From Megaustenia siamemsis (taxonomy: Eukaryota > Mollusca > Gastropoda > Stylommatophora > Ariophantidae), in the NCBI GenBank assembly GCA_032433765.1, contig JAVIAB010000102.1:15381730-15445729 (forward strand): a DNA stretch of 64,000 nt, read 5' to 3'. A program made the translations under genes and the position numbers. The notes beneath the pieces are model-generated. The model saw nothing but the letters and a program-made list of their open reading frames with translations. It searched no databases and was not told the DNA's origin. Each line of letters starts with the position of its first letter. The stretch's first letter is position 1. Below, in pieces: positions 1-64,000 of this stretch.

Positions 1-3000
1 AACAAGTGAGATGTGACAGTAGTAACATCAGCTGATGACATTTATCAACAATCGAGATGTGACAGTAGTAACATCAGCTAGAGACATTTATCAACAATCG
101 AGATGTGACAGTAGTAACATCAGCTAGAGACATTTATCAACAATCGAGATGTGACAGTAGTAACATCAGCTAGAGACATTTATCAACAAGTGAGATGTGA
201 CAGTAGTAACATCAGCTAGAGACATTTATCAACAATCGAGATGTGACAGTAGTAACATCAGCTGGGGACATTTATCAACAATCGAGATGTGACAGTTGTA
301 ACATCAGCTGAGGACATTTATCAACAAGTGAGATGTGACAGTAGTAACATCAGCTGATGACATTTATCAACAATCGAGATGTGACAGTAGTAACATCAGC
401 TAGAGACATTTATCAACAATCGAGATGTGACAGTAGTAACATCAGCTAGAGACATTTATCAACAATCGAGATGTGACAGTAGTAACATCAGCTGAGGACA
501 TTTATCAACAAGTGAGATGTGACAGTAGTAACATCAGCTGAGGACATTTATCAACAAGTGAGATGTGACAGTAGTAACATCAGCTGAGGACATATATCCA
601 CAAGTGAGATGTGACAGTAGTAACATCAGCTGAGGACATATATCCACAAGTGAGATGTGACAGTAGTAACATCAGCTAGAGACATTTATCAACAAGTGAG
701 ATGTGACAGTAGTAACATCAGCTGATGACATTTATCAACTAGTAAGACATGTTAGTAGTAACATCAGCTGAGGACATTTATCAACTAGTAAGACATGTTA
801 GTAGTAACATCAGCTGATGACATTTATCAACAAGTGAGATGTGACAGTAGTAACATCAGCTGAGGACATTTATCAACTAGTAAGACATGTTAGTAGTAAC
901 ATCAGCTGAGGACATTTATCAACAAGTGAGACATGTTAGTAGTAACATCAGCTAGAGACATTTATCAACAGGTGAGATGTGACAGTAGTAACATCAGCTG
1001 ATGACATTTATCAACAAGTGAGATGTGACAGTAGTAACATCAGCTAGAGACATTTATCAACAAGTGAGATGTGACAGTAGTAACATCAGCTGATGACATT
1101 TATCAACAAGTGAGATGTGACAGTAGTAACATCAGCTGATGACATTTATCAACAAGTGAGATGTGACAGTAGTAACATCAGCTGAGGACATTTATCAACA
1201 AGTGAGATGTGACAGTAGTAACATCAGCTGGGGACATTTATCAACAAGTGAGATGTGACAGTAGTAACATCAGCTGAGGACATTTATCAACAAGTGAGAT
1301 GTGACAGTAGTAACATCAGCTGGGGACATTTATCAACAAGTGAGATGTGACAGTAGTAACATCAGCTGATGACATTTATCAACAAGTGAGACGTGACAGT
1401 AGTAACATCAGCTGGGGACATTTATCAACACTCGAGATGTGACAGTAGTAACATCAGCTGAGGACATTTATCAACAAGTGAGATGTGACAGTAGTAACAT
1501 CAGCTGAGGACATTTATCAGCAAGTGAGATGTGACAGTAGTAACATCAGCTAGAGACATTTATCAGCAAGTGAGATGTGACAGTAGTAACATCAGCTGAT
1601 GACATTTATCAACAAGTGAGATGTGACAGTAGTAACATCAGCTAGAGACATTTATCAACAAGTGAGATGTGACAGTAGTAACATCAGCTGAGGACATTTA
1701 TCAGCAAGTGAGATGTGACAGTAGTAACATCAGCTAGAGACATTTATCAGCAAGTGAGATGTGACAGTAGTAACATCAGCTGAGGACATTTATCAACAAG
1801 TGAGATGTGACAGTAGTAACATCAGCTAGAGACATTTATCAACAAGTGAGATGTGACAGTAGTAACATCAGCTGAGGACATTTATCAGCAAGTGAGATGT
1901 GACAGTAGTAACATCAGCTAGAGACATTTATCAACAAGTGAGATGTGACAGTAGTAACATCAGCTAGAGACATTTATCAGCAAGTGAGATGTGACAGTAG
2001 TAACATCAGCTGAGGACATTTATCAACAAGTGAGATGTGACAGTAGTAACATCAGCTGGGGACATTTATCAACAAGTGAGATGTGACAGTAGTAACATCA
2101 GCTGATGACATTTATCAACAAGTGAGATGTGACAGTAGTAACATCAGCTGAGGACATTTATCAACAAGTGAGATGTGACAGTAGTAACATCAGCTGAGGA
2201 CATTTATCAACAAGTGAGATGTGACAGTAGTAACATCAGCTGGGGACATTTATCAACAAGTGAGATGTGACAGTAGTAACATCAGCTGATGACATTTATC
2301 AACAAGTGAGATGTGACAGTAGTAACATCAGCTGATGACATTTATCAACAAGTGAGATGTGACAGTAGTAACATCAGCTGAGGACATTTATCAACAAGTG
2401 AGATGTGACAGTAGTAACATCAGCTGATGACATTTATCAACAAGTGAGATGTGACAGTAGTAACATCAGCTGAGGACATTTATCAACAAGTGAGATGTGA
2501 CAGTAGTAACATCAGCTGGGGACATTTATCAACAAGTGAGATGTGACAGTAGTAACATCAGCTGAGGACATTTATCAACAAGTGAGATGTGACAGTAGTA
2601 ACATCAGCTGAGGACATTTATCAACAAGTGAGATGTGACAGTAGTAACATCAGCTGAGGACATTTATCAACAAGTGAGATGTGACAGTAGTAACATCAGC
2701 TGAGGACATTTATCAACAAGTGAGATGTGACAGTAGTAACATCAGCTAGAGACATTTATCAACAAGTGAGACATGTTAGTAGTAACATCAGCTGAGGACA
2801 TTTATCAGCAAGTGAGATGTGACAGTAGTAACATCAGCTAGAGACATTTATCAACAAGTGAGACATGTTAGTAGTAACATCAGCTGAGGGCATTTATCAG
2901 CAAGTGAGATGTGACAGTAGTAACATCAGCTAGAGACATTTATCAACAAGTGAGATGTGACAGTAGTAACATCAGCTGAGGACATTTATCAACAAGTGAG

Positions 3001-3718
3001 ATGTGACAGTAGTAACATCAGCTGAGGACATTTATCAACAAGTGAGATGTGACAGTAGTAACATCAGCTGGGGACATTTATCAACAAGTGAGATGTGACA
3101 GTAGTAACATCAGCTGATGACATTTATCAACAAGTGAGATGTGACAGTAGTAACATCAGCTGATGACATTTATCAACAAGTGAGATGTGACAGTAGTAAC
3201 ATCAGCTGAGGACATTTATCAACAAGTGAGATGTGACAGTAGTAACATCAGCTGATGACATTTATCAACAAGTGAGATGTGACAGTAGTAACATCAGCTG
3301 AGGACATTTATCAACAAGTGAGATGTGACAGTAGTAACATCAGCTGGGGACATTTATCAACAAGTGAGATGTGACAGTAGTAACATCAGCTGAGGACATT
3401 TATCAACAAGTGAGATGTGACAGTAGTAACATCAGCTGGGGACATTTATCAACAAGTGAGATGTGACAGTAGTAACATCAGCTGAGGACATTTATCAACA
3501 AGTGAGATGTGACAGTAGTAACATCAGCTGAGGACATTTATCAACAAGTGAGATGTGACAGTAGTAACATCAGCTAGAGACATTTATCAACAAGTGAGAC
3601 ATGTTAGTAGTAACATCAGCTGAGGACATTTATCAGCAAGTGAGATGTGACAGTAGTAACATCAGCTAGAGACATTTATCAACAAGTGAGACATGTTAGT
3701 AGTAACATCAGCTGAGGA
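1..3718. repeat. 46-bp minisatellite, about 81 copies
   Basis: The same 46-bp unit runs from the left window edge to about 3718. Each unit holds a conserved core GTAACATCAGCT, a variable tetranucleotide (GATG, GAGG, AGAG or GGGG), then GACATTTATCAACAAGTGAG. A minority of units carry ACATGTTAG in place of ATGTGACAG. The array probably continues beyond the window. Variant order is not random: one 17-unit variant string occurs twice at a spacing of 828 bp (18 units). No ORF of note lies in it. The array runs directly into a start-like fragment of a retrotransposon endonuclease at 3730. Confidence 0.98.
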
Positions 3719-3729
3719 GAAAAGCACCA

Positions 3730-3795
3730 ATGTTTAAACTTGGCACATGGAACGTAAGGACCATGTGCCTGAACTTGCTAAAGCAAACACACTGA
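3730..3795 (+). mobile_element. N-terminal scrap of an RTE-like endonuclease ORF
   Basis: An ATG opens 21 codons beginning MFKLGTWNVRTM before a stop. LGTWNVRT is the first strand of the apurinic-endonuclease (EEP) domain at the start of many RTE/L1-type retrotransposon proteins. Nothing recognisable follows, so this is a stub. Its position immediately after the 46-bp array, in sense orientation, raises the possibility that the array lies in the 5' leader of a dead element. An (AAC)n run and TA repeats follow to 3897. Confidence 0.6.
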
Positions 3796-3921
3796 AAGAA
3801 GGACAAACAGTTACTGACTTACAACGTTAAATATATATAAAGGAATCAGCTGAAATGTCACTGGATCCATAACAACAACAACGATATATATATATATGAA
3901 TAAGTAATATTGGTGAATAAG

Positions 3922-5915
3922 TTAGAAGTGTAGGGCTATGTTCTTCATGGTTACCTGAACACCTAATCTCGCGATGGCGAATCTCCAGCAGCGGCTCCCT
4001 TCAAGTTTCTCGTTTCTGGCTGTCCCAATCATAACTCCAATCTCTTTCATCCGAAGAAGTGATGTGGACTCATGGTTGTGGAAGTCCTGTGCCCTTCCCA
4101 TATTTTGGAGGGCATTGAGGACGTCCGTTCGTTCCATTGGTTGATCGTCTTCAACGACGGCACAGCTAGCCAACCTGTCCGTTCTTTCATTTACCCGTAC
4201 TCCCACATGTCCAGGAACATACACAAATGTGACGTATTTTTAATTCTTCAGTGACTCTACTCATTGCCTGCGTACAGTGCCCGCCTCCACTTTTTCTTAT
4301 CATGCTTATCGACTCACTTGGTATGCAAGAGTGGGTGTAGTCTTATGACTATAACCAGATGAATGCCTTGGTCACTGCCATCACCTCCATCGTCCTGCTA
4401 CTCGTGATCATAACGTATGCACCACTGTCTTCCTTGACCATTCTGCCTGCCGAGCGTGCTGTAAATGTCCGTGCACTCCTTCGGTGTCGTCTTACAGATC
4501 CGTCTGTATAGATGCTTTCTCATCGATGTTACCGCAGATGAGACCGTTGACCTCCGCATTGACCACGACTGAGTTATGTTCCCTACATTTCCTGTCGAGC
4601 GTGACAATACACGAGAATGTGCCCTGGAGTTACGTAGGCACTTGTATTCACTCCTCGTCAGCATTGATATTGGTACGCCCACAGACCTGTTTGATTACAT
4701 CTTCAGCTCGGCACACTCATAATTTGCCTCTTTTTAGCCTGGCACCTTTCCCTGTGTTGAGCTCATGGTGCAATGGATGCTCTTTATCTGCACTAATCTT
4801 CAGGTATGCTCGTGCCCTCCAGATCTTGATTCTGTCATCCATGGTTGGAAAGTCAAGAAGATGCATCATTGCTACACAGGGAGTGTTTCTTGTACTCCCC
4901 AAGATAATGCGCATGGCTTCATTCTGTATTTTCTCCAGCCTGTCAATTTGAGTCGTACTGACAATAAGAATTGCCAGGGCATACTCGATTGGTGCGAGGA
5001 CTAATCCATGAAACAGAAGAGTAAGTAGCCTCTGCTCGATGTTGGCAGCTGCCATGACCTTCAAGGCGGCTAATCCTTTGCGGATTTTGTTATCACATGG
5101 TCGACGTGGTCCCGAAAACACAGGCTGCGGTCAAACTTAACTCCGAGGTACGTCATCAGCCTATCCCTGGTCACCTCATCAGCTCCCATTCGTACCACCG
5201 ATGTTTCCGTGTTAACGATATGATTGTTAAGTGAGAACCATTCAACTGATGCTTTATTAGGATTAACCAAGGCACCTGATACCCCACACCAGGAAGAAAT
5301 GTGATCGAGTTCGTCTTGCATTGTGGAGGCGATTCCCCGTCTGTCTTTTCCCTGTCGACATACCAGAATATCATCAGCAAAAGTCATAGTTCTTCCCCTC
5401 CCATCCAGCTGTTGTTCCGTGATTGTTATTGTGTACACGTTAAATAGAACTGGTGACAATGGTGAGCCTTGTGGCAGCCCTGAACAAATGGATGTTGGCT
5501 CTGATAACCAACTTCCACATCTGAGTATCACCTTCCTCTGAAACAGTGCCGCAGCGATCCATCTAATGAGGAAGGGGTGCACCGCCAGTTTGAGGAGCAT
5601 GTGCTTGAGGTATTCAAATGGTACCCTGTTGTATGCATCCTCCAGATCTATAGCAGCAGCACATGTCTCCTCTCGTCTGTGGAAGCCTTCGAAGACGTCA
5701 TAGGTGAAGACTGCCGCATTGAGCCATGTCTTTTTGTTATATCTATGACCTCTGAGTATGGGTGGGAATACGCGTATCTGTTTAATGTGACAGGTGAGTA
5801 TATGGGCGACTATTTTCTCCAGTAGCTAGCCCGCAGTGTTCTGTATCGTGATGATTCTGTAGGTACTGATTCGAGAGTGGTCCTTGTTTGGCTTCGGTTG
5901 CGGTAGTAAGTAGCT
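3922..5915 (-). mobile_element. Degenerate non-LTR retrotransposon (reverse transcriptase plus RNase H)
   Basis: Read on the minus strand from 5915 the sequence gives reverse-transcriptase blocks in order: PKPNKDHSRIS, LLEKIVAHIL, the metal-binding block IDLEDAYNRV (about 5650), SGLPQGSPLSPVLFN (about 5480) and the catalytic FADDIL (about 5380). A thumb segment follows near 4717-5121, then an RNase H domain with TDGSV (about 4505), MEVMAVTKAF (about 4385) and VPGHVGVRVNERTDRLAS (about 4210). RNase H downstream of RT points to an I-like or related clade. It is dead: an in-frame TAG at 5826-5828, a frameshift near 5100, and stops between the RNase H blocks. The frame is open from 5825 to about 5072. 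No endonuclease part or flanking duplication was found. Confidence 0.88.
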
Positions 5916-6328
5916 ACTATTCTTCAACTAAATAAAAGTTTTAAAAATAAATAAAAAGTAACACATAAATACACAACAATTCAGAACCCGTTAAAAATAA
6001 ATTGTAATTGATTAACGAATTGGCCACAACAAAATAATTGTGATCATATGCTTGATTTAAGAGCTTCTCCATGTTACGAGCGAAGACTGCAAAGCTCCTG
6101 GTCTTTGATGATGTTCTTCCACCACCGGAAAGTCTTTATAAAGTCTCGCTGATTAATCAACATCACAAGAGTGACGTGCCCTTTGTTGTTAGTGTCGCGA
6201 TGGTCACAAGATCATGCTATTGGGAATGGATTGTGAGGTACTGTAATACGCCGGCGTCGAAAAATTAGATAAAGGATATACTTGTAGATTGTTAATTATA
6301 CCTGCTTGATCTATTGAGTGTCCATCAG
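5916..6328. other. No gene recognised (AT-rich)
   Basis: AT-rich sequence with only a 65-codon plus-strand ORF (6071-6268) that I do not recognise. If the exon proposed at 6329-6379 is the last exon of the CA-related gene, this stretch would hold its 3' untranslated region. I see no convincing AATAAA in the right place. Confidence 0.4.
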
Positions 6329-6379
6329 TTAATATTGTTGAACCGGCCAGTCTTTCTGCTTTGTCGCTGTCCTAAAAAC
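6329..6379 (-). CDS. Possible last exon of the CA-related gene
   Basis: After a pyrimidine-rich stretch ending CCTTGCAG the minus strand reads VFRTATKQKDWPVQQY and then TAA (6329-6331). Exon 6 ends in phase 0 and this block continues in phase 0. The canonical family tail has a Leu-Arg block followed by PVxxNFRPxQ; only FRT and PVQ are similar, and the reading stops before the expected NFRP segment. The intervening intron (6380-7134) is nearly all minisatellite. It may instead be a chance ORF with a chance acceptor. Confidence 0.4.
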   Translation of the reverse strand, partial: VFRTATKQKDWPVQQY

Positions 6380-6451
6380 CTGCAAGGCCCGGGACATACA
6401 TGAACGTGATAGGACAAATCTTCGATCTTTGTCTTGATCATAACCATTGAC

Positions 6452-7120
6452 GACGAGACCTGTTTCTACTTTGTGGGTCATGGTCACCCACAACCACACG
6501 AGTACACTCTCACACACACACACGAATACACTCAATGACGAGACCTGTTTCTACTTTGTGGGTCATGGTCACCCACACCCACACATCATAAACTCTCACA
6601 CACACACACGAGTACACTCAATGACGAGACCTGTTTCTACTTTGTGGGTCATGTTCACCCACAACCACATATCATAAACTCACACACACACACACGAGTA
6701 CACTCGATGACGAGACCTGTTTCTACTTTGTGGGTCATGGTCACCCACAACCACACATCATAAACTCACACACACACACGATGACGAGACCTGTTTCTAC
6801 TTTGTGGGTCATGTTCACCCACAACCGCACATCATAAACTCTCTCACACACACACGAGTACACTCAATGACGAGACCTGTTTCTACTTTGTGGGTCATGT
6901 TCACCCACAACCACACATCATAAACTCACACACACACACGATGACGAGACCTGTTTCTACTTTGTGGGTCATGTTCACCCACAACCACACATCATAAACT
7001 CACACACACACACACGAGTACACTCAATGACGAGACCTGTTTCTACTTTGTGGGTCATGTTCACCCACAACCACACATCATAAACTCACACACACACACG
7101 AGTACACTCAATGACGACAC
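6452..7120. repeat. 74/86-bp minisatellite with CA tracts, about 9 copies
   Basis: Successive starts of GACGAGACCTGTTTCTAC fall at 6452, 6537, 6623, 6709, 6783, 6869, 6943, 7029 and a diverged copy at 7113. Spacing is therefore 85-86 or 74 bp. The difference is presence or absence of a GAGTACACTCA block beside a (CA)n run. Each unit also holds GTGGGT and ACCCAC arms around a 7-nt loop. The array fills nearly all of the intron between the 7135 and 6379 exon edges and begins about 15 nt inside the 5' splice site on the minus strand. Confidence 0.95.
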
Positions 7121-7134
7121 ATGTCACCACATAC

Positions 7135-7289
7135 CTGCTCCTTGTGGACATACATTGGTTTGTTGAACACGACCCACGTGACCGTCTCTAGGCAACCGGG
7201 CTGCGTCATGGAGCCATCATACGTCATGTAGTCATGGGTCTTTGGTAACAGTGCGGTCATCGTGAGGTCTGGAACTGGTGTTGAGTTGC
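7135..7289 (-). CDS. CA-related gene, exon 6 (C-terminal core)
   Basis: This 155-nt block follows an acceptor (CCTCCATTCAG) and precedes a GTATGTGG donor. It enters with 2 nt that complete a Gly codon with exon 5, then 51 codons including LLPKTHDYMTYDGSM and TQPGCLETVTWVVFNKP. In alpha carbonic anhydrases this is the SLTTPPLxExVTW segment. Here the catalytic Thr199 position is Gln and a Cys follows PG, the Cys that forms the disulfide in secreted CAs and CA10/CA11. The length matches vertebrate CA exon 6 (about 156 nt). It is fully open and looks intact. Confidence 0.93.
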
Positions 7290-7339
7290 CTGAATGGAGG
7301 GGTCAAGGGTTGCGTCATTACATGACCTTACCAACATAG

Positions 7340-10300
7340 ACATGTGGGAGTGTGTTGTATCGATGGGAACAGGTGGGAGTGTGTTGTATCGATGTGAACA
7401 GGTGGGAGTGTGTTGTATCGATGGGAACAGGTGGAAGTGTGTTGTATCGATGTGAACAGGTGGGAGTGTGTTGTATCAATGGGAACAGGTGGGAGTGTGT
7501 TGTATCAATGGGGACAGGTGGGAGTGTGTTGTATCAATGGGGACAGGTGGGAGTGTGTTGTATCAATGGGGACAGGTGGGAGTGTGTTGTATCAATGGAG
7601 CCAGGTGGGAGTGTGTTGTATCAATGGGGACAGGTGGGAGTGTGTTGTATCGATGGGAACAGGAGGGAGTGTGTTGTATCAATGGGGACAGGTGGGAGTG
7701 TGTTGTATCAATGGGGACAGGTGGGAGTGTGTTGTATCAATGGGGACAGGTGGGAGTGTGTTGTATCAATGGGGACAGGTGGGAGTGTGTTGTATCAATG
7801 GGGACGAGGTTGGAGTGTGTTGTATCAATGGGGACAGATGGAAGTGTGTTGTATCAATGGAGACATGTGGGAGTGTGTTATATCAATGGGGACGAGGTTG
7901 GAGTGTGTTGTATCAATGGGGACAGATGGAAGTGTATTGTATCAATGGGGACAAGGTGGGAGTGTGTTGTATCAATGGGGACATATGGAAGTGTGTTGTA
8001 TCAATGGGGACAGATGGAAGTTTGTTGTATCAATGTGGACATATGGAAGTGTGTTGTATCAATGGAGACATGTGGGAGTGTGTTGTATCATTGGAGACAT
8101 GTGGGAGTGTGTTGTATCAATGGAGACATGTGGGAGTGTGTTGTATCAATGGGGACGAGGTTGGAGTGTGTTGTATGAATGGGGACAGATGGAAGTGTGT
8201 TGTATCAATGGGGACAAGGTGGGAGTGTGTTGTATCAATGGGGACAAGGTGGGAGTGTGTTGTATCAATGGGGACAGGTGGAAGTGTCTTGTATCAATGG
8301 GGACAGATGGAAGTGTGTTGTATCAATGGGGACAGGTGGAAGTGTGTTGTATCAATGGGGACAGATGGAAGTGTGTTGTATCAATGGGGACAGGTGGAAG
8401 TGTGTTGTATCAATGGGGACAGATGGAAGTGTGTTGTATCAATGGGGACAAGGTGGGAGTGTGTTGTATCAATGGGGACAAGGTGGGAGTGTGTTGTATC
8501 AATGGGGACAGGTGGAAGTGTGTTGTATCAATGGGGACAGATGGAAGTGTGTTGTATCAATGGGGACAAGGTGGGAGTGTGTTGTATCAATGGGGACATA
8601 TGGAAGTGTGTTGTATCAATGGGGACAGATGGAAGTGTGTTGTATCAATGTGGACATATGGAAGTGTGTTGTATCAATGGGGGCATATGGAAGTGTGTTG
8701 TATCAATGGGGACAGATGGAAGTGTGTTGTATTAATGTGGACAAGGTGGGAGTGTGTTGTATCAATGGGGACAGATGGAAGTGTGTTGTATTAATGTGGA
8801 CAAGGTGGGAGTGTGTTGTATCAATGGGGACTGATGGAAGTGTGTTGTATCAATGGGGACAAGGTGGGAGTGTGTTGTATCAATGGAGACAAGGTGGGAG
8901 TGTGTTGTATCAATGGGGACAGATGGAAGTGTGTTGTATTATTGGAGACAGGTGGGAGTGTGTTATATCAATGGAGACAGGTGGGAGTGTGTTGTATCAA
9001 TGGAGACAGGTGGGAGTGTGTTGTATCAATGGAGACAGGTGGGAGTGTGTTGTATCAATGCAGACAGGTGGGAGTGTGTTGTATCAATGGAGCCAGGTGG
9101 GTGTGTGTTGTATCAATGTGGACAGATGGAAGTGTGTTGTATCAATGGGGACAGATGGAAGTGTGTTGTATCAATGGGGACAAGGTGGGAGTGTGTTGTA
9201 TCAATGGGGACAAATGGAAGTGTGTTATATCAATGGAGACAGGTGGGAGTGTGTTGTATTAATGGAGACAGGCGGGAGTGTGTTATATCAGTGGAGACAG
9301 GTGGGAGTGTGTTATATCAATAGAGACAGGTGGGAGTGTGTTGTAAGAATGGAGACAGGTGTGATGGTGTTGTATCAATGGAGACAGGTGTGAGTGTGTT
9401 GTATCAATGGAGACAGGTGTGAGTGTGTTGTATCAATATAGACAGGTGGGAATGTCTTGCATCTATGGAGACAGGTGGGAGTGTGTTGTATTAATGGAGA
9501 CAGGTGGGAGTGTGTTGTATCAATGGATATAGGTGGGAGTGTGTTGTATTAACGGAGACAGGTGGGAGTGTGTTGTATTAATGGAGACAGGTGGGAGTGT
9601 GATGTATCAATATAGACAGGTGGGAATGTGTTGTATTAATGGAGACAGGTGGGAGTGTGTTGTATCAATGGAGACAGGTGGGAGTGTGATGTATCAATAT
9701 AGACAGGTGGGAATGTGTTGTATTAATGGAGACAGGTGGGAGTGTGTTGTATTAATGGATATAGGTGGGAGTGTGTTGTATTAATGGAGACAGGTGGGAG
9801 TGTGTTGTATTAATGGATATAGGTGGGAGTGTGTTGTATCAATGGAGACAGGTGGGAGTGTGTTGTATTAATGGATATAGGTGGGAGTGTGTTGTATTAA
9901 TGGGTATAGGTGGGAGTGTGTTGTATCAATGGAGACAGGTGGGAGTGTGTTGTATTAATGGAGACAGGTGGGAGTGTGTTGTATTAATGGATATAGGTGG
10001 GAGTGTGTTGTATCAATGGAGACAGGTGGGAGTGTGTTGTATTAATGGAGACAGGTGGGAGTGTGTTGTATTAATGGATATAGGTGGGAGTGTGTTGTAT
10101 CAATGGAGACAGGTGGGAGTGTGTTGTATTAATGGAGACAGGTGGGAGTGTGTTGTATCAATGGAGACAGGTGGGAGTGTGTTGTATCAATAGAGACAGG
10201 TTGGAGTGTGTTGTATCGATGGAGACAGGTGGGAGTGTGTTGTATCAATAGAGACAGGTGGGAGTGTGTTGTATCAATAGAGACAGGTGGGAGTGTGTTG

Positions 10301-11699
10301 TATCGATGGAGACAGGTGGGAGTGTGTTGTATGAATAGAGACAGGTTGGAGTGTGTTGTATCAATGGAGACAGGTGGGAGTGTGTTGTATCAATGGAGAC
10401 AGGTGGGAGTGTGTTGTATCAATGGAGACAGGTGGGAGTGTGTTGTATCAATGCAGACAGGTGGGAGTGTGTTGTATCAATGGAGCCAGGTGGGTGTGTG
10501 TTGTATCAATGGGACAGATGGAAGTGTGTTGTATCAATGGGGACAGATGGAAGTGTGTTGTATCAATGGGGACAGATGGAAGTGTGTTGTATCAATGGGG
10601 ACAAGGTGGGAGTGTGTTGTATCAATGGGGACAGATGGAAGTGTGTTATATCAATGGAGACAGGTGGGAGTGTGTTGTATTAATGGAGACAGGTGGGAGT
10701 GTGTTATATCAGTGGAGACAGGTGGGAGTGTGTTGTATCAATGCAGACAGGTGGGAGTGTGTTGTATCAATGGAGCCAGGTGGGTGTGTGTTGTATCAAT
10801 GGGACAGATGGAAGTGTGTTGTATCAATGGGGACAGATGGAAGTGTGTTGTATCAATGGGGACAGATGGAAGTGTGTTGTATCAATGGGACAAGGTGGGA
10901 GTGTGTTGTATCAATGGGGACAGATGGACGTGTGTTATATCAATGGAGACAGGTGGGAGTGTGTTGTATTAATGGAGACAGGTGGGAGTGTGTTATATCA
11001 GTGGAGACAGGTGGGAGTGTGTTATATCAATAGAGACAGGTGGGAGTGTGTTGTAAGAATGGAGACAGGTGTGAGTGTGTTGTATCAATGGAGACAGGTG
11101 GGAGTGTGTTGTATCAATGGAGACAGGTGTGAGTGTGTTGTATCAATATAGACAGGTGGGAATGTCTTGTATCTATGGAGACAGGTGGGAGTGTGTTGTA
11201 TTAATGGATACAGGTGGGAGTGTGTTGTATCAATGGATATAGGTGGGAGTGTGTTGTATTAATGGAGACAGGTGGGAGTGTGTTGTATTAATTGAGACAG
11301 GTGGGAGTGTGATGTATCAATATAGACAGGTGGGAATGTGTTGTATTAATGGAGACAGGTGGGAGTGTGTTGTATCAATGGAGACAGGTGGGAGTGTGAT
11401 GTATCAATATAGACAGGTGGGAATGTGTTGTATTAATGGAAACAGGTGGGAGTGTGTTGTATTAATGGATATAGGTGGGAGTGTGTTGTATTAATGGAGA
11501 CAGGTGGGAGTGTGTTGTATTAATTGATATAGGTGGGAGTGTGTTGTATCTATGGAGACAGGTGGGAGTGTGTTGTATTAATGGATATTGTTGGGAGTGT
11601 GTTGTATTAATGGATATAGGTGGGAGTGTGTTGTATCAATGGAGACAGGTGGGAGTGTGTTGTATCAATGGAGACAGGTGTGAATGTGTTGTATCGAGT
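7340..11699. repeat. 29-bp minisatellite, about 150 copies
   Basis: The unit holds GGGAGTGTGTTGTATCAATG plus a variable end (GGGACAGGT, GAGACAGGT, GATATAGGT). Units of 28-30 bp also occur, for example with ACAAGGT. Because 29 is not a multiple of 3 and the unit lacks stops, all three plus frames stay open for up to 480 codons; these Cys/Val/Gly-rich ORFs are artefacts. Unit types change along the array: GGGACAG types dominate to about 8930, GAGACAG and GATATAG types after. A block of about 750 bp near 9060-9800 recurs 1710 bp downstream with its rare variants. The right end is interrupted by a retrotransposon at 11700. Confidence 0.98.
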
Positions 11700-12533
11700 C
11701 TTCTTCTTCTACCTTTCAGCTGCTAGTGGAGCATAGGTCTTCAACAAACACTTTCCAAGTCGTTCTGTTTTTTGCCATTCATTTAAGATCATTCCATGTC
11801 TTCCCCATCATCTTCATCTCTGCTTCTATCTGTCTTCTCCAAGAATTCTTGGTCTTCCTCTTTGTCTTTTCCCGTGGTGATTCCAAAAAAAGGGCCTGTT
11901 GTGTAATACTCTCAGTTGGCTTCCGTAGTGTGTGTCCTATCCAGCGCCATCGTCTTCACTGTATTTCTTTATCCACTGGTATTTGACTGGTACATTTCCA
12001 TAATTCTATGTTAGTGATTTTGTCCTGCCATTTCCATCCTTTTATTCTGCGTAATCATCCATTAATGAAAGTCTGTATCATCGTGATTGCCAATTTTGTT
12101 GTTCTCCATGTTTCACAGCCATTTAGGACCGACTTAACATTTGATTTGAACATTTTTATTTTTGTATTTAACCTAATTTCTTTTAATTTCCATATGTTTC
12201 CCAATGCAATGAAAGCTCCTCTTGCTTCTGATATCCTTATTTTGGTATCATTTTCTGTTCCTCCCTCTTTATCTATATTACTGCCCAGATATATGTAAAA
12301 TTGTACGTCTAGTAGAGGTATTTCTCCTGGTTTTATTTGGTTATTGCCAACTGTATTAATATTCATATTGTTGGTCTTCTCTCTATTAATCTTCAGTCCT
12401 AGCTGTTGTGCTCTCATACTCATCAAGTATGTTCATTTTATCCTGCATCTGTTGGAGGCTGTGTGATAAGAGAGCTATGTCATCAGCAAAGTCTAAACCA
12501 TCAAGTTGTTTGTTCAGTGACCACTGGATCCCA
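11700..12533 (-). mobile_element. 5'-truncated RTE-like retrotransposon with 11-bp target duplication
   Basis: The minus strand encodes LDGLDFADDIALLSH (catalytic block, about 12500), then YLGSNIDKEGGTEND, SVLNGCETWRTTK and, near the 3' end, RWIGHTLRKPTES and ENSWRRQIEAEMK in interrupted frames. The 3' end is an (AAG)n tail. The 11-mer TTGTATCGAGT flanks it exactly at 11689-11699 and 12534-12544. This is a standard 5'-truncated insertion that landed at the right edge of the 29-bp array. The same family is present at 25450-25856, and the same 3' end at 60507-61795. Confidence 0.9.
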
Positions 12534-12569
12534 TTGTATCGAGTGGTAGTGTTGTATAAAAACGTGATA

Positions 12570-15195
12570 TATAAAACATATTTTGAAAATGGATATGAAA
12601 GTTTGGAAACACACCCAGACTTTAGATAGGACATTAGGTGCCTTTGACAAGAAATGTCCACGAATGATCTCAGACACAAGCATGAAAGAATATATTTCAA
12701 ACCAGCAGAAACGGGACGGAACAAAATAAAAGCACACGTTCAGCTTTATAAGAAGGCGGTGTTGGACATACATCGGTCATGCGCTGACGAAGGTGTTGGA
12801 CATACATCGGTCATGTGCTGATGAAGGTGTTGGACATACATCGGTCATGTGCTGATGAAGGTATTGGGCATACATCGGTCATGTACTGATGAAGGTATTG
12901 GACATACATCTGTCATGTGCTGATGAAGGTATTGGGCATACATCGGTCATGTACTGATGAAGGTGTTGGACATACATCGGGCATGTGCTGATGAAGGTGT
13001 TGGACATACATCAGTCATGTGCTGATGAAGGTGTTGGACACACATCAGTCATGTGCTGATGAAGGTGTTGGACACACATCTGTCATGTGCTGATGAAGGT
13101 GTTGGACATACATCAGTCATGTGCTGATGAAGGTGTTGGACATACATCGGCCATGTGCTGACGAAGGTGTTGGACATACATCGGTCATGTGCTGATGAGG
13201 GTGTTGGACATACATCAGTCATGTGCTGATGAAGGTGTTGGACATACATCAGTCATGTGCTGATGAAGGTGTTGGACATACATCGGTCATGTGCTGATGA
13301 AGGTGTTGGACATACATCGGTCATGTGCTGATGAAGGTGTTGGACATACATCGGTCATGTGCTGAAGAAGGTGTTGGACATACATCGGTCATGTGCTGAT
13401 GAAGGTGTTGGACATACATCGGGCATGTGCTGAAGAAGGTGTTGGACATACATCGGTCATGTGCTGATGAAGGTGTTGGACACACATCAGTCATGTGCTG
13501 ATGAAGATGTTGGACATACATCGGTCATGTGCTGATGAAGGTGTTGGACATACATCAGTCATGTGCTGATGAAGGTGTTGGACATACATCGGGCATGTGC
13601 TGATGAAGGTATTGGACATACATCTGTCATGTGCTGATGAAGGTGTTGGACATACATCTGTCATGTGCTGATGAAGGTGTTGGACATACACCTGTCATGT
13701 GCTGATGAAGGTGTTGGACATACATCGGGCATGTGCTGATGAAGGTGTTGGACATACATCTGTCATATGCTGATGAAGGTGTTGGACATACATCTGTCAT
13801 GTGCTGATGAAGGTATTGGGCATACATCGGTCATGTACTGATGAAGGTATTGGACATACATCTGTCATGCGCTGATGAAGGTATTGGGCATACATCGGTC
13901 ATGTACTGATGAAGGTGTTGGACATACATCGGGCATGTGCTGATGAAGGTGTTGGACATACATCAGTCATGTGCTGATGAAGGTGTTGGACACACATCAG
14001 TCATGTGCTGATGAAGGTGTTGGACACACATCTGTCATGTGCTGATGAAGGTGTTGGACATACATCTGTCATGTGCTGATGAAGGTGTTGGACATACATC
14101 GGGCATGTGCTGATGAAGGTGTTGGACATACATCGGTCATGTGCTGATGAAGGTGTTGGACATACATCGGTCATGTGCTGATGAAGGTGTTGGACATACA
14201 TCGGTCATGTGCTGATGAAGGTGTTGGACATACATCAGTCATGTGCTGATGAAGGTGTTGGACATACATCAGTCATGTGCTGATGAAGGTGTTGGACATA
14301 CATCAGTCATGTGCTGATGAAGGTGTTGGACATACATCGGGCATGTGCTGATGAAGGTGTTGGACATACATCGGGTATGTGCTGATGAATGTGTTGGACA
14401 TACATCTGTCATGTGCTGATGAAGGTGTTGGACATACATCGGTCATGTGCTGATGAAGGTGTTGGACATACATCGGTCATGTGCTGATGAAGGTGTTGGA
14501 CATACATCTGTCATGTGCTGATGAAGGTATTGGGCATACATCGGTCATGTACTGATGAAGGTATTGGACATACATCTGTCATGTGCTGATGAAGGTATTG
14601 GGCATACATCGGTCATGTACTGATGAAGGTGTTGGACATACATCGCGCATGTGCTGATGAAGGTGTTGGACATACATCAGTCATGTGCTGATGAAGGTGT
14701 TTGGACACACATCAGTCATGTGCTGATGAAGGTGTTGGACGCACATCTGTCATGTGCTGATGAAGGTGTTGGACATACATCTGTCATGTGCTGATGAAGG
14801 TGTTGGACATACATCGGTCATGTGCAGATGAAGGTGTTGGACACACATCTGTCATGTGCTGATGAAGGTGTTGGACATACATCAGTCATGTGCTGATGAA
14901 GGTGTTGGACATACATCAGTCATGTGCTGATGAAGGTGTTGGACATACATCAGTCATGTGCTGAAAACGAATGAAGAATTACTTCTCCGCCAGGCATTCA
15001 CGTGGAAACCACCTGGTAAAAGAAAACAAGGCGGACGGAGAGAATGGCTAACAGAACAATTATCAGGGAAAACTCAACCATGGAACTAAAAATAATAACC
15101 AGGAACTAAAAGAACGAGCAGCAAATCAATCATGGAGAACTTTGACTTCCATCCCATGTTCCGTCTTCGGCCCGACGAGAGGAAAATGATTGAAT
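12570..15195 (+). mobile_element. RTE-like RT C-terminal fragment split by an internal 34-bp array
   Basis: Left of the array (12590-12756) the plus strand gives, in broken frames, LDRTLGAFDKKC and then RRRCWTYIGHALTK. Right of the array (14950-15195) it gives HVLKTNEELLLRQAFTWKPP followed by GKRKQGGRREWL, ending in the FRPDERKMIE-type tail typical of these elements. In intact relatives YIGHVLR is followed directly by the RQAF.W.P.GKR block, so the two flanks are collinear parts of one retrotransposon copy. The 2.2 kb between them is a tandem amplification of the YIGH codons. Confidence 0.82.
12752..14964. repeat. 34-bp minisatellite made from an RT coding segment, about 65 copies
   Basis: The unit contains GGTGTTGGACATACATCGGT, then CATGTGCTGATGAA. 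The first unit, with the CATGCGCTGAC variant, is continuous with the retrotransposon reading RRCWTYIGHALT upstream. The last unit runs into HVLKTNEE downstream. A 34-bp unit shifts the frame by one each time, so coding is destroyed. The 66-residue Cys/His-rich minus-strand ORFs here are repeat artefacts. Variants (GGTC, GGGC, TGTC, AGTC after CATC; GTATTGGGC) recur in blocks, for example the block near 12860-13000 again near 13810-13960 and 14520-14680. Confidence 0.97.
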
Positions 15196-15398
15196 GAGAA
15201 ATAAGTACACAAAGATCAAATGTTAGAGTTAATATTTTTGTATTGATATCAACATTGTCGCGTCTCTATAAGATTTTCTTGTTACTCTCACTGAGCTTGT
15301 AAACATAATTTGTTAATTGCTTGCATAACATCATTGACACCGTGGATGTGCACTGGCACCCTCACCCCCAAACACTCTGGTCATATAAATTGGAGCTA
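15196..15398. other. No feature recognised
   Basis: AT-rich intronic sequence between the retrotransposon tail and the SINE. No coding or structural signal seen. Confidence 0.4.
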
Positions 15399-15410
15399 AA
15401 TGTTTCACTA

Positions 15411-15676
15411 AAAAAAAAAAAAAAAAGTAAAGTGCCCCCGTCACGCCAAGTGGTGTATAAGGAATATGGTGTTAGTGACCATACATTTTACAGACCTTCA
15501 GCACATGATTTTTGGGGTAATGTGATCGGTATTACGCCCGTGCCGCTTTACTTTCCCAGAAAAAAATCCGGTATCCATTAAAGGCTGGGTGAACCCGGAA
15601 GCCGTTGGTTGGAATCGAACCCTACCTCTTGTCCTTTGTAATCCAATTCACTAACCACTGAGCTATCGCGGCTCCC
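15411..15676 (-). mobile_element. tRNA-derived SINE, family A, complete, 12-bp target duplication
   Basis: On the minus strand it starts GGAGCCGCGATAGCTCAGTG (pol III box A at TAGCTCAGTGG) and has a box B GGTTCGATTCC about 45 nt on. A body of about 180 bp follows, ending in TACTTTACTT-like sequence and a 17-nt poly-T (poly-A on plus). AATGTTTCACTA flanks it at 15399-15410 and 15677-15688. Further copies lie at 43910-44171, 50859-51116 and 58934-59293, with decayed ones at 30220 and 44285. An 86-codon ORF across it is only the antisense of the SINE. Confidence 0.93.
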
Positions 15677-15688
15677 AATGTTTCACTA

Positions 15689-15990
15689 ACTTACTACATT
15701 AAAGTATGTCACGGACTGTCTTCTACTTTGAAATTGCTTTCTAGCTTGTGTTTTTGCCCGATGACTAAAGTATTCTAGAGCATTCGTAGACTGTAGACTT
15801 CCTCTTTATCATCCGCCCTTAACAGTACGTTAAGTGGGCGTGTCTGCGTTGTGTTGTGGTTTGCAATATAATTGTGATATTTGCGCCTATCGGCCCAACA
15901 CATCCGACTTCAGCAGGACATTTTTGATGTCTCTGGTTCACCGATCATGATCTTATCGCTACCATTTCTGATGCATGCTCGCTCCATCGA
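15689..15990. other. Intronic sequence, no gene
   Basis: Contains TTAAGTGGGCG and CCCAACACATCCG, echoed by GTTAAGTGGGTG and CCCGACACATCCG at 46785-46850, so part of it may be an old dispersed repeat. Nothing else is recognised. Its right end is the original donor-proximal intron next to the 43-bp array. Confidence 0.4.
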
Positions 15991-17763
15991 TGATGCTTAC
16001 CTTTATAAGGGACTTTGCTGATTGCGTTCATCACAATACTTACCTTTATATGGGACTTTGCTGATTGCGTTCATCACAATACTTACCTTTATATGGGACT
16101 TTGCTGATTGCGTTCATCACAATGCTTACCTTTATACGGGACTTTGCTGATTGCGTTCATCACAATTCTTACCTTTATACGGGACTTTGCTGATTGCGTT
16201 CATCACAATTCTTACCTTTATACGGGACTTTGCTGATTGCGTTCATCACAATTCTTACCTTTATACGGGACTTTGCTGATTGCGTTCATCACAATTCTTA
16301 CCTTTATATGGGACTTTGCTGATTGCGTTCACCACAATTCTTACCTTTATACGGGACTTTCCTGATTGCGTTCATCAGAATTCTTACCTTTATACGGGAC
16401 TTTGCTGATTGCGTTCATCACAATTCTTACCTTTATATGGGACTTTGCTGATTGCGTTCACCACAATTCTTACCTTTATACGGGACTTTGCTGATTGCGT
16501 TCATCACAATTCTTACCTTTATACGGGACTTTGCTGATTGCGTTCATCACAATTCTTACCTTTATACGGGACTTTGCTGATTGCGTTCATCACAATTCTT
16601 ACCTTTATACGGGACTTTGCTGATTGCGTTCATCACAATTCTTACCTTTATATGGGACTTTGCTGATTGCGTTTACCACAATGCTTACCTTTATACGGGA
16701 CTTTGCTGATTGCGTTCATCACAATTCTTACCTTTATACGGGACTTTGCTGATTGCGTTCATCACAATTCTTACCTTTATACGGGACTTTGCTGATTGCG
16801 TTCATCACAATTCTTACCTTTATACGGGACTTTGCTGATTGCGTTCATCACAATTCTTACCTTTATACGGGACTTTGCTGATTGCGTTCATCACAATTCT
16901 TACCTTTATATGGGACTTTGCTGATTGCGTTTACCACAATGCTTACCTTTATACGGGACTTTGCTGATTGCGTTCATCAGAATTCTTACCTTTATACGGG
17001 ACTTTGCTGATTGCGTTCATCACAATTCTTACCTTTATATGGGACTTTGCTGATTGCGTTCACCACAATTCTTACCTTTATACGGGACTTTGCTGATTGC
17101 GTTCACCACAATTCTTACCTTTATACGGGACTTTGCTGATTGCGTTCACCACAATTCTTACCTTTATACGGGACTTAGCTGATTGCGTTCACCACAATTC
17201 TTACCTTTATATGGGACTTTGCTGATTGCGTTCACCACAATTCTTACCTTTATACGGGACTTTGCTGATTGCGTTCACCACAATTCTTACCTTTATACGG
17301 GACTTTGCTGATTGCGTTCACCACAATTCTTACCTTTATACGGGACTTTGCTGATTGCGTTCATCACAATTCTTACCTTTATACGGGACTTTGCTGATTG
17401 CGTTCATCACAATTCTTACCTTTATACGGGACTTTGCTGATTGCGTTCACCACAATTCTTACCTTTATACGGGACTTTGCTGATTGCGTTCATCACAATT
17501 CTTACCTTTATACGGGACTTTGCTGATTGCGTTCACCACAATTCTTACCTTTATACGGGACTTTGCTGATTGCGTTCACCACAATTCTTACCTTTATACG
17601 GGACTTAGCTGATTGCGTTCACCACAATTCTTACCTTTATACGGGACTTTGCTGATTGCGTTCACCACAATTCTTACCTTTATACGGGACTTTGCTGATT
17701 GCGTTCACCACAATTCTTACCTTTATACGGGACTTTGCTGATTGCGTTCACCATGATGTTAAA
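15991..17763. repeat. 43-bp array of exon 5 end plus splice donor, about 41 copies
   Basis: On the minus strand each unit reads GCAATCAGCAAAGTCC, CGTATAAAG, then GTAAGAATTG and TGATGAAC or TGGTGAAC. The first part encodes NAISKVPYK, the 3' end of exon 5 of the CA-related gene, and GTAAG is its 5' splice site. The first and last donors (17716-17720 and 15996-16000, plus coordinates of CTTAC) are 1720 bp apart, exactly 40 periods, giving about 41 donors. The leftmost copy has GTAAGCATC, probably the original intron start or its edge. The unit length of 43 is not a multiple of 3, so use of any donor other than the first would shift the frame. Confidence 0.95.
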
Positions 17764-17787
17764 TTCACTGTTCATCACATTTCCGAT
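17721..17787 (-). CDS. CA-related gene, exon 5
   Basis: The acceptor TTTGGTCCTTAG is followed by 67 nt: 22 codons reading IGNVMNSEFNIMVNAISKVPY K plus one base, then GTAAG. It enters in phase 0 from exon 4 (…ALFGT) and leaves in phase 1, completing Gly with the GC that starts exon 6. In CA10/CA11 this is the FIKVxxxxNPFLNxML….IxYK segment. Vertebrate CA exon 5 is of similar length (63-67 nt). This copy is the only one with an acceptor; the other forty 3' halves lie downstream in the array. Confidence 0.87.
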
Positions 17788-17859
17788 CTAAGGACCAAAT
17801 CGTAACAAGTAATAGATGAACGTAAACGAATATTGATGATCACTTGAGCAACATTCTGT

Positions 17860-17943
17860 TAGACGTAGTAGTAGTAGAGGTAGTAGTAGTAGTAGATGTA
17901 GTAGTAGTAGTAGTAGAAATAGTAGTAGAAGTAGTAGTAGAAA

Positions 17944-17975
<32 letters not shown>

Positions 17976-18406
17976 ATAACAGCAGTAGTTGTTGTAACAG
18001 CAGTAGTAGTTGTATTAGTAGTAGTAGTAGTAGTAATAACAGCAGTAGTTGTTGTAACAGCAGTAGTAGTTGTATTAGTAGTAGTAGTAGTAGTAATAAC
18101 AGCAGTAGTTGTTGTAACAGCAGTAGTAGTAGTAGTAGTAGTAATAGTATTAAAAGTAGTGGTAATAATATCAGCACTTGTAGTAATAGCATTAACAGTA
18201 GTAGTATTAACAGTAGTAGTATTAACAGTAGTAGTATTAACAGTAGTAGTATTAACAGTAGTAGTATTAACAGTAGTAGTATTAACAGTAGTAGTATTAA
18301 CAGTAATAGTAGTGTGTATTAGCAGTAGCAGTAGTAGTAGTAGTAATAACAGCAGTAGTAGTTGTAACAGCAGTAGTAGTTGTATTAGTAGTAGCAGTAG
18401 TAGTAA

Positions 18407-18442
<36 letters not shown>

Positions 18443-18590
18443 AAGTAGTGGTAATAATATCAGCACTTGTAGTAATAGCATTAACAGTAGTAGTAGTATT
18501 AGTAGTATTAACATTAATAGTAGTAGTTTTAGCAGTAACAGTTGTAGTAGTAGTAGTAGCATTAGCAGTTATAGTAGCCCTCGTCAGTCA
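17860..18590. repeat. Complex trinucleotide (AGT)n tract
   Basis: Long AGT runs alternate with TAATAACAGCAGTAGTTGTTG blocks repeated three times (about 17970-18130) and a 15-bp TAGTATTAACAGTAG series repeated eight times (about 18195-18305). Poly-Leu, poly-Thr, poly-Val and poly-Ser ORFs in several frames are artefacts. Confidence 0.95.
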
Positions 18591-19060
18591 TAGTTGACTC
18601 TGCATTTTGCAGTGCCCATAGGAAAATTCTTATTTTTCCTTTCGCTGTGCATTCTCTTTTTCTATGAATCTGCCTGCTTCTTGTTTGAAGATCTCATTGC
18701 TTGTGATATTTGTTTACACCCTTCGTCTGTATTTAAACCGACATTTCCAATGTTGTTCTGACATAAACATTGAAGATATTTTAATTGAATTATTTGTGTT
18801 TGTATTTCAATGTCTGTGAAGCATGCTTGATGTTTATACTGATTAATGTTGACACAGCCACACCGGAAACGTTATGCAGAAATGAAGGAGACAAATGTGA
18901 ACATGCGCAGCTACAGCTTTATCTTGAAGTGTGATTTTCAAAGCATTTTTTTGGAGATCGCATCAACTGGAAACACTGAACTAAACCTTCAAAAATAATA
19001 AATACTATAACAAGTATCATCCACTAGTTGCAGAAAGTTGCAGCCATCACAGTCCGTTGG
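18591..19060. other. Intronic sequence, no gene
   Basis: Mixed-composition sequence between the triplet tract and the next array, within the CA-related intron 4. No coding or RNA feature recognised. Confidence 0.4.
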
Positions 19061-19067
19061 AAATAAT

Positions 19068-19325
19068 CTCTGTCTCTAGCCCAATCACCCACAGATCGTT
19101 GCACTCATCATAGATCGTCTTAAAGAATCTCTGTCTCTAGCCCAATCACCCACAGATCGTTGCACTCCTCACAGATCGTCTTAAAGAATCTCTGTCTCTA
19201 GCCAAATCCTCCACAGATCGTTGCACTCCTCACAGATCGTCTTAAAGAATCTCTGTCTCTAGCCAAATCCCCCACAGATCGTTGCACCCACTATAGCACG
19301 TCTTAACGAATCTCTGTCTCTAGCC
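19068..19325. repeat. 61-bp tandem repeat, about 4 copies
   Basis: Units start TCTCTGTCTCTAGCC and contain CACAGATCGTTGCAC and CAGATCGTCTTAAAGAA. The CTCTAGCC…CCCACAGA core is shared with the 36-39-bp array that follows, so this looks like a longer-unit edge of the same array. Confidence 0.9.
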
Positions 19326-21140
19326 AGATCTCCCACAGAACCTTACTGATGCTGTCTCTAGCCAGATCTCCTACAGAAGGTTACTGATTGCTATCTCTAG
19401 CCAGATCTCCTACAGAAGGTTACTGATGCTGTCTCTAGCCAGATCTTTTACAGAAGGTTACTGATTGCTGTCTCTAGCCAGATCTCCCACAAAAGGTTAC
19501 TGATTGCTGTCTCTAGCCATATCTCCCACAAAAGGTTACTGATTGCTGTTTCTAGCCAGATCTCCCACAAAAGGTTACTGATTGGTCTCTCTAGCCAGAT
19601 CTCCCACATAAGGTTGCTGATTGCTGTCTCTAGCCATATCTCCCACAGATAGTAGCTGATGTCTGTAGCCAGATCTTCCACAGAACGTTACAGATTGCTG
19701 TCTCTAGCCAGATCTCCCACAGAACGTTACAGATTGCTGTCTCTAGCCAGATCTCCCACAGAACGTTACAGATTGTTGTCTCTAGCCAGATCTCCCACAG
19801 AACTTTACAGATTGCTGTCTCTAGCCAGATCTCCCACAGAACGTTACAGATTGCTGTCTCTAGCCAGATCTCCCACAGAACGTTACAGATTGCTGTTTCT
19901 AGCCAGATCTCCCACAAAACGTTACTGATTGCTGTCTTTAGCCATATCTCCCACAGAAGGTTGCTGATTGCTGTCTCTAGCCATATCTCCCACAGAAGGT
20001 TACTGATTGTTGTCTCTAGCCATATCTCCCACAGAAGATTGTTGATTGCTGTCTCTAGCCAGTTCTCCCACAGAAAGTAGCTGATGTCTCTAGCCAGATC
20101 TCCCACAGAAAGTAGCTGATGTCTCTGGCCAGTTCTCCCACAGAAAGTAGCTGATGTCTCTAGCCAGATCTCCCACAGAAAGTGGTTGATGTCTCTGGCC
20201 AGATCTCCCACAGAAAGTAGCTGATGTCTCTAGCCAGATCTCCCACAGAAAGTAGCTGATGTCTCTAGCGAGTTCTCCGACAGAAGGTTGCTGATTGCTG
20301 TCTCTAGCCAGTTCTCCCACAGAAAGTAGATGATGTCTCTAGCCAGATCTCCCACAGACTGTAGCTGATGTCTCTAGTCAGTTCTCCCACAGAAGGTTGC
20401 TGATTACTGTCTCTAGCCAGATCTCCCACAGAAAGTAGCTGATGTCTCTAGCCAGAACTCCAACAGAAAGTAGCTGATGTCTGTAGTCAGATCTCCCACA
20501 GAAAGTAGCTGATGTTTGTAGACAGATCTCCCACACAAAGTAGATGATGTCTCTAGCCAGATCTCCCACAGAAGGTTGCTGATTGCTATCTCTATCCAGA
20601 TATCCCACAGAAAGTAGCTGATGTCTGTAGCCATATCTCCCACATAAAGTAGCTGATGTCTGTAGCCATATCTCCCACAGAAGGTTGCTGATTGCTATCT
20701 CTAGCCAGATATCCCACTTAAAGTAACTGATGTCTGTAGCCATATCTCCCACAGAAAGTAGCTGATGTCTGTAGCCATATCTCCCACATAATGTAGCTGA
20801 TGTATGTAGCCAGATCTCCCACATAAAGTAGCTGATGTCTGTAGCCAGATCTCCCACATAAAGTAGCTGATGTATGTAGCCATATCTCCCACATAAAGTA
20901 GCTGATGTCTGTAGCCATATCTCCCACATAAAGTAGCTGATGTATGTAGCCATATCTCCCACATAATGTAGCTGATGTATGTAGCCAGATCTCCCACATA
21001 AAGTAGCTGATGTCTGTAGCCAGATCTCCCACATAAAGTAGCTGATGTATGTAGCCATATCTCCCACATAAAGTAGCTGATGTCTGTAGCCAGATCTCCC
21101 ACATAAAGTAGCTGATGTATGTAGCCAGATCTTCCACTTC
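19320..21140. repeat. 36-39-bp array derived from an RT C-terminus, about 50 copies
   Basis: The unit (plus) is GTCTCTAGCCAGATCTCCCA then CAGAAGGTTACTGATTGCT (39 bp), or an AGTAGCTGAT ending (about 35 bp). On the minus strand this reads GGAGATCTGGCTAGAGAC, i.e. EDLARD. The right edge runs on the minus strand from RWFKDINVNLNMARKEVEDLA (about 21130-21200), the end of an RT-type protein, straight into the first unit. The Trp/Ile/Leu-rich ORFs up to 229 residues are artefacts. Unit types are zoned: 39-bp types at 19.3-20.05 kb, 35-bp types after, TATGTAGCC types near the right end. Confidence 0.95.
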
Positions 21141-21255
21141 TTTTCTAGCCATGTTCAAGTTAACATTGATATCTTTAAACCACCTTCTTGATCTACCCTG
21201 TCTCATCTTCATAGAACCATGCCTTCCATTATTGTCCTTTCAGGCCCACTGTGTC
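21110..21255 (-). mobile_element. RT C-terminal fragment seeding the 36-39-bp array
   Basis: The minus strand encodes MKMRQGRSRRWFKDINVN then LNMARKEVEDLA, matching the basic GRPRRRWxxDI and EDLAxDRxxWR region at the end of RTE-like retrotransposon proteins. Downstream the frame goes directly into the repeat units, so the array replaces the expected C-terminus. Confidence 0.75.
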
Positions 21256-21648
21256 ATTTAATGTGGCCGTAGTATAATAATTTTGTCTTTCAAATATTAT
21301 TCATAAGCCAGTTCCTTCCAATTTTTCGCTCTTTTACTATGTCTTCATTGTTCGTTTTTGCAATACCCAGGGTATCCGAAGTATTTTTTTCAGCAGTATT
21401 TTATTTTGTGAGATACATCTCATTGTTGTTGTTCGCGAGATTATCCATGATTCACAACTCTAAGGTGGTATCCGGAAGATACATGCCCTCAGTAGTTATA
21501 ATAGTACTGCCTTCTTGGTATAGTCTGATGTTCTCAAATATATATATATAAATATTCCACTTAATGCAACGGGGATTTTGAGGTAATAATTATGTAATTG
21601 CAAGTGGTTAACAAGAGATATGAAATTCGACGACAATACCACAGCGGA
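21256..21648. other. Intronic sequence, no gene
   Basis: No conserved coding sequence recognised; a 70-codon plus ORF at 21339-21551 looks random. A short TA run lies at 21539-21550. Confidence 0.4.
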
Positions 21649-21649
21649 T

Positions 21650-22043
21650 CACCTCCAAACTGCTCCAACAACTTTATAACACCTCCACATAGAACAACTT
21701 TATACCACCTCCACATAGAACAATTTTATACCACCTCCACATAGATCAACTTTATACCACCTCCACATAGATCAACTTTATACCACCTCCACATAGAACA
21801 ACTTTATACCACCTCCACATAGAACAACTTTATACCACCTCCACATAGAACAACTTTATACCACCTCCACATAGAACAACTTTATACCACCTCCACATAG
21901 AACAACTTTATACCACCTCCACATAGATCAACTTTATACCACCTCCACATAGATCAACTTTATACTACCTCCACATACAACAACATCCTACCACCTCCAC
22001 ATAGAACAACATCCTACCACCTCCACATGGAACAACTACCTAC
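21650..22043. repeat. 26-bp array starting at the exon 4 splice donor, about 15 copies
   Basis: The unit (plus) is ACCTCCACATAGAACAACTT plus TATACC. On the minus strand the first unit is GTAGGTAGTTGTTCCATGTG plus GAGGTG, and its first bases are the GT donor of exon 4. Units two and three begin GTAGGATG; later ones begin GTATAAAG. The array therefore starts at the exon boundary itself, with no unique intron sequence between. Confidence 0.93.
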
Positions 22044-22139
22044 AGTGCCGAACAAAGCAACAGCTGCTACACCATGAGCCGCCAGAGCCGCATCCTGAAA
22101 GCTGGTAAACAACTCTGTGTTGTAGCCGTAGATCTGCAG
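22044..22139 (-). CDS. CA-related gene, exon 4
   Basis: The acceptor TGTATCTCCACAG precedes 32 codons: LQIYGYNTELFTSFQDAALA then AHGVAAVALFGT, followed by GTAGGT. Joined in phase 0 to exon 3 (…FPLE) it gives ELQIYGYN, the position of ELHLVHWN in active CAs. Zinc ligand His119 is Gln, as in CA10/CA11. I prefer the donor at GTAGGT because it gives phase 0 and a 96-nt exon; a donor 4 nt downstream (GTAGTT) would break the join to exon 5. Confidence 0.88.
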
Positions 22140-22384
22140 CTGTGGAGATACAAATACATTACAACAGCACATGAGCAGCTGGTAATTGTAGGGTAAGTAG
22201 ACAAAGAACACAAACAAATAGAAACATTGTTTATTCCTATATTGTGTAACCACTGTCAGACATGGACATTACTTCAACGACATCAGCTTAAAATAATAAC
22301 ATTCGTCATGAAATGTAGAAACGTGCAAGAAAAACTAAAACAGATGAAATAAAACAAGGAATGAAACAAAAAAAAAAGTGAATG

Positions 22385-22640
22385 ATATAACATCAGCTAT
22401 TGACTATATTGAACAAAAAAGAATCAAATAGCCTGGACATTTGAAAAGATTTAAATCAAGCAGCAGCTGGAGCGTATAACATGAAAATATCCGGTTATGC
22501 AGTAACAGTGAAACACCGAAAGGAATGGATAGATGGAATGAAAGAGACATGAAAGTAAACAACTCAAGCTAGACAACTAGCGAAGGTAGGAGAAGTAAGC
22601 ATTCACCCTTTTTGCAACGTTATACAATGAAAATGGAGAG
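22385..22640 (+). mobile_element. RT C-terminal fragment, decayed
   Basis: In broken plus frames: IEQKRIK, then AYNMKISGYAV-like sequence, KEWIDGMKET, and VNNLKLDN. This is the KRIKWFGHxxRM….RPRKEWIDG end of a non-LTR retrotransposon protein, with several frameshifts. The 22-bp array begins about 90 bp further right. Confidence 0.6.
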
Positions 22641-22724
22641 GAAACAAGAATTGTAAGATGTAAACATTAGGGAAGAAAATTCTAGAGATGGTCTGTGACA
22701 AAATGAATATAATAGGAAACATTC

Positions 22725-24954
22725 TTGTTTGATGTGCCACAAGCAGGTGCTTGATGTGCCACAAGCAGGTGTTTGATATGCCACAAGCAGGTGTTTGCTC
22801 TGCCACAAGCAGGTGTTTGATATGCCACGAGCAGGTGCTTTATGTGCCACAAGCAGATGTTTGATGTGCCACAAGCAGGTGTTTGATGTGCCACAAACAG
22901 GTGCTTGATGTGCCACAAGCAGATGTTTGATAAGCCACAAGCAGGCGTTTGCTCTGCCACAAGCAGGTGTTTGATATGCCACGAGCAGGTGCTTGATGTG
23001 CCACAAGCAGATGTTTGATATGCCACAATCAGGTGTTTGCTCTGCCACAAGCAGATGTTTGATATGCCACAGGCAGGTGTTTGATGTGCCACAAGCAGGT
23101 GTTTGATATGCCACGAGCAGGTGCTTGATGTGCCACAAGCAGGTGTTTGATATGCCACAAGCAGGTGTTTGCTCTGCCACAAGCAGATGTTTGATATGCC
23201 ACAAGCAGGTGTTTGCTCTGCCACAAGCAGGTGTTTGATATGCCAAAAGCAGGTGTTTGATGTGCCACAAGCAGGTGTTTGATATGCCACAAGCAGGTGT
23301 TTGATGTGCCACAAGCAGGTGTTTGATATGCCACGAGCAGGTGCTTGATGTGCCACAAGCAGATGTTTGATATGCCACAAGCAGGTGTTTGCTCTGCCAC
23401 AAGCAGATGTTTGATATGCCACAAGCAGGTGTTTGATGTGCCACAAGCAGGTGTTTGATATGCCACGAGCAGGTGCTTGATGTGCCACAAGCAGGTGTTT
23501 GATATGCCACAAGCAGGTGTTTGCTCTGCCACAAGCAGATGTTTGATGTGCCACAAGCAGGTGTTTGATATGCCACAAGCAAGTGTTTGCTCTGCCACAA
23601 GCAGGTGTTTGATGTGCCACAAGCAGGTGTTTGATATGCCACAAGCAGGTGTTTGCTCTGCCACAAGCAGATGTTTGATGTGTCACAAGCAGGTGTTTGA
23701 TATGCCTCAAGCAGGTGTTTGCTCTGCCACAAGCAGGTGTTTGATGTGCAACAAGCAGGTGTTTGATATGCCACAAGCAGGTCTTTGATGTAACACAAGC
23801 AGATGTTTGATATGCCAGAAGCAGGTGTTTGATGTGCCACAAGCAGATGTTTAATGTGCTACAAGCAGGTGTTTGATATGACACAAGCAGGTGTTTGATA
23901 TGCCACAAGCAGGTCCTTGATATGACACAAGCAGATGTTTGATATGCCAGAAGCAGGTGTTTGATGTGCCACAAGCAGATGTTTGATATAACACAAGCAG
24001 ATGTTTGATGTGCCACAAGCAGGTGTTTAATATGCCACAAGCAGGTGTTTGATGTGCCACAAGGAGGTGTTTGATATGCCACAAGCAGGTGTTTGATATG
24101 CCACAAGCAGGTGTTTGATATGCCACAAGCAGGTGTTTGATATGCCACAAGCAGGTGTTTGATATGCCACAAGCAGGTGTTTGATATGCCACAAGCAGGT
24201 GTTTGATATGCCACAAGCAGGTGTTTGATGTGCCACAAGCAGGTGTTTGATATGCCACAAGCAGGTGTTTGATGTGCCACAAGCAGGTGTTTGTTGTGCC
24301 ACAAGCAGGTGTTTGATATACCACAAGCAGGTGTTTGATGTGCCACAAGCAGGTGTTTGATGTGCCACAAGCAGGTGTTTGATGTGCCACAAGCAGGTGT
24401 TTGATATACCACAAGCAGGTGTTTGATATGCCACAAGCAGGTGTTTGATGTGCCACAAGCAGGTGTTTGATATGCCACAAGCAGGAGTTTGATGTGCCAC
24501 AAGCAGGTGTTTGATATACCACAAGCAGGTGTTTGATGTGCCACAAGCAGGTGTTTGATGTGCCACAAGCAGGTGTTTGATGTGCCACAAGCAGGTGTTT
24601 GATATACCACAAGCAGGTGTTTGATATGCCACAAGCAGGTGTTTGATGTGCCACAAGCAGGTGTTTGATATGCCACAAGCAGGAGTTTGATGTGCCACAA
24701 GCAGTTGTTTGATGTGCCATAAGCAGGTGTTTGATGTGCCACAAGCAGGTGTTTGATGTGCCACAAGCAGGTGTTTGATGTGCGACAAACAGATGTTTGA
24801 TGTGCCACAAGCAGGTGTTTGATGTGCCACAAGCAGGTGTTTGATGTGCGACAAACAGATGTTTGATGTGCCACAAGCAGGTGTTTGATGTGCCACAAGC
24901 AGGTGTTTGATGTGCCACAAGCAGGTGTTTGATGTGCCACAAGCAGGTGTTTGA
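22725..24954. repeat. 22-bp minisatellite, about 101 copies
   Basis: The unit (plus) is GATGTGCCACAAGCAGGTGT plus TT, with GATATG, GCTCTG and CAGATG variants. The reading frame remains open because 22-bp steps cycle frames and the unit lacks stops on the minus strand, so ORFs up to 752 residues (Ala/Cys/His/Leu-rich) are artefacts. Left half is mixed with GCTCTG units; right half (24040-24954) is more uniform. Two neighbouring blocks near 24290-24500 and 24500-24690 have the same order of variants. Confidence 0.98.
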
Positions 24955-25054
24955 TTTCTCATTTGTGGAGAGCAATATACAAATGTGGCCGAAATTTAAA
25001 AAGAAAAATTCATCGAAGTTTTTTAAAAATCAGACATCCGTGTTTATATAACCT

Positions 25055-25232
25055 ATGCACAGCTCTCGTGGTACACCCAGCCACCCACACAGTCTAAAAT
25101 AATTTTGTAAGTGAGTGTGTAAATATGTGCACATCAGAAAGGTAAAGTACGAGACTTGAACCGGCGTCTTAGCACGCGAGTTTTTCCACCCATAATGCTC
25201 GGAGATTTCTGTATAGTGTCGCCTCAAGCATC
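25055..25232 (-). repeat. Dispersed SINE-like sequence with box B
   Basis: The minus strand has GAGCATTATGGGTGGAAAAA, then GGTTCAAGTCTCGTAC (a box B), and ends GGCTGGGTGTACCACGAGAG. A related end, GGCTGGGTGGACCACGAGAG, occurs at about 43676-43700. This pairing supports a second low-copy SINE-like family. Confidence 0.5.
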
Positions 25233-25354
25233 GAAACTCAGATGCGAGGCGACATTCCTCACCTTCCCAGGGTAATACCCTGGTAAATCAATTCAGAGGA
25301 AGAGGTATGTTTACAGCACTCGGAAAAAATGACAAATAATCAACAACAGAAAAA

Positions 25355-25447
25355 AATAAGGACCAAGGCAGGATCGAACCCGTACTCAGTGGCACAGCGC
25401 TTTGCCACGAAAAGCCAAACGCTAGGGAACACTGTCACTCAGCTAAC
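25355..25447 (-). repeat. tRNA-like SINE head
   Basis: On the minus strand TTAGCTGAGTGACAG resembles box A and GGGTTCGATCCTGCC is a good box B about 60 nt on, with a long variable arm between. It abuts the RT fragment at 25450 and truncates it. A real tRNA is unlikely because the acceptor arms do not pair. Confidence 0.55.
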
Positions 25448-25449
25448 TA

Positions 25450-25856
25450 AAACAGTTAGTTTGTGATCTCTCATCTAATATACCCATTTTATCCTGCATC
25501 TGTTGATGGCTGTGTGATAGGAGAGCTATGTCATCAGCAAAGTCTAAATCATCAAGTTGTTTGGTCAGTGACCACTGGATTCCATTTCTGTTGTTTTGAG
25601 TTATTTTCATAATCCAATCTATGGCCAGTAGAAAGAGAAATAGAGACAGAAGGCATCCTTGCCTTACTCCTGTTCTTATTTCAAATGCTTCTGTAATCTG
25701 TCCTTCATGCACCACACTACATTTTGTTCCTTCATACATTGTTTTTATCAGATTAATAAACTTTATGGGGATTCCATAATGACTCAGCAACTTCCAAAGC
25801 ATTCTTCTGTCTAAACTATCAAATGCCTTTTCGTAATCTATGAATCCAATATAAAG
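25450..25856 (-). mobile_element. RTE-like RT fragment
   Basis: The minus strand encodes FIDYEKAFDSLDRRMLW (metal-binding block), GVRQGCLLS, then LDDLDFADDIALLSHSHQQM (catalytic block). It stops where the tRNA-like head begins. The FADDIALLSH and WSLTKQLDDLD stretch matches the copy at 11700-12533 closely, so both are from one family. Both sides are truncated. Confidence 0.85.
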
Positions 25857-25989
25857 TGGGGAACAAAATTATTAATGGAGAATAAACAATCGATAACAGC
25901 GGCGATAAAGAAGATAATGCCTGACTTATTTTTATTTGTACAATTCTTTTTATTTATTATTTTATTTGGATAAAATGAGGAGGAGAAGG

Positions 25990-26075
25990 GGTGTGGGTGA
26001 TCTAGAATTATGACGTCAGCCTCTGGTCAGGAAGGTTGAGAGTTCGATCCCCACAACAGGCGGTGGAAACTTTTT
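25990..26075 (+). repeat. tRNA-like sequence with pol III terminator
   Basis: GTGGGTGATCTAGAATTATG … GAGTTCGATCCCCAC, then a run of ten T. Box B fits; box A is weak. GTGGG at the start can pair with CCCAC at the end. Likely a SINE head or pseudo-tRNA. Confidence 0.4.
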
Positions 26076-26104
26076 TTTTTAAAAGAGGAATCCGTGGATT
26101 ACTT

Positions 26105-28195
26105 CCCTTGTCTCTGGCTAGTGAGATCCGATGTCTAGCCCACTCTAGCTAGTGAGATCCGATGTCTAGCCCACTCTGGCTAGTGAGATCCGATGTCTAG
26201 CCCACTCTGGCTAGTGAGATCCGATGTCTAGCCCACTCTGGCTACTGAGATCCAATGTCTAGCCCACTCTGGCTAGTGAGATCCAATGTCTAGCCCACTC
26301 TGGCTAGTGAGATCCGATGTCTAGCCCACTCTGGCTAGTGAGATCCGATGTCTAGCCCACTCTGGCTTGTGAGATCCGATGTCTAGCCCACTCTGGCTAG
26401 TGAGATCCAATGTCTAGCCCACTCTGGCTAGTGAGATCCGATGTCTAGCCCACTCTGGCTAGTGAGATCCGATGTCTAACCCACTCTGGTTAGTGAGATC
26501 TGATGTCTAGCCCACTCTGGCTAGTGAGATCTGATGTCTAGTCCACTCTGGTTAGTGAGATCTGGTGTCTAGCCCACTCTGGTTAGTGTGATCTGATGTC
26601 TAGCCCACTCTGGTTAGTGAGATCCGGTGTCTAGCCCACTCTGGCTAGTGAGATCCGGTGTCTAGCCCACTCTGGCTACTGAGATCCGATGTCTAGCCCA
26701 CTCTGGCTAGTGAGATCTGATGTCTAGCCCATTCTGGTTAGTGAGATCTGGTGTCTAGTCCACTCTGGCTAGTGAGATCCGATGTCTAGCCCACTCTAAC
26801 TAGTGAGATCTGATGTCTAGCCCACTCTGGCTAGTGAGATCCGATGTCTAACCCAGTCTAACTAGTGAGATCCGATGTCTAGCCCACTCTAGTTAGTGAG
26901 ATCCGGTGTCTAGCCCACTCTGGCTAGTGAGATCCGATGTCTAGCCCACTCTTACTAGTGAGATCCGATGTCTAGCCCACTTTGGTAAGTGAGATCCGAT
27001 GTCTAGCCCACTCTGGATAGTGAGATTCGATGTCTAACCCACTCTGGATAGTGAGATCTGAAGTCTAGCCCATTCTGGTTAGTGAAATCCGATGTCTAAC
27101 CCACTCTAGCTAGTGATATCCGATGTCTAGCCCACCCTGGCTAGTGAGATCCGATGTCTAGCCCACTCTGAATAGTGATATCCGATGTCTACCCTCTTTG
27201 GATAGTGAGATCCTATGTCTAGCCCTCTCTGGGTAGTGAGATCCGATGTCTGACACTCTCTGGCTAGTGAGATCCGATGTCTCACACTCTTTGGCTAGTG
27301 AGATCCGATGTCTGGCACTCTCTGGCTAATGAGATCCGATGTCTGGCACTCTTTGGCTTCCGATGTCTGACACTCTCTGACTAATGAGATCCGATGTCTG
27401 ACACTCTTTGGCTAGTGAGATCCTATGTCTGGCATTCTCTGGCTAATGAGATCCGATGTCTACCCTCTTTAGATAGTGAGATCCGATGTCTAGCCCTCTC
27501 TGGTAGTGAGATCCGATGGCTGGCACTCTCTGGATAGTGAGATCCGATGTCTGGAACTCTCTGGGTAGTGAGATAATGTGTCTGTCCCTCTCTGGTAGTG
27601 AGATCCGATATCTGGCACTCTCTGGATAATGAGATCCGATGTCTGGCACTCTCTGGTAGTGAGATCCGATGTCTGGCACTCTCTGGTAGTGAGATAATGT
27701 GTCTGTCCCTCTCTGGTAGTGAGATCCGATGTCTGGCACTCTCTGGTAGTGAGATAATGTGTCTGTCCCTCTCTGGTAGTGAGATTCGATGTCTGGCACT
27801 CTCTGATAGTGAGATCCGATGTCTGGCACTCTCTGGTAGTGAGATAATGAGTCTGTCCCTCTCTGGTAGTGAGATCCGATGTCTGACACTCTCCGGATAG
27901 TGAGATCCGATATCTGGCCCTCTCTGTGTAGTGAGATCCGATGTCTGGCCCTCTCTGTGTAGTGAGATCCAATGTCTGGCCCTCTTTGTGTAGTGAGATC
28001 CGATGTCTGGCCCTCTCTGTGTAGTGATATCCGATGTCTGGCCCTCTCTGTGTAGTGATATCCGATGTCTGGCCCTCTCTGTGTAGTGAGATCCGATGTC
28101 TGGCACTCTCTGTGTAGTGATATCCGATGTCTGGCACTCTCTGTGTAGTGAGATCCGATGTCTGGCTCTCTCTGTGTAGTGAGATCCGATGTCTG
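26105..28195. repeat. 31-bp minisatellite, about 67 copies
   Basis: The unit (plus) is GCTAGTGAGATCCGATGTCT plus AGCCCACTCTG. Left part has AGCCCACTCTGG, right part GGCACTCTCTG and GGCCCTCTCTGTG. A compound variant with GAGATAATGTGTCTGTCCC recurs at about 27570-27850. The reverse complement of this unit makes the array at 46990-48070. Arg/His/Ser-rich ORFs are artefacts. Confidence 0.97.
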
Positions 28196-28455
28196 TTGTG
28201 CACTCTCGTATCTTTAACATCGAAAAGAGTAGGTCAAATTGGTCGCTGTCCCACAAACATTATTAAACATGCCTTCTTATGCTAAAAACGGATGTCTCGT
28301 GTCGAAGGGAGATCACAGCTTTGTCGTAACTAACGACACAACGCATGCACGCCCATTCAACAGGTGAACGCTACCAAGAATAGACTTGACTTTTATACTG
28401 TTTATTTATATTGGAAATTGCGTCATTAACTTTCTCATGGAATATCCCTAGACAA
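28196..28455. other. Intronic sequence, no gene
   Basis: No feature recognised. Confidence 0.4.
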
Positions 28456-28540
28456 GTTTAGTTTAGTTTAGTTTAGTTTAGTTTAGTTTAGTTTAGCTTA
28501 GCTTAGCTTAGTTTAGCTTAGTTTAGTTTAATTTAGTGGA
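28456..28540. repeat. Pentanucleotide (GTTTA)n microsatellite
   Basis: About 16 copies of TTTAG with GCTTA variants. Not a telomere repeat: animal telomeres outside arthropods are TTAGGG. Confidence 0.95.
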
Positions 28541-28841
28541 CAGGTTAACATGATCAGACAAGTACATGTTAGCTGTGATCTCCCCCGAAGTACACCCCTC
28601 AACGTGCAGTGACCAGCGACAAAACTATATTTCTTGGTTACTTCCCCTATTTACAAGCCCCAAACCGCCTTATGCAAATCGGGGCAGGCAACAAAAGAAT
28701 GAACCTACTCTAATGAATACACTCAAAAGTTTAACTGATGAAAAGAATCAACGTAAAAACCAGAAAAGAAATGACTCAAACATTTATTTTGAAGAACGAA
28801 ACAAAATAACATTTAATAAATAATAAAAGTTAAAAGTTTAT

Positions 28842-29335
28842 TTCTTCTTTTGCGATCATGGCTCGTTCAAGCTAAAATTCCGGATTCTCTTTTGATGGCT
28901 ACTCTCTGTTTTAGTGATTTGGTTATCCCGCAGAGTTTCCCTTCCAGAGTGGTGGGTGTGGGCCATATTGACCTCCTCAGGTCTGTGTGCAGTCTTAAAG
29001 GATGTATTTTATTGCCATGCCAACTTGGGTACAGTGGCATTAACTGGTAGTTTCTATTTTGAGTTTGGTGAACATATGATTTTTTTATTTTGTTGTGGTC
29101 AGTGCGTAGACGAAGTAAGTTGACTTGATTCCACCTTGATAGTTGAGTTATCCGCCCTTCTCGTTATACTTTGGGTGTATTTATTTCCAATTTTCATGAT
29201 ACTGGCCTTTGATGATGGATTTTCCTAACTGACCAGATGCTTTTCTTGTGATAATCTCTTTCCCGCCTTAGCTAGTTTGTCTGCACACTCGTTTCTTTAT
29301 ATGTTGCTGTGTGAACACGTTCATTTGATGAAATA
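28842..29335 (-). mobile_element. RNase H end of a non-LTR retrotransposon, decayed
   Basis: The minus strand reads RNECADKLAKAGKEIITRKA, the conserved end of an RNase H domain (cf. GNExADxLAK), then a decayed tail with several stops running to about 28842. It differs from the copy at 3922-5915, so it is a second RNase H element. Confidence 0.7.
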
Positions 29336-29518
29336 AACTTACAAAAAAAGAGAGAATATACTCAGAAGTTGTTCTAATTCAAAGAATAAACCTAATAATA
29401 GACTGAAATGTTTAATTGAATAAAACAACTTGTATTGTTGTGTAATGATGACGTCTGACCAGAAACCGATGACGTGGGAACAGAAATTGATGACGTTCAC
29501 AGAAAACAAATCACTTAC

Positions 29519-29603
29519 CTCGAGCGGGAAAGGTCTTCCACCAATCGTGTGCTCAGATCCAATAAGATCAAGGCTTCCAAAGTGTAGTTTGATGTGATGA
29601 ACT
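29519..29603 (-). CDS. CA-related gene, exon 3 (zinc-site segment)
   Basis: The acceptor TTATTTTCCCAG is followed by 85 nt and a consensus donor GAG/GTAAGTG. The first base completes Arg (AG from exon 2 plus A), then VHHIKLHFGSLDLIGSEHT and IGGRPFPLE. Active alpha-CAs have HFHWGS here; LHFGS with Lys at ligand position 94 and His at 96 is the CA10/CA11 pattern. GSEHT and the PLE end (Glu106 and Glu117 positions) are kept. It ends at the same place as vertebrate CA exon 3. Intact and open. Confidence 0.93.
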
Positions 29604-30219
29604 CTGGGAAAATAACACATTCACCAAACAGGAAACAATTGTAGTGAGACAGTTCAGTGACGTCATATGAACAAAATGGTAATCTGATAATGTAGTCTGG
29701 TCTATGAGAGAGCAGATGGGCTTCAGAGGTGTTGGTGATGGGGCCAGTGCACATGCACAAGAGTCGGTGAACTGAAGGCTCTCCGCGGTTATAAGTTTAA
29801 TATCGAATTTGATGTTGTCTGAAGCAACATCTTTTGTTGGATAACCCAGGAAAATGGGGACGAACAAGTGGTATGGTTTCAATGGTATGGTGACGGACAA
29901 TATACAATAAAAAAGACGGCAGAAGGCCCTCCTGAAACGCAACGTCGTTTGCATTTTGTGTTGTTCCTCACCAAACGTAAAACTATAAACATACCACTTT
30001 TTTTCCTTTTTTAATTGCCATCTTTATCATCAGCTTTACAGCATCTTCGCATGTGTATGCACATACCCCCAAGGAAATGTGGATATAAAAGTCAGAGAGT
30101 CACTAAATACACTGAAGATGACAACTAGTAAAGCGATCATCTGACGATGTCCATGATTCTCTACTGTAACAATTCATGGCACATGCTGCAAGAGAAAAGA
30201 AAAAAAAAGAATATAAATA
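29604..30219. other. Intron 2, 3' part; no gene
   Basis: A 128-codon minus ORF (29568-29954) overlaps the exon in a different frame and I do not recognise it. No other signal seen. Confidence 0.4.
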
Positions 30220-30355
30220 AAGTAAAAGTAAAGTAACGTGCCCCGTCACGTGATGAAGCATATAGGGATTATGGTGTTAATGACCCTAAATTTACAAACC
30301 ATCGTCACATGATTTCTAGGGTAATATGGTCAGTCTTACGCCCGTGCCGTTATCA
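30220..30355 (-). mobile_element. SINE family A, truncated old copy
   Basis: Plus-strand AAGTAAAGTAACGTGCCCCG, CATATAGGGATTATGGTGTT and TTACGCCCGTGCCG match the body and tail of the SINE at 15411-15676 with many differences. The tRNA-like head is missing. Confidence 0.75.
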
Positions 30356-30559
30356 TGTAAGTAACAAGGATGAAAAGTTCAAATAATTTCCTTAAACTCT
30401 TCAGGCGGGTGAGGAGAACAATGATAGTGCCAAAACTGACAATGACTTCCTACATTTGTGGATGATGATGTCAGTGTTACGTCAGTTCGCCCTACTCTCG
30501 CTACAATCGATCACCGGTACGCGTATTCAAACGTTCGGTGAACACAACCAATTTATTCA

Positions 30560-30645
30560 TTCGTTGTAGAGATTTGAACTCAGACGCAGCCGACCAGTAA
30601 ACGAGTGCGCTGACAACCTCGACAGCTCGGCTTTAAGTTGCTTTG
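30560..30645 (-). repeat. tRNA-like SINE head
   Basis: The minus strand has GTTGTCAGCGCACTCG (box A-like) and GAGTTCAAATCTC (box B) about 30 nt apart. Body unknown. Confidence 0.4.
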
Positions 30646-30759
30646 AAGAAACAAAAATAACTTAACTAGGTGTTGGTATCACCAGCACGCTACTGGAACC
30701 CATCAGCATGAATTCATCATCTGCTAAATGCGAATAAGAACCTGTGCAATTGTTTTGAG

Positions 30760-31990
30760 GTAAGTGATGTCAGCTCAGACAACTGTCAAATGCAGTAAGT
30801 GATGTCAGCTCAGACAACTGTCAAATGCAGTAAGTGATGTCAGCTCAGACAACTGTCAAATGCAGTAAGGGATGTCAGCTCAGACAACTGTCAAATGCAG
30901 TAAGTGATGTCAGCTCAGACAACTGTCAAATGCAGTAAGTGATGTCAGCTCAGACAACTGTCAAATGCAGTAAGTGATGTCAGCTCAGACAACTGTCAAA
31001 TGCAGTAAGTGATGTCAGCTCAGACAACTGTCAAATGCAGTAAGTGATGTCAGCTCAGACAACTGTCAAATGCAGTAAGTGATGTCAGCTCAGACAACTG
31101 TCAAATGCAGTAAGTGATGTCAGCTCAGACAACTGTCAAATGCAGTAAGTGATGTCAGCTCAGACAACTGTCAAATGCAGTAAGTGATGTCAGCTCAGAC
31201 AACTGTCAAATGCAGTAAGTGATGTCAGCTCAGACAACTGTCAAATGCAGTAAGGGATGTCAGCTCAGACAACTGTCAAATGCAGTAAGTGATGTCAGCT
31301 CAGACAACTGTCAAATGCAGTAAGTGATGTCAGCTCAGACAACTGTCAAATGCAGTAAGTGATGTCAGCTCAGACAACTGTCAAATGCAGTAAGTGATGT
31401 CAGCTCAGACAACTGTCAAATGCAGTAAGTGATGTCAGCTCAGACAACTGTCAAATGCAGTAAGTGATGTCAGCTCAGACAACTGTCAAATGCAGTAAGT
31501 GATGTCAGCTCAGACAACTGTCAAATGCAGTAAGTGATGTCAGCTCAGACAACTGTCAAATGCAGTAAGTGATGTCAGCTCAGACAACTGTCAAATGCAG
31601 TAAGTGATGTCAGCTCAGACAACTGTCAAATGCAGTAAGTGATGTCAGCTCAGACAACTGTCAAATGCAGTAAGTGATGTCAGCTCAGACAACTGTCAAA
31701 TGCAGTAAGTGATGTCAGCTCAGACAACTGTCAAATGCAGTAAGTGATGTCAGCTCAGACAACTGTCAAATGCAGTAAGTGATGTCAGCTCAGACAACTG
31801 TCAAATGCAGTAAGTGATGTCAGCTCAGACAACTGTCAAATGCAGTAAGTGATGTCAGCTCAGACAACTGTCAAATGCAGTAAGTGATGTCAGCTCAGAC
31901 AACTTTCAAATGCAGTAAGTGATGTCAGCTCAGACAACTTTCAAATGCAGTAAGTGATGTCAGCTCAGACAACTGTCAAATGCTGTAAGT
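30760..31990. repeat. 35-bp minisatellite, about 35 nearly identical copies
   Basis: The unit is GTAAGTGATGTCAGCTCAGA plus CAACTGTCAAATGCA. Copies are almost perfect, with GTAAGGG in two and CTTTC in two near the right end. Low divergence suggests recent expansion or homogenisation. Confidence 0.98.
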
Positions 31991-33088
31991 TGTGGTGAGG
32001 TAAGTGATGTCAGCTCAGACAACTGTCAAATGCAGTAAAGTTGTGAGGTAAGTGATGTCAGCTCAGACAACTGTCAAATGCAGTAAGTTGTTGTGAGGTA
32101 AGTGATGTCAGCTCAGACAACTGTCAAATGCAGTAAGTTGTTGTGAGGTAAGTGATGTCAGCTCAGACAACTGTCAAATGCAGTAAGTTGTTGTGAGGTA
32201 AGTGATGTCAGCTCAGACAACTGTCAAATGCAGTAAGTTGTTGTGAGGTAAGTGACGTCAGCTCAGACAACTGTCAAATGCAGTAAGTTGTTGTGAGGTA
32301 AGTGATGTCAGCTCAGACAACTGTCAAATGCAGTAAGTTGTTGTGAGGTAAGTGATGTCAGCTCAGACAACTGTCAAATGCAGTAAGTTGTTGTGAGGTA
32401 AGTGATGTCAGCTCAGACAACTGTCAAATGCAGTAAGTTGTTGTGAGGTAAGTGATGTCAGCTCAGACAACTGTTAAATGCAGTAAGTTGTTGTGAGGTA
32501 AGTGATGTCAGCTCAGACAACTGTCAAATGCAGTAAGTTGTTGTGAGGTAAGTGATGTTAGCTCAGACAACTGTCAAATGCAGTAAGTTGTTGTGAGGTA
32601 AGTGATGTCAGCTCAGACAACTGTCAAATGCAGTAAGTTGTTGTGAGGTAAGTGATGTCAGCTCAGACAACTGTCAAATGCAGTAAGTTGTTGTGAGGTA
32701 AGTGACGTCAGCTCAGACAACTGTCAAATGCAGTAAGTTGTTGTGAAGTAAGTGATGTCAGCTCAGACAACTGTCAAATGCTATAAGTTGTTGTGAGGTA
32801 AGTGATGTCAGCTCAGACAACTGTCAAATGCAGTAAGTTGTTGTGTGGTAAGTGATGTCAGCTCAGACAACTGTCAAATGCAGTAAGTTGTTGTGAGGTA
32901 AGTGATGTCAGCTCAGACAATTGTCAAATGCAGTAAGTTGTTGTGAGGTAAGTGACGTCAGTTCAGACAACTGTCAAATGCAGTAAGTTGTTGTGAGGTA
33001 AGTGACGTCAGCTCAGACAACTGTCAAATGCAGTAAGTTGTTGTGAGGTAAGTGATGTCAGCTCAGACAACTGTCAAATGCTGTAAGT
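31991..33088. repeat. 50-bp minisatellite containing the 35-bp unit, about 21 copies
   Basis: From about 31986 every 35-bp unit gains a 15-bp GTAAGTTGTTGTGAG insert, making a 50-bp period. Scattered single changes (GACGTCA, CTATAAG, GTGTGGT) are present. The two arrays are continuous, so the longer unit arose from the shorter one. Confidence 0.97.
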
Positions 33089-33129
33089 CGTTTCAATGAA
33101 CTTTGCAACAGGAGGCAGTCTGATCATCA

Positions 33130-36100
33130 AATCTGTTTCACTATCACGAACACGTGTCTCAAACAGTCACAAACACTTGTCTCACACAGTAACAAACACC
33201 TGTCTCACACAGTAACAAACACCTGTCTCACACAGTAACAAACACATGTCTCACATAGTAACAAACACCTGTCTCACACAGTAACAAACACATGTCTCAC
33301 ATAGTAACAAACACCTGTCTCACAAAGTAACAAACACCTGTCTCACACAGTAACAAACACCTGTCTCACACAGTAACAAACATATGTCTCACATAGTAAC
33401 AAACACCTGTCTCACACAGTAACAAACACCTGTCTCACAAAGTAACAAACACCTGTCTCACACAGTAACAAACACCTGTCTCACAGTAACAAACACCTGT
33501 CTCACACAGTAACAAACACCTGTCTCACACAGTAACAAACACATGTCTCACACAGTAACAAACACCTGTTTCACACAGTAACAAACACCTGTCTCACAAG
33601 TAACAAACACCTGTCTCACACAGTAACAAACACCTGTCTCACACAGTAACAAACACCTGTCTCACACAGTAACAAACACCTGTCTCACACAGTAACAAAC
33701 ACCTGTCTCACACAGTAACAAACACCTGTCTCACAGTAACAAACACTTGTCTCACAGTCACGAACACCTGTCTCCAGTCACGAACACCTGTCTCACAGTC
33801 ACAAACACCTGTCTCACAGTCACAAACACCTGTCTCACAATCACGAACACCTGCGTCACAATCACGAACACCTGTCTCACACAGTAACAAACACCTGTCT
33901 CACAGTAACAAACACATGTCTCACAGTAACAAAAACCTGTCTCACAGTCACAAACACCTGTTTCACATTCACGAACACCTGTCTCACAGCACAAACACCT
34001 GTCTCACAGTCACAAACACCTGTCTCACAGTCACGAACACCTGTCTAACAGTCACGAACACCTGTCTCACAGTCACGAACACCTGTCTAACAGTCACGAA
34101 CACCTGTCTCACACAGTCACGAACACCTGTCTCACAGTCACAAACACCTGTCTCACACAGTCACGAACACCTGTCTAACAGTCACGAACACCTGTCTCAC
34201 AGTCACGAACACCTGTCTCACACAGTCACGAACACCTGTCTAACAGTCACGAACACCTGTCTCACAGTCACGAACACCTGTCTAACAGTCACGAACACCT
34301 GTCTAACAGTCACGAACACCTGTCTAACAGTCACGAACACCTGTCTAACAGTCACGAACACCTGTCTAACAGTCACGAACACCTGTCTCACAGTCACGAA
34401 CACCTGTCTCGCAGTCACGAACACCTGTCTAATAGTCACGAACACCTGTCTCACACAGTCACGAACACCTGTCTAACAGTCACGAACACCTGTCTCACAC
34501 AGTCACGAACACCTGTCTCACACAGTCACGAACACCTGTCTAACAGTCACGAACACCTGTCTCACACAGTCACGAACACCTGTCTAACAGTCACGAACAC
34601 CTGTCTCACACAGTCACGAACACCTGTCTCACACAGTCACGAACACCTGTCTCACACAGTCACGAACACCTGTCTCACAGTCACGAACACCTGTCTAACA
34701 GTCACGAACACCTGTCTCACACAGTCACGAACACCTGTCTAACAGTCACGAACACCTGTCTCACAGTCACGAACACCTGTCTCACAGTCACGAACACCTG
34801 TCTCACACAGTCACGAACACCTGTCTAACAGTCACGAACACCTGTCTCACACAGTCACGAACACCTGTCTAACAGTCACGAACACCTGTCTCACAGTCAC
34901 GAACACCTGTCTCACAGTCACGAACACCTGTCTCACACAGTCACGAACACCTGTCTAACAGTCACGAACACCTGTCTAACAGTCACGAACACCTGTCTAA
35001 CAGTCACGAACACCTGTCTAACAGTCACGAACACCTGTCTCACAGTCACGAACACCTGTCTAACAGTCACGAACACCTGTCTAACAGTCACGAACCCCTG
35101 TCTCACAGTCACGAACACCTGTTTCACATTCATGAACACCTGTCTCACAGGCACAAACACCTGCCTCACAGTCACGAACACCTGTCTAACAGTCACGAAC
35201 ACATGTCTCACACAGTCACGCGCACCTGACTCGCAGTCACGAACACCTGTCTCATACAGTCACGAGCACCTATATCACAGTCACAAACACCTGTCTCACA
35301 GTCACGAACAACTGTTTTACTGTCACGAACACCTGTCTCACAGTCACAAACACCTGCCTCACAGTCACGAACACCTGTCTCACAATCACGAACAATTGTC
35401 TTACTGTCACGAACACCTGTCTCACAGTCACGAACACCTGTCTCACAGTCAAAAACACCTGTCTGCCAATCAAAACATCTGTCTCACAGTCACAAACACC
35501 ATTCTCACTGTCATCAACACATGTCTTACAGTAACAAACACCTGCCTCACAGTCATGATCACCTGTCTCACAGTCACAAACACCTGCCTCACACAATCAC
35601 GAACACCTGTCTGACACAGTCACGAGCACCTGTCTCACAGTCACAAACGCCTGTCTCACACAGTCACGCGCACCTGACTCGCAGTCACGAACACTTGTCT
35701 CAAAGTCACGAACACCTGTCTCACAATCACGAACACCTGTCTCATAGTCACAAATACCTGTCTTACAAACACGAACACCTGTCTCACAGTCACGAACACC
35801 TGTCTCACAGTCACAAACAACTGTCTTAAAGTCACAAACATTTTTCATACAGTCACAAACACCTGCCTCACATAATCACGAACACCTTTCTGACACAGCC
35901 ACGTGCTCCTGTCTAACAGTCACAAACACCTGTCTCACACAGTCACGTGCACCTGTCTCACAGTCACAAACACCTGTCTCACAGTCACGTATACCTGTCT
36001 CACAGCCACAAACACCCGTCTCACAGTCTCGAACAGCTGTCTCACACAGTCACGAACACCTGTCTCATAGTCACGAACACCTGTCTCACAGTCACGTATA

Positions 36101-39100
36101 CCTGTCTCACAGTCACGAACACCTGTCTCAAATTACGAACACATGTCTCATAGTCACAAGCACCTGTCTCACATAGTAACGAGCACCTGTCTCACATAGT
36201 AACGAACACCTGCCTCACATAGTAACGAACACCTGCCTCACAGTCACAAACACCTGTCTCACATAGTAACGAACACCTGCCTCACAGTCACGAACACCTG
36301 TCTCACATAGTAACGAACACCTGCCTCACAGTCACAAACACCTGTCTCACAGTCACGAACACCTGTCTCAAAATTACGAACACCTGCCTCACAGTCACGA
36401 ACACCTGTCTCACATAGCACCTGTCTCACATAGTAACGAACACCTGTCTCACATAGCACCTGTCTCACATAGTAACGAACACCTGTCTCACATAGTAACG
36501 AACACCTGCCTCACAGTCACGAACACCTGCCTCACAGTCACAAACACCTGTCTCACAGTCACGAACACCTGTCTCAAAATTACGAACACCTGCCTCACAG
36601 TCACGAACACCTGTCTCACATAGTAACGAACACCTGTCTCACATAGTAACGAACACCTGTCTCACATAGTAACGAACACCTGCCTCACAGTCACAAACAC
36701 CTGCCTCACAGTCACAAACACCTGTCTCACAGTCACGAACACCTGCCTCACAGTCACAAACACCTGTCTCACAGTCACGAACACCTGTCTCACATAGTAA
36801 CGAACACCTGTCTCACATAGTAACGAACACCTGCCTCACAGTCACGAACACCTGCCTCACAGTCACGAACACCTGCCTCACAGTCACAAACACCTGTCTC
36901 ACAGTCACGAACACCTGTCTCAAAATTACGAACACCTGCCTCACAGTCACGAACACCTGTCTCACATAGTAACGAACACCTGTCTCACATAGTAACGAAC
37001 ACCTGCCTCACAGTCACGAACACCTGCCTCACAGTCACGAACACCTGCCTCACAGTCACGAACACCTGCCTCACATAGTAACGAGCACCTGTCTCACAGT
37101 CACGAACACCTGCCTCACAGTCACGAACACCTGCCTCACAGTCACGAACACCTGCCTCACAGTCACGAACACCTGCCTCACAGTCACGAACACCTGCCTC
37201 ACAGTCACGAACACCTGCCTCACAGTCACGAACACCTGCCTCACAGTCACGAACACCTGCCTCACAGTCACGAACACCTGCCTCACAGTCACAAACACCT
37301 GTCTCACAGTCACGAACACCTGTCTCAAAATTACGAACACCTGCCTCACAGTCACGAACACCTGCCTCACAGTCACGAACACCTGCCTCACAGTCACGAA
37401 CACCTGCCTCACAGTCACAAACACCTGTCTCACAGTCACGAACACCTGTCTCAAAATTACGAACACCTGCCTCACAGTCACGAACACCTGTCTCACATAG
37501 TAACGAACACCTGCCTCACAGTCACGAACACCTGCCTCACAGTCACGAACACCTGCCTCACAGTCACAAACACCTGCCTCACAGTCACGAACACCTGCCT
37601 CACAGTCACAAACACCTGTCTCACATAGTAACGAACACCTGCCTCACAGTCACAAACACCTGCCTCACAGTCACAAACACCTGTCTCACATAGTAACGAA
37701 CACCTGCCTCACAGTCACGAACACCTGCCTCACAGTCACGAACACCTGCCTCACAGTCACAAACACCTGCCTCACAGTCACGAACACCTGTCTCAAAATT
37801 ACGAACACCTGCCTCACAGTCACGAACACCTGTCTCACATAGTAACGAACACCTGCCTCACAGTCACGAACACCTGCCTCACAGTCACGAACACCTGCCT
37901 CACAGTCACGAACTCCTGCCTCACAGTCACGAACACCTGTCTCACATAGCACCTGTCTCACATAGTAACGAGCACCTGTCTCACATAGTAACGAACACCT
38001 GTCTCACATAGTAACGAGCACCTGTCTCACATAGTAACGAACACCTGTCTCACATAGTAACGAGCACCTGTCTCACATAGTAACGAGCACCTGTCTCACA
38101 TAGTAACGAACACCTGTCTCACATAGTAACGAGCACCTGTCTCACATAGTAACGAACACCTGTCTCACATAGTAACGAACACCTGCCTCACATAGTAACG
38201 AGCACCTGTCTCACATAGTAACGAACACCTGTCTCACATAGTAACGAGCACCTGTCTCACATAGTAACGAACACCTGCCTCACATAGTAACGAGCACCTG
38301 TCTCACATAGTAACGAACACCTGCCTCACATAGTAACGAGCACCTGTCTCACATAGTAACGAACACCTGTCTCACATAGTAACGAGCACCTGTCTCACAT
38401 AGTAACGAGCACCTGTCTCACATAGTAACGAACACCTGTCTCACATAGTAACGAGCACCTGTCTCACATAGTAACGAGCACCTGTCTCACATAGTAACGA
38501 ACACCTGTCTCACATAGTAACGAACACCTGCCTCACAGTCACGAACACCTGCCTCACAGTCACGAACACCTGCCTCACAGTCACGAACACCTGCCTCACA
38601 GTCACGAACACCTGCCTCACAGTCACGAACACCTGTCTCACATAGTAACGAACACCTGTCTCACATAGTAACGAGCACCTGTCTCACATAGTAACGAACA
38701 CCTGCCTCACAGTCACGAACACCTGCCTCACAGTCACGAACACCTGTCTCACATAGTAACGAGCACCTGCCTCACAGTCACGAACACCTGCCTCACAGTC
38801 ACGAACACCTGTCTCACATAGTAACGAACACCTGCCTCACAGTCACGAACACCTGCCTCACAGTCACGAACACCTGCCTCACAGTCACGAACACCTGCCT
38901 CACAGTCACGAACACCTGCCTCACAGTCACGAACACCTGTCTCACATAGTAACGAACACCTGTCTCACATAGTAACGAGCACCTGTCTCACATAGTAACG
39001 AGCACCTGTCTCACATAGTAACGAGCACCTGTCTCACATAGTAACGAGCACCTGTCTCACATAGTAACGAGCACCTGTCTCACATAGTAACGAGCACCTG

Positions 39101-39450
39101 TCTCACATAGTAACGAGCACCTGTCTCACATAGTAACGAGCACCTGTCTCACATAGTAACGAACACCTGTCTCACATAGTAACGAACACCTGCCTCACAG
39201 TCACGAACACCTGCCTCACATAGTAACGAACACCTGTCTCACATAGTAACGAGCACCTGTCTCACATAGTAACGAGCACCTGTCTCACATAGTAACGAGC
39301 ACCTGTCTCACATAGTAACGAACACCTGTCTCACATAGTAACGAGCACCTGTCTCACATAGTAACGAACACCTGCCTCACAGTCACGAACACCTGCCTCA
39401 CAGTCACAAACACCTGCCTCACAGTCATAAACACCTGTCTCACTGGCACT
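33130..39450. repeat. 21/23-bp minisatellite, about 290 copies, 6.3 kb
   Basis: Two unit types interleave: ACAGTCACGAACACCTGTCT plus C (21 bp), and ACATAGTAACGAACACCTGT plus CTC (23 bp), with ACACAGTAAC and CTGCCTC variants. Zones: ACACAGTAACAAAC at 33.1-33.9 kb, ACAGTCACG with TCTAACAG at 34.0-35.1, degenerate at 35.1-36.1, CTGCCTC with ACATAG from 36.2 on, pure ACATAG runs at 37.95-38.5 and 38.95-39.2. Val/Arg/Thr/Cys-rich ORFs are artefacts. Confidence 0.98.
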
Positions 39451-40582
39451 CTACTTAAAGGCACAAGTTGTTGGTTTCCTTGAGGTGGCTGGACGATCCG
39501 ATCTGTGTCTTGTCTTGGGGTTTTCTCTTCTTCTTGGCGAGACACGTTCAACGTCACACTAGCCTGTCAGTGTTAAATTAGACCGCTAATTGCATCTAAT
39601 AAATGAGAGTCAAAGCTACTTTGGGCAGATGCCCATGTGCAGGTCCGCCGTCCTAAAGTCCCACTGAAATATTTCAGGTCACGTGCTAAATGCTTACTAA
39701 TCAACCCTCGGATATTAGTGGGATTCACCTTATCCAGCCTTGTAAATGTTTTGTCACTGAGCATAACTACCCAAAGAACTTACAGTCTCTTGTTTGATGT
39801 GCGACGGGGATAGTCCGATGACAAACTGTGTTTCATATGTTCCGATTTGAGTCAGGGTGATGTCCTAGCATTATCAGCGCTATATACATTAAACAACAAA
39901 AAAATGACGATCATCATTTTCAGGAGGACGTGAACATCTGGTCAATATGGTGGATAGACGACAGGAACCATTAAAGGCTATGCCTGAAAAATGTTCCTTG
40001 TTGCAGTTTCCTCATATTCCAAGTTCAGCTTATTGCAGGAGCTACTGAGTTAAGTGCTTTGTGCACAGTGTGAGCTGTGCGTTTCATCCGTTTTGATCGT
40101 GTTTCGATATTCCGATTGTTTACGATGAATGATGATATCGTATGATGGAGAACAGATGGCTGTGTTCACTTTCTGTGCAGTTTCGCCTTATGTCTTTTGG
40201 CGTGTGCTGAGACTGCTATAATTGGGACTACAGCAACCTTTCTTTGTTTAGGAAATGAAATAGTAATTCGGATTCCACTGGCACGGGCGGTTGAGTAATT
40301 ATGGATTTTAATTCGTTTCCAGTAACACCGGGTCTTCTATAACCATAACTACCCACAGTTGTTTGTCACGGATATTTTAGTTGTTTTGCTCCATTTATAG
40401 GCAAACAAAAATACAAATCTTTCTTCTATGGAACATTTAAGTGAATAGATCTCAACTTTTACAAACATAAATGATTACAACTTCAACTGCTCACTAGAAA
40501 GTCTCAAGTTGTCCAACCCTTGAGTTACATTTTAATTAAATCTAAAGTCTCCTCAAATATTAGCCACATTCGAGCTGATAAC
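39451..40582. other. Unique intronic sequence
   Basis: A 63-codon minus ORF (39573-39764) and an 67-codon one (39354-39557) are unrecognised; the latter reads into the array. A dispersed repeat lies at 40273-40352. No exon of the CA-related gene was found here. Confidence 0.4.
40273..40352 (+). repeat. Dispersed repeat with CCATAA tail
   Basis: TCCACTGGCACGGGCGGTTG … ATGGATTTTAATTCGTTTCC … ATAACCATAACT. The same sequence occurs at 55418-55528, where the tail is (CCATAA)8, and in part at 55164-55230. A short interspersed repeat whose 3' end is a CCATAA microsatellite. Confidence 0.7.
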
Positions 40583-41545
40583 GAATGATGACATCTACAC
40601 TGGTTGGGCAACTGATGACGCCTACACTGATTGGGCAACTGATTACACCTATATTGGGTGGGCAACTGATGACACCTATATTGGGTGGGTTCTGGATAAC
40701 ACCTATACTGGGTGGGTTCTGGATAACACCTATACTGGGTGGGTTCTGGATAACACATATACTGGGTGGGCAACTGATGACATCTACACTGGTGGGCAAC
40801 TGATGACATCTACACTGGGTGGGCAGCTGATGACATCTATACTGTGTGGGCAGCTGATTGCATCTACATTGGGTGGGCAACTGATGACATCCATACTGGG
40901 TGGGCAACTGATGACACAAATACTGGATAGGCAACTGATGACATCTACACTGGGTGGGCAGCTGATGACATCTACACTGGGTGGGCAATTGATGACATCT
41001 ATACTGGGTGGGCAACGGATGACATCTACACTGGGTAGGCACTTAATGACATCTACACTGGGTAGGCACATGATGACATCTACACTGGGTGGGCAACTGA
41101 TAACATCTATATTGGGTGGGCAACTAATGACATCTATACTGGGTGGGCAACTGATGACATCTATACTGGGTAGGCACCTGATGACATCTACACTTGGTAG
41201 GCAACTGATGACATCTACACTGAATGAGCAACATATGACATCTACTCTGGGTAGGCAACGGATGACATCTGCACTGGGTAGGCAACTGATGACATCTACA
41301 CTGGGTAGGCAACTGATGACATCTACACTGAGTGAGCAACATATGACATCTACTCTGGTAGGCAACAGATGACATCTACCCTGGGTAGGCATCTGATGAC
41401 AACTATACTGGGTAGGCAACAGATGACATCTACCCTGGGTAGGCAACTGATGACATCTTCACTGGGTAGGCAACAGATGACATCTACACTGGGTAGGCAA
41501 CAGATGACACCTACCCTGGGTAGGCAACTGATGACATCTACCCTG
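40583..41545. repeat. 27-bp minisatellite, about 36 copies
   Basis: The unit is TGGGTGGGCAACTGATGACA plus TCTACAC, with GGTAGGC, GGTTCTGGATAAC and GAGCAACATATG variants. 27 bp is nine codons, so ORFs persist on both strands (up to 220 codons), but there is no start context or homology. The minus ORFs with CxxC-like spacing are artefacts. Confidence 0.96.
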
Positions 41546-41847
41546 AGATTAAATCTTTCTCAATGCAAACAAGAGAAACCACTTCTCCAAAATACCAGTT
41601 TTAATAATAATTAGAATGTACTACAGTCAAGACTTATTCACTTACAAATGTTGCAGAATTTGTTGGGAGTACACTAAAATTCCACCTTGTGATTAAAGCA
41701 GCCAGCCGTGCTGGTTCCAACAACGTATATGAGGTTGTTATGTGATGTCGGTAATAAATGAACAGAATGGAAATCATGGACAGAAATCAAACCTGTTCAG
41801 CAGCATCATACAACACAGTAGTGAAGTAACTATAGTTCGTTCTATAT

Positions 41848-42315
41848 ATGGACAATAGGACAACAGACAAGAGAATCACTGGAGTCTGTAGAAATGTGGT
41901 TTTACTGAAGAATGTTGAGAGTATCATGGACAATAGGACAACAGACAAGAGAATCACTGGAGTCTGTAGACATGTGGTTTTACTGAAGAATGTTGAGAGT
42001 ATCATGGACAATAGGACAACAGACAAGAGAATCACTGGAGTCTGTAGAAATGTGGTTTTACTGAAGAATGTTGAGAGTATCATGGACAATAGGACAACAG
42101 ACAAGAGAATCACTGGAGTCTGTAGACATGTGGTTTTACTGAAGAATGTTGAGAGTATCATGGACAATAGGACAACAGACAAGAGAATCACTGGAGTCTG
42201 TAGACATGTGGTTTTACTGAAGAATGTTGAGAGTATCATGGACAATAGGACAACAGACAAGAGAATCACTGGAGTCTGTAGAAATGTGGTTTTACAGAAG
42301 AATGTTGAGAGTACC
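41848..42315. repeat. 78-bp in-frame array from RT coding sequence, 6 copies
   Basis: ATGGACAATAGGACAACAGA recurs at 41848, 41926, 42004, 42082, 42160 and 42238, exactly 78 bp apart. In the retrotransposon frame a unit reads RESLESVEMWFY, stop, RMLRVSWTIGQQT. The last unit has CAG in place of the TGA-containing sequence and reads YRRMLRV into the unique flank. The only difference between most units is GAAATG/GACATG. Confidence 0.97.
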
Positions 42316-42630
42316 ATGGACAGCTAAGAAGAGTAATGAAAATGTTATGAGAGAGGTCAAAGCAAAAAGAGAGCTAGTTTCCAATGTTAGGAAGAAACAA
42401 TCATCATTTTTTGGCCATGTAATGAGAAAGAACAGCTGGAGTATATTGTAACAACTGGGAAAATTGAGGGACGAAGAGACAGAGGAAAGCAAAGAGAAAA
42501 GATCCCAGACAACTTAAGAGAATGGCTTGGCAGAAGGTCAACAACAGAAATTATAAATAACTGTCGAGATCGAAAATTGTGGAGAGATGATCACCTACGC
42601 CAGCAGGCCCGGTACTTGATGATGATAGAT
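42316..42630 (+). mobile_element. RT C-terminal fragment downstream of the 78-bp array
   Basis: From the last repeat unit the frame continues RMLRVPWTAKKSNENVMREV, then KAKRELVSNVRKKQSSFFGH and VMRKNSW. In broken frames DNLREWLGRRSTTEI, then a TGATGATGATAG tail. This is the conserved EMWxYRRMLRIxW…FFGHVMR end of an RTE-like element, in its proper order. Confidence 0.82.
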
Positions 42631-42959
42631 CGTTCAGAAATTCGTGCCCACAGAGTTGATCAATTATCTCGGAAACTCTTTGATGAATTTCTGTCATTGT
42701 TTTCCATGATATTTGATTTTTTTCACCGACCGTCAGATTTTCCAACATTTTAGTACAAAGGTAGTCGGATGTTTGCACAAATGTAAACTCATAAAATTTA
42801 GGACAACCAAGAAAATCATATTTTTATAGACCTTAAAGAAACACAAATCTTTTCTAAATGCATGACAGCAGGGAAAAATTTGGCTTAAGGTCGGTGAAAA
42901 AATAAGTTTTTGTGTAAAAAAAATTATTGAAACTCATCAGTTTCCGAAATAATTAATAA

Positions 42960-43215
42960 ACTCTGTAGGCACAAAAAATGGTAGGAGCAAAATCCTGCCA
43001 AGAATATATAGAACAACAACTTAAATGGTTGGGCCATCTGGTCAGAATGAATCCTCACCAATCACCTTCAATGGCGTTCTTCTCAAGAATGCATGGACAA
43101 AGACCAAGAGGAAGACCCAGAAAATGATGGATAGATGCAGTGACAGAGACATGTAACAACAAAGGAAAATCACTAATTCAGACAGTTCAAGCAGCTCAAG
43201 AACGATAAATGATAA
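42960..43215 (+). mobile_element. RT C-terminal fragment
   Basis: Plus frame: EYIEQQLKWLGHLVRMNPHQ, then GQRPRGRPRK, stop, WIDAVTETCNN. This is the KWLGHLxRM…RGRPRxxWxD region of another non-LTR family, with one stop codon. Confidence 0.8.
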
Positions 43216-43328
43216 AACCACGACACCTTTTATGTATCAGTTAAAAGAGAAAAGAAGAAGAAGCCAAAGAAGAGGGCACCAATTTGTGAACAAACTAAAG
43301 ATGTGTACTTCCTTGTGTGGTCACTTAC

Positions 43329-43434
43329 CTGTATGTGTAGGACAGTGGCCCGCCTGTAAACGCGAAAGGTCTTGGTTCGATTCGTTGAGAAACAAAGTGA
43401 TGTCGTGTCCTGTGTTGACCACGTACCCGTCCAC
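43329..43434 (-). CDS. CA-related gene, exon 2 (one frameshift)
   Basis: The acceptor GACTTTCACAG and a consensus donor (ACAG/GTAAGTG) bound 106 nt. The 5' part reads VDGYVVNTGHDITLFLNESN in phase 0; the 3' part reads TGGPLSYTYR only in another frame, the one that joins correctly to exon 3. The family has NTG near the start and GGPLSYxYR at the end of this segment. The frames change inside GCGTTTACAGG. One missing T in TTT would restore the frame, so this may be an assembly error or a real disabling change. Earlier exons lie beyond 43434 and were not found. Confidence 0.83.
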
Positions 43435-43675
43435 CTGTGAAAGTCGTTTACAAGACACACGCTACAAATAATCTCACATGAACTGTACGGAACAATAATC
43501 AACGTTTCGGACTGTAAAATCTTCGTCAGTATACAGAGACAAAGGCAGGAACACAGTAGTTAAAAAAGAAGACATGTATAATAATGCATATGTAATGTTC
43601 CATTTAGATATTGACCGGAAATCCGATTTATTTTCGTGTTTCAAATGCCAGTTGAGACAATTATTTCCTACCTAA

Positions 43676-43805
43676 TAGTCTCTCGTGGTCCACCCAGCCT
43701 CTGTAAATAAGTAACAGAGATTTCTCAGGGAAAGAAAGGCAGCGAGGACGAGAACTGGCCACCTCAACTATTTAATCGCAGGTTTAGTACATTGACATTA
43801 CTAAC
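43676..43805 (-). repeat. Second copy of the dispersed SINE-like end
   Basis: The minus strand ends GGCTGGGTGGACCACGAGAG, like the element at 25055-25232. A weak box-B-like sequence is present. Decayed. Confidence 0.45.
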
Positions 43806-43909
43806 GCTACATTACGGCAGTTGCTATGGGGATACCTTTAATTTTATTTGATTTTCAGCAGCCGAAAAGTTCTCCCACACATTACCCCCTCATGTGGAAG
43901 ACAGAAGTA

Positions 43910-44171
43910 AAAAAAAAAAAAAGTAAAAAGTCCTCGTCACACCAAGCGGCGTATAGGGAATATGGTGTTAGCGACCATAAATTTTACAGACTTTCGGCAC
44001 ATTATTTTTGGGGTAATGTGGTCGGTATTACGCCCGTTCCGCTTTACTTTCCCAGAAAAAAATCTGGTACACATTTGAGGCTGGGTGATCCGGAACCGTC
44101 AGTTGGGATCGAACCCTACCACTTGTCCTTTGTAGTCCAGTTTACTAACCACTGAGCTATCGCGGCTCCCA
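43910..44171 (-). mobile_element. tRNA-derived SINE family A, complete, 13-bp target duplication
   Basis: Minus strand: GGAGCCGCGATAGCTCAGTG, box B GGTTCGATCCC, body and poly-T end as in the 15411 copy. GAAGACAGAAGTA lies at 43897-43909 and 44172-44184. Confidence 0.93.
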
Positions 44172-44284
44172 GAAGACAGAAGTATCTAGAAAATAAATAC
44201 GAGCAGACCCAAAGCATAACTGCATGGTTCTTGAAACTTCTGTAACTGGTGATATATGTGCCAGAACTATGTCGGAATCAAGTG

Positions 44285-44470
44285 TTAAAGTTGAGGTTTT
44301 CTCTACAGCTTGATAGGTATGGGGGATATGTGCTAGGGACCCTATATTTTAGAACGAACGGTACATTTTTGGTGATGGGTCGGCATCACGCTAGGCCGGA
44401 TTTACTTTACAGAGAAAATTCTGGTGCTTATTTTTAGAGGGTGGATGTACCTCAGGGGAAAAAAAATCCA
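44285..44470 (-). mobile_element. SINE family A, very old copy
   Basis: Plus-strand TAGGTATGGGGGATATGTGC, GGGACCCTATATTTTAGA, TTTTGGTGATGGGTCGGCAT and TTTACTTTACAGAGAAAATT line up with the body of the neighbouring SINE at perhaps two-thirds identity. The head is lost. Confidence 0.6.
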
Positions 44471-44496
44471 CCACTTTTGAGAATTTAACCCGATTG

Positions 44497-44690
44497 TAGA
44501 GGAAGACAAAGGTAGGTCTATAACTTCTAAAGAGGAAGATAAAGGTAGGTCCATAAATTCTAAAGAGGAAGATAAAGGTAGGTCCATAAATTCTAAAGAG
44601 GAAGATAAAGGTAGGTCCATAAATTCTAAAGAGGAAGATAAAGGTAGGTCCATAAATTCTAAAGAGGAAGATAAAGGTAGGTCTATAAAT
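44497..44690. repeat. 33-bp tandem repeat, about 6 copies
   Basis: The unit is GAGGAAGATAAAGGTAGGTC plus CATAAATTCTAAA. Eleven codons long, so a minus ORF persists; artefact. A duplicated TGTAAGACATGCCGGTTTGG follows at 44725-44810. Confidence 0.95.
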
Positions 44691-44869
44691 GGGACGGACT
44701 TCTTGAGGTATGGAATTTCTGCGGTTGAGGATAAAGGGATGTCAGGTGTAAGACATGCCGGTTTGGGTTGTCAGGGTGTAAGACATGCCGGTTTGGGTTG
44801 TCAGGGGCCAAATAAAGGGCGAGGATATTGCGTTGGAAATAAGAAGGGGGGGGGGGATTATTTAGATCA

Positions 44870-45960
44870 CACGTAGGTTGCTAGTAACAAGGTAGACATG
44901 GAGTGGGGCCTACCTGTATCAAGCTGTACAGAGGTTGCTAGTAACAAGGTAGACATGGAGTGGGGCCTACCTGTATCAAGTTGTACGTAGGTTGCTAGTA
45001 ACAAGTAGACATGGAGTGGGGCCTACCTGTATCAAGCTGTACGGAGGTTGCTAGTAACAAGGTAGACATGGAGTGGGGCCTACCTGTATCAAGTTGTACG
45101 GAGGTTGCTAGTAACAAGGTAGACATGGAGTGGGGCCTACCTGTATCAAGTTGTACGGAGGTTGCTAGTAACAAGGTAGACATGGAGTGGGGCCTACCTG
45201 TATCAAGCTGTACGGAGGTTGCTAGTAACAAGGTAGACATGGAGTGGGGCCTACCTGTATCAAGCTGTACGGAGGTTGCTAGTAACAAGGTAGACATGGA
45301 GTGGGGCCTACCTGTATCAAGTTGTACGTAGGTTGCTAGTAACAAGTAGACATGGAGTGGGGTCTACCTGTATCAAGTTGTACGTAGGTTGCTAGTAACA
45401 AGGTAGACATGGAGTGGGGCCTACCTGTATCAAGTTGTACGTAGGTTGCTAGTAACAAGTAGACATGGAGTGGGGTCTACCTGTATCAAGTTGTACGTAG
45501 GTTGCTAGTAACAAGGTAGACATCGAGTGGGGTCTACCTGTATCAAGTTGTACGTAGGTTGCTAGTAACAAGGTAGACATGGAGTGGGGTCTACCTGTAT
45601 CAAGTTGTACGTAGGTTGCTAGTAACAAGGTAGACATGGAGTGGGGCCTACCTGTATCAAGTTGTACGTAGGTTGCTAGTAACAAGTAGACATGGAGTGG
45701 GGCCTACCTGTATCAAGTTGTACGTAGGTTGCTAGTAACAAGTAGACATGGAGTGGGGCCTACCTGTATCAAGTTGTACGTAGGTTGCTAGTAACAAGGT
45801 AGACATGGAGTGGGCCTACCTGTATCAAGTTGTACGTAGGTTGCTAGTAACAAGGTAGACATGGAGTGGGGCCTACCTGTATCAAGCTGTACGGAGGTTG
45901 CTACTAACAATTAGACATGGAGTGGGGCCTACCTGTATCAAGCTGTACGGAGGTTCCGAA
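44870..45960. repeat. 55/57-bp minisatellite, about 19 copies
   Basis: The unit holds GGTTGCTAGTAACAAGGTAG, ACATGGAGTGGGGCCTACCT and GTATCAAGCTGTACG. Units that lack GG in AACAAGGTAG are 55 bp. The middle block with GGAGG (45040-45310) is flanked by GTAGG types on the right. 57 bp is nineteen codons, so both strands stay open over runs of 57-bp units; artefacts. Confidence 0.97.
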
Positions 45961-46149
45961 GTTTGTGTTACTCAATGCTCCCTTTCGCTATTGGACCATT
46001 TACCGGTGACGTCCTCATGAAATCTACGTTCGTATAATTCTGGTAAACTCTGACCCCCTGACATGATATATCAATTGGATAAATGACGTCAGGTTTAATT
46101 CTATCTTGTATACAACTCATTATTATAACAAAATATAATAAAACACGGA

Positions 46150-46295
46150 CATTACACAAGAAAACAGAACAGAGAATTGAAGCCTTTGAAATGTGGATAT
46201 ATAGAAGAATACAAACGATGAAGTCTTAAAACAACTAAAAATAAAAAGAGAACTACTAAACACAATTCAAACAAGACAAATCAAACAGCGAGGCC
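46150..46295 (+). mobile_element. RT C-terminal fragment
   Basis: Plus frame: KKTEQRIEAFEMWIYRRIQ followed in other frames by LKQLKIKRELLN and TIQTRQI. It matches the TEQKIETFEMWIYRRIGR region of the copy at 50190-51435. The SINE-like tail begins right after. Confidence 0.75.
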
Positions 46296-46475
46296 TGGTT
46301 TGAAACGTCAATTACTCATCAACGGATAAAATATGAGTATATTCGAAAACGGAGCTTGTGCGACGACGGTCCCCTGTGCACACGACTGCCAGGGAAAAAC
46401 GGATTAACTTGCAACATTAAGTTCCTAGTCTCTAGGGATTTCGCCAGAGGTGAAAGCTGACGAACGCAAAAAATA
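46296..46475 (+). mobile_element. SINE family B, 5'-truncated copy
   Basis: TTTGAAACGTCAATTACTCA, CCCTGTGCACACGACTGCCA and GTTCCTAGTCTCTAGGGATT match the 3' two-thirds of the SINE at 56086-56410. The tRNA-like head is absent. Confidence 0.8.
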
Positions 46476-46989
46476 TATAAAAATGTCTGATTTCTGACCA
46501 CGGGATGGCACACGACAATATCCACGGCGCTGTGGCCCTGGCCAAGTTTGATGGCCCCTTTGGGAGTCGAGTACACCATTTTTGGAACCACTGATGTGGG
46601 TTGTGATAAGTCAATGTTGAATGTAGAGAAAGTGAAAAGGGATAATGGTGTACTGAGGGAGAGAGGATGGGGAATCTACAGACAAAAATAAGTGGAGGGC
46701 AGGAGAGAGACAGTGAAAGAGCAGAAGTGAAAGATGGGGTAATGAAGGAGATGGGAGTTTCTGCTTCTTCAGTGTTCACCCGTTAAGTGGGTGCCGTTAG
46801 TTTAATGAAAGTCGCTGATATCGTCTCCTTTTGACCCGACACATCCGTCTCAGAAAAGGGTGGATTTCTAATTGAACAATTATATAACCGGCAGGTGCCA
46901 TTTTCGGCCTTTCATTTAAATTGTAACCTGCGAAGCTTTCTTTAACGTGCGCGATTGCACACGGGACTTTCTGTTTTCCGCCGATATCC
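46476..46989. other. No gene recognised
   Basis: ORFs on the minus strand (46319-46779) are not recognised. CTTTAACGTGCGCGATTGCA near 46940 and CCCGACACATCCG near 46845 look like a dispersed repeat, the second echoed at 15895. Confidence 0.35.
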
Positions 46990-48070
46990 GAGAGGACTAG
47001 AAATCAGATCTTACTACCCAGAGAAGACTAGACATCAGATCTCACTACCCAGAGAAGACTAGACATCAGATCTTTCTACCCAGAGAGGGATAGACATCAG
47101 ATCTCACTACCCAGATCTCACTACCAGATCTCACTACCCAGAGAAGACTAGACATCAGATCTCACTACCCAGATCTCACTACCAGATCTCACTACCCAGA
47201 GAAGACTAGACATCAGATCTCACTACACATAGAAAACTTGAGATAAGATCTTACTACCCAGAGTAGACTAGACATCAGATCTTACTACCCAGAGTAGACT
47301 AGACATCAGATCTTACTACCCAGAGTAGACTAGACATCAGATCTTACTACCCAGAGAGGGTCAGACATCAGATCTTACTACCCAGAGTAGACTACACATC
47401 TGATCTTACTACCCAAGGAGGATCAGACATCAGATCTCACAACCCAGAGAGGGATAGACATCAGATCTTACTACCCCGAGAGGACTAGACATCAGATCTC
47501 ACTACCCAGAGAGGGCTAGACATCAGATCTCAACACCCAGAGAGGGCTAGACATCAGATCTCACTACCCAGAGAGGGATAGACATCAGATCTCACTACCC
47601 AGAGAAGACAAGACATCATATCTCAACACCCAGAGAAGGCTGGACATCAGATCTCACTACCCAGAGAAGACTAGACATCATATTTCATTACCCAGAGAGC
47701 GATAGACATCAGATCTAACTACTCAGAGAAGACTAGATATCAGATCTCACTACCCAGAAAAGACTAGACATCAGATCTCACTACCCAGAGAAGACTATAC
47801 ATCAGATTTCATTACCCAGAGAGAACTAGACATCAGATCTTACTACCCCGAGAGGACTAGACATCAGATCTTACTACCCCGAGAGAACTAGACATCAGAT
47901 CTTACTACCCCGAGAGGACTAGACATCAGATCTTACTACCCCGAGAGGACTAGACATCAGATCTTACTACCCAGAGAGAACTAGACATCAGATCTCACTA
48001 CCCAGAGAGGACTAGACATCAGATCTTACTACCCAGAGAGGTCTGGAGATCAGATCGTACTAGCCAGAGA
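46990..48070. repeat. 31-bp minisatellite, inverted relative of the 26-28 kb array, about 34 copies
   Basis: The unit (plus) is AGACTAGACATCAGATCTCA plus CTACCCAGAGA. Its reverse complement has TCTGGGTAGTGAGATCTGAT, matching the 26105-28195 unit. Variants: CTTACTACC, CCCGAGAGG, and a short duplicated CCAGATCTCACTA at 47110 and 47170. Confidence 0.96.
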
Positions 48071-48117
48071 CTAGGGGAGGGGAAAGCAACGAAGAAACTG
48101 CGGGTACGATGTGAGAA

Positions 48118-48205
48118 AGGTTGACGGCATATGGCTGGATGCGAACCCGGCCCTCACCAGTCCAATGTCCGACGTATTATCTCTAGACCAACAATCCTCT
48201 CCACA
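48118..48205 (-). repeat. tRNA-like SINE head
   Basis: The minus strand has TTGGTCTAGAGATAATACG (box A region) and GGGTTCGCATCCAGCC (box B). Isolated; body not identified. Confidence 0.45.
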
Positions 48206-48539
48206 CTATACTCCTCTTATCATCGGAGACAGAAGTGAAGGATGGGATAATAAAAGAAACATGAGTGAAAGATGGGGAAAATGTTAGATTCAAGCGAGAA
48301 AGAAGCGGATAGTGAAAGATATAGGAGTAAAAGAGGAGAGGATTAGGGGACAAATCTGAAATGAAAGAGGGACATGAAAGAGGCTGATGTAAAGGGTGAT
48401 AATGATAGAGAGGACTGACTGGAGGAAAATTATACAGTCAGGAGTGAAATATGAGATAATAAAAGACAGGAGTGAATGAGAGGATCGTGAGAGATAAGAG
48501 AATGAAAGAGACGGATAAAGAAAGAGGACTTACAAAGGG
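48206..48539. other. Purine-rich sequence, no gene
   Basis: GA-rich with repeated GTGAAAGATG, GAGTGAAA and AGGAGTGAA words; looks like a decayed repeat leading into the 32-bp array. Confidence 0.5.
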
Positions 48540-50105
48540 AGGCGGAAGTAAAAATGGCAGAATGTTAGAAAGTCTGAGAGTGATAGTGGTAGGATGTTAG
48601 AAAGGCTGAGAGTAAAAGTGGCAGGATGTTAGAAAGTCTGAGAGTGATAGTGGTAGGATGTTAGAAAGGCTGAGAGTAAAAGTGGCAGGATGTTAGAAAC
48701 GCTAAAAGTGAAAGTGGCAGAATGATAGAAAGGCTGAGAGTAAAAGTGACAGGATGTTAGAAAGGCTGAGAGTAAAAGTGGCAGGATGTTAGAAACGCTA
48801 AAAGTGAAAGTGGCAGAATGTTAGAAAGGCTGAGAGTGAAATGAAAGTGACAGAATGTTAGAAAGGCTGAGAGTAAAAGTGGCAGGATTTTAGAAAGGCT
48901 GAGAGTAAAAGTGGCAGGATGTTAGAAAGGCTGAGAGTGAACGTGGCAGGATGTTAGAAAGGCTGAGAGTAAAAGTGGCGGGATGTTAGAAAGGCTGAGA
49001 GTGAAATGAAAGTTACAGGATGTTAGAAAGACAGAGTGAAATGAAAGTGGCAGGATGTTAGAAAGGCTGAGAGTGAACGTGGCAGGATGTTAGAAAGACT
49101 GAGAGTAAAAGGGGCAGGATGTTAGAAAGACTGAGAGTAAAAGTGGCAGGATGTTAGAAAGACTGAGAGTAAAAGTGGCAGGATGTTAGAAAGACTGAGA
49201 GTAAAAGTGGCAGGATGTTAGAAAGGCTGAGAGTAAAAGTGGCAGGATGTTAGAAAGACTGAGAGTGTAATTGTCAGGATGTTAGAAAGGCCTAGCGTAA
49301 AAGTGGCAGGATGTTAGAAAGGCTGAGAGTAAACGTGGCAGGATGTTAGAAAGGCTGAGAGTAAAAGTGGCAGGATGTTAGAAAGGCTGAGAGTAAAAGT
49401 GGCAGGATATTAGTTAGGCTGAGAGTAAAAGTGGCAGGATGTTAGAAAGCGTGAGAGTAAAAGTGGCAGGATGTTAGAAAGTCTGAGAGTAAAAGTGGCA
49501 GGATGTTAGAAAGGGTGAGAGTAAAAGTGGCAGGATGTTAGAAAGGGTGAGAGTGAACGTGGCAGGATGTTAGAAAGCGTGAGAGTAAAAGTGGCAGGAC
49601 ATTAGAAAGGCTGAGAGTAAAAGTGGCAGGATGTTAGAAAGGGTGAGAGTAAAAGTGTCAGGATGTTAGAAAGGCTGAGAGTAAAAATGGCAGGATGTTA
49701 GAAAGGCTGAGAGTAAAAGTGGCAGGATATTAGAAAGGCTGAGAGTAAAAATGGCAGGATGTTAGAAAGGGTGAGAGTAAAAGTGGCAGGATATTAGAAA
49801 GGCTGAGAGTAAAAGTGGCAGGATATTAGAAAGGCTGAGAGTAAAAGTGGCAGGATATTAGATAGGCTGAGAGTAAAGTGGCAGGATATTAGATAGGCTG
49901 AGAGTAAAAATGGCAGGATGTTAGAAAGTCTGAGAGTAAAAGTGGCAGGATGTTAGAAAGGGTGAGAGTAAAAGTGTCAGGATGTTAGAAAGTCTGAGAG
50001 TAAAAGTGTCAGGATGTTAGAAAGGGTGAGAGTAAAAGTGTCAGGATGTTAGAAAGTCTGAGAGTAAAAGTGGCAGGACATTAGAAAGGCTGAGAGTTAA
50101 AGTGT
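48540..50105. repeat. 32-bp purine-rich minisatellite, about 48 copies
   Basis: The unit is AGGCTGAGAGTAAAAGTGGC plus AGGATGTTAGAA. Strong strand asymmetry: the plus strand is nearly free of C except in CTG and GGCAGG. Longer units with GTGAAATGAAAGTG occur at 48830-49060. Confidence 0.97.
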
Positions 50106-50189
50106 CTCCGTAATGAACATCGACTGTTTTTGTTATTATTGTTATTACTGTTATTACTGTTGTTATTATTATTATTATTGTTGTTGTTA

Positions 50190-51435
50190 TTCATCATCAT
50201 TGAGTGCCATCTCCGCATCGAAGGTTGGCTTGGGATCGCCATTCCACTCTGTCACTTGCTTTGATGGTGCAGATTGTCATAGGTTGACGTGTCCATCTTT
50301 TGATGTTACTCGACCATTTTAGTCTTGTTCTGCCACTGCCTCTTTTACCTTGTGTTTTCCCTTCCAATATTACTTTTAGTAGACTGTTGTGTCTTTTAAC
50401 ATGGCCCAAAAATCGCATTTGTCTTGTTCTTATTGTGCTTAGTAGTTCTCTTTTTAATTTTAGTTGTTTTAAAACTTCATCGTTTGTTTTATTTTCTTTC
50501 CATCCAATTCTACCTATTCTTCTATAAATCCACATTTCAAAGGTTTCAATTTTTTGTTCTGTTTTCTGTCTAATGTCCATGTTTCTGCACCATACACGAA
50601 TATTGAGAAGATGTAATATTTTGCTATTCTTAGTTTTAGCCCTGGTATTATTTGTTTTGATGTTAGTATACTTTTCATGGCATTAAAATTACTTTTTGCC
50701 ATACCTATTCTTTTGTTTATTTCAGTTGTACATTTTCCATCACTGGTTATAGTATGTCCCAAGTAGTTGTAGCTCTGGATTGTCTCCAGGTGTATTCCCT
50801 CAACTTTGATATCCACCTGTATGTCTTGAGAATTTTCTTTGTTTATGATCATAGTTTTGGAGCTGCGATAGCTCAGTGGTTAGTAAACTGGACTACAAAG
50901 GACAAGAGGCAGGGTTCGATCCCAAACGATGGCATCCGGGTTCATCCAGCCTTTAATGGGTACCGGATTTTTTCTGGGAAAGTAAAGCGGCACGGGCGTA
51001 ATACTGACATCATTACCCCAAAAATCATGTCCTGAAGGTCTGTAAAATGTATGGTCACTAACACCATATTGCCTAAACGCCACTTGGCGTGACGGGGATA
51101 CTTTACTTTTTTTTTAATGATCATAGTTTTAGTCTTTTTGATATTCATATCTAGTCCATATATTTTGCTTGTCATGTCTATTACATTGAGTAATTGTTGC
51201 AGATCTTTAGGATTTTCTGCTAGTAATTCAATATCATCAGCATATGTTAGGTTATTGATTATCTTTCCATTAATGTTTAGGCCTGGCATCTCTGGGATGT
51301 TTTTAAAGATTTGCTCAGTGTATACATTGAACAAGCTTGGTGATAGGATGCATCCTTGTCTTACTCCTCTTTTTATGTCCAAGGGTGCAGCGTTCTCCTT
51401 GTTGTTATTAGTGTTATTGTCATTATTAGTATTGT
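50190..51435 (-). mobile_element. RTE-like RT copy, interrupted by a SINE
   Basis: On the minus strand: IKRGVRQGCILSPSLFN (about 51370), NNLTYADDIELLAENP (catalytic block, about 51240), NIKKTKTMII, then the SINE at 50859-51116, then NKENSQDIQVDIKVEG, YNYLGHTITSDGKCTTEI, VYGAETWTLDRK, ETFEMWIYRRIGRIGW, MRFLGHVKRHN and GKRGSGRTRLKW. Removing the SINE and one target duplication rejoins the ORF. One frameshift lies near 50515-50580. At 51435 it is joined head-to-head with another fragment. A (TTA)n-like tract at 50130-50190 is its 3' tail. Confidence 0.92.
50859..51116 (+). mobile_element. tRNA-derived SINE family A inserted in an RT ORF, 14-bp target duplication
   Basis: GGAGCTGCGATAGCTCAGTG (box A), GGTTCGATCCC (box B), body, then TACTTTACTTTTTTTTT. 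ATGATCATAGTTTT flanks it at 50845-50858 and 51117-51130. It splits the retrotransposon codons between Met-Ile-Ile and Asn-Lys-Glu. Confidence 0.95.
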
Positions 51436-51474
51436 TATAAACCGTTAATTCTAATGTCTTACAACGAGCCAAAC

Positions 51475-51890
51475 TCCCATCGATCATGGCAACACTTAAG
51501 ATTCGTAGACTAAGGTAGTTGGGCCATGTAAGAAGAATGGCAAACAATCGTATTCCAAAACAAATATTGTATGGCGAACTTAGGGACGGAAAGAGACCAA
51601 AGGGCAGGCCAGTGCTGAGATATAAGGATGTTTGCAGGGCTTCCTTGGGGGAATTTTCTATAAGTGAAAGGAACTGGGAAAATGTAGCTGCGGATCTTAG
51701 CACATGGAGAGCAAACATAAAATTTGACACAGCAACTTTCGAGACAGTGCTGATGTCAAATTCAGAAGACAAAAGGCGCAAGAGAAATGAGACACAGGTA
51801 CCGCAAATACACCTTGCTCGTTCTGTGGATGGATCTGTCTGTCCAGGATTGGCACATTCAGCCACGAGAAAAGATGTTCAGTAAAGCAGC
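51475..51890 (+). mobile_element. RT C-terminal fragment of a third family
   Basis: Plus frame: LGHVRRMANNRIPKQILYGE then LRDGKRPKGRPVLRYKDVCR and WENVAADLSTWRANI. This is the WxGHVxRMxxxRxPKQLLYGEL…RPKLRYKDVCK end of a well-known molluscan/vertebrate-type non-LTR protein. The tail HLARSVDGSVCPGLAHSATR resembles the terminal C2H2 finger of that family with its Cys and His partly lost. The frame is open to 51884. The 307-codon minus ORF across it is an antisense shadow joined to the neighbouring element. Confidence 0.85.
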
Positions 51891-52026
51891 ACCCAGTTTG
51901 AGACACTAATGCTTTACCAAACTACTAACTTATCATGATTGCTTGCTACCAACCGTCTGTCAAGACGCCATAGGCCATATATATATATCTACGATCAGGA
52001 CTCAATCAGAGTAGGATTCCAGACTC

Positions 52027-52262
52027 TCACATGAAGTCAGCTGTCAGGTTAAGTGTATTGATCGCCCCTACAGACAGAATATCACGATTAGAGTCCGCCA
52101 GATCCACTCTGATTGAACACCCGTTAAAACGGTGCACTGTGTTCTGCGCCAGTGGCCCAGTGCATCCGATTTCATCCAGCATTTTATTCAGGTTTGCATT
52201 CCTTAGCTTTTGATTGTCCCCAATCTTCCTGCAAGGCAGCAGATGATCTTTTCTGTAGGGGG
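52027..52262 (-). other. Unrecognised ORF, possible last exon
   Basis: After CTGCTGCCTTGCAG the minus strand is open for about 63 codons to TGA, including MLDEIGCTGPLAQNTVHRFN and GCSIRVDLADSNRDILSVGA. The acceptor-like end and coding-like composition suggest an exon or a piece of a TE. I cannot name a family. Confidence 0.3.
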
Positions 52263-52965
52263 ATTCACACACAAAGATATGAGATGTGACTAACACAGAC
52301 ATGCACACACAAAGATATGAGATGTGACTAACACAGACATGCACACACAAAGATATGAGATGTGACTAACACAGACATGCACACAGCGATACGAGGCATG
52401 ACTAACACTGACACACATCAAGATATATGACATATGACTAACATAAACATGCACATAAAGATATGAGATATGACTGACATAGACATACACACACACAAAT
52501 ATGAGATGTGACTAACATAACCATGCACATAAAGATATGAGATATGACTGAAATAGACATGCACACACAAGATATGAGATGTGACTAACATAACCATGCA
52601 CACACAAGGATATGAGATGTGACAGACACAGACATGCACACACAAAGATATGAGATATGACTAACATAAACATGCACACAAAGATATGAGATAGCACTAA
52701 CCCAAATATACACACACAAAGATATGACACATGACTAACACAGATACACACTAAGATATGAGATATGACTAAACACATACACACATAAAGATATGAATCA
52801 TGATTAACACGGACACACCAAGATATGAGATATGACTAACATGACACACACCAAGATATGAGCCATGGCCAGCACACACACACACAAGCTAAGATATGAG
52901 CCATGGCTAGCACAGAAACACACCAAGAAATGAACCATGTCCAGCACAGAAACACATTAAGGTAT
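52263..52965. repeat. 38-bp degenerate minisatellite, about 18 copies
   Basis: The unit is ACACACAAAGATATGAGATG plus TGACTAACACAGACATGC. The first three copies are identical; the rest vary in length and sequence, losing the period toward 52960. Confidence 0.93.
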
Positions 52966-54618
52966 CCATATGCTTGGATTTGTTATAGTCGGCAGACTCT
53001 TCTTAACGTGGGAATCATCGACATACGAGACGCAGGCCCCGATTAACTGTTCACAGGTTTCGTTCAAACAGTTGTCCGGAGATTTGAGAGTGCAGTCTGA
53101 CCCGTAGAACGTTCCCTTGCATGTACAGTTCTCGGTTGACTGTTCACAGATGTCATTGAAACAGTTGTCCTGACATTTGAGAGTACAGTCTGACCCGTAG
53201 TACGTTTCCTTGCACGAACAGTCTGTACTTTCCGGGTCACTTATAATGCCACAGCCCTCAGAACACGTCTGTTTGCAGTGTAGCCCAAAATTACCATCGG
53301 GACAAGTGTCATTACAGGTGAAGCCAGGATGTTTACATTGTAGACATTTTCAGGATTTTTCCTCACATAAAGGACAGACACTAAGACACGACCCGGAGCA
53401 GTCGTGTCCATAGATCCCATGTGAACAGTTGCCGTGACACGTATCGATGATGACGTTGCAGCCTTTGCAACACCCACAACACAATGCACAAAACGACCAA
53501 GAATGCCCGTCCTGACAATAAGTGTCTCTAAATGTTTGCACCTCACACACCGTCAGTGCACTGTCGGCCTGCGAAATGGTCGGTGAGAACTAAATCTTAA
53601 TGTGTGCCATTGACGCTTGTGTGGTGACTACAGTAGTGTTCACAGAAATATTTGGGTATGATGTATCGTTATACTGGAACACTACACCGCCACTGTCAGA
53701 GAAAGCCTTTAGAGTGACATTCTTTACCCGAATCATAGTGCTAGCTCGATATAAATTCGAATGGTGTGAGTCTTCTGGGGCGTGGCAAAGTTCAGACACC
53801 AGTAAACAGAATTGGCTCCACTTCTCAATTGTGTGTGTGTGCAGTCATTTTCATAGAGATTGGTCTTTGTTTTGCCATTAACTTCGGCCTCTGGTCCACA
53901 TCCGTCTCCAGTATAACAAGCATTAAATGTGTCGGTCTGGTTTGTGTTCTGTTGAGAGCCACATTCCGACCCCCGCCAATGTAGATGGAGCAGATATTTG
54001 CAACTATCGCCCCTTCGATCCGTAACTTGTTGATCAGACCAGCCCCAGAGTAAAAGACATAAATCTCGTGCGAACTAACTACAAACCTTGATTCATTGTT
54101 ACATGAGGCAAAACTATTTAGTTTTACCGTGAAACTGTCCGGATAGTTAAGTGATTCACATAAATCCTAAACCAGGAGAACGGCAAAGATTGATTGAGAG
54201 TTGCCGCAACTGATGTAGAATCTGTGTCCGGATTACATGTGGTGTCGTTATCAAACAGGAAAGTAGGTTCAGATTTTTGGGCGTATTTATAAACGAGATC
54301 CAAGTACTGACACTAGGGTTCGAAATATCCATGCTGACAACTGTCATTGTTTGGGCATGTCCCTGTAGTTTTGTCACAAACTGAGTCATTATAGCAGTGA
54401 CATTGTAACGTACAATTTGCCCCAAACCAACCGTTTGCACAAGTTAGGTCATTAACTTCCAAGGTCGCGAACGAAGCCAGCAGAATAAAGACTTGATCTA
54501 CATCGGTGGTAACGAACTGTGTACAAACATTTATTATCAAACCCGTGGTTACATTTCTAAAAATCTGCCAACTCGCTGTGATAACAGATAGCGTGATGTT
54601 CAAAGTCAAATTTGTTTA
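52963..54618 (-). pseudogene. Broken lectin-like (FTP type) plus EGF-repeat protein
   Basis: Minus strand, from 54618: a beta-rich segment, an EGF-like module CANGWFGANCTLQCHCYND, then after TAG (54313-54315) a galactose-binding-like segment ending FRIYVNH. A frameshifted FTP lectin start follows, RNVALNRTQT (about 53965) with AEVNGKTKTNLYENDCTHTQ, then VRNVTLKAFSDSGG-like sequence and VVFQYNDTSYPNISVNTTVV. Next are several Cys-rich EGF/scavenger-type modules: CHGNCSHGIYGHDCSGSC, CNDTCPDGNFGLHCKQTC, CSCKETYYGSDCTLKC, CTCKGTFYGSDCTLKS. In-frame stops at 53590 region and 53350-53352 and several frameshifts show that it is dead or a very poor copy. Molluscs have many secreted or receptor proteins with this domain mix. 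It ends in the 38-bp array. Confidence 0.82.
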
Positions 54619-54674
54619 CACCATGGCTCGAACGCGTACAAGCTTCCATCTTGGCGCGTCCCATGACGTCATAT

Positions 54675-54713
<39 letters not shown>
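54675..54713. repeat. (TA)n microsatellite
   Basis: About 20 TA dinucleotides. Confidence 0.97.
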
Positions 54714-54716
<3 letters not shown>

Positions 54717-54748
54717 AGTGGGTGTTGATCATTTTCATGAAGTATCAA

Positions 54749-54806
54749 TAACACAAACACGTCATAAACACGTCACAAACACGTCACAAACACGTCACAA
54801 ACACAA
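54749..54806. repeat. 11-bp tandem repeat
   Basis: AACACGTCACA repeated about five times. Each copy holds a CRE-like half site CGTCA, which may be coincidental. Confidence 0.85.
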
Positions 54807-55163
54807 TTTGTAGAGTTGGTGACAGTCTGAGAATCGTGGCCCAGACCAAGCAGGGGGTAGACACTTTGTGATGCCACACAGAAAGCTCATTGGCTGTATT
54901 CTTTGCCAGTTCGCAGTAGAAAGAGAAAGATTGATTGTGGGGGTGGATAGGGGCTACAGTAGAGACCGTAATTGATTGTGACATTGTGTCAACCACTTGT
55001 GACGGAATTACTGTTTTATTTTTACATTTCGGAAAGCTTTGTCAATAGGGAGAGCGGATCGCCAGGAGAGTTTGTTTTATTTTCAAAATGAATGAGGATG
55101 GACAGACACAAGATCTAACAAATGCTTCTTTGGAGGAATGAAGGTTCATGCAAACTGATGAAT

Positions 55164-55230
55164 GAATAATTCGAGATTTTAATTTGTTTGCAGTGATACC
55201 AGGACCTTCCATAACCATAACCCAGATTCA
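55164..55230 (+). repeat. Partial copy of CCATAA-tailed repeat
   Basis: ATTTTAATTTGTTTGCAGTG … CCTTCCATAACCATAACCC, same family as 40273 and 55418. Confidence 0.65.
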
Positions 55231-55235
55231 TAGTT

Positions 55236-55412
55236 TGAAAGTGTTTGTTGAAGACCTATGATTCATAGAGAGCTAAAAGTGTTTGTTAAAGACCTATGAA
55301 GAAACACATTCAGCTCCCTGTAAAGCATAAGTCTTCACCAAACAGTTTTAGTTCCCTGTGGAGCATACGTCATCAACAAACACTTTTAGCTCCCTGGGCA
55401 GCATAGTTTCTG
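55236..55412. repeat. Retrotransposon-tail units in both orientations
   Basis: GTGTTTGTTGAAGACCTATG (55240-55260) and a second similar unit lie in one orientation. Three units with GCATAAGTCTTCACCAAAC or GCATACGTCATCAACAAACA follow in the other (55300-55410). Both are variants of the 38-bp unit at 60520-61440 and of the element end at 11700. Confidence 0.7.
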
Positions 55413-55417
55413 ATGAT

Positions 55418-55528
55418 GATTCCACTGGCACGGGCGGTTGAGCATTTATGGATTTTAATTCGTTTGCAGTGATACCGGGGCCTTCCATAACCATAACCAT
55501 AACCATAACCATAACCATAACCATAACT
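55418..55528 (+). repeat. CCATAA-tailed dispersed repeat, best copy
   Basis: TCCACTGGCACGGGCGGTTG, ATGGATTTTAATTCGTTTGC, AGTGATACCGGGGCCTT, then (CCATAA)8. See 40273-40352. Confidence 0.75.
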
Positions 55529-55551
55529 GATTAATGAATTTAATTTTTTTT

Positions 55552-55765
55552 TAAAGTGGCTTATTTTGGTATTGCCAAATACTATAATGACGCTGAAAGG
55601 ACAATAACGGAGGGTATAGTTATTGAAAAGTGGAGAAGGGGGTGACCTAGAGAACGTTGGGACCAAGCTAACAAGGACCTTCTTGTGACAGAGTGAAATT
55701 CGTGGGTGACACAAAAGGCAAAGGCCTCAGAGGGGAAACAATGTGACAATCAGTCACAATGACAA
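55552..55765 (+). mobile_element. RT C-terminal fragment
   Basis: Plus: IVIEKWRRG, stop, PRERWDQANKDLLVTE. Compare the RRGRPRERWxxDIxDL block in related elements. Short and decayed. Confidence 0.5.
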
Positions 55766-55820
55766 ACGACTAATAGAATGCCTGAACGACATGCAACTAG
55801 ATAATGCTGACACATTACTG

Positions 55821-55915
55821 AAATTTATAATTGATTAATTTATAATTGAGTAGTTTATGATTGATTAATTTATAATTGATTAATTTATAATTGATTAATT
55901 TATAATTGAACTGTA
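55821..55915. repeat. 15-bp AT-rich tandem repeat
   Basis: ATTAATTTATAATTG repeated about six times. Confidence 0.92.
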
Positions 55916-55959
55916 ATTTACACTGGGAAAATCAGTTACGGTAAAAGTGGCAAAGAGAA

Positions 55960-56085
55960 CTCTTCACTTATTGACATAAAAAGAGTAGTAAGACAAGGTT
56001 GAATACTGTCTCCATGTTTCATCTATAAACTGAGCAGATTTGGAAAGATACCAAGAAGAAGCCAAGTTTAAGTATCAATGGACAT
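55960..56085 (+). mobile_element. RT core fragment, 5' part of the interrupted element
   Basis: Plus: LIDIKRVVRQG, stop, ILSPCFIYKLSRFGKI, i.e. the IKRGVRQGCILSP block with Cys changed to a stop. The rest of this retrotransposon probably continues at 56430-56640 (KINKTEIMII) and 59453-60110, separated by SINE B and the hAT element. Confidence 0.7.
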
Positions 56086-56410
56086 CATGTGGTTGGTCTC
56101 GAGGCAAGACGCCGGCCTCGAGACAGGGAGGTTGTCGGTTCAAATCCCGGCCACACCGGTTGGGATTTTTATTTATGATTTCTCTCTGCGGCAACCACCC
56201 CGGTCTCAAAAGCGAGACCCGGTTAGAAACGTCAATTACTCATCGGCGGAAAAAAATATGAGTACTTCCGAAGTTGGAGTTATCTGCCTGGACGGCGAGA
56301 GACTCCTGTGCACACGGCTGCCAGGGAAAAATGGATTAACACGCAATATTCAGTTCCTAGTCTCTAGGGACTTCGTCAGAGTTGAAAGCTGGCGAAAGTT
56401 TAAAAAAATT
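56086..56410 (+). mobile_element. SINE family B with palindromic tRNA-like head
   Basis: A head TGGTTGGTCTCGAGGCAAGA … GGTTCAAATCCCGGCCACAC contains a perfect box B. Its centre is a perfect 10-bp inverted repeat, GTCTCGAGGC (56096-56105) with GCCTCGAGAC (56115-56124). The body includes AGAAACGTCAATTACTCATC, TGTGCACACGGCTGCCAGGG and TTCCTAGTCTCTAGGGACTT. A second copy without the head is at 46296-46475. No clear target duplication found. Confidence 0.8.
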
Positions 56411-56952
56411 TAATTAATAAAAAATGTGCCCTACAGAGTGGAGTAGGAGATCATGATCTGCAAGTGGGGAAACATCTTCGGGCTACTCATAACTGTTAAG
56501 TTAAACCCTTCACTTAACGACTGACTCAGCAGGTCGGTAAGGGATACACGTTTTATGCTCACAGAAATCAGAGAAAACTGAAAATAAAAAAAACAACAAC
56601 AATACATATGAAAATCAATAAAACAGAAATCATGATTATCTAAGGTGACCATTCGTCCCGTATTGTCCGGGACAGTCCCGGAATTTGATATTTTTTTAAC
56701 CTTTGTCCCGGATTAGCTGCCGTACCGGTTTTGTCCCGATTTTGGCATATTTTTTAGCTTTTGTCCCGGATTGATAAAAAATAATTTGGGACACAAACGT
56801 TTACCAATTTTGCCATTTTGGTATACGCCAATACGGCGTACATTTCTTCAATTAAAAAAAATATTATTCCGTTGCTGTGTAGACAAATTTTGTTTAATAT
56901 AAAAAAAGTAGAATGCGGTTTTAAATCTCGTATATATTCGTTGTGTTACTAA

Positions 56953-58880
56953 CTTTCACTTTCACTTTCACAAAATATAGCACCGAAACGTAATTGTAGT
57001 TTTAATCAAGATTTACAAAAGGAATACCCTTTTATAAAAAAAAGTCTACATCGTCATCAGACTTCACTGTAAGATGTAATATATGTTCATCCGGGTTTAC
57101 TATTAACCATAGTGGACGTGGTGATATTAAGAGCCACATAAATAGTGATAAACATAAGAGAGCCGTCGCTACTGCTGCATCAAGCTCGTCGTTGACAAAT
57201 TTTTTTCGAGCTGAACAGGTTGGTGACAAAGAAGAACAGTTAGCTGCTACAGAAGGTGTCTTTGCATATCATACAGTGATGCACAATCACACGTTTAGAT
57301 CTATGGACTGCACATCAAAATTGCTTCAGGTAACTTTAGAACCAAAATTTGCTTGTGCACGTACGAAAACAGAAGCTATTATTCGGAATGTGTTCACACC
57401 CCATGCTCTAAACGAGTTGAGATGTGACCTAGAAAACGTAACATTTATCTCCATACTGACAGATGCCTCCAACCACAAAGAAATCAAGATTTTTCCTTTG
57501 CTTGTCAGATACTTAGATCGCAATAAGGGACTGAAAGTAAAATATTAGAGTTGAAGTCATTGCCGGGTGAAACATCTGATATAGTAAGTAGTTTTCTTAT
57601 TGACTGTCTAACTGAAAATGGTTTAGAACTGAAAGTAGTTGGATTATGTGCAGACAACACAAATTCTAATTTTGGGGGCGCTCAAAGAAAAGGACAGAAC
57701 AATGTTTTCACAAAACTGAAAGAAAACCTTGGACATAGTTTGATAGGTGTTGGGTGTGCTTGCCATATTTTCCACAACACTGTTCGAGCAGCTGCAGACG
57801 TATTGCCTGTTGATGTTGAAATGACTATTGCAAAAATGTATCTGTACTTCAAATCATACTCAGATAGAGTTGAAAGTCTCAAGGAGTTTTGTCAGTTTGT
57901 CGACACAGACTACCAGATGATTTTAGGTCATGCACAAACTAGGTGGCTTGCGCTCTTGCCTGCTGTTGAAAGGGTTCTTTACATGTTCCTGCCTCTAAAA
58001 TCATATTTTCAATCTCAAGACAGATGCCCAGTTTTTATACAGGAATTCTTTGAAAACCCACTGTCTGAGGCATGGCTTATTTTGGTTCACAGTCAGGCAT
58101 CCTCTTTCCACGAAGCTGTGCAGAAAGTAGAGGGACAGATGGTCACTGTATTTGAAGTCATTGACAACATCAATAGGTTGAAAGCTATCTTGGAGTCCAA
58201 GCTGGAAGACGGCTTCTTGCCATCAAGAGTTCAGATAATCCTTAAAAAGCTGGAAATGGAAGGATTTCCACGTGATGATGTGAACAAGTTTAACGCCAGT
58301 GTTTCTTCATTTTATGAAACAGCTTTAAGTTATTTGAAGAAATGGGCTGCAAATAATTTTCAAAACCTAGAGTCTTACAGCTGGGTAATGCTGAACAGAA
58401 CACCAAATTGGGAAGATATTGAGAAGTCTTCATCATTAGTGAGTCAAACAGTGCCTTCAGTCGACTTTCCAGAAAATGAAATGTATGACGAATATGTCTA
58501 CATGAAACAGTTCGTTACTTCACAAAAATTAGTGAGTGGAGTCTTAATAAAACATTACCAGGGCAGCGTTGGGTTGAACTAGCTTCCCACTTCAGAAACA
58601 ATCATGTGCCCGTTTCACATATTCTGAAGTTGGCAGAGTTCTTTTTGTGTCTGCCTGGAACAAATGCTGCAACAGAACGAGTGTTTTCTCTGATGAACAG
58701 TTGTGGACAAATGATAAAACACAACTAGGTGTTGAAACTTTAAAAGCCATGTTGATCACCAAAGTGAACTATGAGGGAACATGTGTCGAATTTTATAAGA
58801 TGCTGCATACAAAGAAGGACATTTTACAGAAAATTCACTCATCTGAAAAGTACAGCATCTCTGTTTCACCTTCAATTTAA
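56953..58880 (+). pseudogene. hAT transposase with zinc finger, three frameshifts
   Basis: N-terminal part: a zinc finger RCNICSSGFTINHSGRGDIK then SHINSDKHKRA (CxxC and HxxxxH), followed by SLTNFFRAEQ. RNase-H-like core: LTDASNH (first Asp, about 57462), GLCADNTNSNFGG (second Asp, about 57652), CACHIFHNTVRAAADVL, HAQTRWLALLPAVERVL. The C-terminal hAT dimerisation segment is LPGTNAATERVFSLMNS (about 58655). Frame breaks at about 57543 (KVK to ILELKSL), about 58545 (to LPGQRWVELASHF) and about 58703 (LMNS to LWTNDKTQLG) are each one nucleotide. About 640 codons otherwise open. No in-frame ATG lies before 57551, so the start is lost or in an upstream exon. Recently dead or damaged by sequence errors. 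Confidence 0.9.
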
Positions 58881-58933
58881 GTAAGTATCACTGTTTTTTT
58901 TTTATCTCCTGATTATCCTGATAGCGTATTGTA

Positions 58934-59293
58934 AAGTAAAAGTAAAGTACCCCCCGTCACGCCAAGTGGCGTATAGGGAAATATGGTGTTAGTGACCCTA
59001 TATTTTACAGACCTTCAGCACATGATTTTTTGGGGTAATGTGGTCAGCCCGTGCTGCTTTTACTTTCCCAGAAAAAATCCGGTACCCATTTAAGGCTGTG
59101 TGAACCCGGAGCCGTCGGTTGGGATCGAACCCTACCCCTTGTCCGTAGTAGTCCAGTTCACTAACCACTGAGCTATCACGGCTCCTACTAATTTTTAGGG
59201 AATTAGTAAAACCCAGGTGTCCTCGCCAGGATTACGAACCCCGGCTGTTGCCGTGGTAAGCCAACCGCCTATCGATTGCGCTAACCGGACACC
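58934..59293 (-). mobile_element. Composite SINE: family A plus a second tRNA-like head
   Basis: AGCGTATTGTA at 58923-58933 and 59294-59304 flanks the whole block, not just the family A part. On the minus strand it begins with a tRNA-like unit (59293 to 59216) and about 30 nt of linker. A normal family A SINE follows with GGAGCCGTGATAGCTCAGTG, GGTTCGATCCC and the usual body and tail. The single target duplication indicates one retroposition event for both parts. Confidence 0.85.
59216..59293 (-). repeat. tRNA-like head of the composite SINE
   Basis: On the minus strand GGTGTCC at the start pairs perfectly with GGACACC at the end (7-bp acceptor stem). TTAGCGCAATCGATAGGCG is box-A-like and GGGTTCGTAATCCTGGC box-B-like, with a CCGGG/CCTGG T stem. 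The anticodon stem has a mismatch and the T loop is long, so a functional tRNA is unlikely. Confidence 0.65.
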
Positions 59294-59452
59294 AGCGTAT
59301 TGTAGGTCTATATTATTAGATGTTTTAAAATGTATGTATTATTCACTTGAAAATGACAGCAAGAAGATATGTAATGTTAATGGTGGAAATTTGAAGTAAA
59401 ATTATTCCGTCCCGGAATGGGATTTCAAAAATATGGTCACTTTATGATTATC

Positions 59453-60110
59453 GCAAAAGAGAAACAGAACATCAACATAACAATAGACGACAGACAACTA
59501 AAACAAGTAGAGGAATTAAAATACCTAGGAAGTCTTGTGACAAACAATTCAAAAACAGTAGAAATAGACTCAAGATGCAACAAAGTTGCAAATGATTGGA
59601 CAGTTATCACCACTATTGTCCAACAAGGAAATAACTCTGGTGGCAAAACGAGCACTATACAATACAATCTTCATCCCAACGTCGTGCTACCAATGCCAGA
59701 CCTGGACCCTAGATGCAAGAACAATAAGAAAAATAACCTCTACAGAGATGAAATGTGTTAGACGAATGATAGGAAACAGTCTGAGAGATAAGATCAGAAA
59801 TGGAAAACTGAGAAAAAAGTTAGGAATAGCCCCCGCCATAGAATATATAAAGAAACAACAAATAAAATGGTTTAGCCACGTGACAAGACAGAAAGACCAA
59901 AACACAATACAACGAGCCCTCAATAAACTTTGCAAGAACACCAGACCCAATGACCGACCACAAAAAAAGATGGATCGATGGAATATTAGAAGCACTAGGA
60001 AACATAACAGCAGCAGAGGCGAACAGAAGAGCAAAAGACCACACATTATATCTCCCCTCGACGCTGAAAAAGCAAATGAGGAAGGAAAGAAGAAGAGGAA
60101 GATATTATAA
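59453..60110 (+). mobile_element. RT C-terminal part of the hAT-interrupted retrotransposon
   Basis: Plus frames: AKEKQNINITIDDRQLKQVE, LKYLGSLVTNN, then with a frameshift near 59600 LLSNKEITLVAKRALYN, CYQCQTWTLDARTIRKITST, EMKCVRRMIGNSLRDKIRN and QIKWFSHVTRQK. This is the YLGSxxT…LYGxExWTL…KRRxxGH end of an RTE-like protein. Open to about 60110. Confidence 0.87.
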
Positions 60111-60115
60111 TTCAT

Positions 60116-60506
60116 GATGTCACATCCACGAGATGCCCGTGACCCCCAAGTCTGGTCCCATCGACCAATTCTAAACCCTCCACCAAAAATACACCATCTC
60201 AATTTTGTTGTTATCCCAGAGAAATTGCGATGAACGTCAACACCTTGTGGTCCCACGGTTCCTGTCTCAGCGCACATTTCGGCACAAATTCTCTAGCCTT
60301 TGGTTGGTTTCTTTGGAGATTCCTGTCAAGCTGAAGCTGTTTCTAATCCGAGTCGTCTCCCCTAGGAAAGCAGTCTTACAAGACTGAAGGGCCCTGCCTA
60401 CTCTGCTTTGTATCAGAACATGATGATAGTGAGGGTTTCATTGGCTGTGACAAATAATAAGAATAAAAACAGTCGGCGAAATATATTTTTTTGTTTGTAA
60501 ACCTTT
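60116..60506. other. No gene recognised
   Basis: Unique sequence. Minus ORFs of 60-196 codons overlap the RT fragment in antisense and are not credible. Confidence 0.4.
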
Positions 60507-61795
60507 TCTTCTTCTTCTTTTTATTTGCCTGTGGAGCATAGGTCTTCAACAAACAGTTTAAGCTCCAAGTGAAGTCTAGGTCTTCAACAAACATTTTCAG
60601 CTCCCGATGAAGCATAGGTCTTCAACAAACACTTTCAGCTCCCGATGAAGCATAGGTCTTCAACAAACACTTTCAGCTCCCTATGAAGCATAGGTCTTCA
60701 ACAAACACTTTCAGCTCCCGATGAAGCATATGTTTTCAACAAACACTTTCAGCTCCCGATGAAGCATATGTCTTCAACAAACACTTTCAGCTCCCGATGA
60801 AGCATAGATAGGTCTTCAACAAACACTTTCAGCTCCCGATGAAGCATATGTCTTCAACAAATACTTTCAGCTCCCTGTGAAGCATAGGTTTTCAACAAAC
60901 ACTTTCAGCTCCCTATGAAGCATATGTCTTCAACAAACACTTTCAGCTCCCGATGATGCATAGGTCTTCAACAAACACTTTCAGCTCCCGATGAAGCATA
61001 GATAGGTCTTCAACAAACACTTTCAGCTCCCTAAGAAGCATAGGTCTTCAACAAACACTTTCAGCTCCCTAAGAAGCATAGGTCTTCAACAAACACTTTC
61101 AGCTCCCTAAGAAGCATAGGTCTTCAACAAACACTTTCAGCTCCCTAAGAAGCATAGGTCTTCAACAAACACTTTCAGCTCCCTAAGAAGCATAGGTCTT
61201 CAACAAACACTTTCAGCTCCCTAAGAAGCATAGGTCTTCAACAAACACTTTCAGCTCCCTAAGAAGCATAGGTCTTCAACAAACACTTTCAGCTCCCTAA
61301 GAAGCATAGGTCTTCAACAAACACTTTCAGCTCCCTAAGAAGCATAGGTCTTCAACAAACACTTTCAGCTCCCTAAGAAGCATAGGTCTTCAACAAACAC
61401 TTTCAGCTCCCTAAGAAGCATAGGTCTTCAACAAACACTTTCAAAGCTGTCCTGTTCCTTGTCATCCTCTAAAGACCGTCCCATGTCTTCCCCATTCTCT
61501 TCATCTCTGTTCCCTTTTTCTTTGTTTCATCCCTGGGAGTTTTAAAAAAATGCCTGTCTCTCAGGTTGCTTCCGCAGTGTGTGCCCTATCCAGCGCCATC
61601 GACTTTGTTGTTACCTCTTTGTCCAAACATTTATGATCGGTACTTTCCATAATAAAGTTTGTAATTTTCTCCTGCCATTTCTATCACTTTATTCTGCGCA
61701 AGCATCCATCAAAGAAAGATATATCTTCGTGAATGTCATTTCTGTTGTTCTCCATGTTTCACAGCCATATAATAAGATTGATTTAACATAGGAGT
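60507..61795 (-). mobile_element. RTE-like 3' end with expanded tail
   Basis: On the minus strand from 61795: vestiges of CETWRTT…INKC, RRWRWIGHTLRKQP-like, then GEDGNRDEENGEDMGRSLED-like coding remnants, the 38-bp array, and a terminal AAAAAGAAGAAGAAG (60505-60520). The plus-strand words GTGTGCCCTATCCAGCGCCA and CTCCATGTTTCACAGCCAT match the copy at 11700-12533 almost exactly, in the same order. Confidence 0.85.
60520..61440. repeat. 38-bp array from a retrotransposon 3' tail, about 24 copies
   Basis: The unit (plus) is GAAGCATAGGTCTTCAACAA plus ACACTTTCAGCTCCCTAA. In the unexpanded copy at 11720-11750 the sequence GGAGCATAGGTCTTCAACAA plus ACACTTTCC is present once. Left units are varied (CGATGAAGC, ATAGATAGG); the eleven right units are almost identical. 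Confidence 0.96.
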
Positions 61796-62134
61796 TTAAT
61801 ATGCTTGATTGACTAGTATCGAAGGTGTTCCCACTTCTGACCTCATCAACATCTTGTTCCATACACGCATGTCAGACAATGGTGCGCAGTGACGTCACCT
61901 TATCGCAATAACCTCGTAAAGAATCGTTCTAGCTTCATCCATTATGCATCCATTATTCTATCAGTTGATCTTCCCCGCGTACTAATCTCTTCTATCTGTT
62001 GTAATGGACAGTTGTATCTACATATTCTAATCTGGTGCTATCATGGGGCTCGGTGCCATTTTGTGGCCGCGCATGAAGTCATGACATGTACAGGCAGCTA
62101 AAACGTCGTTTCTTTGTTCTCGTGCTGGTCTAGA
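61796..62134. other. No gene recognised
   Basis: Unique sequence with one random 70-codon ORF (61889-62101). Confidence 0.4.
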
Positions 62135-62765
62135 ACATGTTGCACAATGTGTACATATCTAAAGATGGTGCACAATGTGTACATATCTAGAACATGTTGC
62201 ACAATGTGTACATATCAACAACATCTTGTACAATGTGTACATATCTAAAACATGTTGCACAATGTGTACATATATAAAACATGTTGCACAATGCGTACAT
62301 ATCTAAAACATGTTGCACAATGTGTACATATCTAAAACATCTTGCACAATGTGTACATATCTAAAACATGTTGCACAATGTTTACATATCAACAACATCT
62401 TGCACAATGTGTACATATCTAAAACATGCTGCACAATGTGTACATATATAAAACATGTTGCACAATGCGTACATATCTAAAACATGTTGCACAATGTGTA
62501 CATATATAAAACATATTGCACAATGCGTACATATCTAAAACATGTTGCACAATGTGTACATATCAACAACATCTTGCACAATGTGTACATATCTAAAACA
62601 TGTTGCACAATGTGTACATATATAACACATGTTGCACAATGCGTACATATCTAAAACATGTTGCACAATGTGTACATATCTAAAACATGTTGCACAATAT
62701 GTACATATCTAAAACATGTTGCACAATGTGTACATATCTAAAAAATGTTGCACAATGTGTACATA
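62135..62765. repeat. 29-bp minisatellite, about 21 copies
   Basis: The unit is ACATGTTGCACAATGTGTAC plus ATATCTAAA, with ATATATAAA and ATATCAACA variants in a recurring order. Confidence 0.96.
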
Positions 62766-63350
62766 TCTAGAACTAGTCGTACAAATGCCCCATGCCTATA
62801 ACTTGTACAAATGTCCCACGCCTATATATCGTAGAAGAAATGTTCCACGCCTAGAACTTGTACAAATATCCCATGCCTTTATCTTATCGAAGAAATGTTG
62901 CACACCTAGAATTTGTACAAATATCCCACTCCTATATATTATCGAAGAAATGTTCCACACCTAGAACTTGTACAAATGTCCCACTCTTATATTATCGAAA
63001 AAATGTTCCACACCTAGAACTTGTACAAATGTCCCGCTCCTATATGTTATCGAAGAAATGTTCCACACCTATAACTTGTACAAATGTCCCACTCCTATAT
63101 ATTATCTAAGAAATGTTCCACACCTAGAACTTGCACAAATGTCCCACTCTTATATTATCGAAGAAATGTTCCACACCTAGAACTTGTACAAATGTCCCAC
63201 ACCTATATATTATCGAAGAAATGTTCCACACCTAGAACTTGTACAAATGTCCCACTCATATATTATCGAAGAAATGTTCCACACCTAGAACTTGTACAAA
63301 TGTCCCACTCATGTATTATCGAAGAAATGTTCCACACCTAGAACTTGTTC
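62766..63350. repeat. 55-bp tandem repeat, about 10 copies
   Basis: The unit is CCTAGAACTTGTACAAATGT, CCCACTCCTATATATTATCG and AAGAAATGTTCCACA, with 3-bp length variants in the TATATATT part. It grows out of the 29-bp array: its first units keep GTTGCACA and CATATCTAGAAC at the join. Confidence 0.95.
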
Positions 63351-63555
63351 CAAAATTATCCACATCGTTTATATTAGCATTGAAATCTGCACTATAGATA
63401 AAAATGTATATGAGCAATGAAGTCTAAAGTATAGATACACTGCTATATAAGGTCTATAAAATCTATATAATAATAATAGAATAAAGTCTATATAAGCAAT
63501 ATAGTCCAAACTATAATACTTGTATATGGACAATGAAGACCAAAACTATAGGAAC
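63351..63555. other. AT-rich pre-repeat
   Basis: Loose repeats of TATATAAG and GTCTAAAGTATAGATACA resembling the 37-bp unit to the right. No gene. Confidence 0.5.
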
Positions 63556-64000
63556 ACTTGTATATAATCAGCGGAATCTAAACTATAAATATACTTGTAT
63601 ATAATCAGCGGAATCTAATCTATAAATATACTTTTATATAATCAGCGGAATCTAAACTATAAATACACTTGTATATAATCAGCGGAATCTAAACTATAAA
63701 TACACTTGTATATAATCAGCGGAATCTAAACTATAAATACACTTGTATATAATCAGCGGAATCTAAACTATAAATACACTTGTATATAATCAGCGGAATC
63801 TAAACTATAAATACACTTGTATATAATCCGCGGAATCTAAACTATAAATATACTTGTATATAATCAGCGGAATCTAAACTATAAATATACTTGTATATAA
63901 TCAGCGGAATCTAAACTATAAATATACTTGTATATAATCAGCGGAATCTAAACTATAAATATACTTGTATATAATCAGCGGAATCTAAACTATAAATACA
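63556..64000. repeat. 37-bp minisatellite cut by the window end, at least 12 copies
   Basis: The unit is TATATAATCAGCGGAATCTA plus AACTATAAATACACTTG, with ATATACTTG in about half the units. It continues to base 64000. Confidence 0.97.

Follow-up and report, generated by a model that had tools for sequence, protein, structure and literature searches.

The window, i.e., the whole stretch of 64,000 nucleotides that was analyzed, is located at G000:C101:15381730-15445729 in a 2.59-Gb genome of 155 contigs. It contains four exons of a carbonic-anhydrase-like gene, all of them on the minus strand. These are exon A (29519..29603, 85 nt, donor GAG/GTAAGTGAT, where the slash marks the exon border), exon B (22044..22139, 96 nt, donor ACT/GTAGGTAGT), exon C (17721..17787, 67 nt, encoding IGNVMNSEFNIMVNAISKVPYK(G)) and exon D (7135..7289, 155 nt, donor CAG/GTATGTGGT). 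Each of the four exons has AG and GT borders, and the joined reading frame is open. The original prediction assigned the gene to the alpha carbonic anhydrases, and the profile search of the joined translation bears this out: the match to PF00194, which includes exon B, covers residues 2-133 with E 3.6e-36 and a score of 125.5 bits, the cut-off being 27 (the peptide scored differs by one residue at the B-C joint from the final joint). The exons keep the motifs GSEHT and TYDGSMTQPGC...ETVTW. When the translation is aligned to carbonic anhydrase III, K and Q occupy two of the three positions that we take to be the zinc histidines, and a catalytic enzyme is therefore unlikely. It is normal for carbonic-anhydrase-related proteins to have lost zinc histidines. 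A tblastn search of the 64,000-nt window with paralog peptides recovered exons A, B (one weak match) and D, and no N-terminal exons. The nearest exon D paralog found by tblastn among 30 query loci in the genome (L020) has 54% identity, and neither exon B nor exon C could be recognized within 9.5 kb upstream of that exon.

The 3' end of exon C forms the beginning of a 43-bp minisatellite of about 41 copies (15996..17750, minus strand; 40.8 copies with 97% matches according to TRF). The sequence AAAG/GTAAG occurs 41 times on the minus strand and all 40 spacings between consecutive occurrences are exactly 43 nt; the first G of the donor is located at 17720, 17677 and so on down to 16000. These counts agree with the predicted amplification, about 41 times, of an exon end together with its 5' splice site, and with the predicted distance of 40 periods between the donors at 17720 and 16000. 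Such a number of copies with a perfect period is far beyond chance. Exactly 33 identical nucleotides precede donors 1 and 2; consequently, the unit consists of 33 nt of the end of exon C and 10 nt of the intron, close to the division foreseen, and spans the exon-intron boundary with an exon part, a donor and an intron part. Exon C itself (17787-17721) is the sole copy in the array that has an acceptor (..CCTTAG/), again as anticipated. The 43-bp unit is found at one locus only: an exact search of the whole 2.59-Gb genome with a 29-nt degenerate unit pattern gave 36 matches, all of them inside this array.

Ten unit types are distinguishable among the 40 full units, which follow each other in the order AABAACACC...HIJ. 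The zone on the exon side consists mainly of type A and that on the intron side mainly of type C; the units nearest the exon are identical or near-identical to it, and the last three units on the intron side are diverged and unique. The block FCCCC recurs, starting at units 19 and 25, and a unit map with a repeated block is as expected for growth by block duplication. Variation is confined to 7 of the 43 columns of the unit, and the donor core is invariant across the 41 copies. Selection on the donor core inside the array is unproven; given 7 variable columns out of 43, a core of 9 nt would escape variation by chance with P = 0.17.

The consequence of using different donors can be read directly from the joined exons. 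Use of donor 1 keeps the reading frame open through all four exons, whereas use of any donor from 2 to 41 brings translation to an end at one common codon (residue 95 in the joined stretch), following ..PYKGKNCGERNQQSPV. The stop is common to all of them because it is located in the unit itself, in the first unit that is retained. Therefore, the protein can be obtained from donor 1 alone, and since the same stop is reached from all 40 later donors whether in frame or not, frame arithmetic is not decisive. The suggestion that later donors cause isoform diversity through a shift of frame is thus retained only in part: an early stop and a truncated form do follow from their use, but protein diversity beyond that one truncated form is excluded at exon C by the common stop. 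Transcripts in which a stop precedes later exon junctions are usually subject to decay. The common stop lies upstream of both the C-D junction and the junction after exon D, and under this rule decay of the transcripts from donors 2-41 is predicted. Nothing in the core favors donor 1 because donors 1-41 all read AAAG/GTAAG.

Tandem repeats constitute 60% of the window; most of them are minisatellites whose units measure 20-90 bp. On the minus strand, a 26-bp array of 14.3 copies (21667..22037) is found 7 nt into the intron after exon B, with a first unit that, judged by eye, starts at the donor; an 86-bp array of 8.1 copies (6452..7124) starts ~10 nt past the exon D donor, and a 29-bp array of 149.8 copies (7338..11695) ends 49 nt before the exon D acceptor. 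At 30760-33092 there are 35-bp and 50-bp arrays in which the plus-strand unit begins with the donor-like GTAAGTGATG; the gene is encoded on the other strand. The window also contains reverse transcriptase fragments at 4717-5825 and 25443-25868 on the minus strand (two of the stretches checked match RVT_1), two overlapping long open frames of 180 and 351 aa at 57006-58582 on the plus strand, which are transposase-like by eye and have no Pfam match, and cysteine-rich open frames at 52957-53589 on the minus strand, EGF-like by eye, two of which were scanned and gave no Pfam match at E 0.01.

Recurrence of such duplications was assessed at exon ends elsewhere in the same genome. The sample started from 60 carbonic anhydrase and myosin exon loci, from which L009, L011 and L023 were dropped for lack of a clear exon end, leaving 57 donors and 56 acceptors (L059 has no acceptor call). 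Adding 20 dynein and kinesin exons, with only ~300 nt of flank each, and exons A-C of the window gave 80 donors and 79 acceptors. The exon ends are calls based on the ends of HMM matches and the splice consensus rather than on annotation, and the sample is not random in that carbonic anhydrases were picked because of the present finding. A boundary-spanning copy was defined as a repeat of at least 20 nt with 80% identity that spans the splice site, located within 1 kb downstream of a donor or upstream of an acceptor. Such copies were detected at 6 of the 80 donors (L037, L039, L062, L075, L087 and exon C of the window; 5/79 without exon C) and at 5 of the 79 acceptors (L014, L032, L055, L066 and L079, of which L014 has an uncertain acceptor that sits within its array). 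Five block shuffles per site gave 1.0/80 donors and 0.2/79 acceptors. This criterion misses arrays without the exon side or with decayed donors, such as those at exon B of the window and at the kinesin locus L080 (25 bp x 20.5 copies, from position +2).

At the myosin locus L062 (match 1501-1689 and downstream), an array rich in CAG/GTGAG, with a 34-bp unit and 37.4 copies, starts 98 nt past the donor; CAGGTGAG occurs there 38 times, counting the authentic donor. The paralog L061 is without the array; it has two CAGGT copies 17 nt apart, a distance equal to half of the 34-bp period. In the dynein loci L075/L089, the exon end and donor, including at least 36 nt of exon, are duplicated once, 98 nt further on, perhaps an early stage of the same process. 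The arrays of L014 and L032 have units that include a likely acceptor and are the mirror image of the donor case. A COX1 fragment in the invertebrate mitochondrial code is located beside a tandem repeat on a nuclear contig (L091, G000:C151:10323780-10324580) and is probably a mitochondrial insertion; its best matches are metagenome proteins, with up to 89% identity. The genome contains 71 matches to the hemocyanin profile PF14830, in two clusters. We take this hemocyanin beta-sandwich to be molluscan; the clustered mollusc-type hemocyanin points towards a mollusc and, along with the size of 2.59 Gb, indicates that the genome is not that of a lancelet. A search for the arthropod cuticle profile PF00379 gave no match, but neither did it give one in any control.

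Minisatellites that span exon-intron boundaries have been described in amphioxus under the name of mirages, in the genes Adh3, globin, TnC and PGBD5 (sections of PMC3087553 and PMC3902484; TnC and PGBD5 in the latter). We consider it highly probable that the 43-bp array is a minisatellite of the mirage type, which grew by local duplication across a 5' splice site and the adjoining end of exon C and which is mostly inert in splicing. Some indication of its birth comes from the single-copy context, in which the exon flank is followed directly by the sequence from donor 41 onward. In this context, one CATCAT in the exon and another 6 nt into the intron have a spacing of exactly 43. Of all exact repeats with spacings of 15-69, this pair is the longest, and runs of at least 6 at spacing 43 are obtained in 233 of 20,000 shuffles; taken by itself, the match is thus only moderately improbable as a chance event (about 1% at spacing 43). 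In the present units the corresponding place is mostly occupied by AATTGT and otherwise by CATTGT, TATTGT or AATTCT; CATCAT is found at 1 of the 41 positions, the last. The pair suggests slippage between short direct repeats. The array may have started by slippage or misrepair between the two CATCAT copies and would then have grown by unequal exchange, with its edge on the exon side presumably staying anchored because the exon is under selection. Both this context and the L061/L062 pair would fit arrays that were born from short direct repeats and then amplified. Splicing would proceed mainly through donor 1, which adjoins the sole acceptor, and the other 40 donors would be removed with the intron. 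Leakage to donors 2-41 would give the early-stop transcript, to be degraded or translated into the truncated form; by analogy with human IFI6, where the first downstream repeat donors are reportedly used (part of a paper citing Turri et al. 1995), some leakage is likely here too.

Other readings of the locus are less probable. The gene could be a pseudogene undergoing decay, and the array would then be inconsequential. The replaced zinc histidines and the failure to find N-terminal exons within the window point in this direction, as does the comparison of exon D with its nearest paralog, where the 39, 35 and 36 differences at the three codon positions over 48 codons are about equal; no sign of constraint could therefore be shown, but the comparison is saturated and uninformative on selection. 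Against this stand four open exons with good splice sites and both carbonic anhydrase motifs, and replaced zinc histidines are no anomaly among carbonic-anhydrase-related proteins; we regard decay as unlikely. A more active role would have the array work as a regulator, with splicing at several of the first donors and an unproductive fraction that varies with copy number and tunes expression. The same early stop from each later donor, the intact cores in 41 of 41 copies and the precedent of IFI6, in which two downstream repeat units reportedly serve as donors, are all compatible with regulation, but intact cores are no evidence of selection at P = 0.17 and the amphioxus mirages are reportedly inert (parts of PMC3087553 and PMC3902484), so that we find a regulatory role very unlikely.

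The splice donor itself might also seed minisatellites, which would make donors hot spots of array birth. Among the carbonic anhydrase and myosin loci, an array is found within 51 nt of 12/57 donors against 7/56 acceptors (the 12 include the near-identical copies L028 and L029), and the CAGGT repeat in L061 is suggestive in the same sense. The boundary-spanning copies, on the other hand, are about as frequent at acceptors as at donors, and array coverage in the same loci is lower at the donor (2/57 at +3) than at +50 (11/57) or deeper in the intron (15/57 at +120 and 13/57 at +1200); in the dynein and kinesin loci it amounts to 1/20 at +3 and 3/20 at +120. Acceptors being hit as often and coverage falling towards the donor, the pattern is one of constraint rather than of seeding, which makes seeding by donors highly improbable. 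Introns are occupied by arrays as far as the exon border, with the splice site included in some cases, and nothing shows that donors attract the arrays.

With local duplication as the preferred reading, the array takes mirages outside the lancelets, in the form of a large array, and the sampled loci suggest that boundary-spanning duplications touch several percent of the splice sites in the genome. A stronger proposition is that mirage formation operates genome-wide in this mollusc-like genome, repeatedly copying the splice sites of ordinary genes, with several percent of introns having competing splice sites in arrays and gene output tied to copy number via unproductive splicing; we consider this distinctly unlikely. 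The locus and its like are a natural system for testing a long-standing question in splicing, namely which of many identical donors is chosen with a single acceptor, and the choice has a clear read-out because every donor except the first gives a stop. Short direct repeats across the exon edge are a likely birth route, and the L061/L062 paralogs, with L061 unexpanded, are a suitable pair for studying the birth of an array.

The original prediction held that no comparable example had been described. This does not stand, since the amphioxus mirages and the IFI6 donor minisatellite, as presented in portions of the works cited above, are of the same kind. A literature search, little of it worded for molluscs, found no report of mirages in molluscs, which is weak evidence of absence. 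Another related process is intron gain by AGGT duplication (portions of PMC4974935), which likewise involves tandem duplication with AGGT, and each 43-bp unit holds AAAGGTAAG; here, in contrast, the units have no evident new intron or working acceptor, and an existing intron has been extended. The units hold AAAG/GT, with no pyrimidine tract ahead of it by eye. Human repeats at exon-intron boundaries are said, in part of PMC2812944, to form new introns possibly. The minisatellite of IFI6, in the account given by the citing paper, begins at the exon end as in our case and its units carry usable donors (a predicted property here); it differs in that its units are reportedly used, yielding three mRNAs, whereas here all later donors lead to a stop, and in that the 43-bp unit carries 33 nt of exon. 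The closest likeness is to the amphioxus mirages. According to sections of PMC3087553 and PMC3902484, these too are tandem units composed of part of an exon, a splice site and part of an intron, they affect both 5' and 3' boundaries as in the present genome, their published unit lengths of 10-160 bp include 43 bp, and those of Adh, TnC and globin reportedly leave splicing intact without aberrant mRNA. A further feature of mirages is a copy number that is unstable between haplotypes or cells; in the one assembly covered here, the unit map of the array has a duplicated block. For BflGb6, 3 and 6 units are printed versus 41 here (the copy number of Adh3 is outside this comparison). The host is not a lancelet, but lancelets are where mirages have been reported rather than a defining feature; the array, striking in size, is classed here among the mirages, which it would bring to another lineage.
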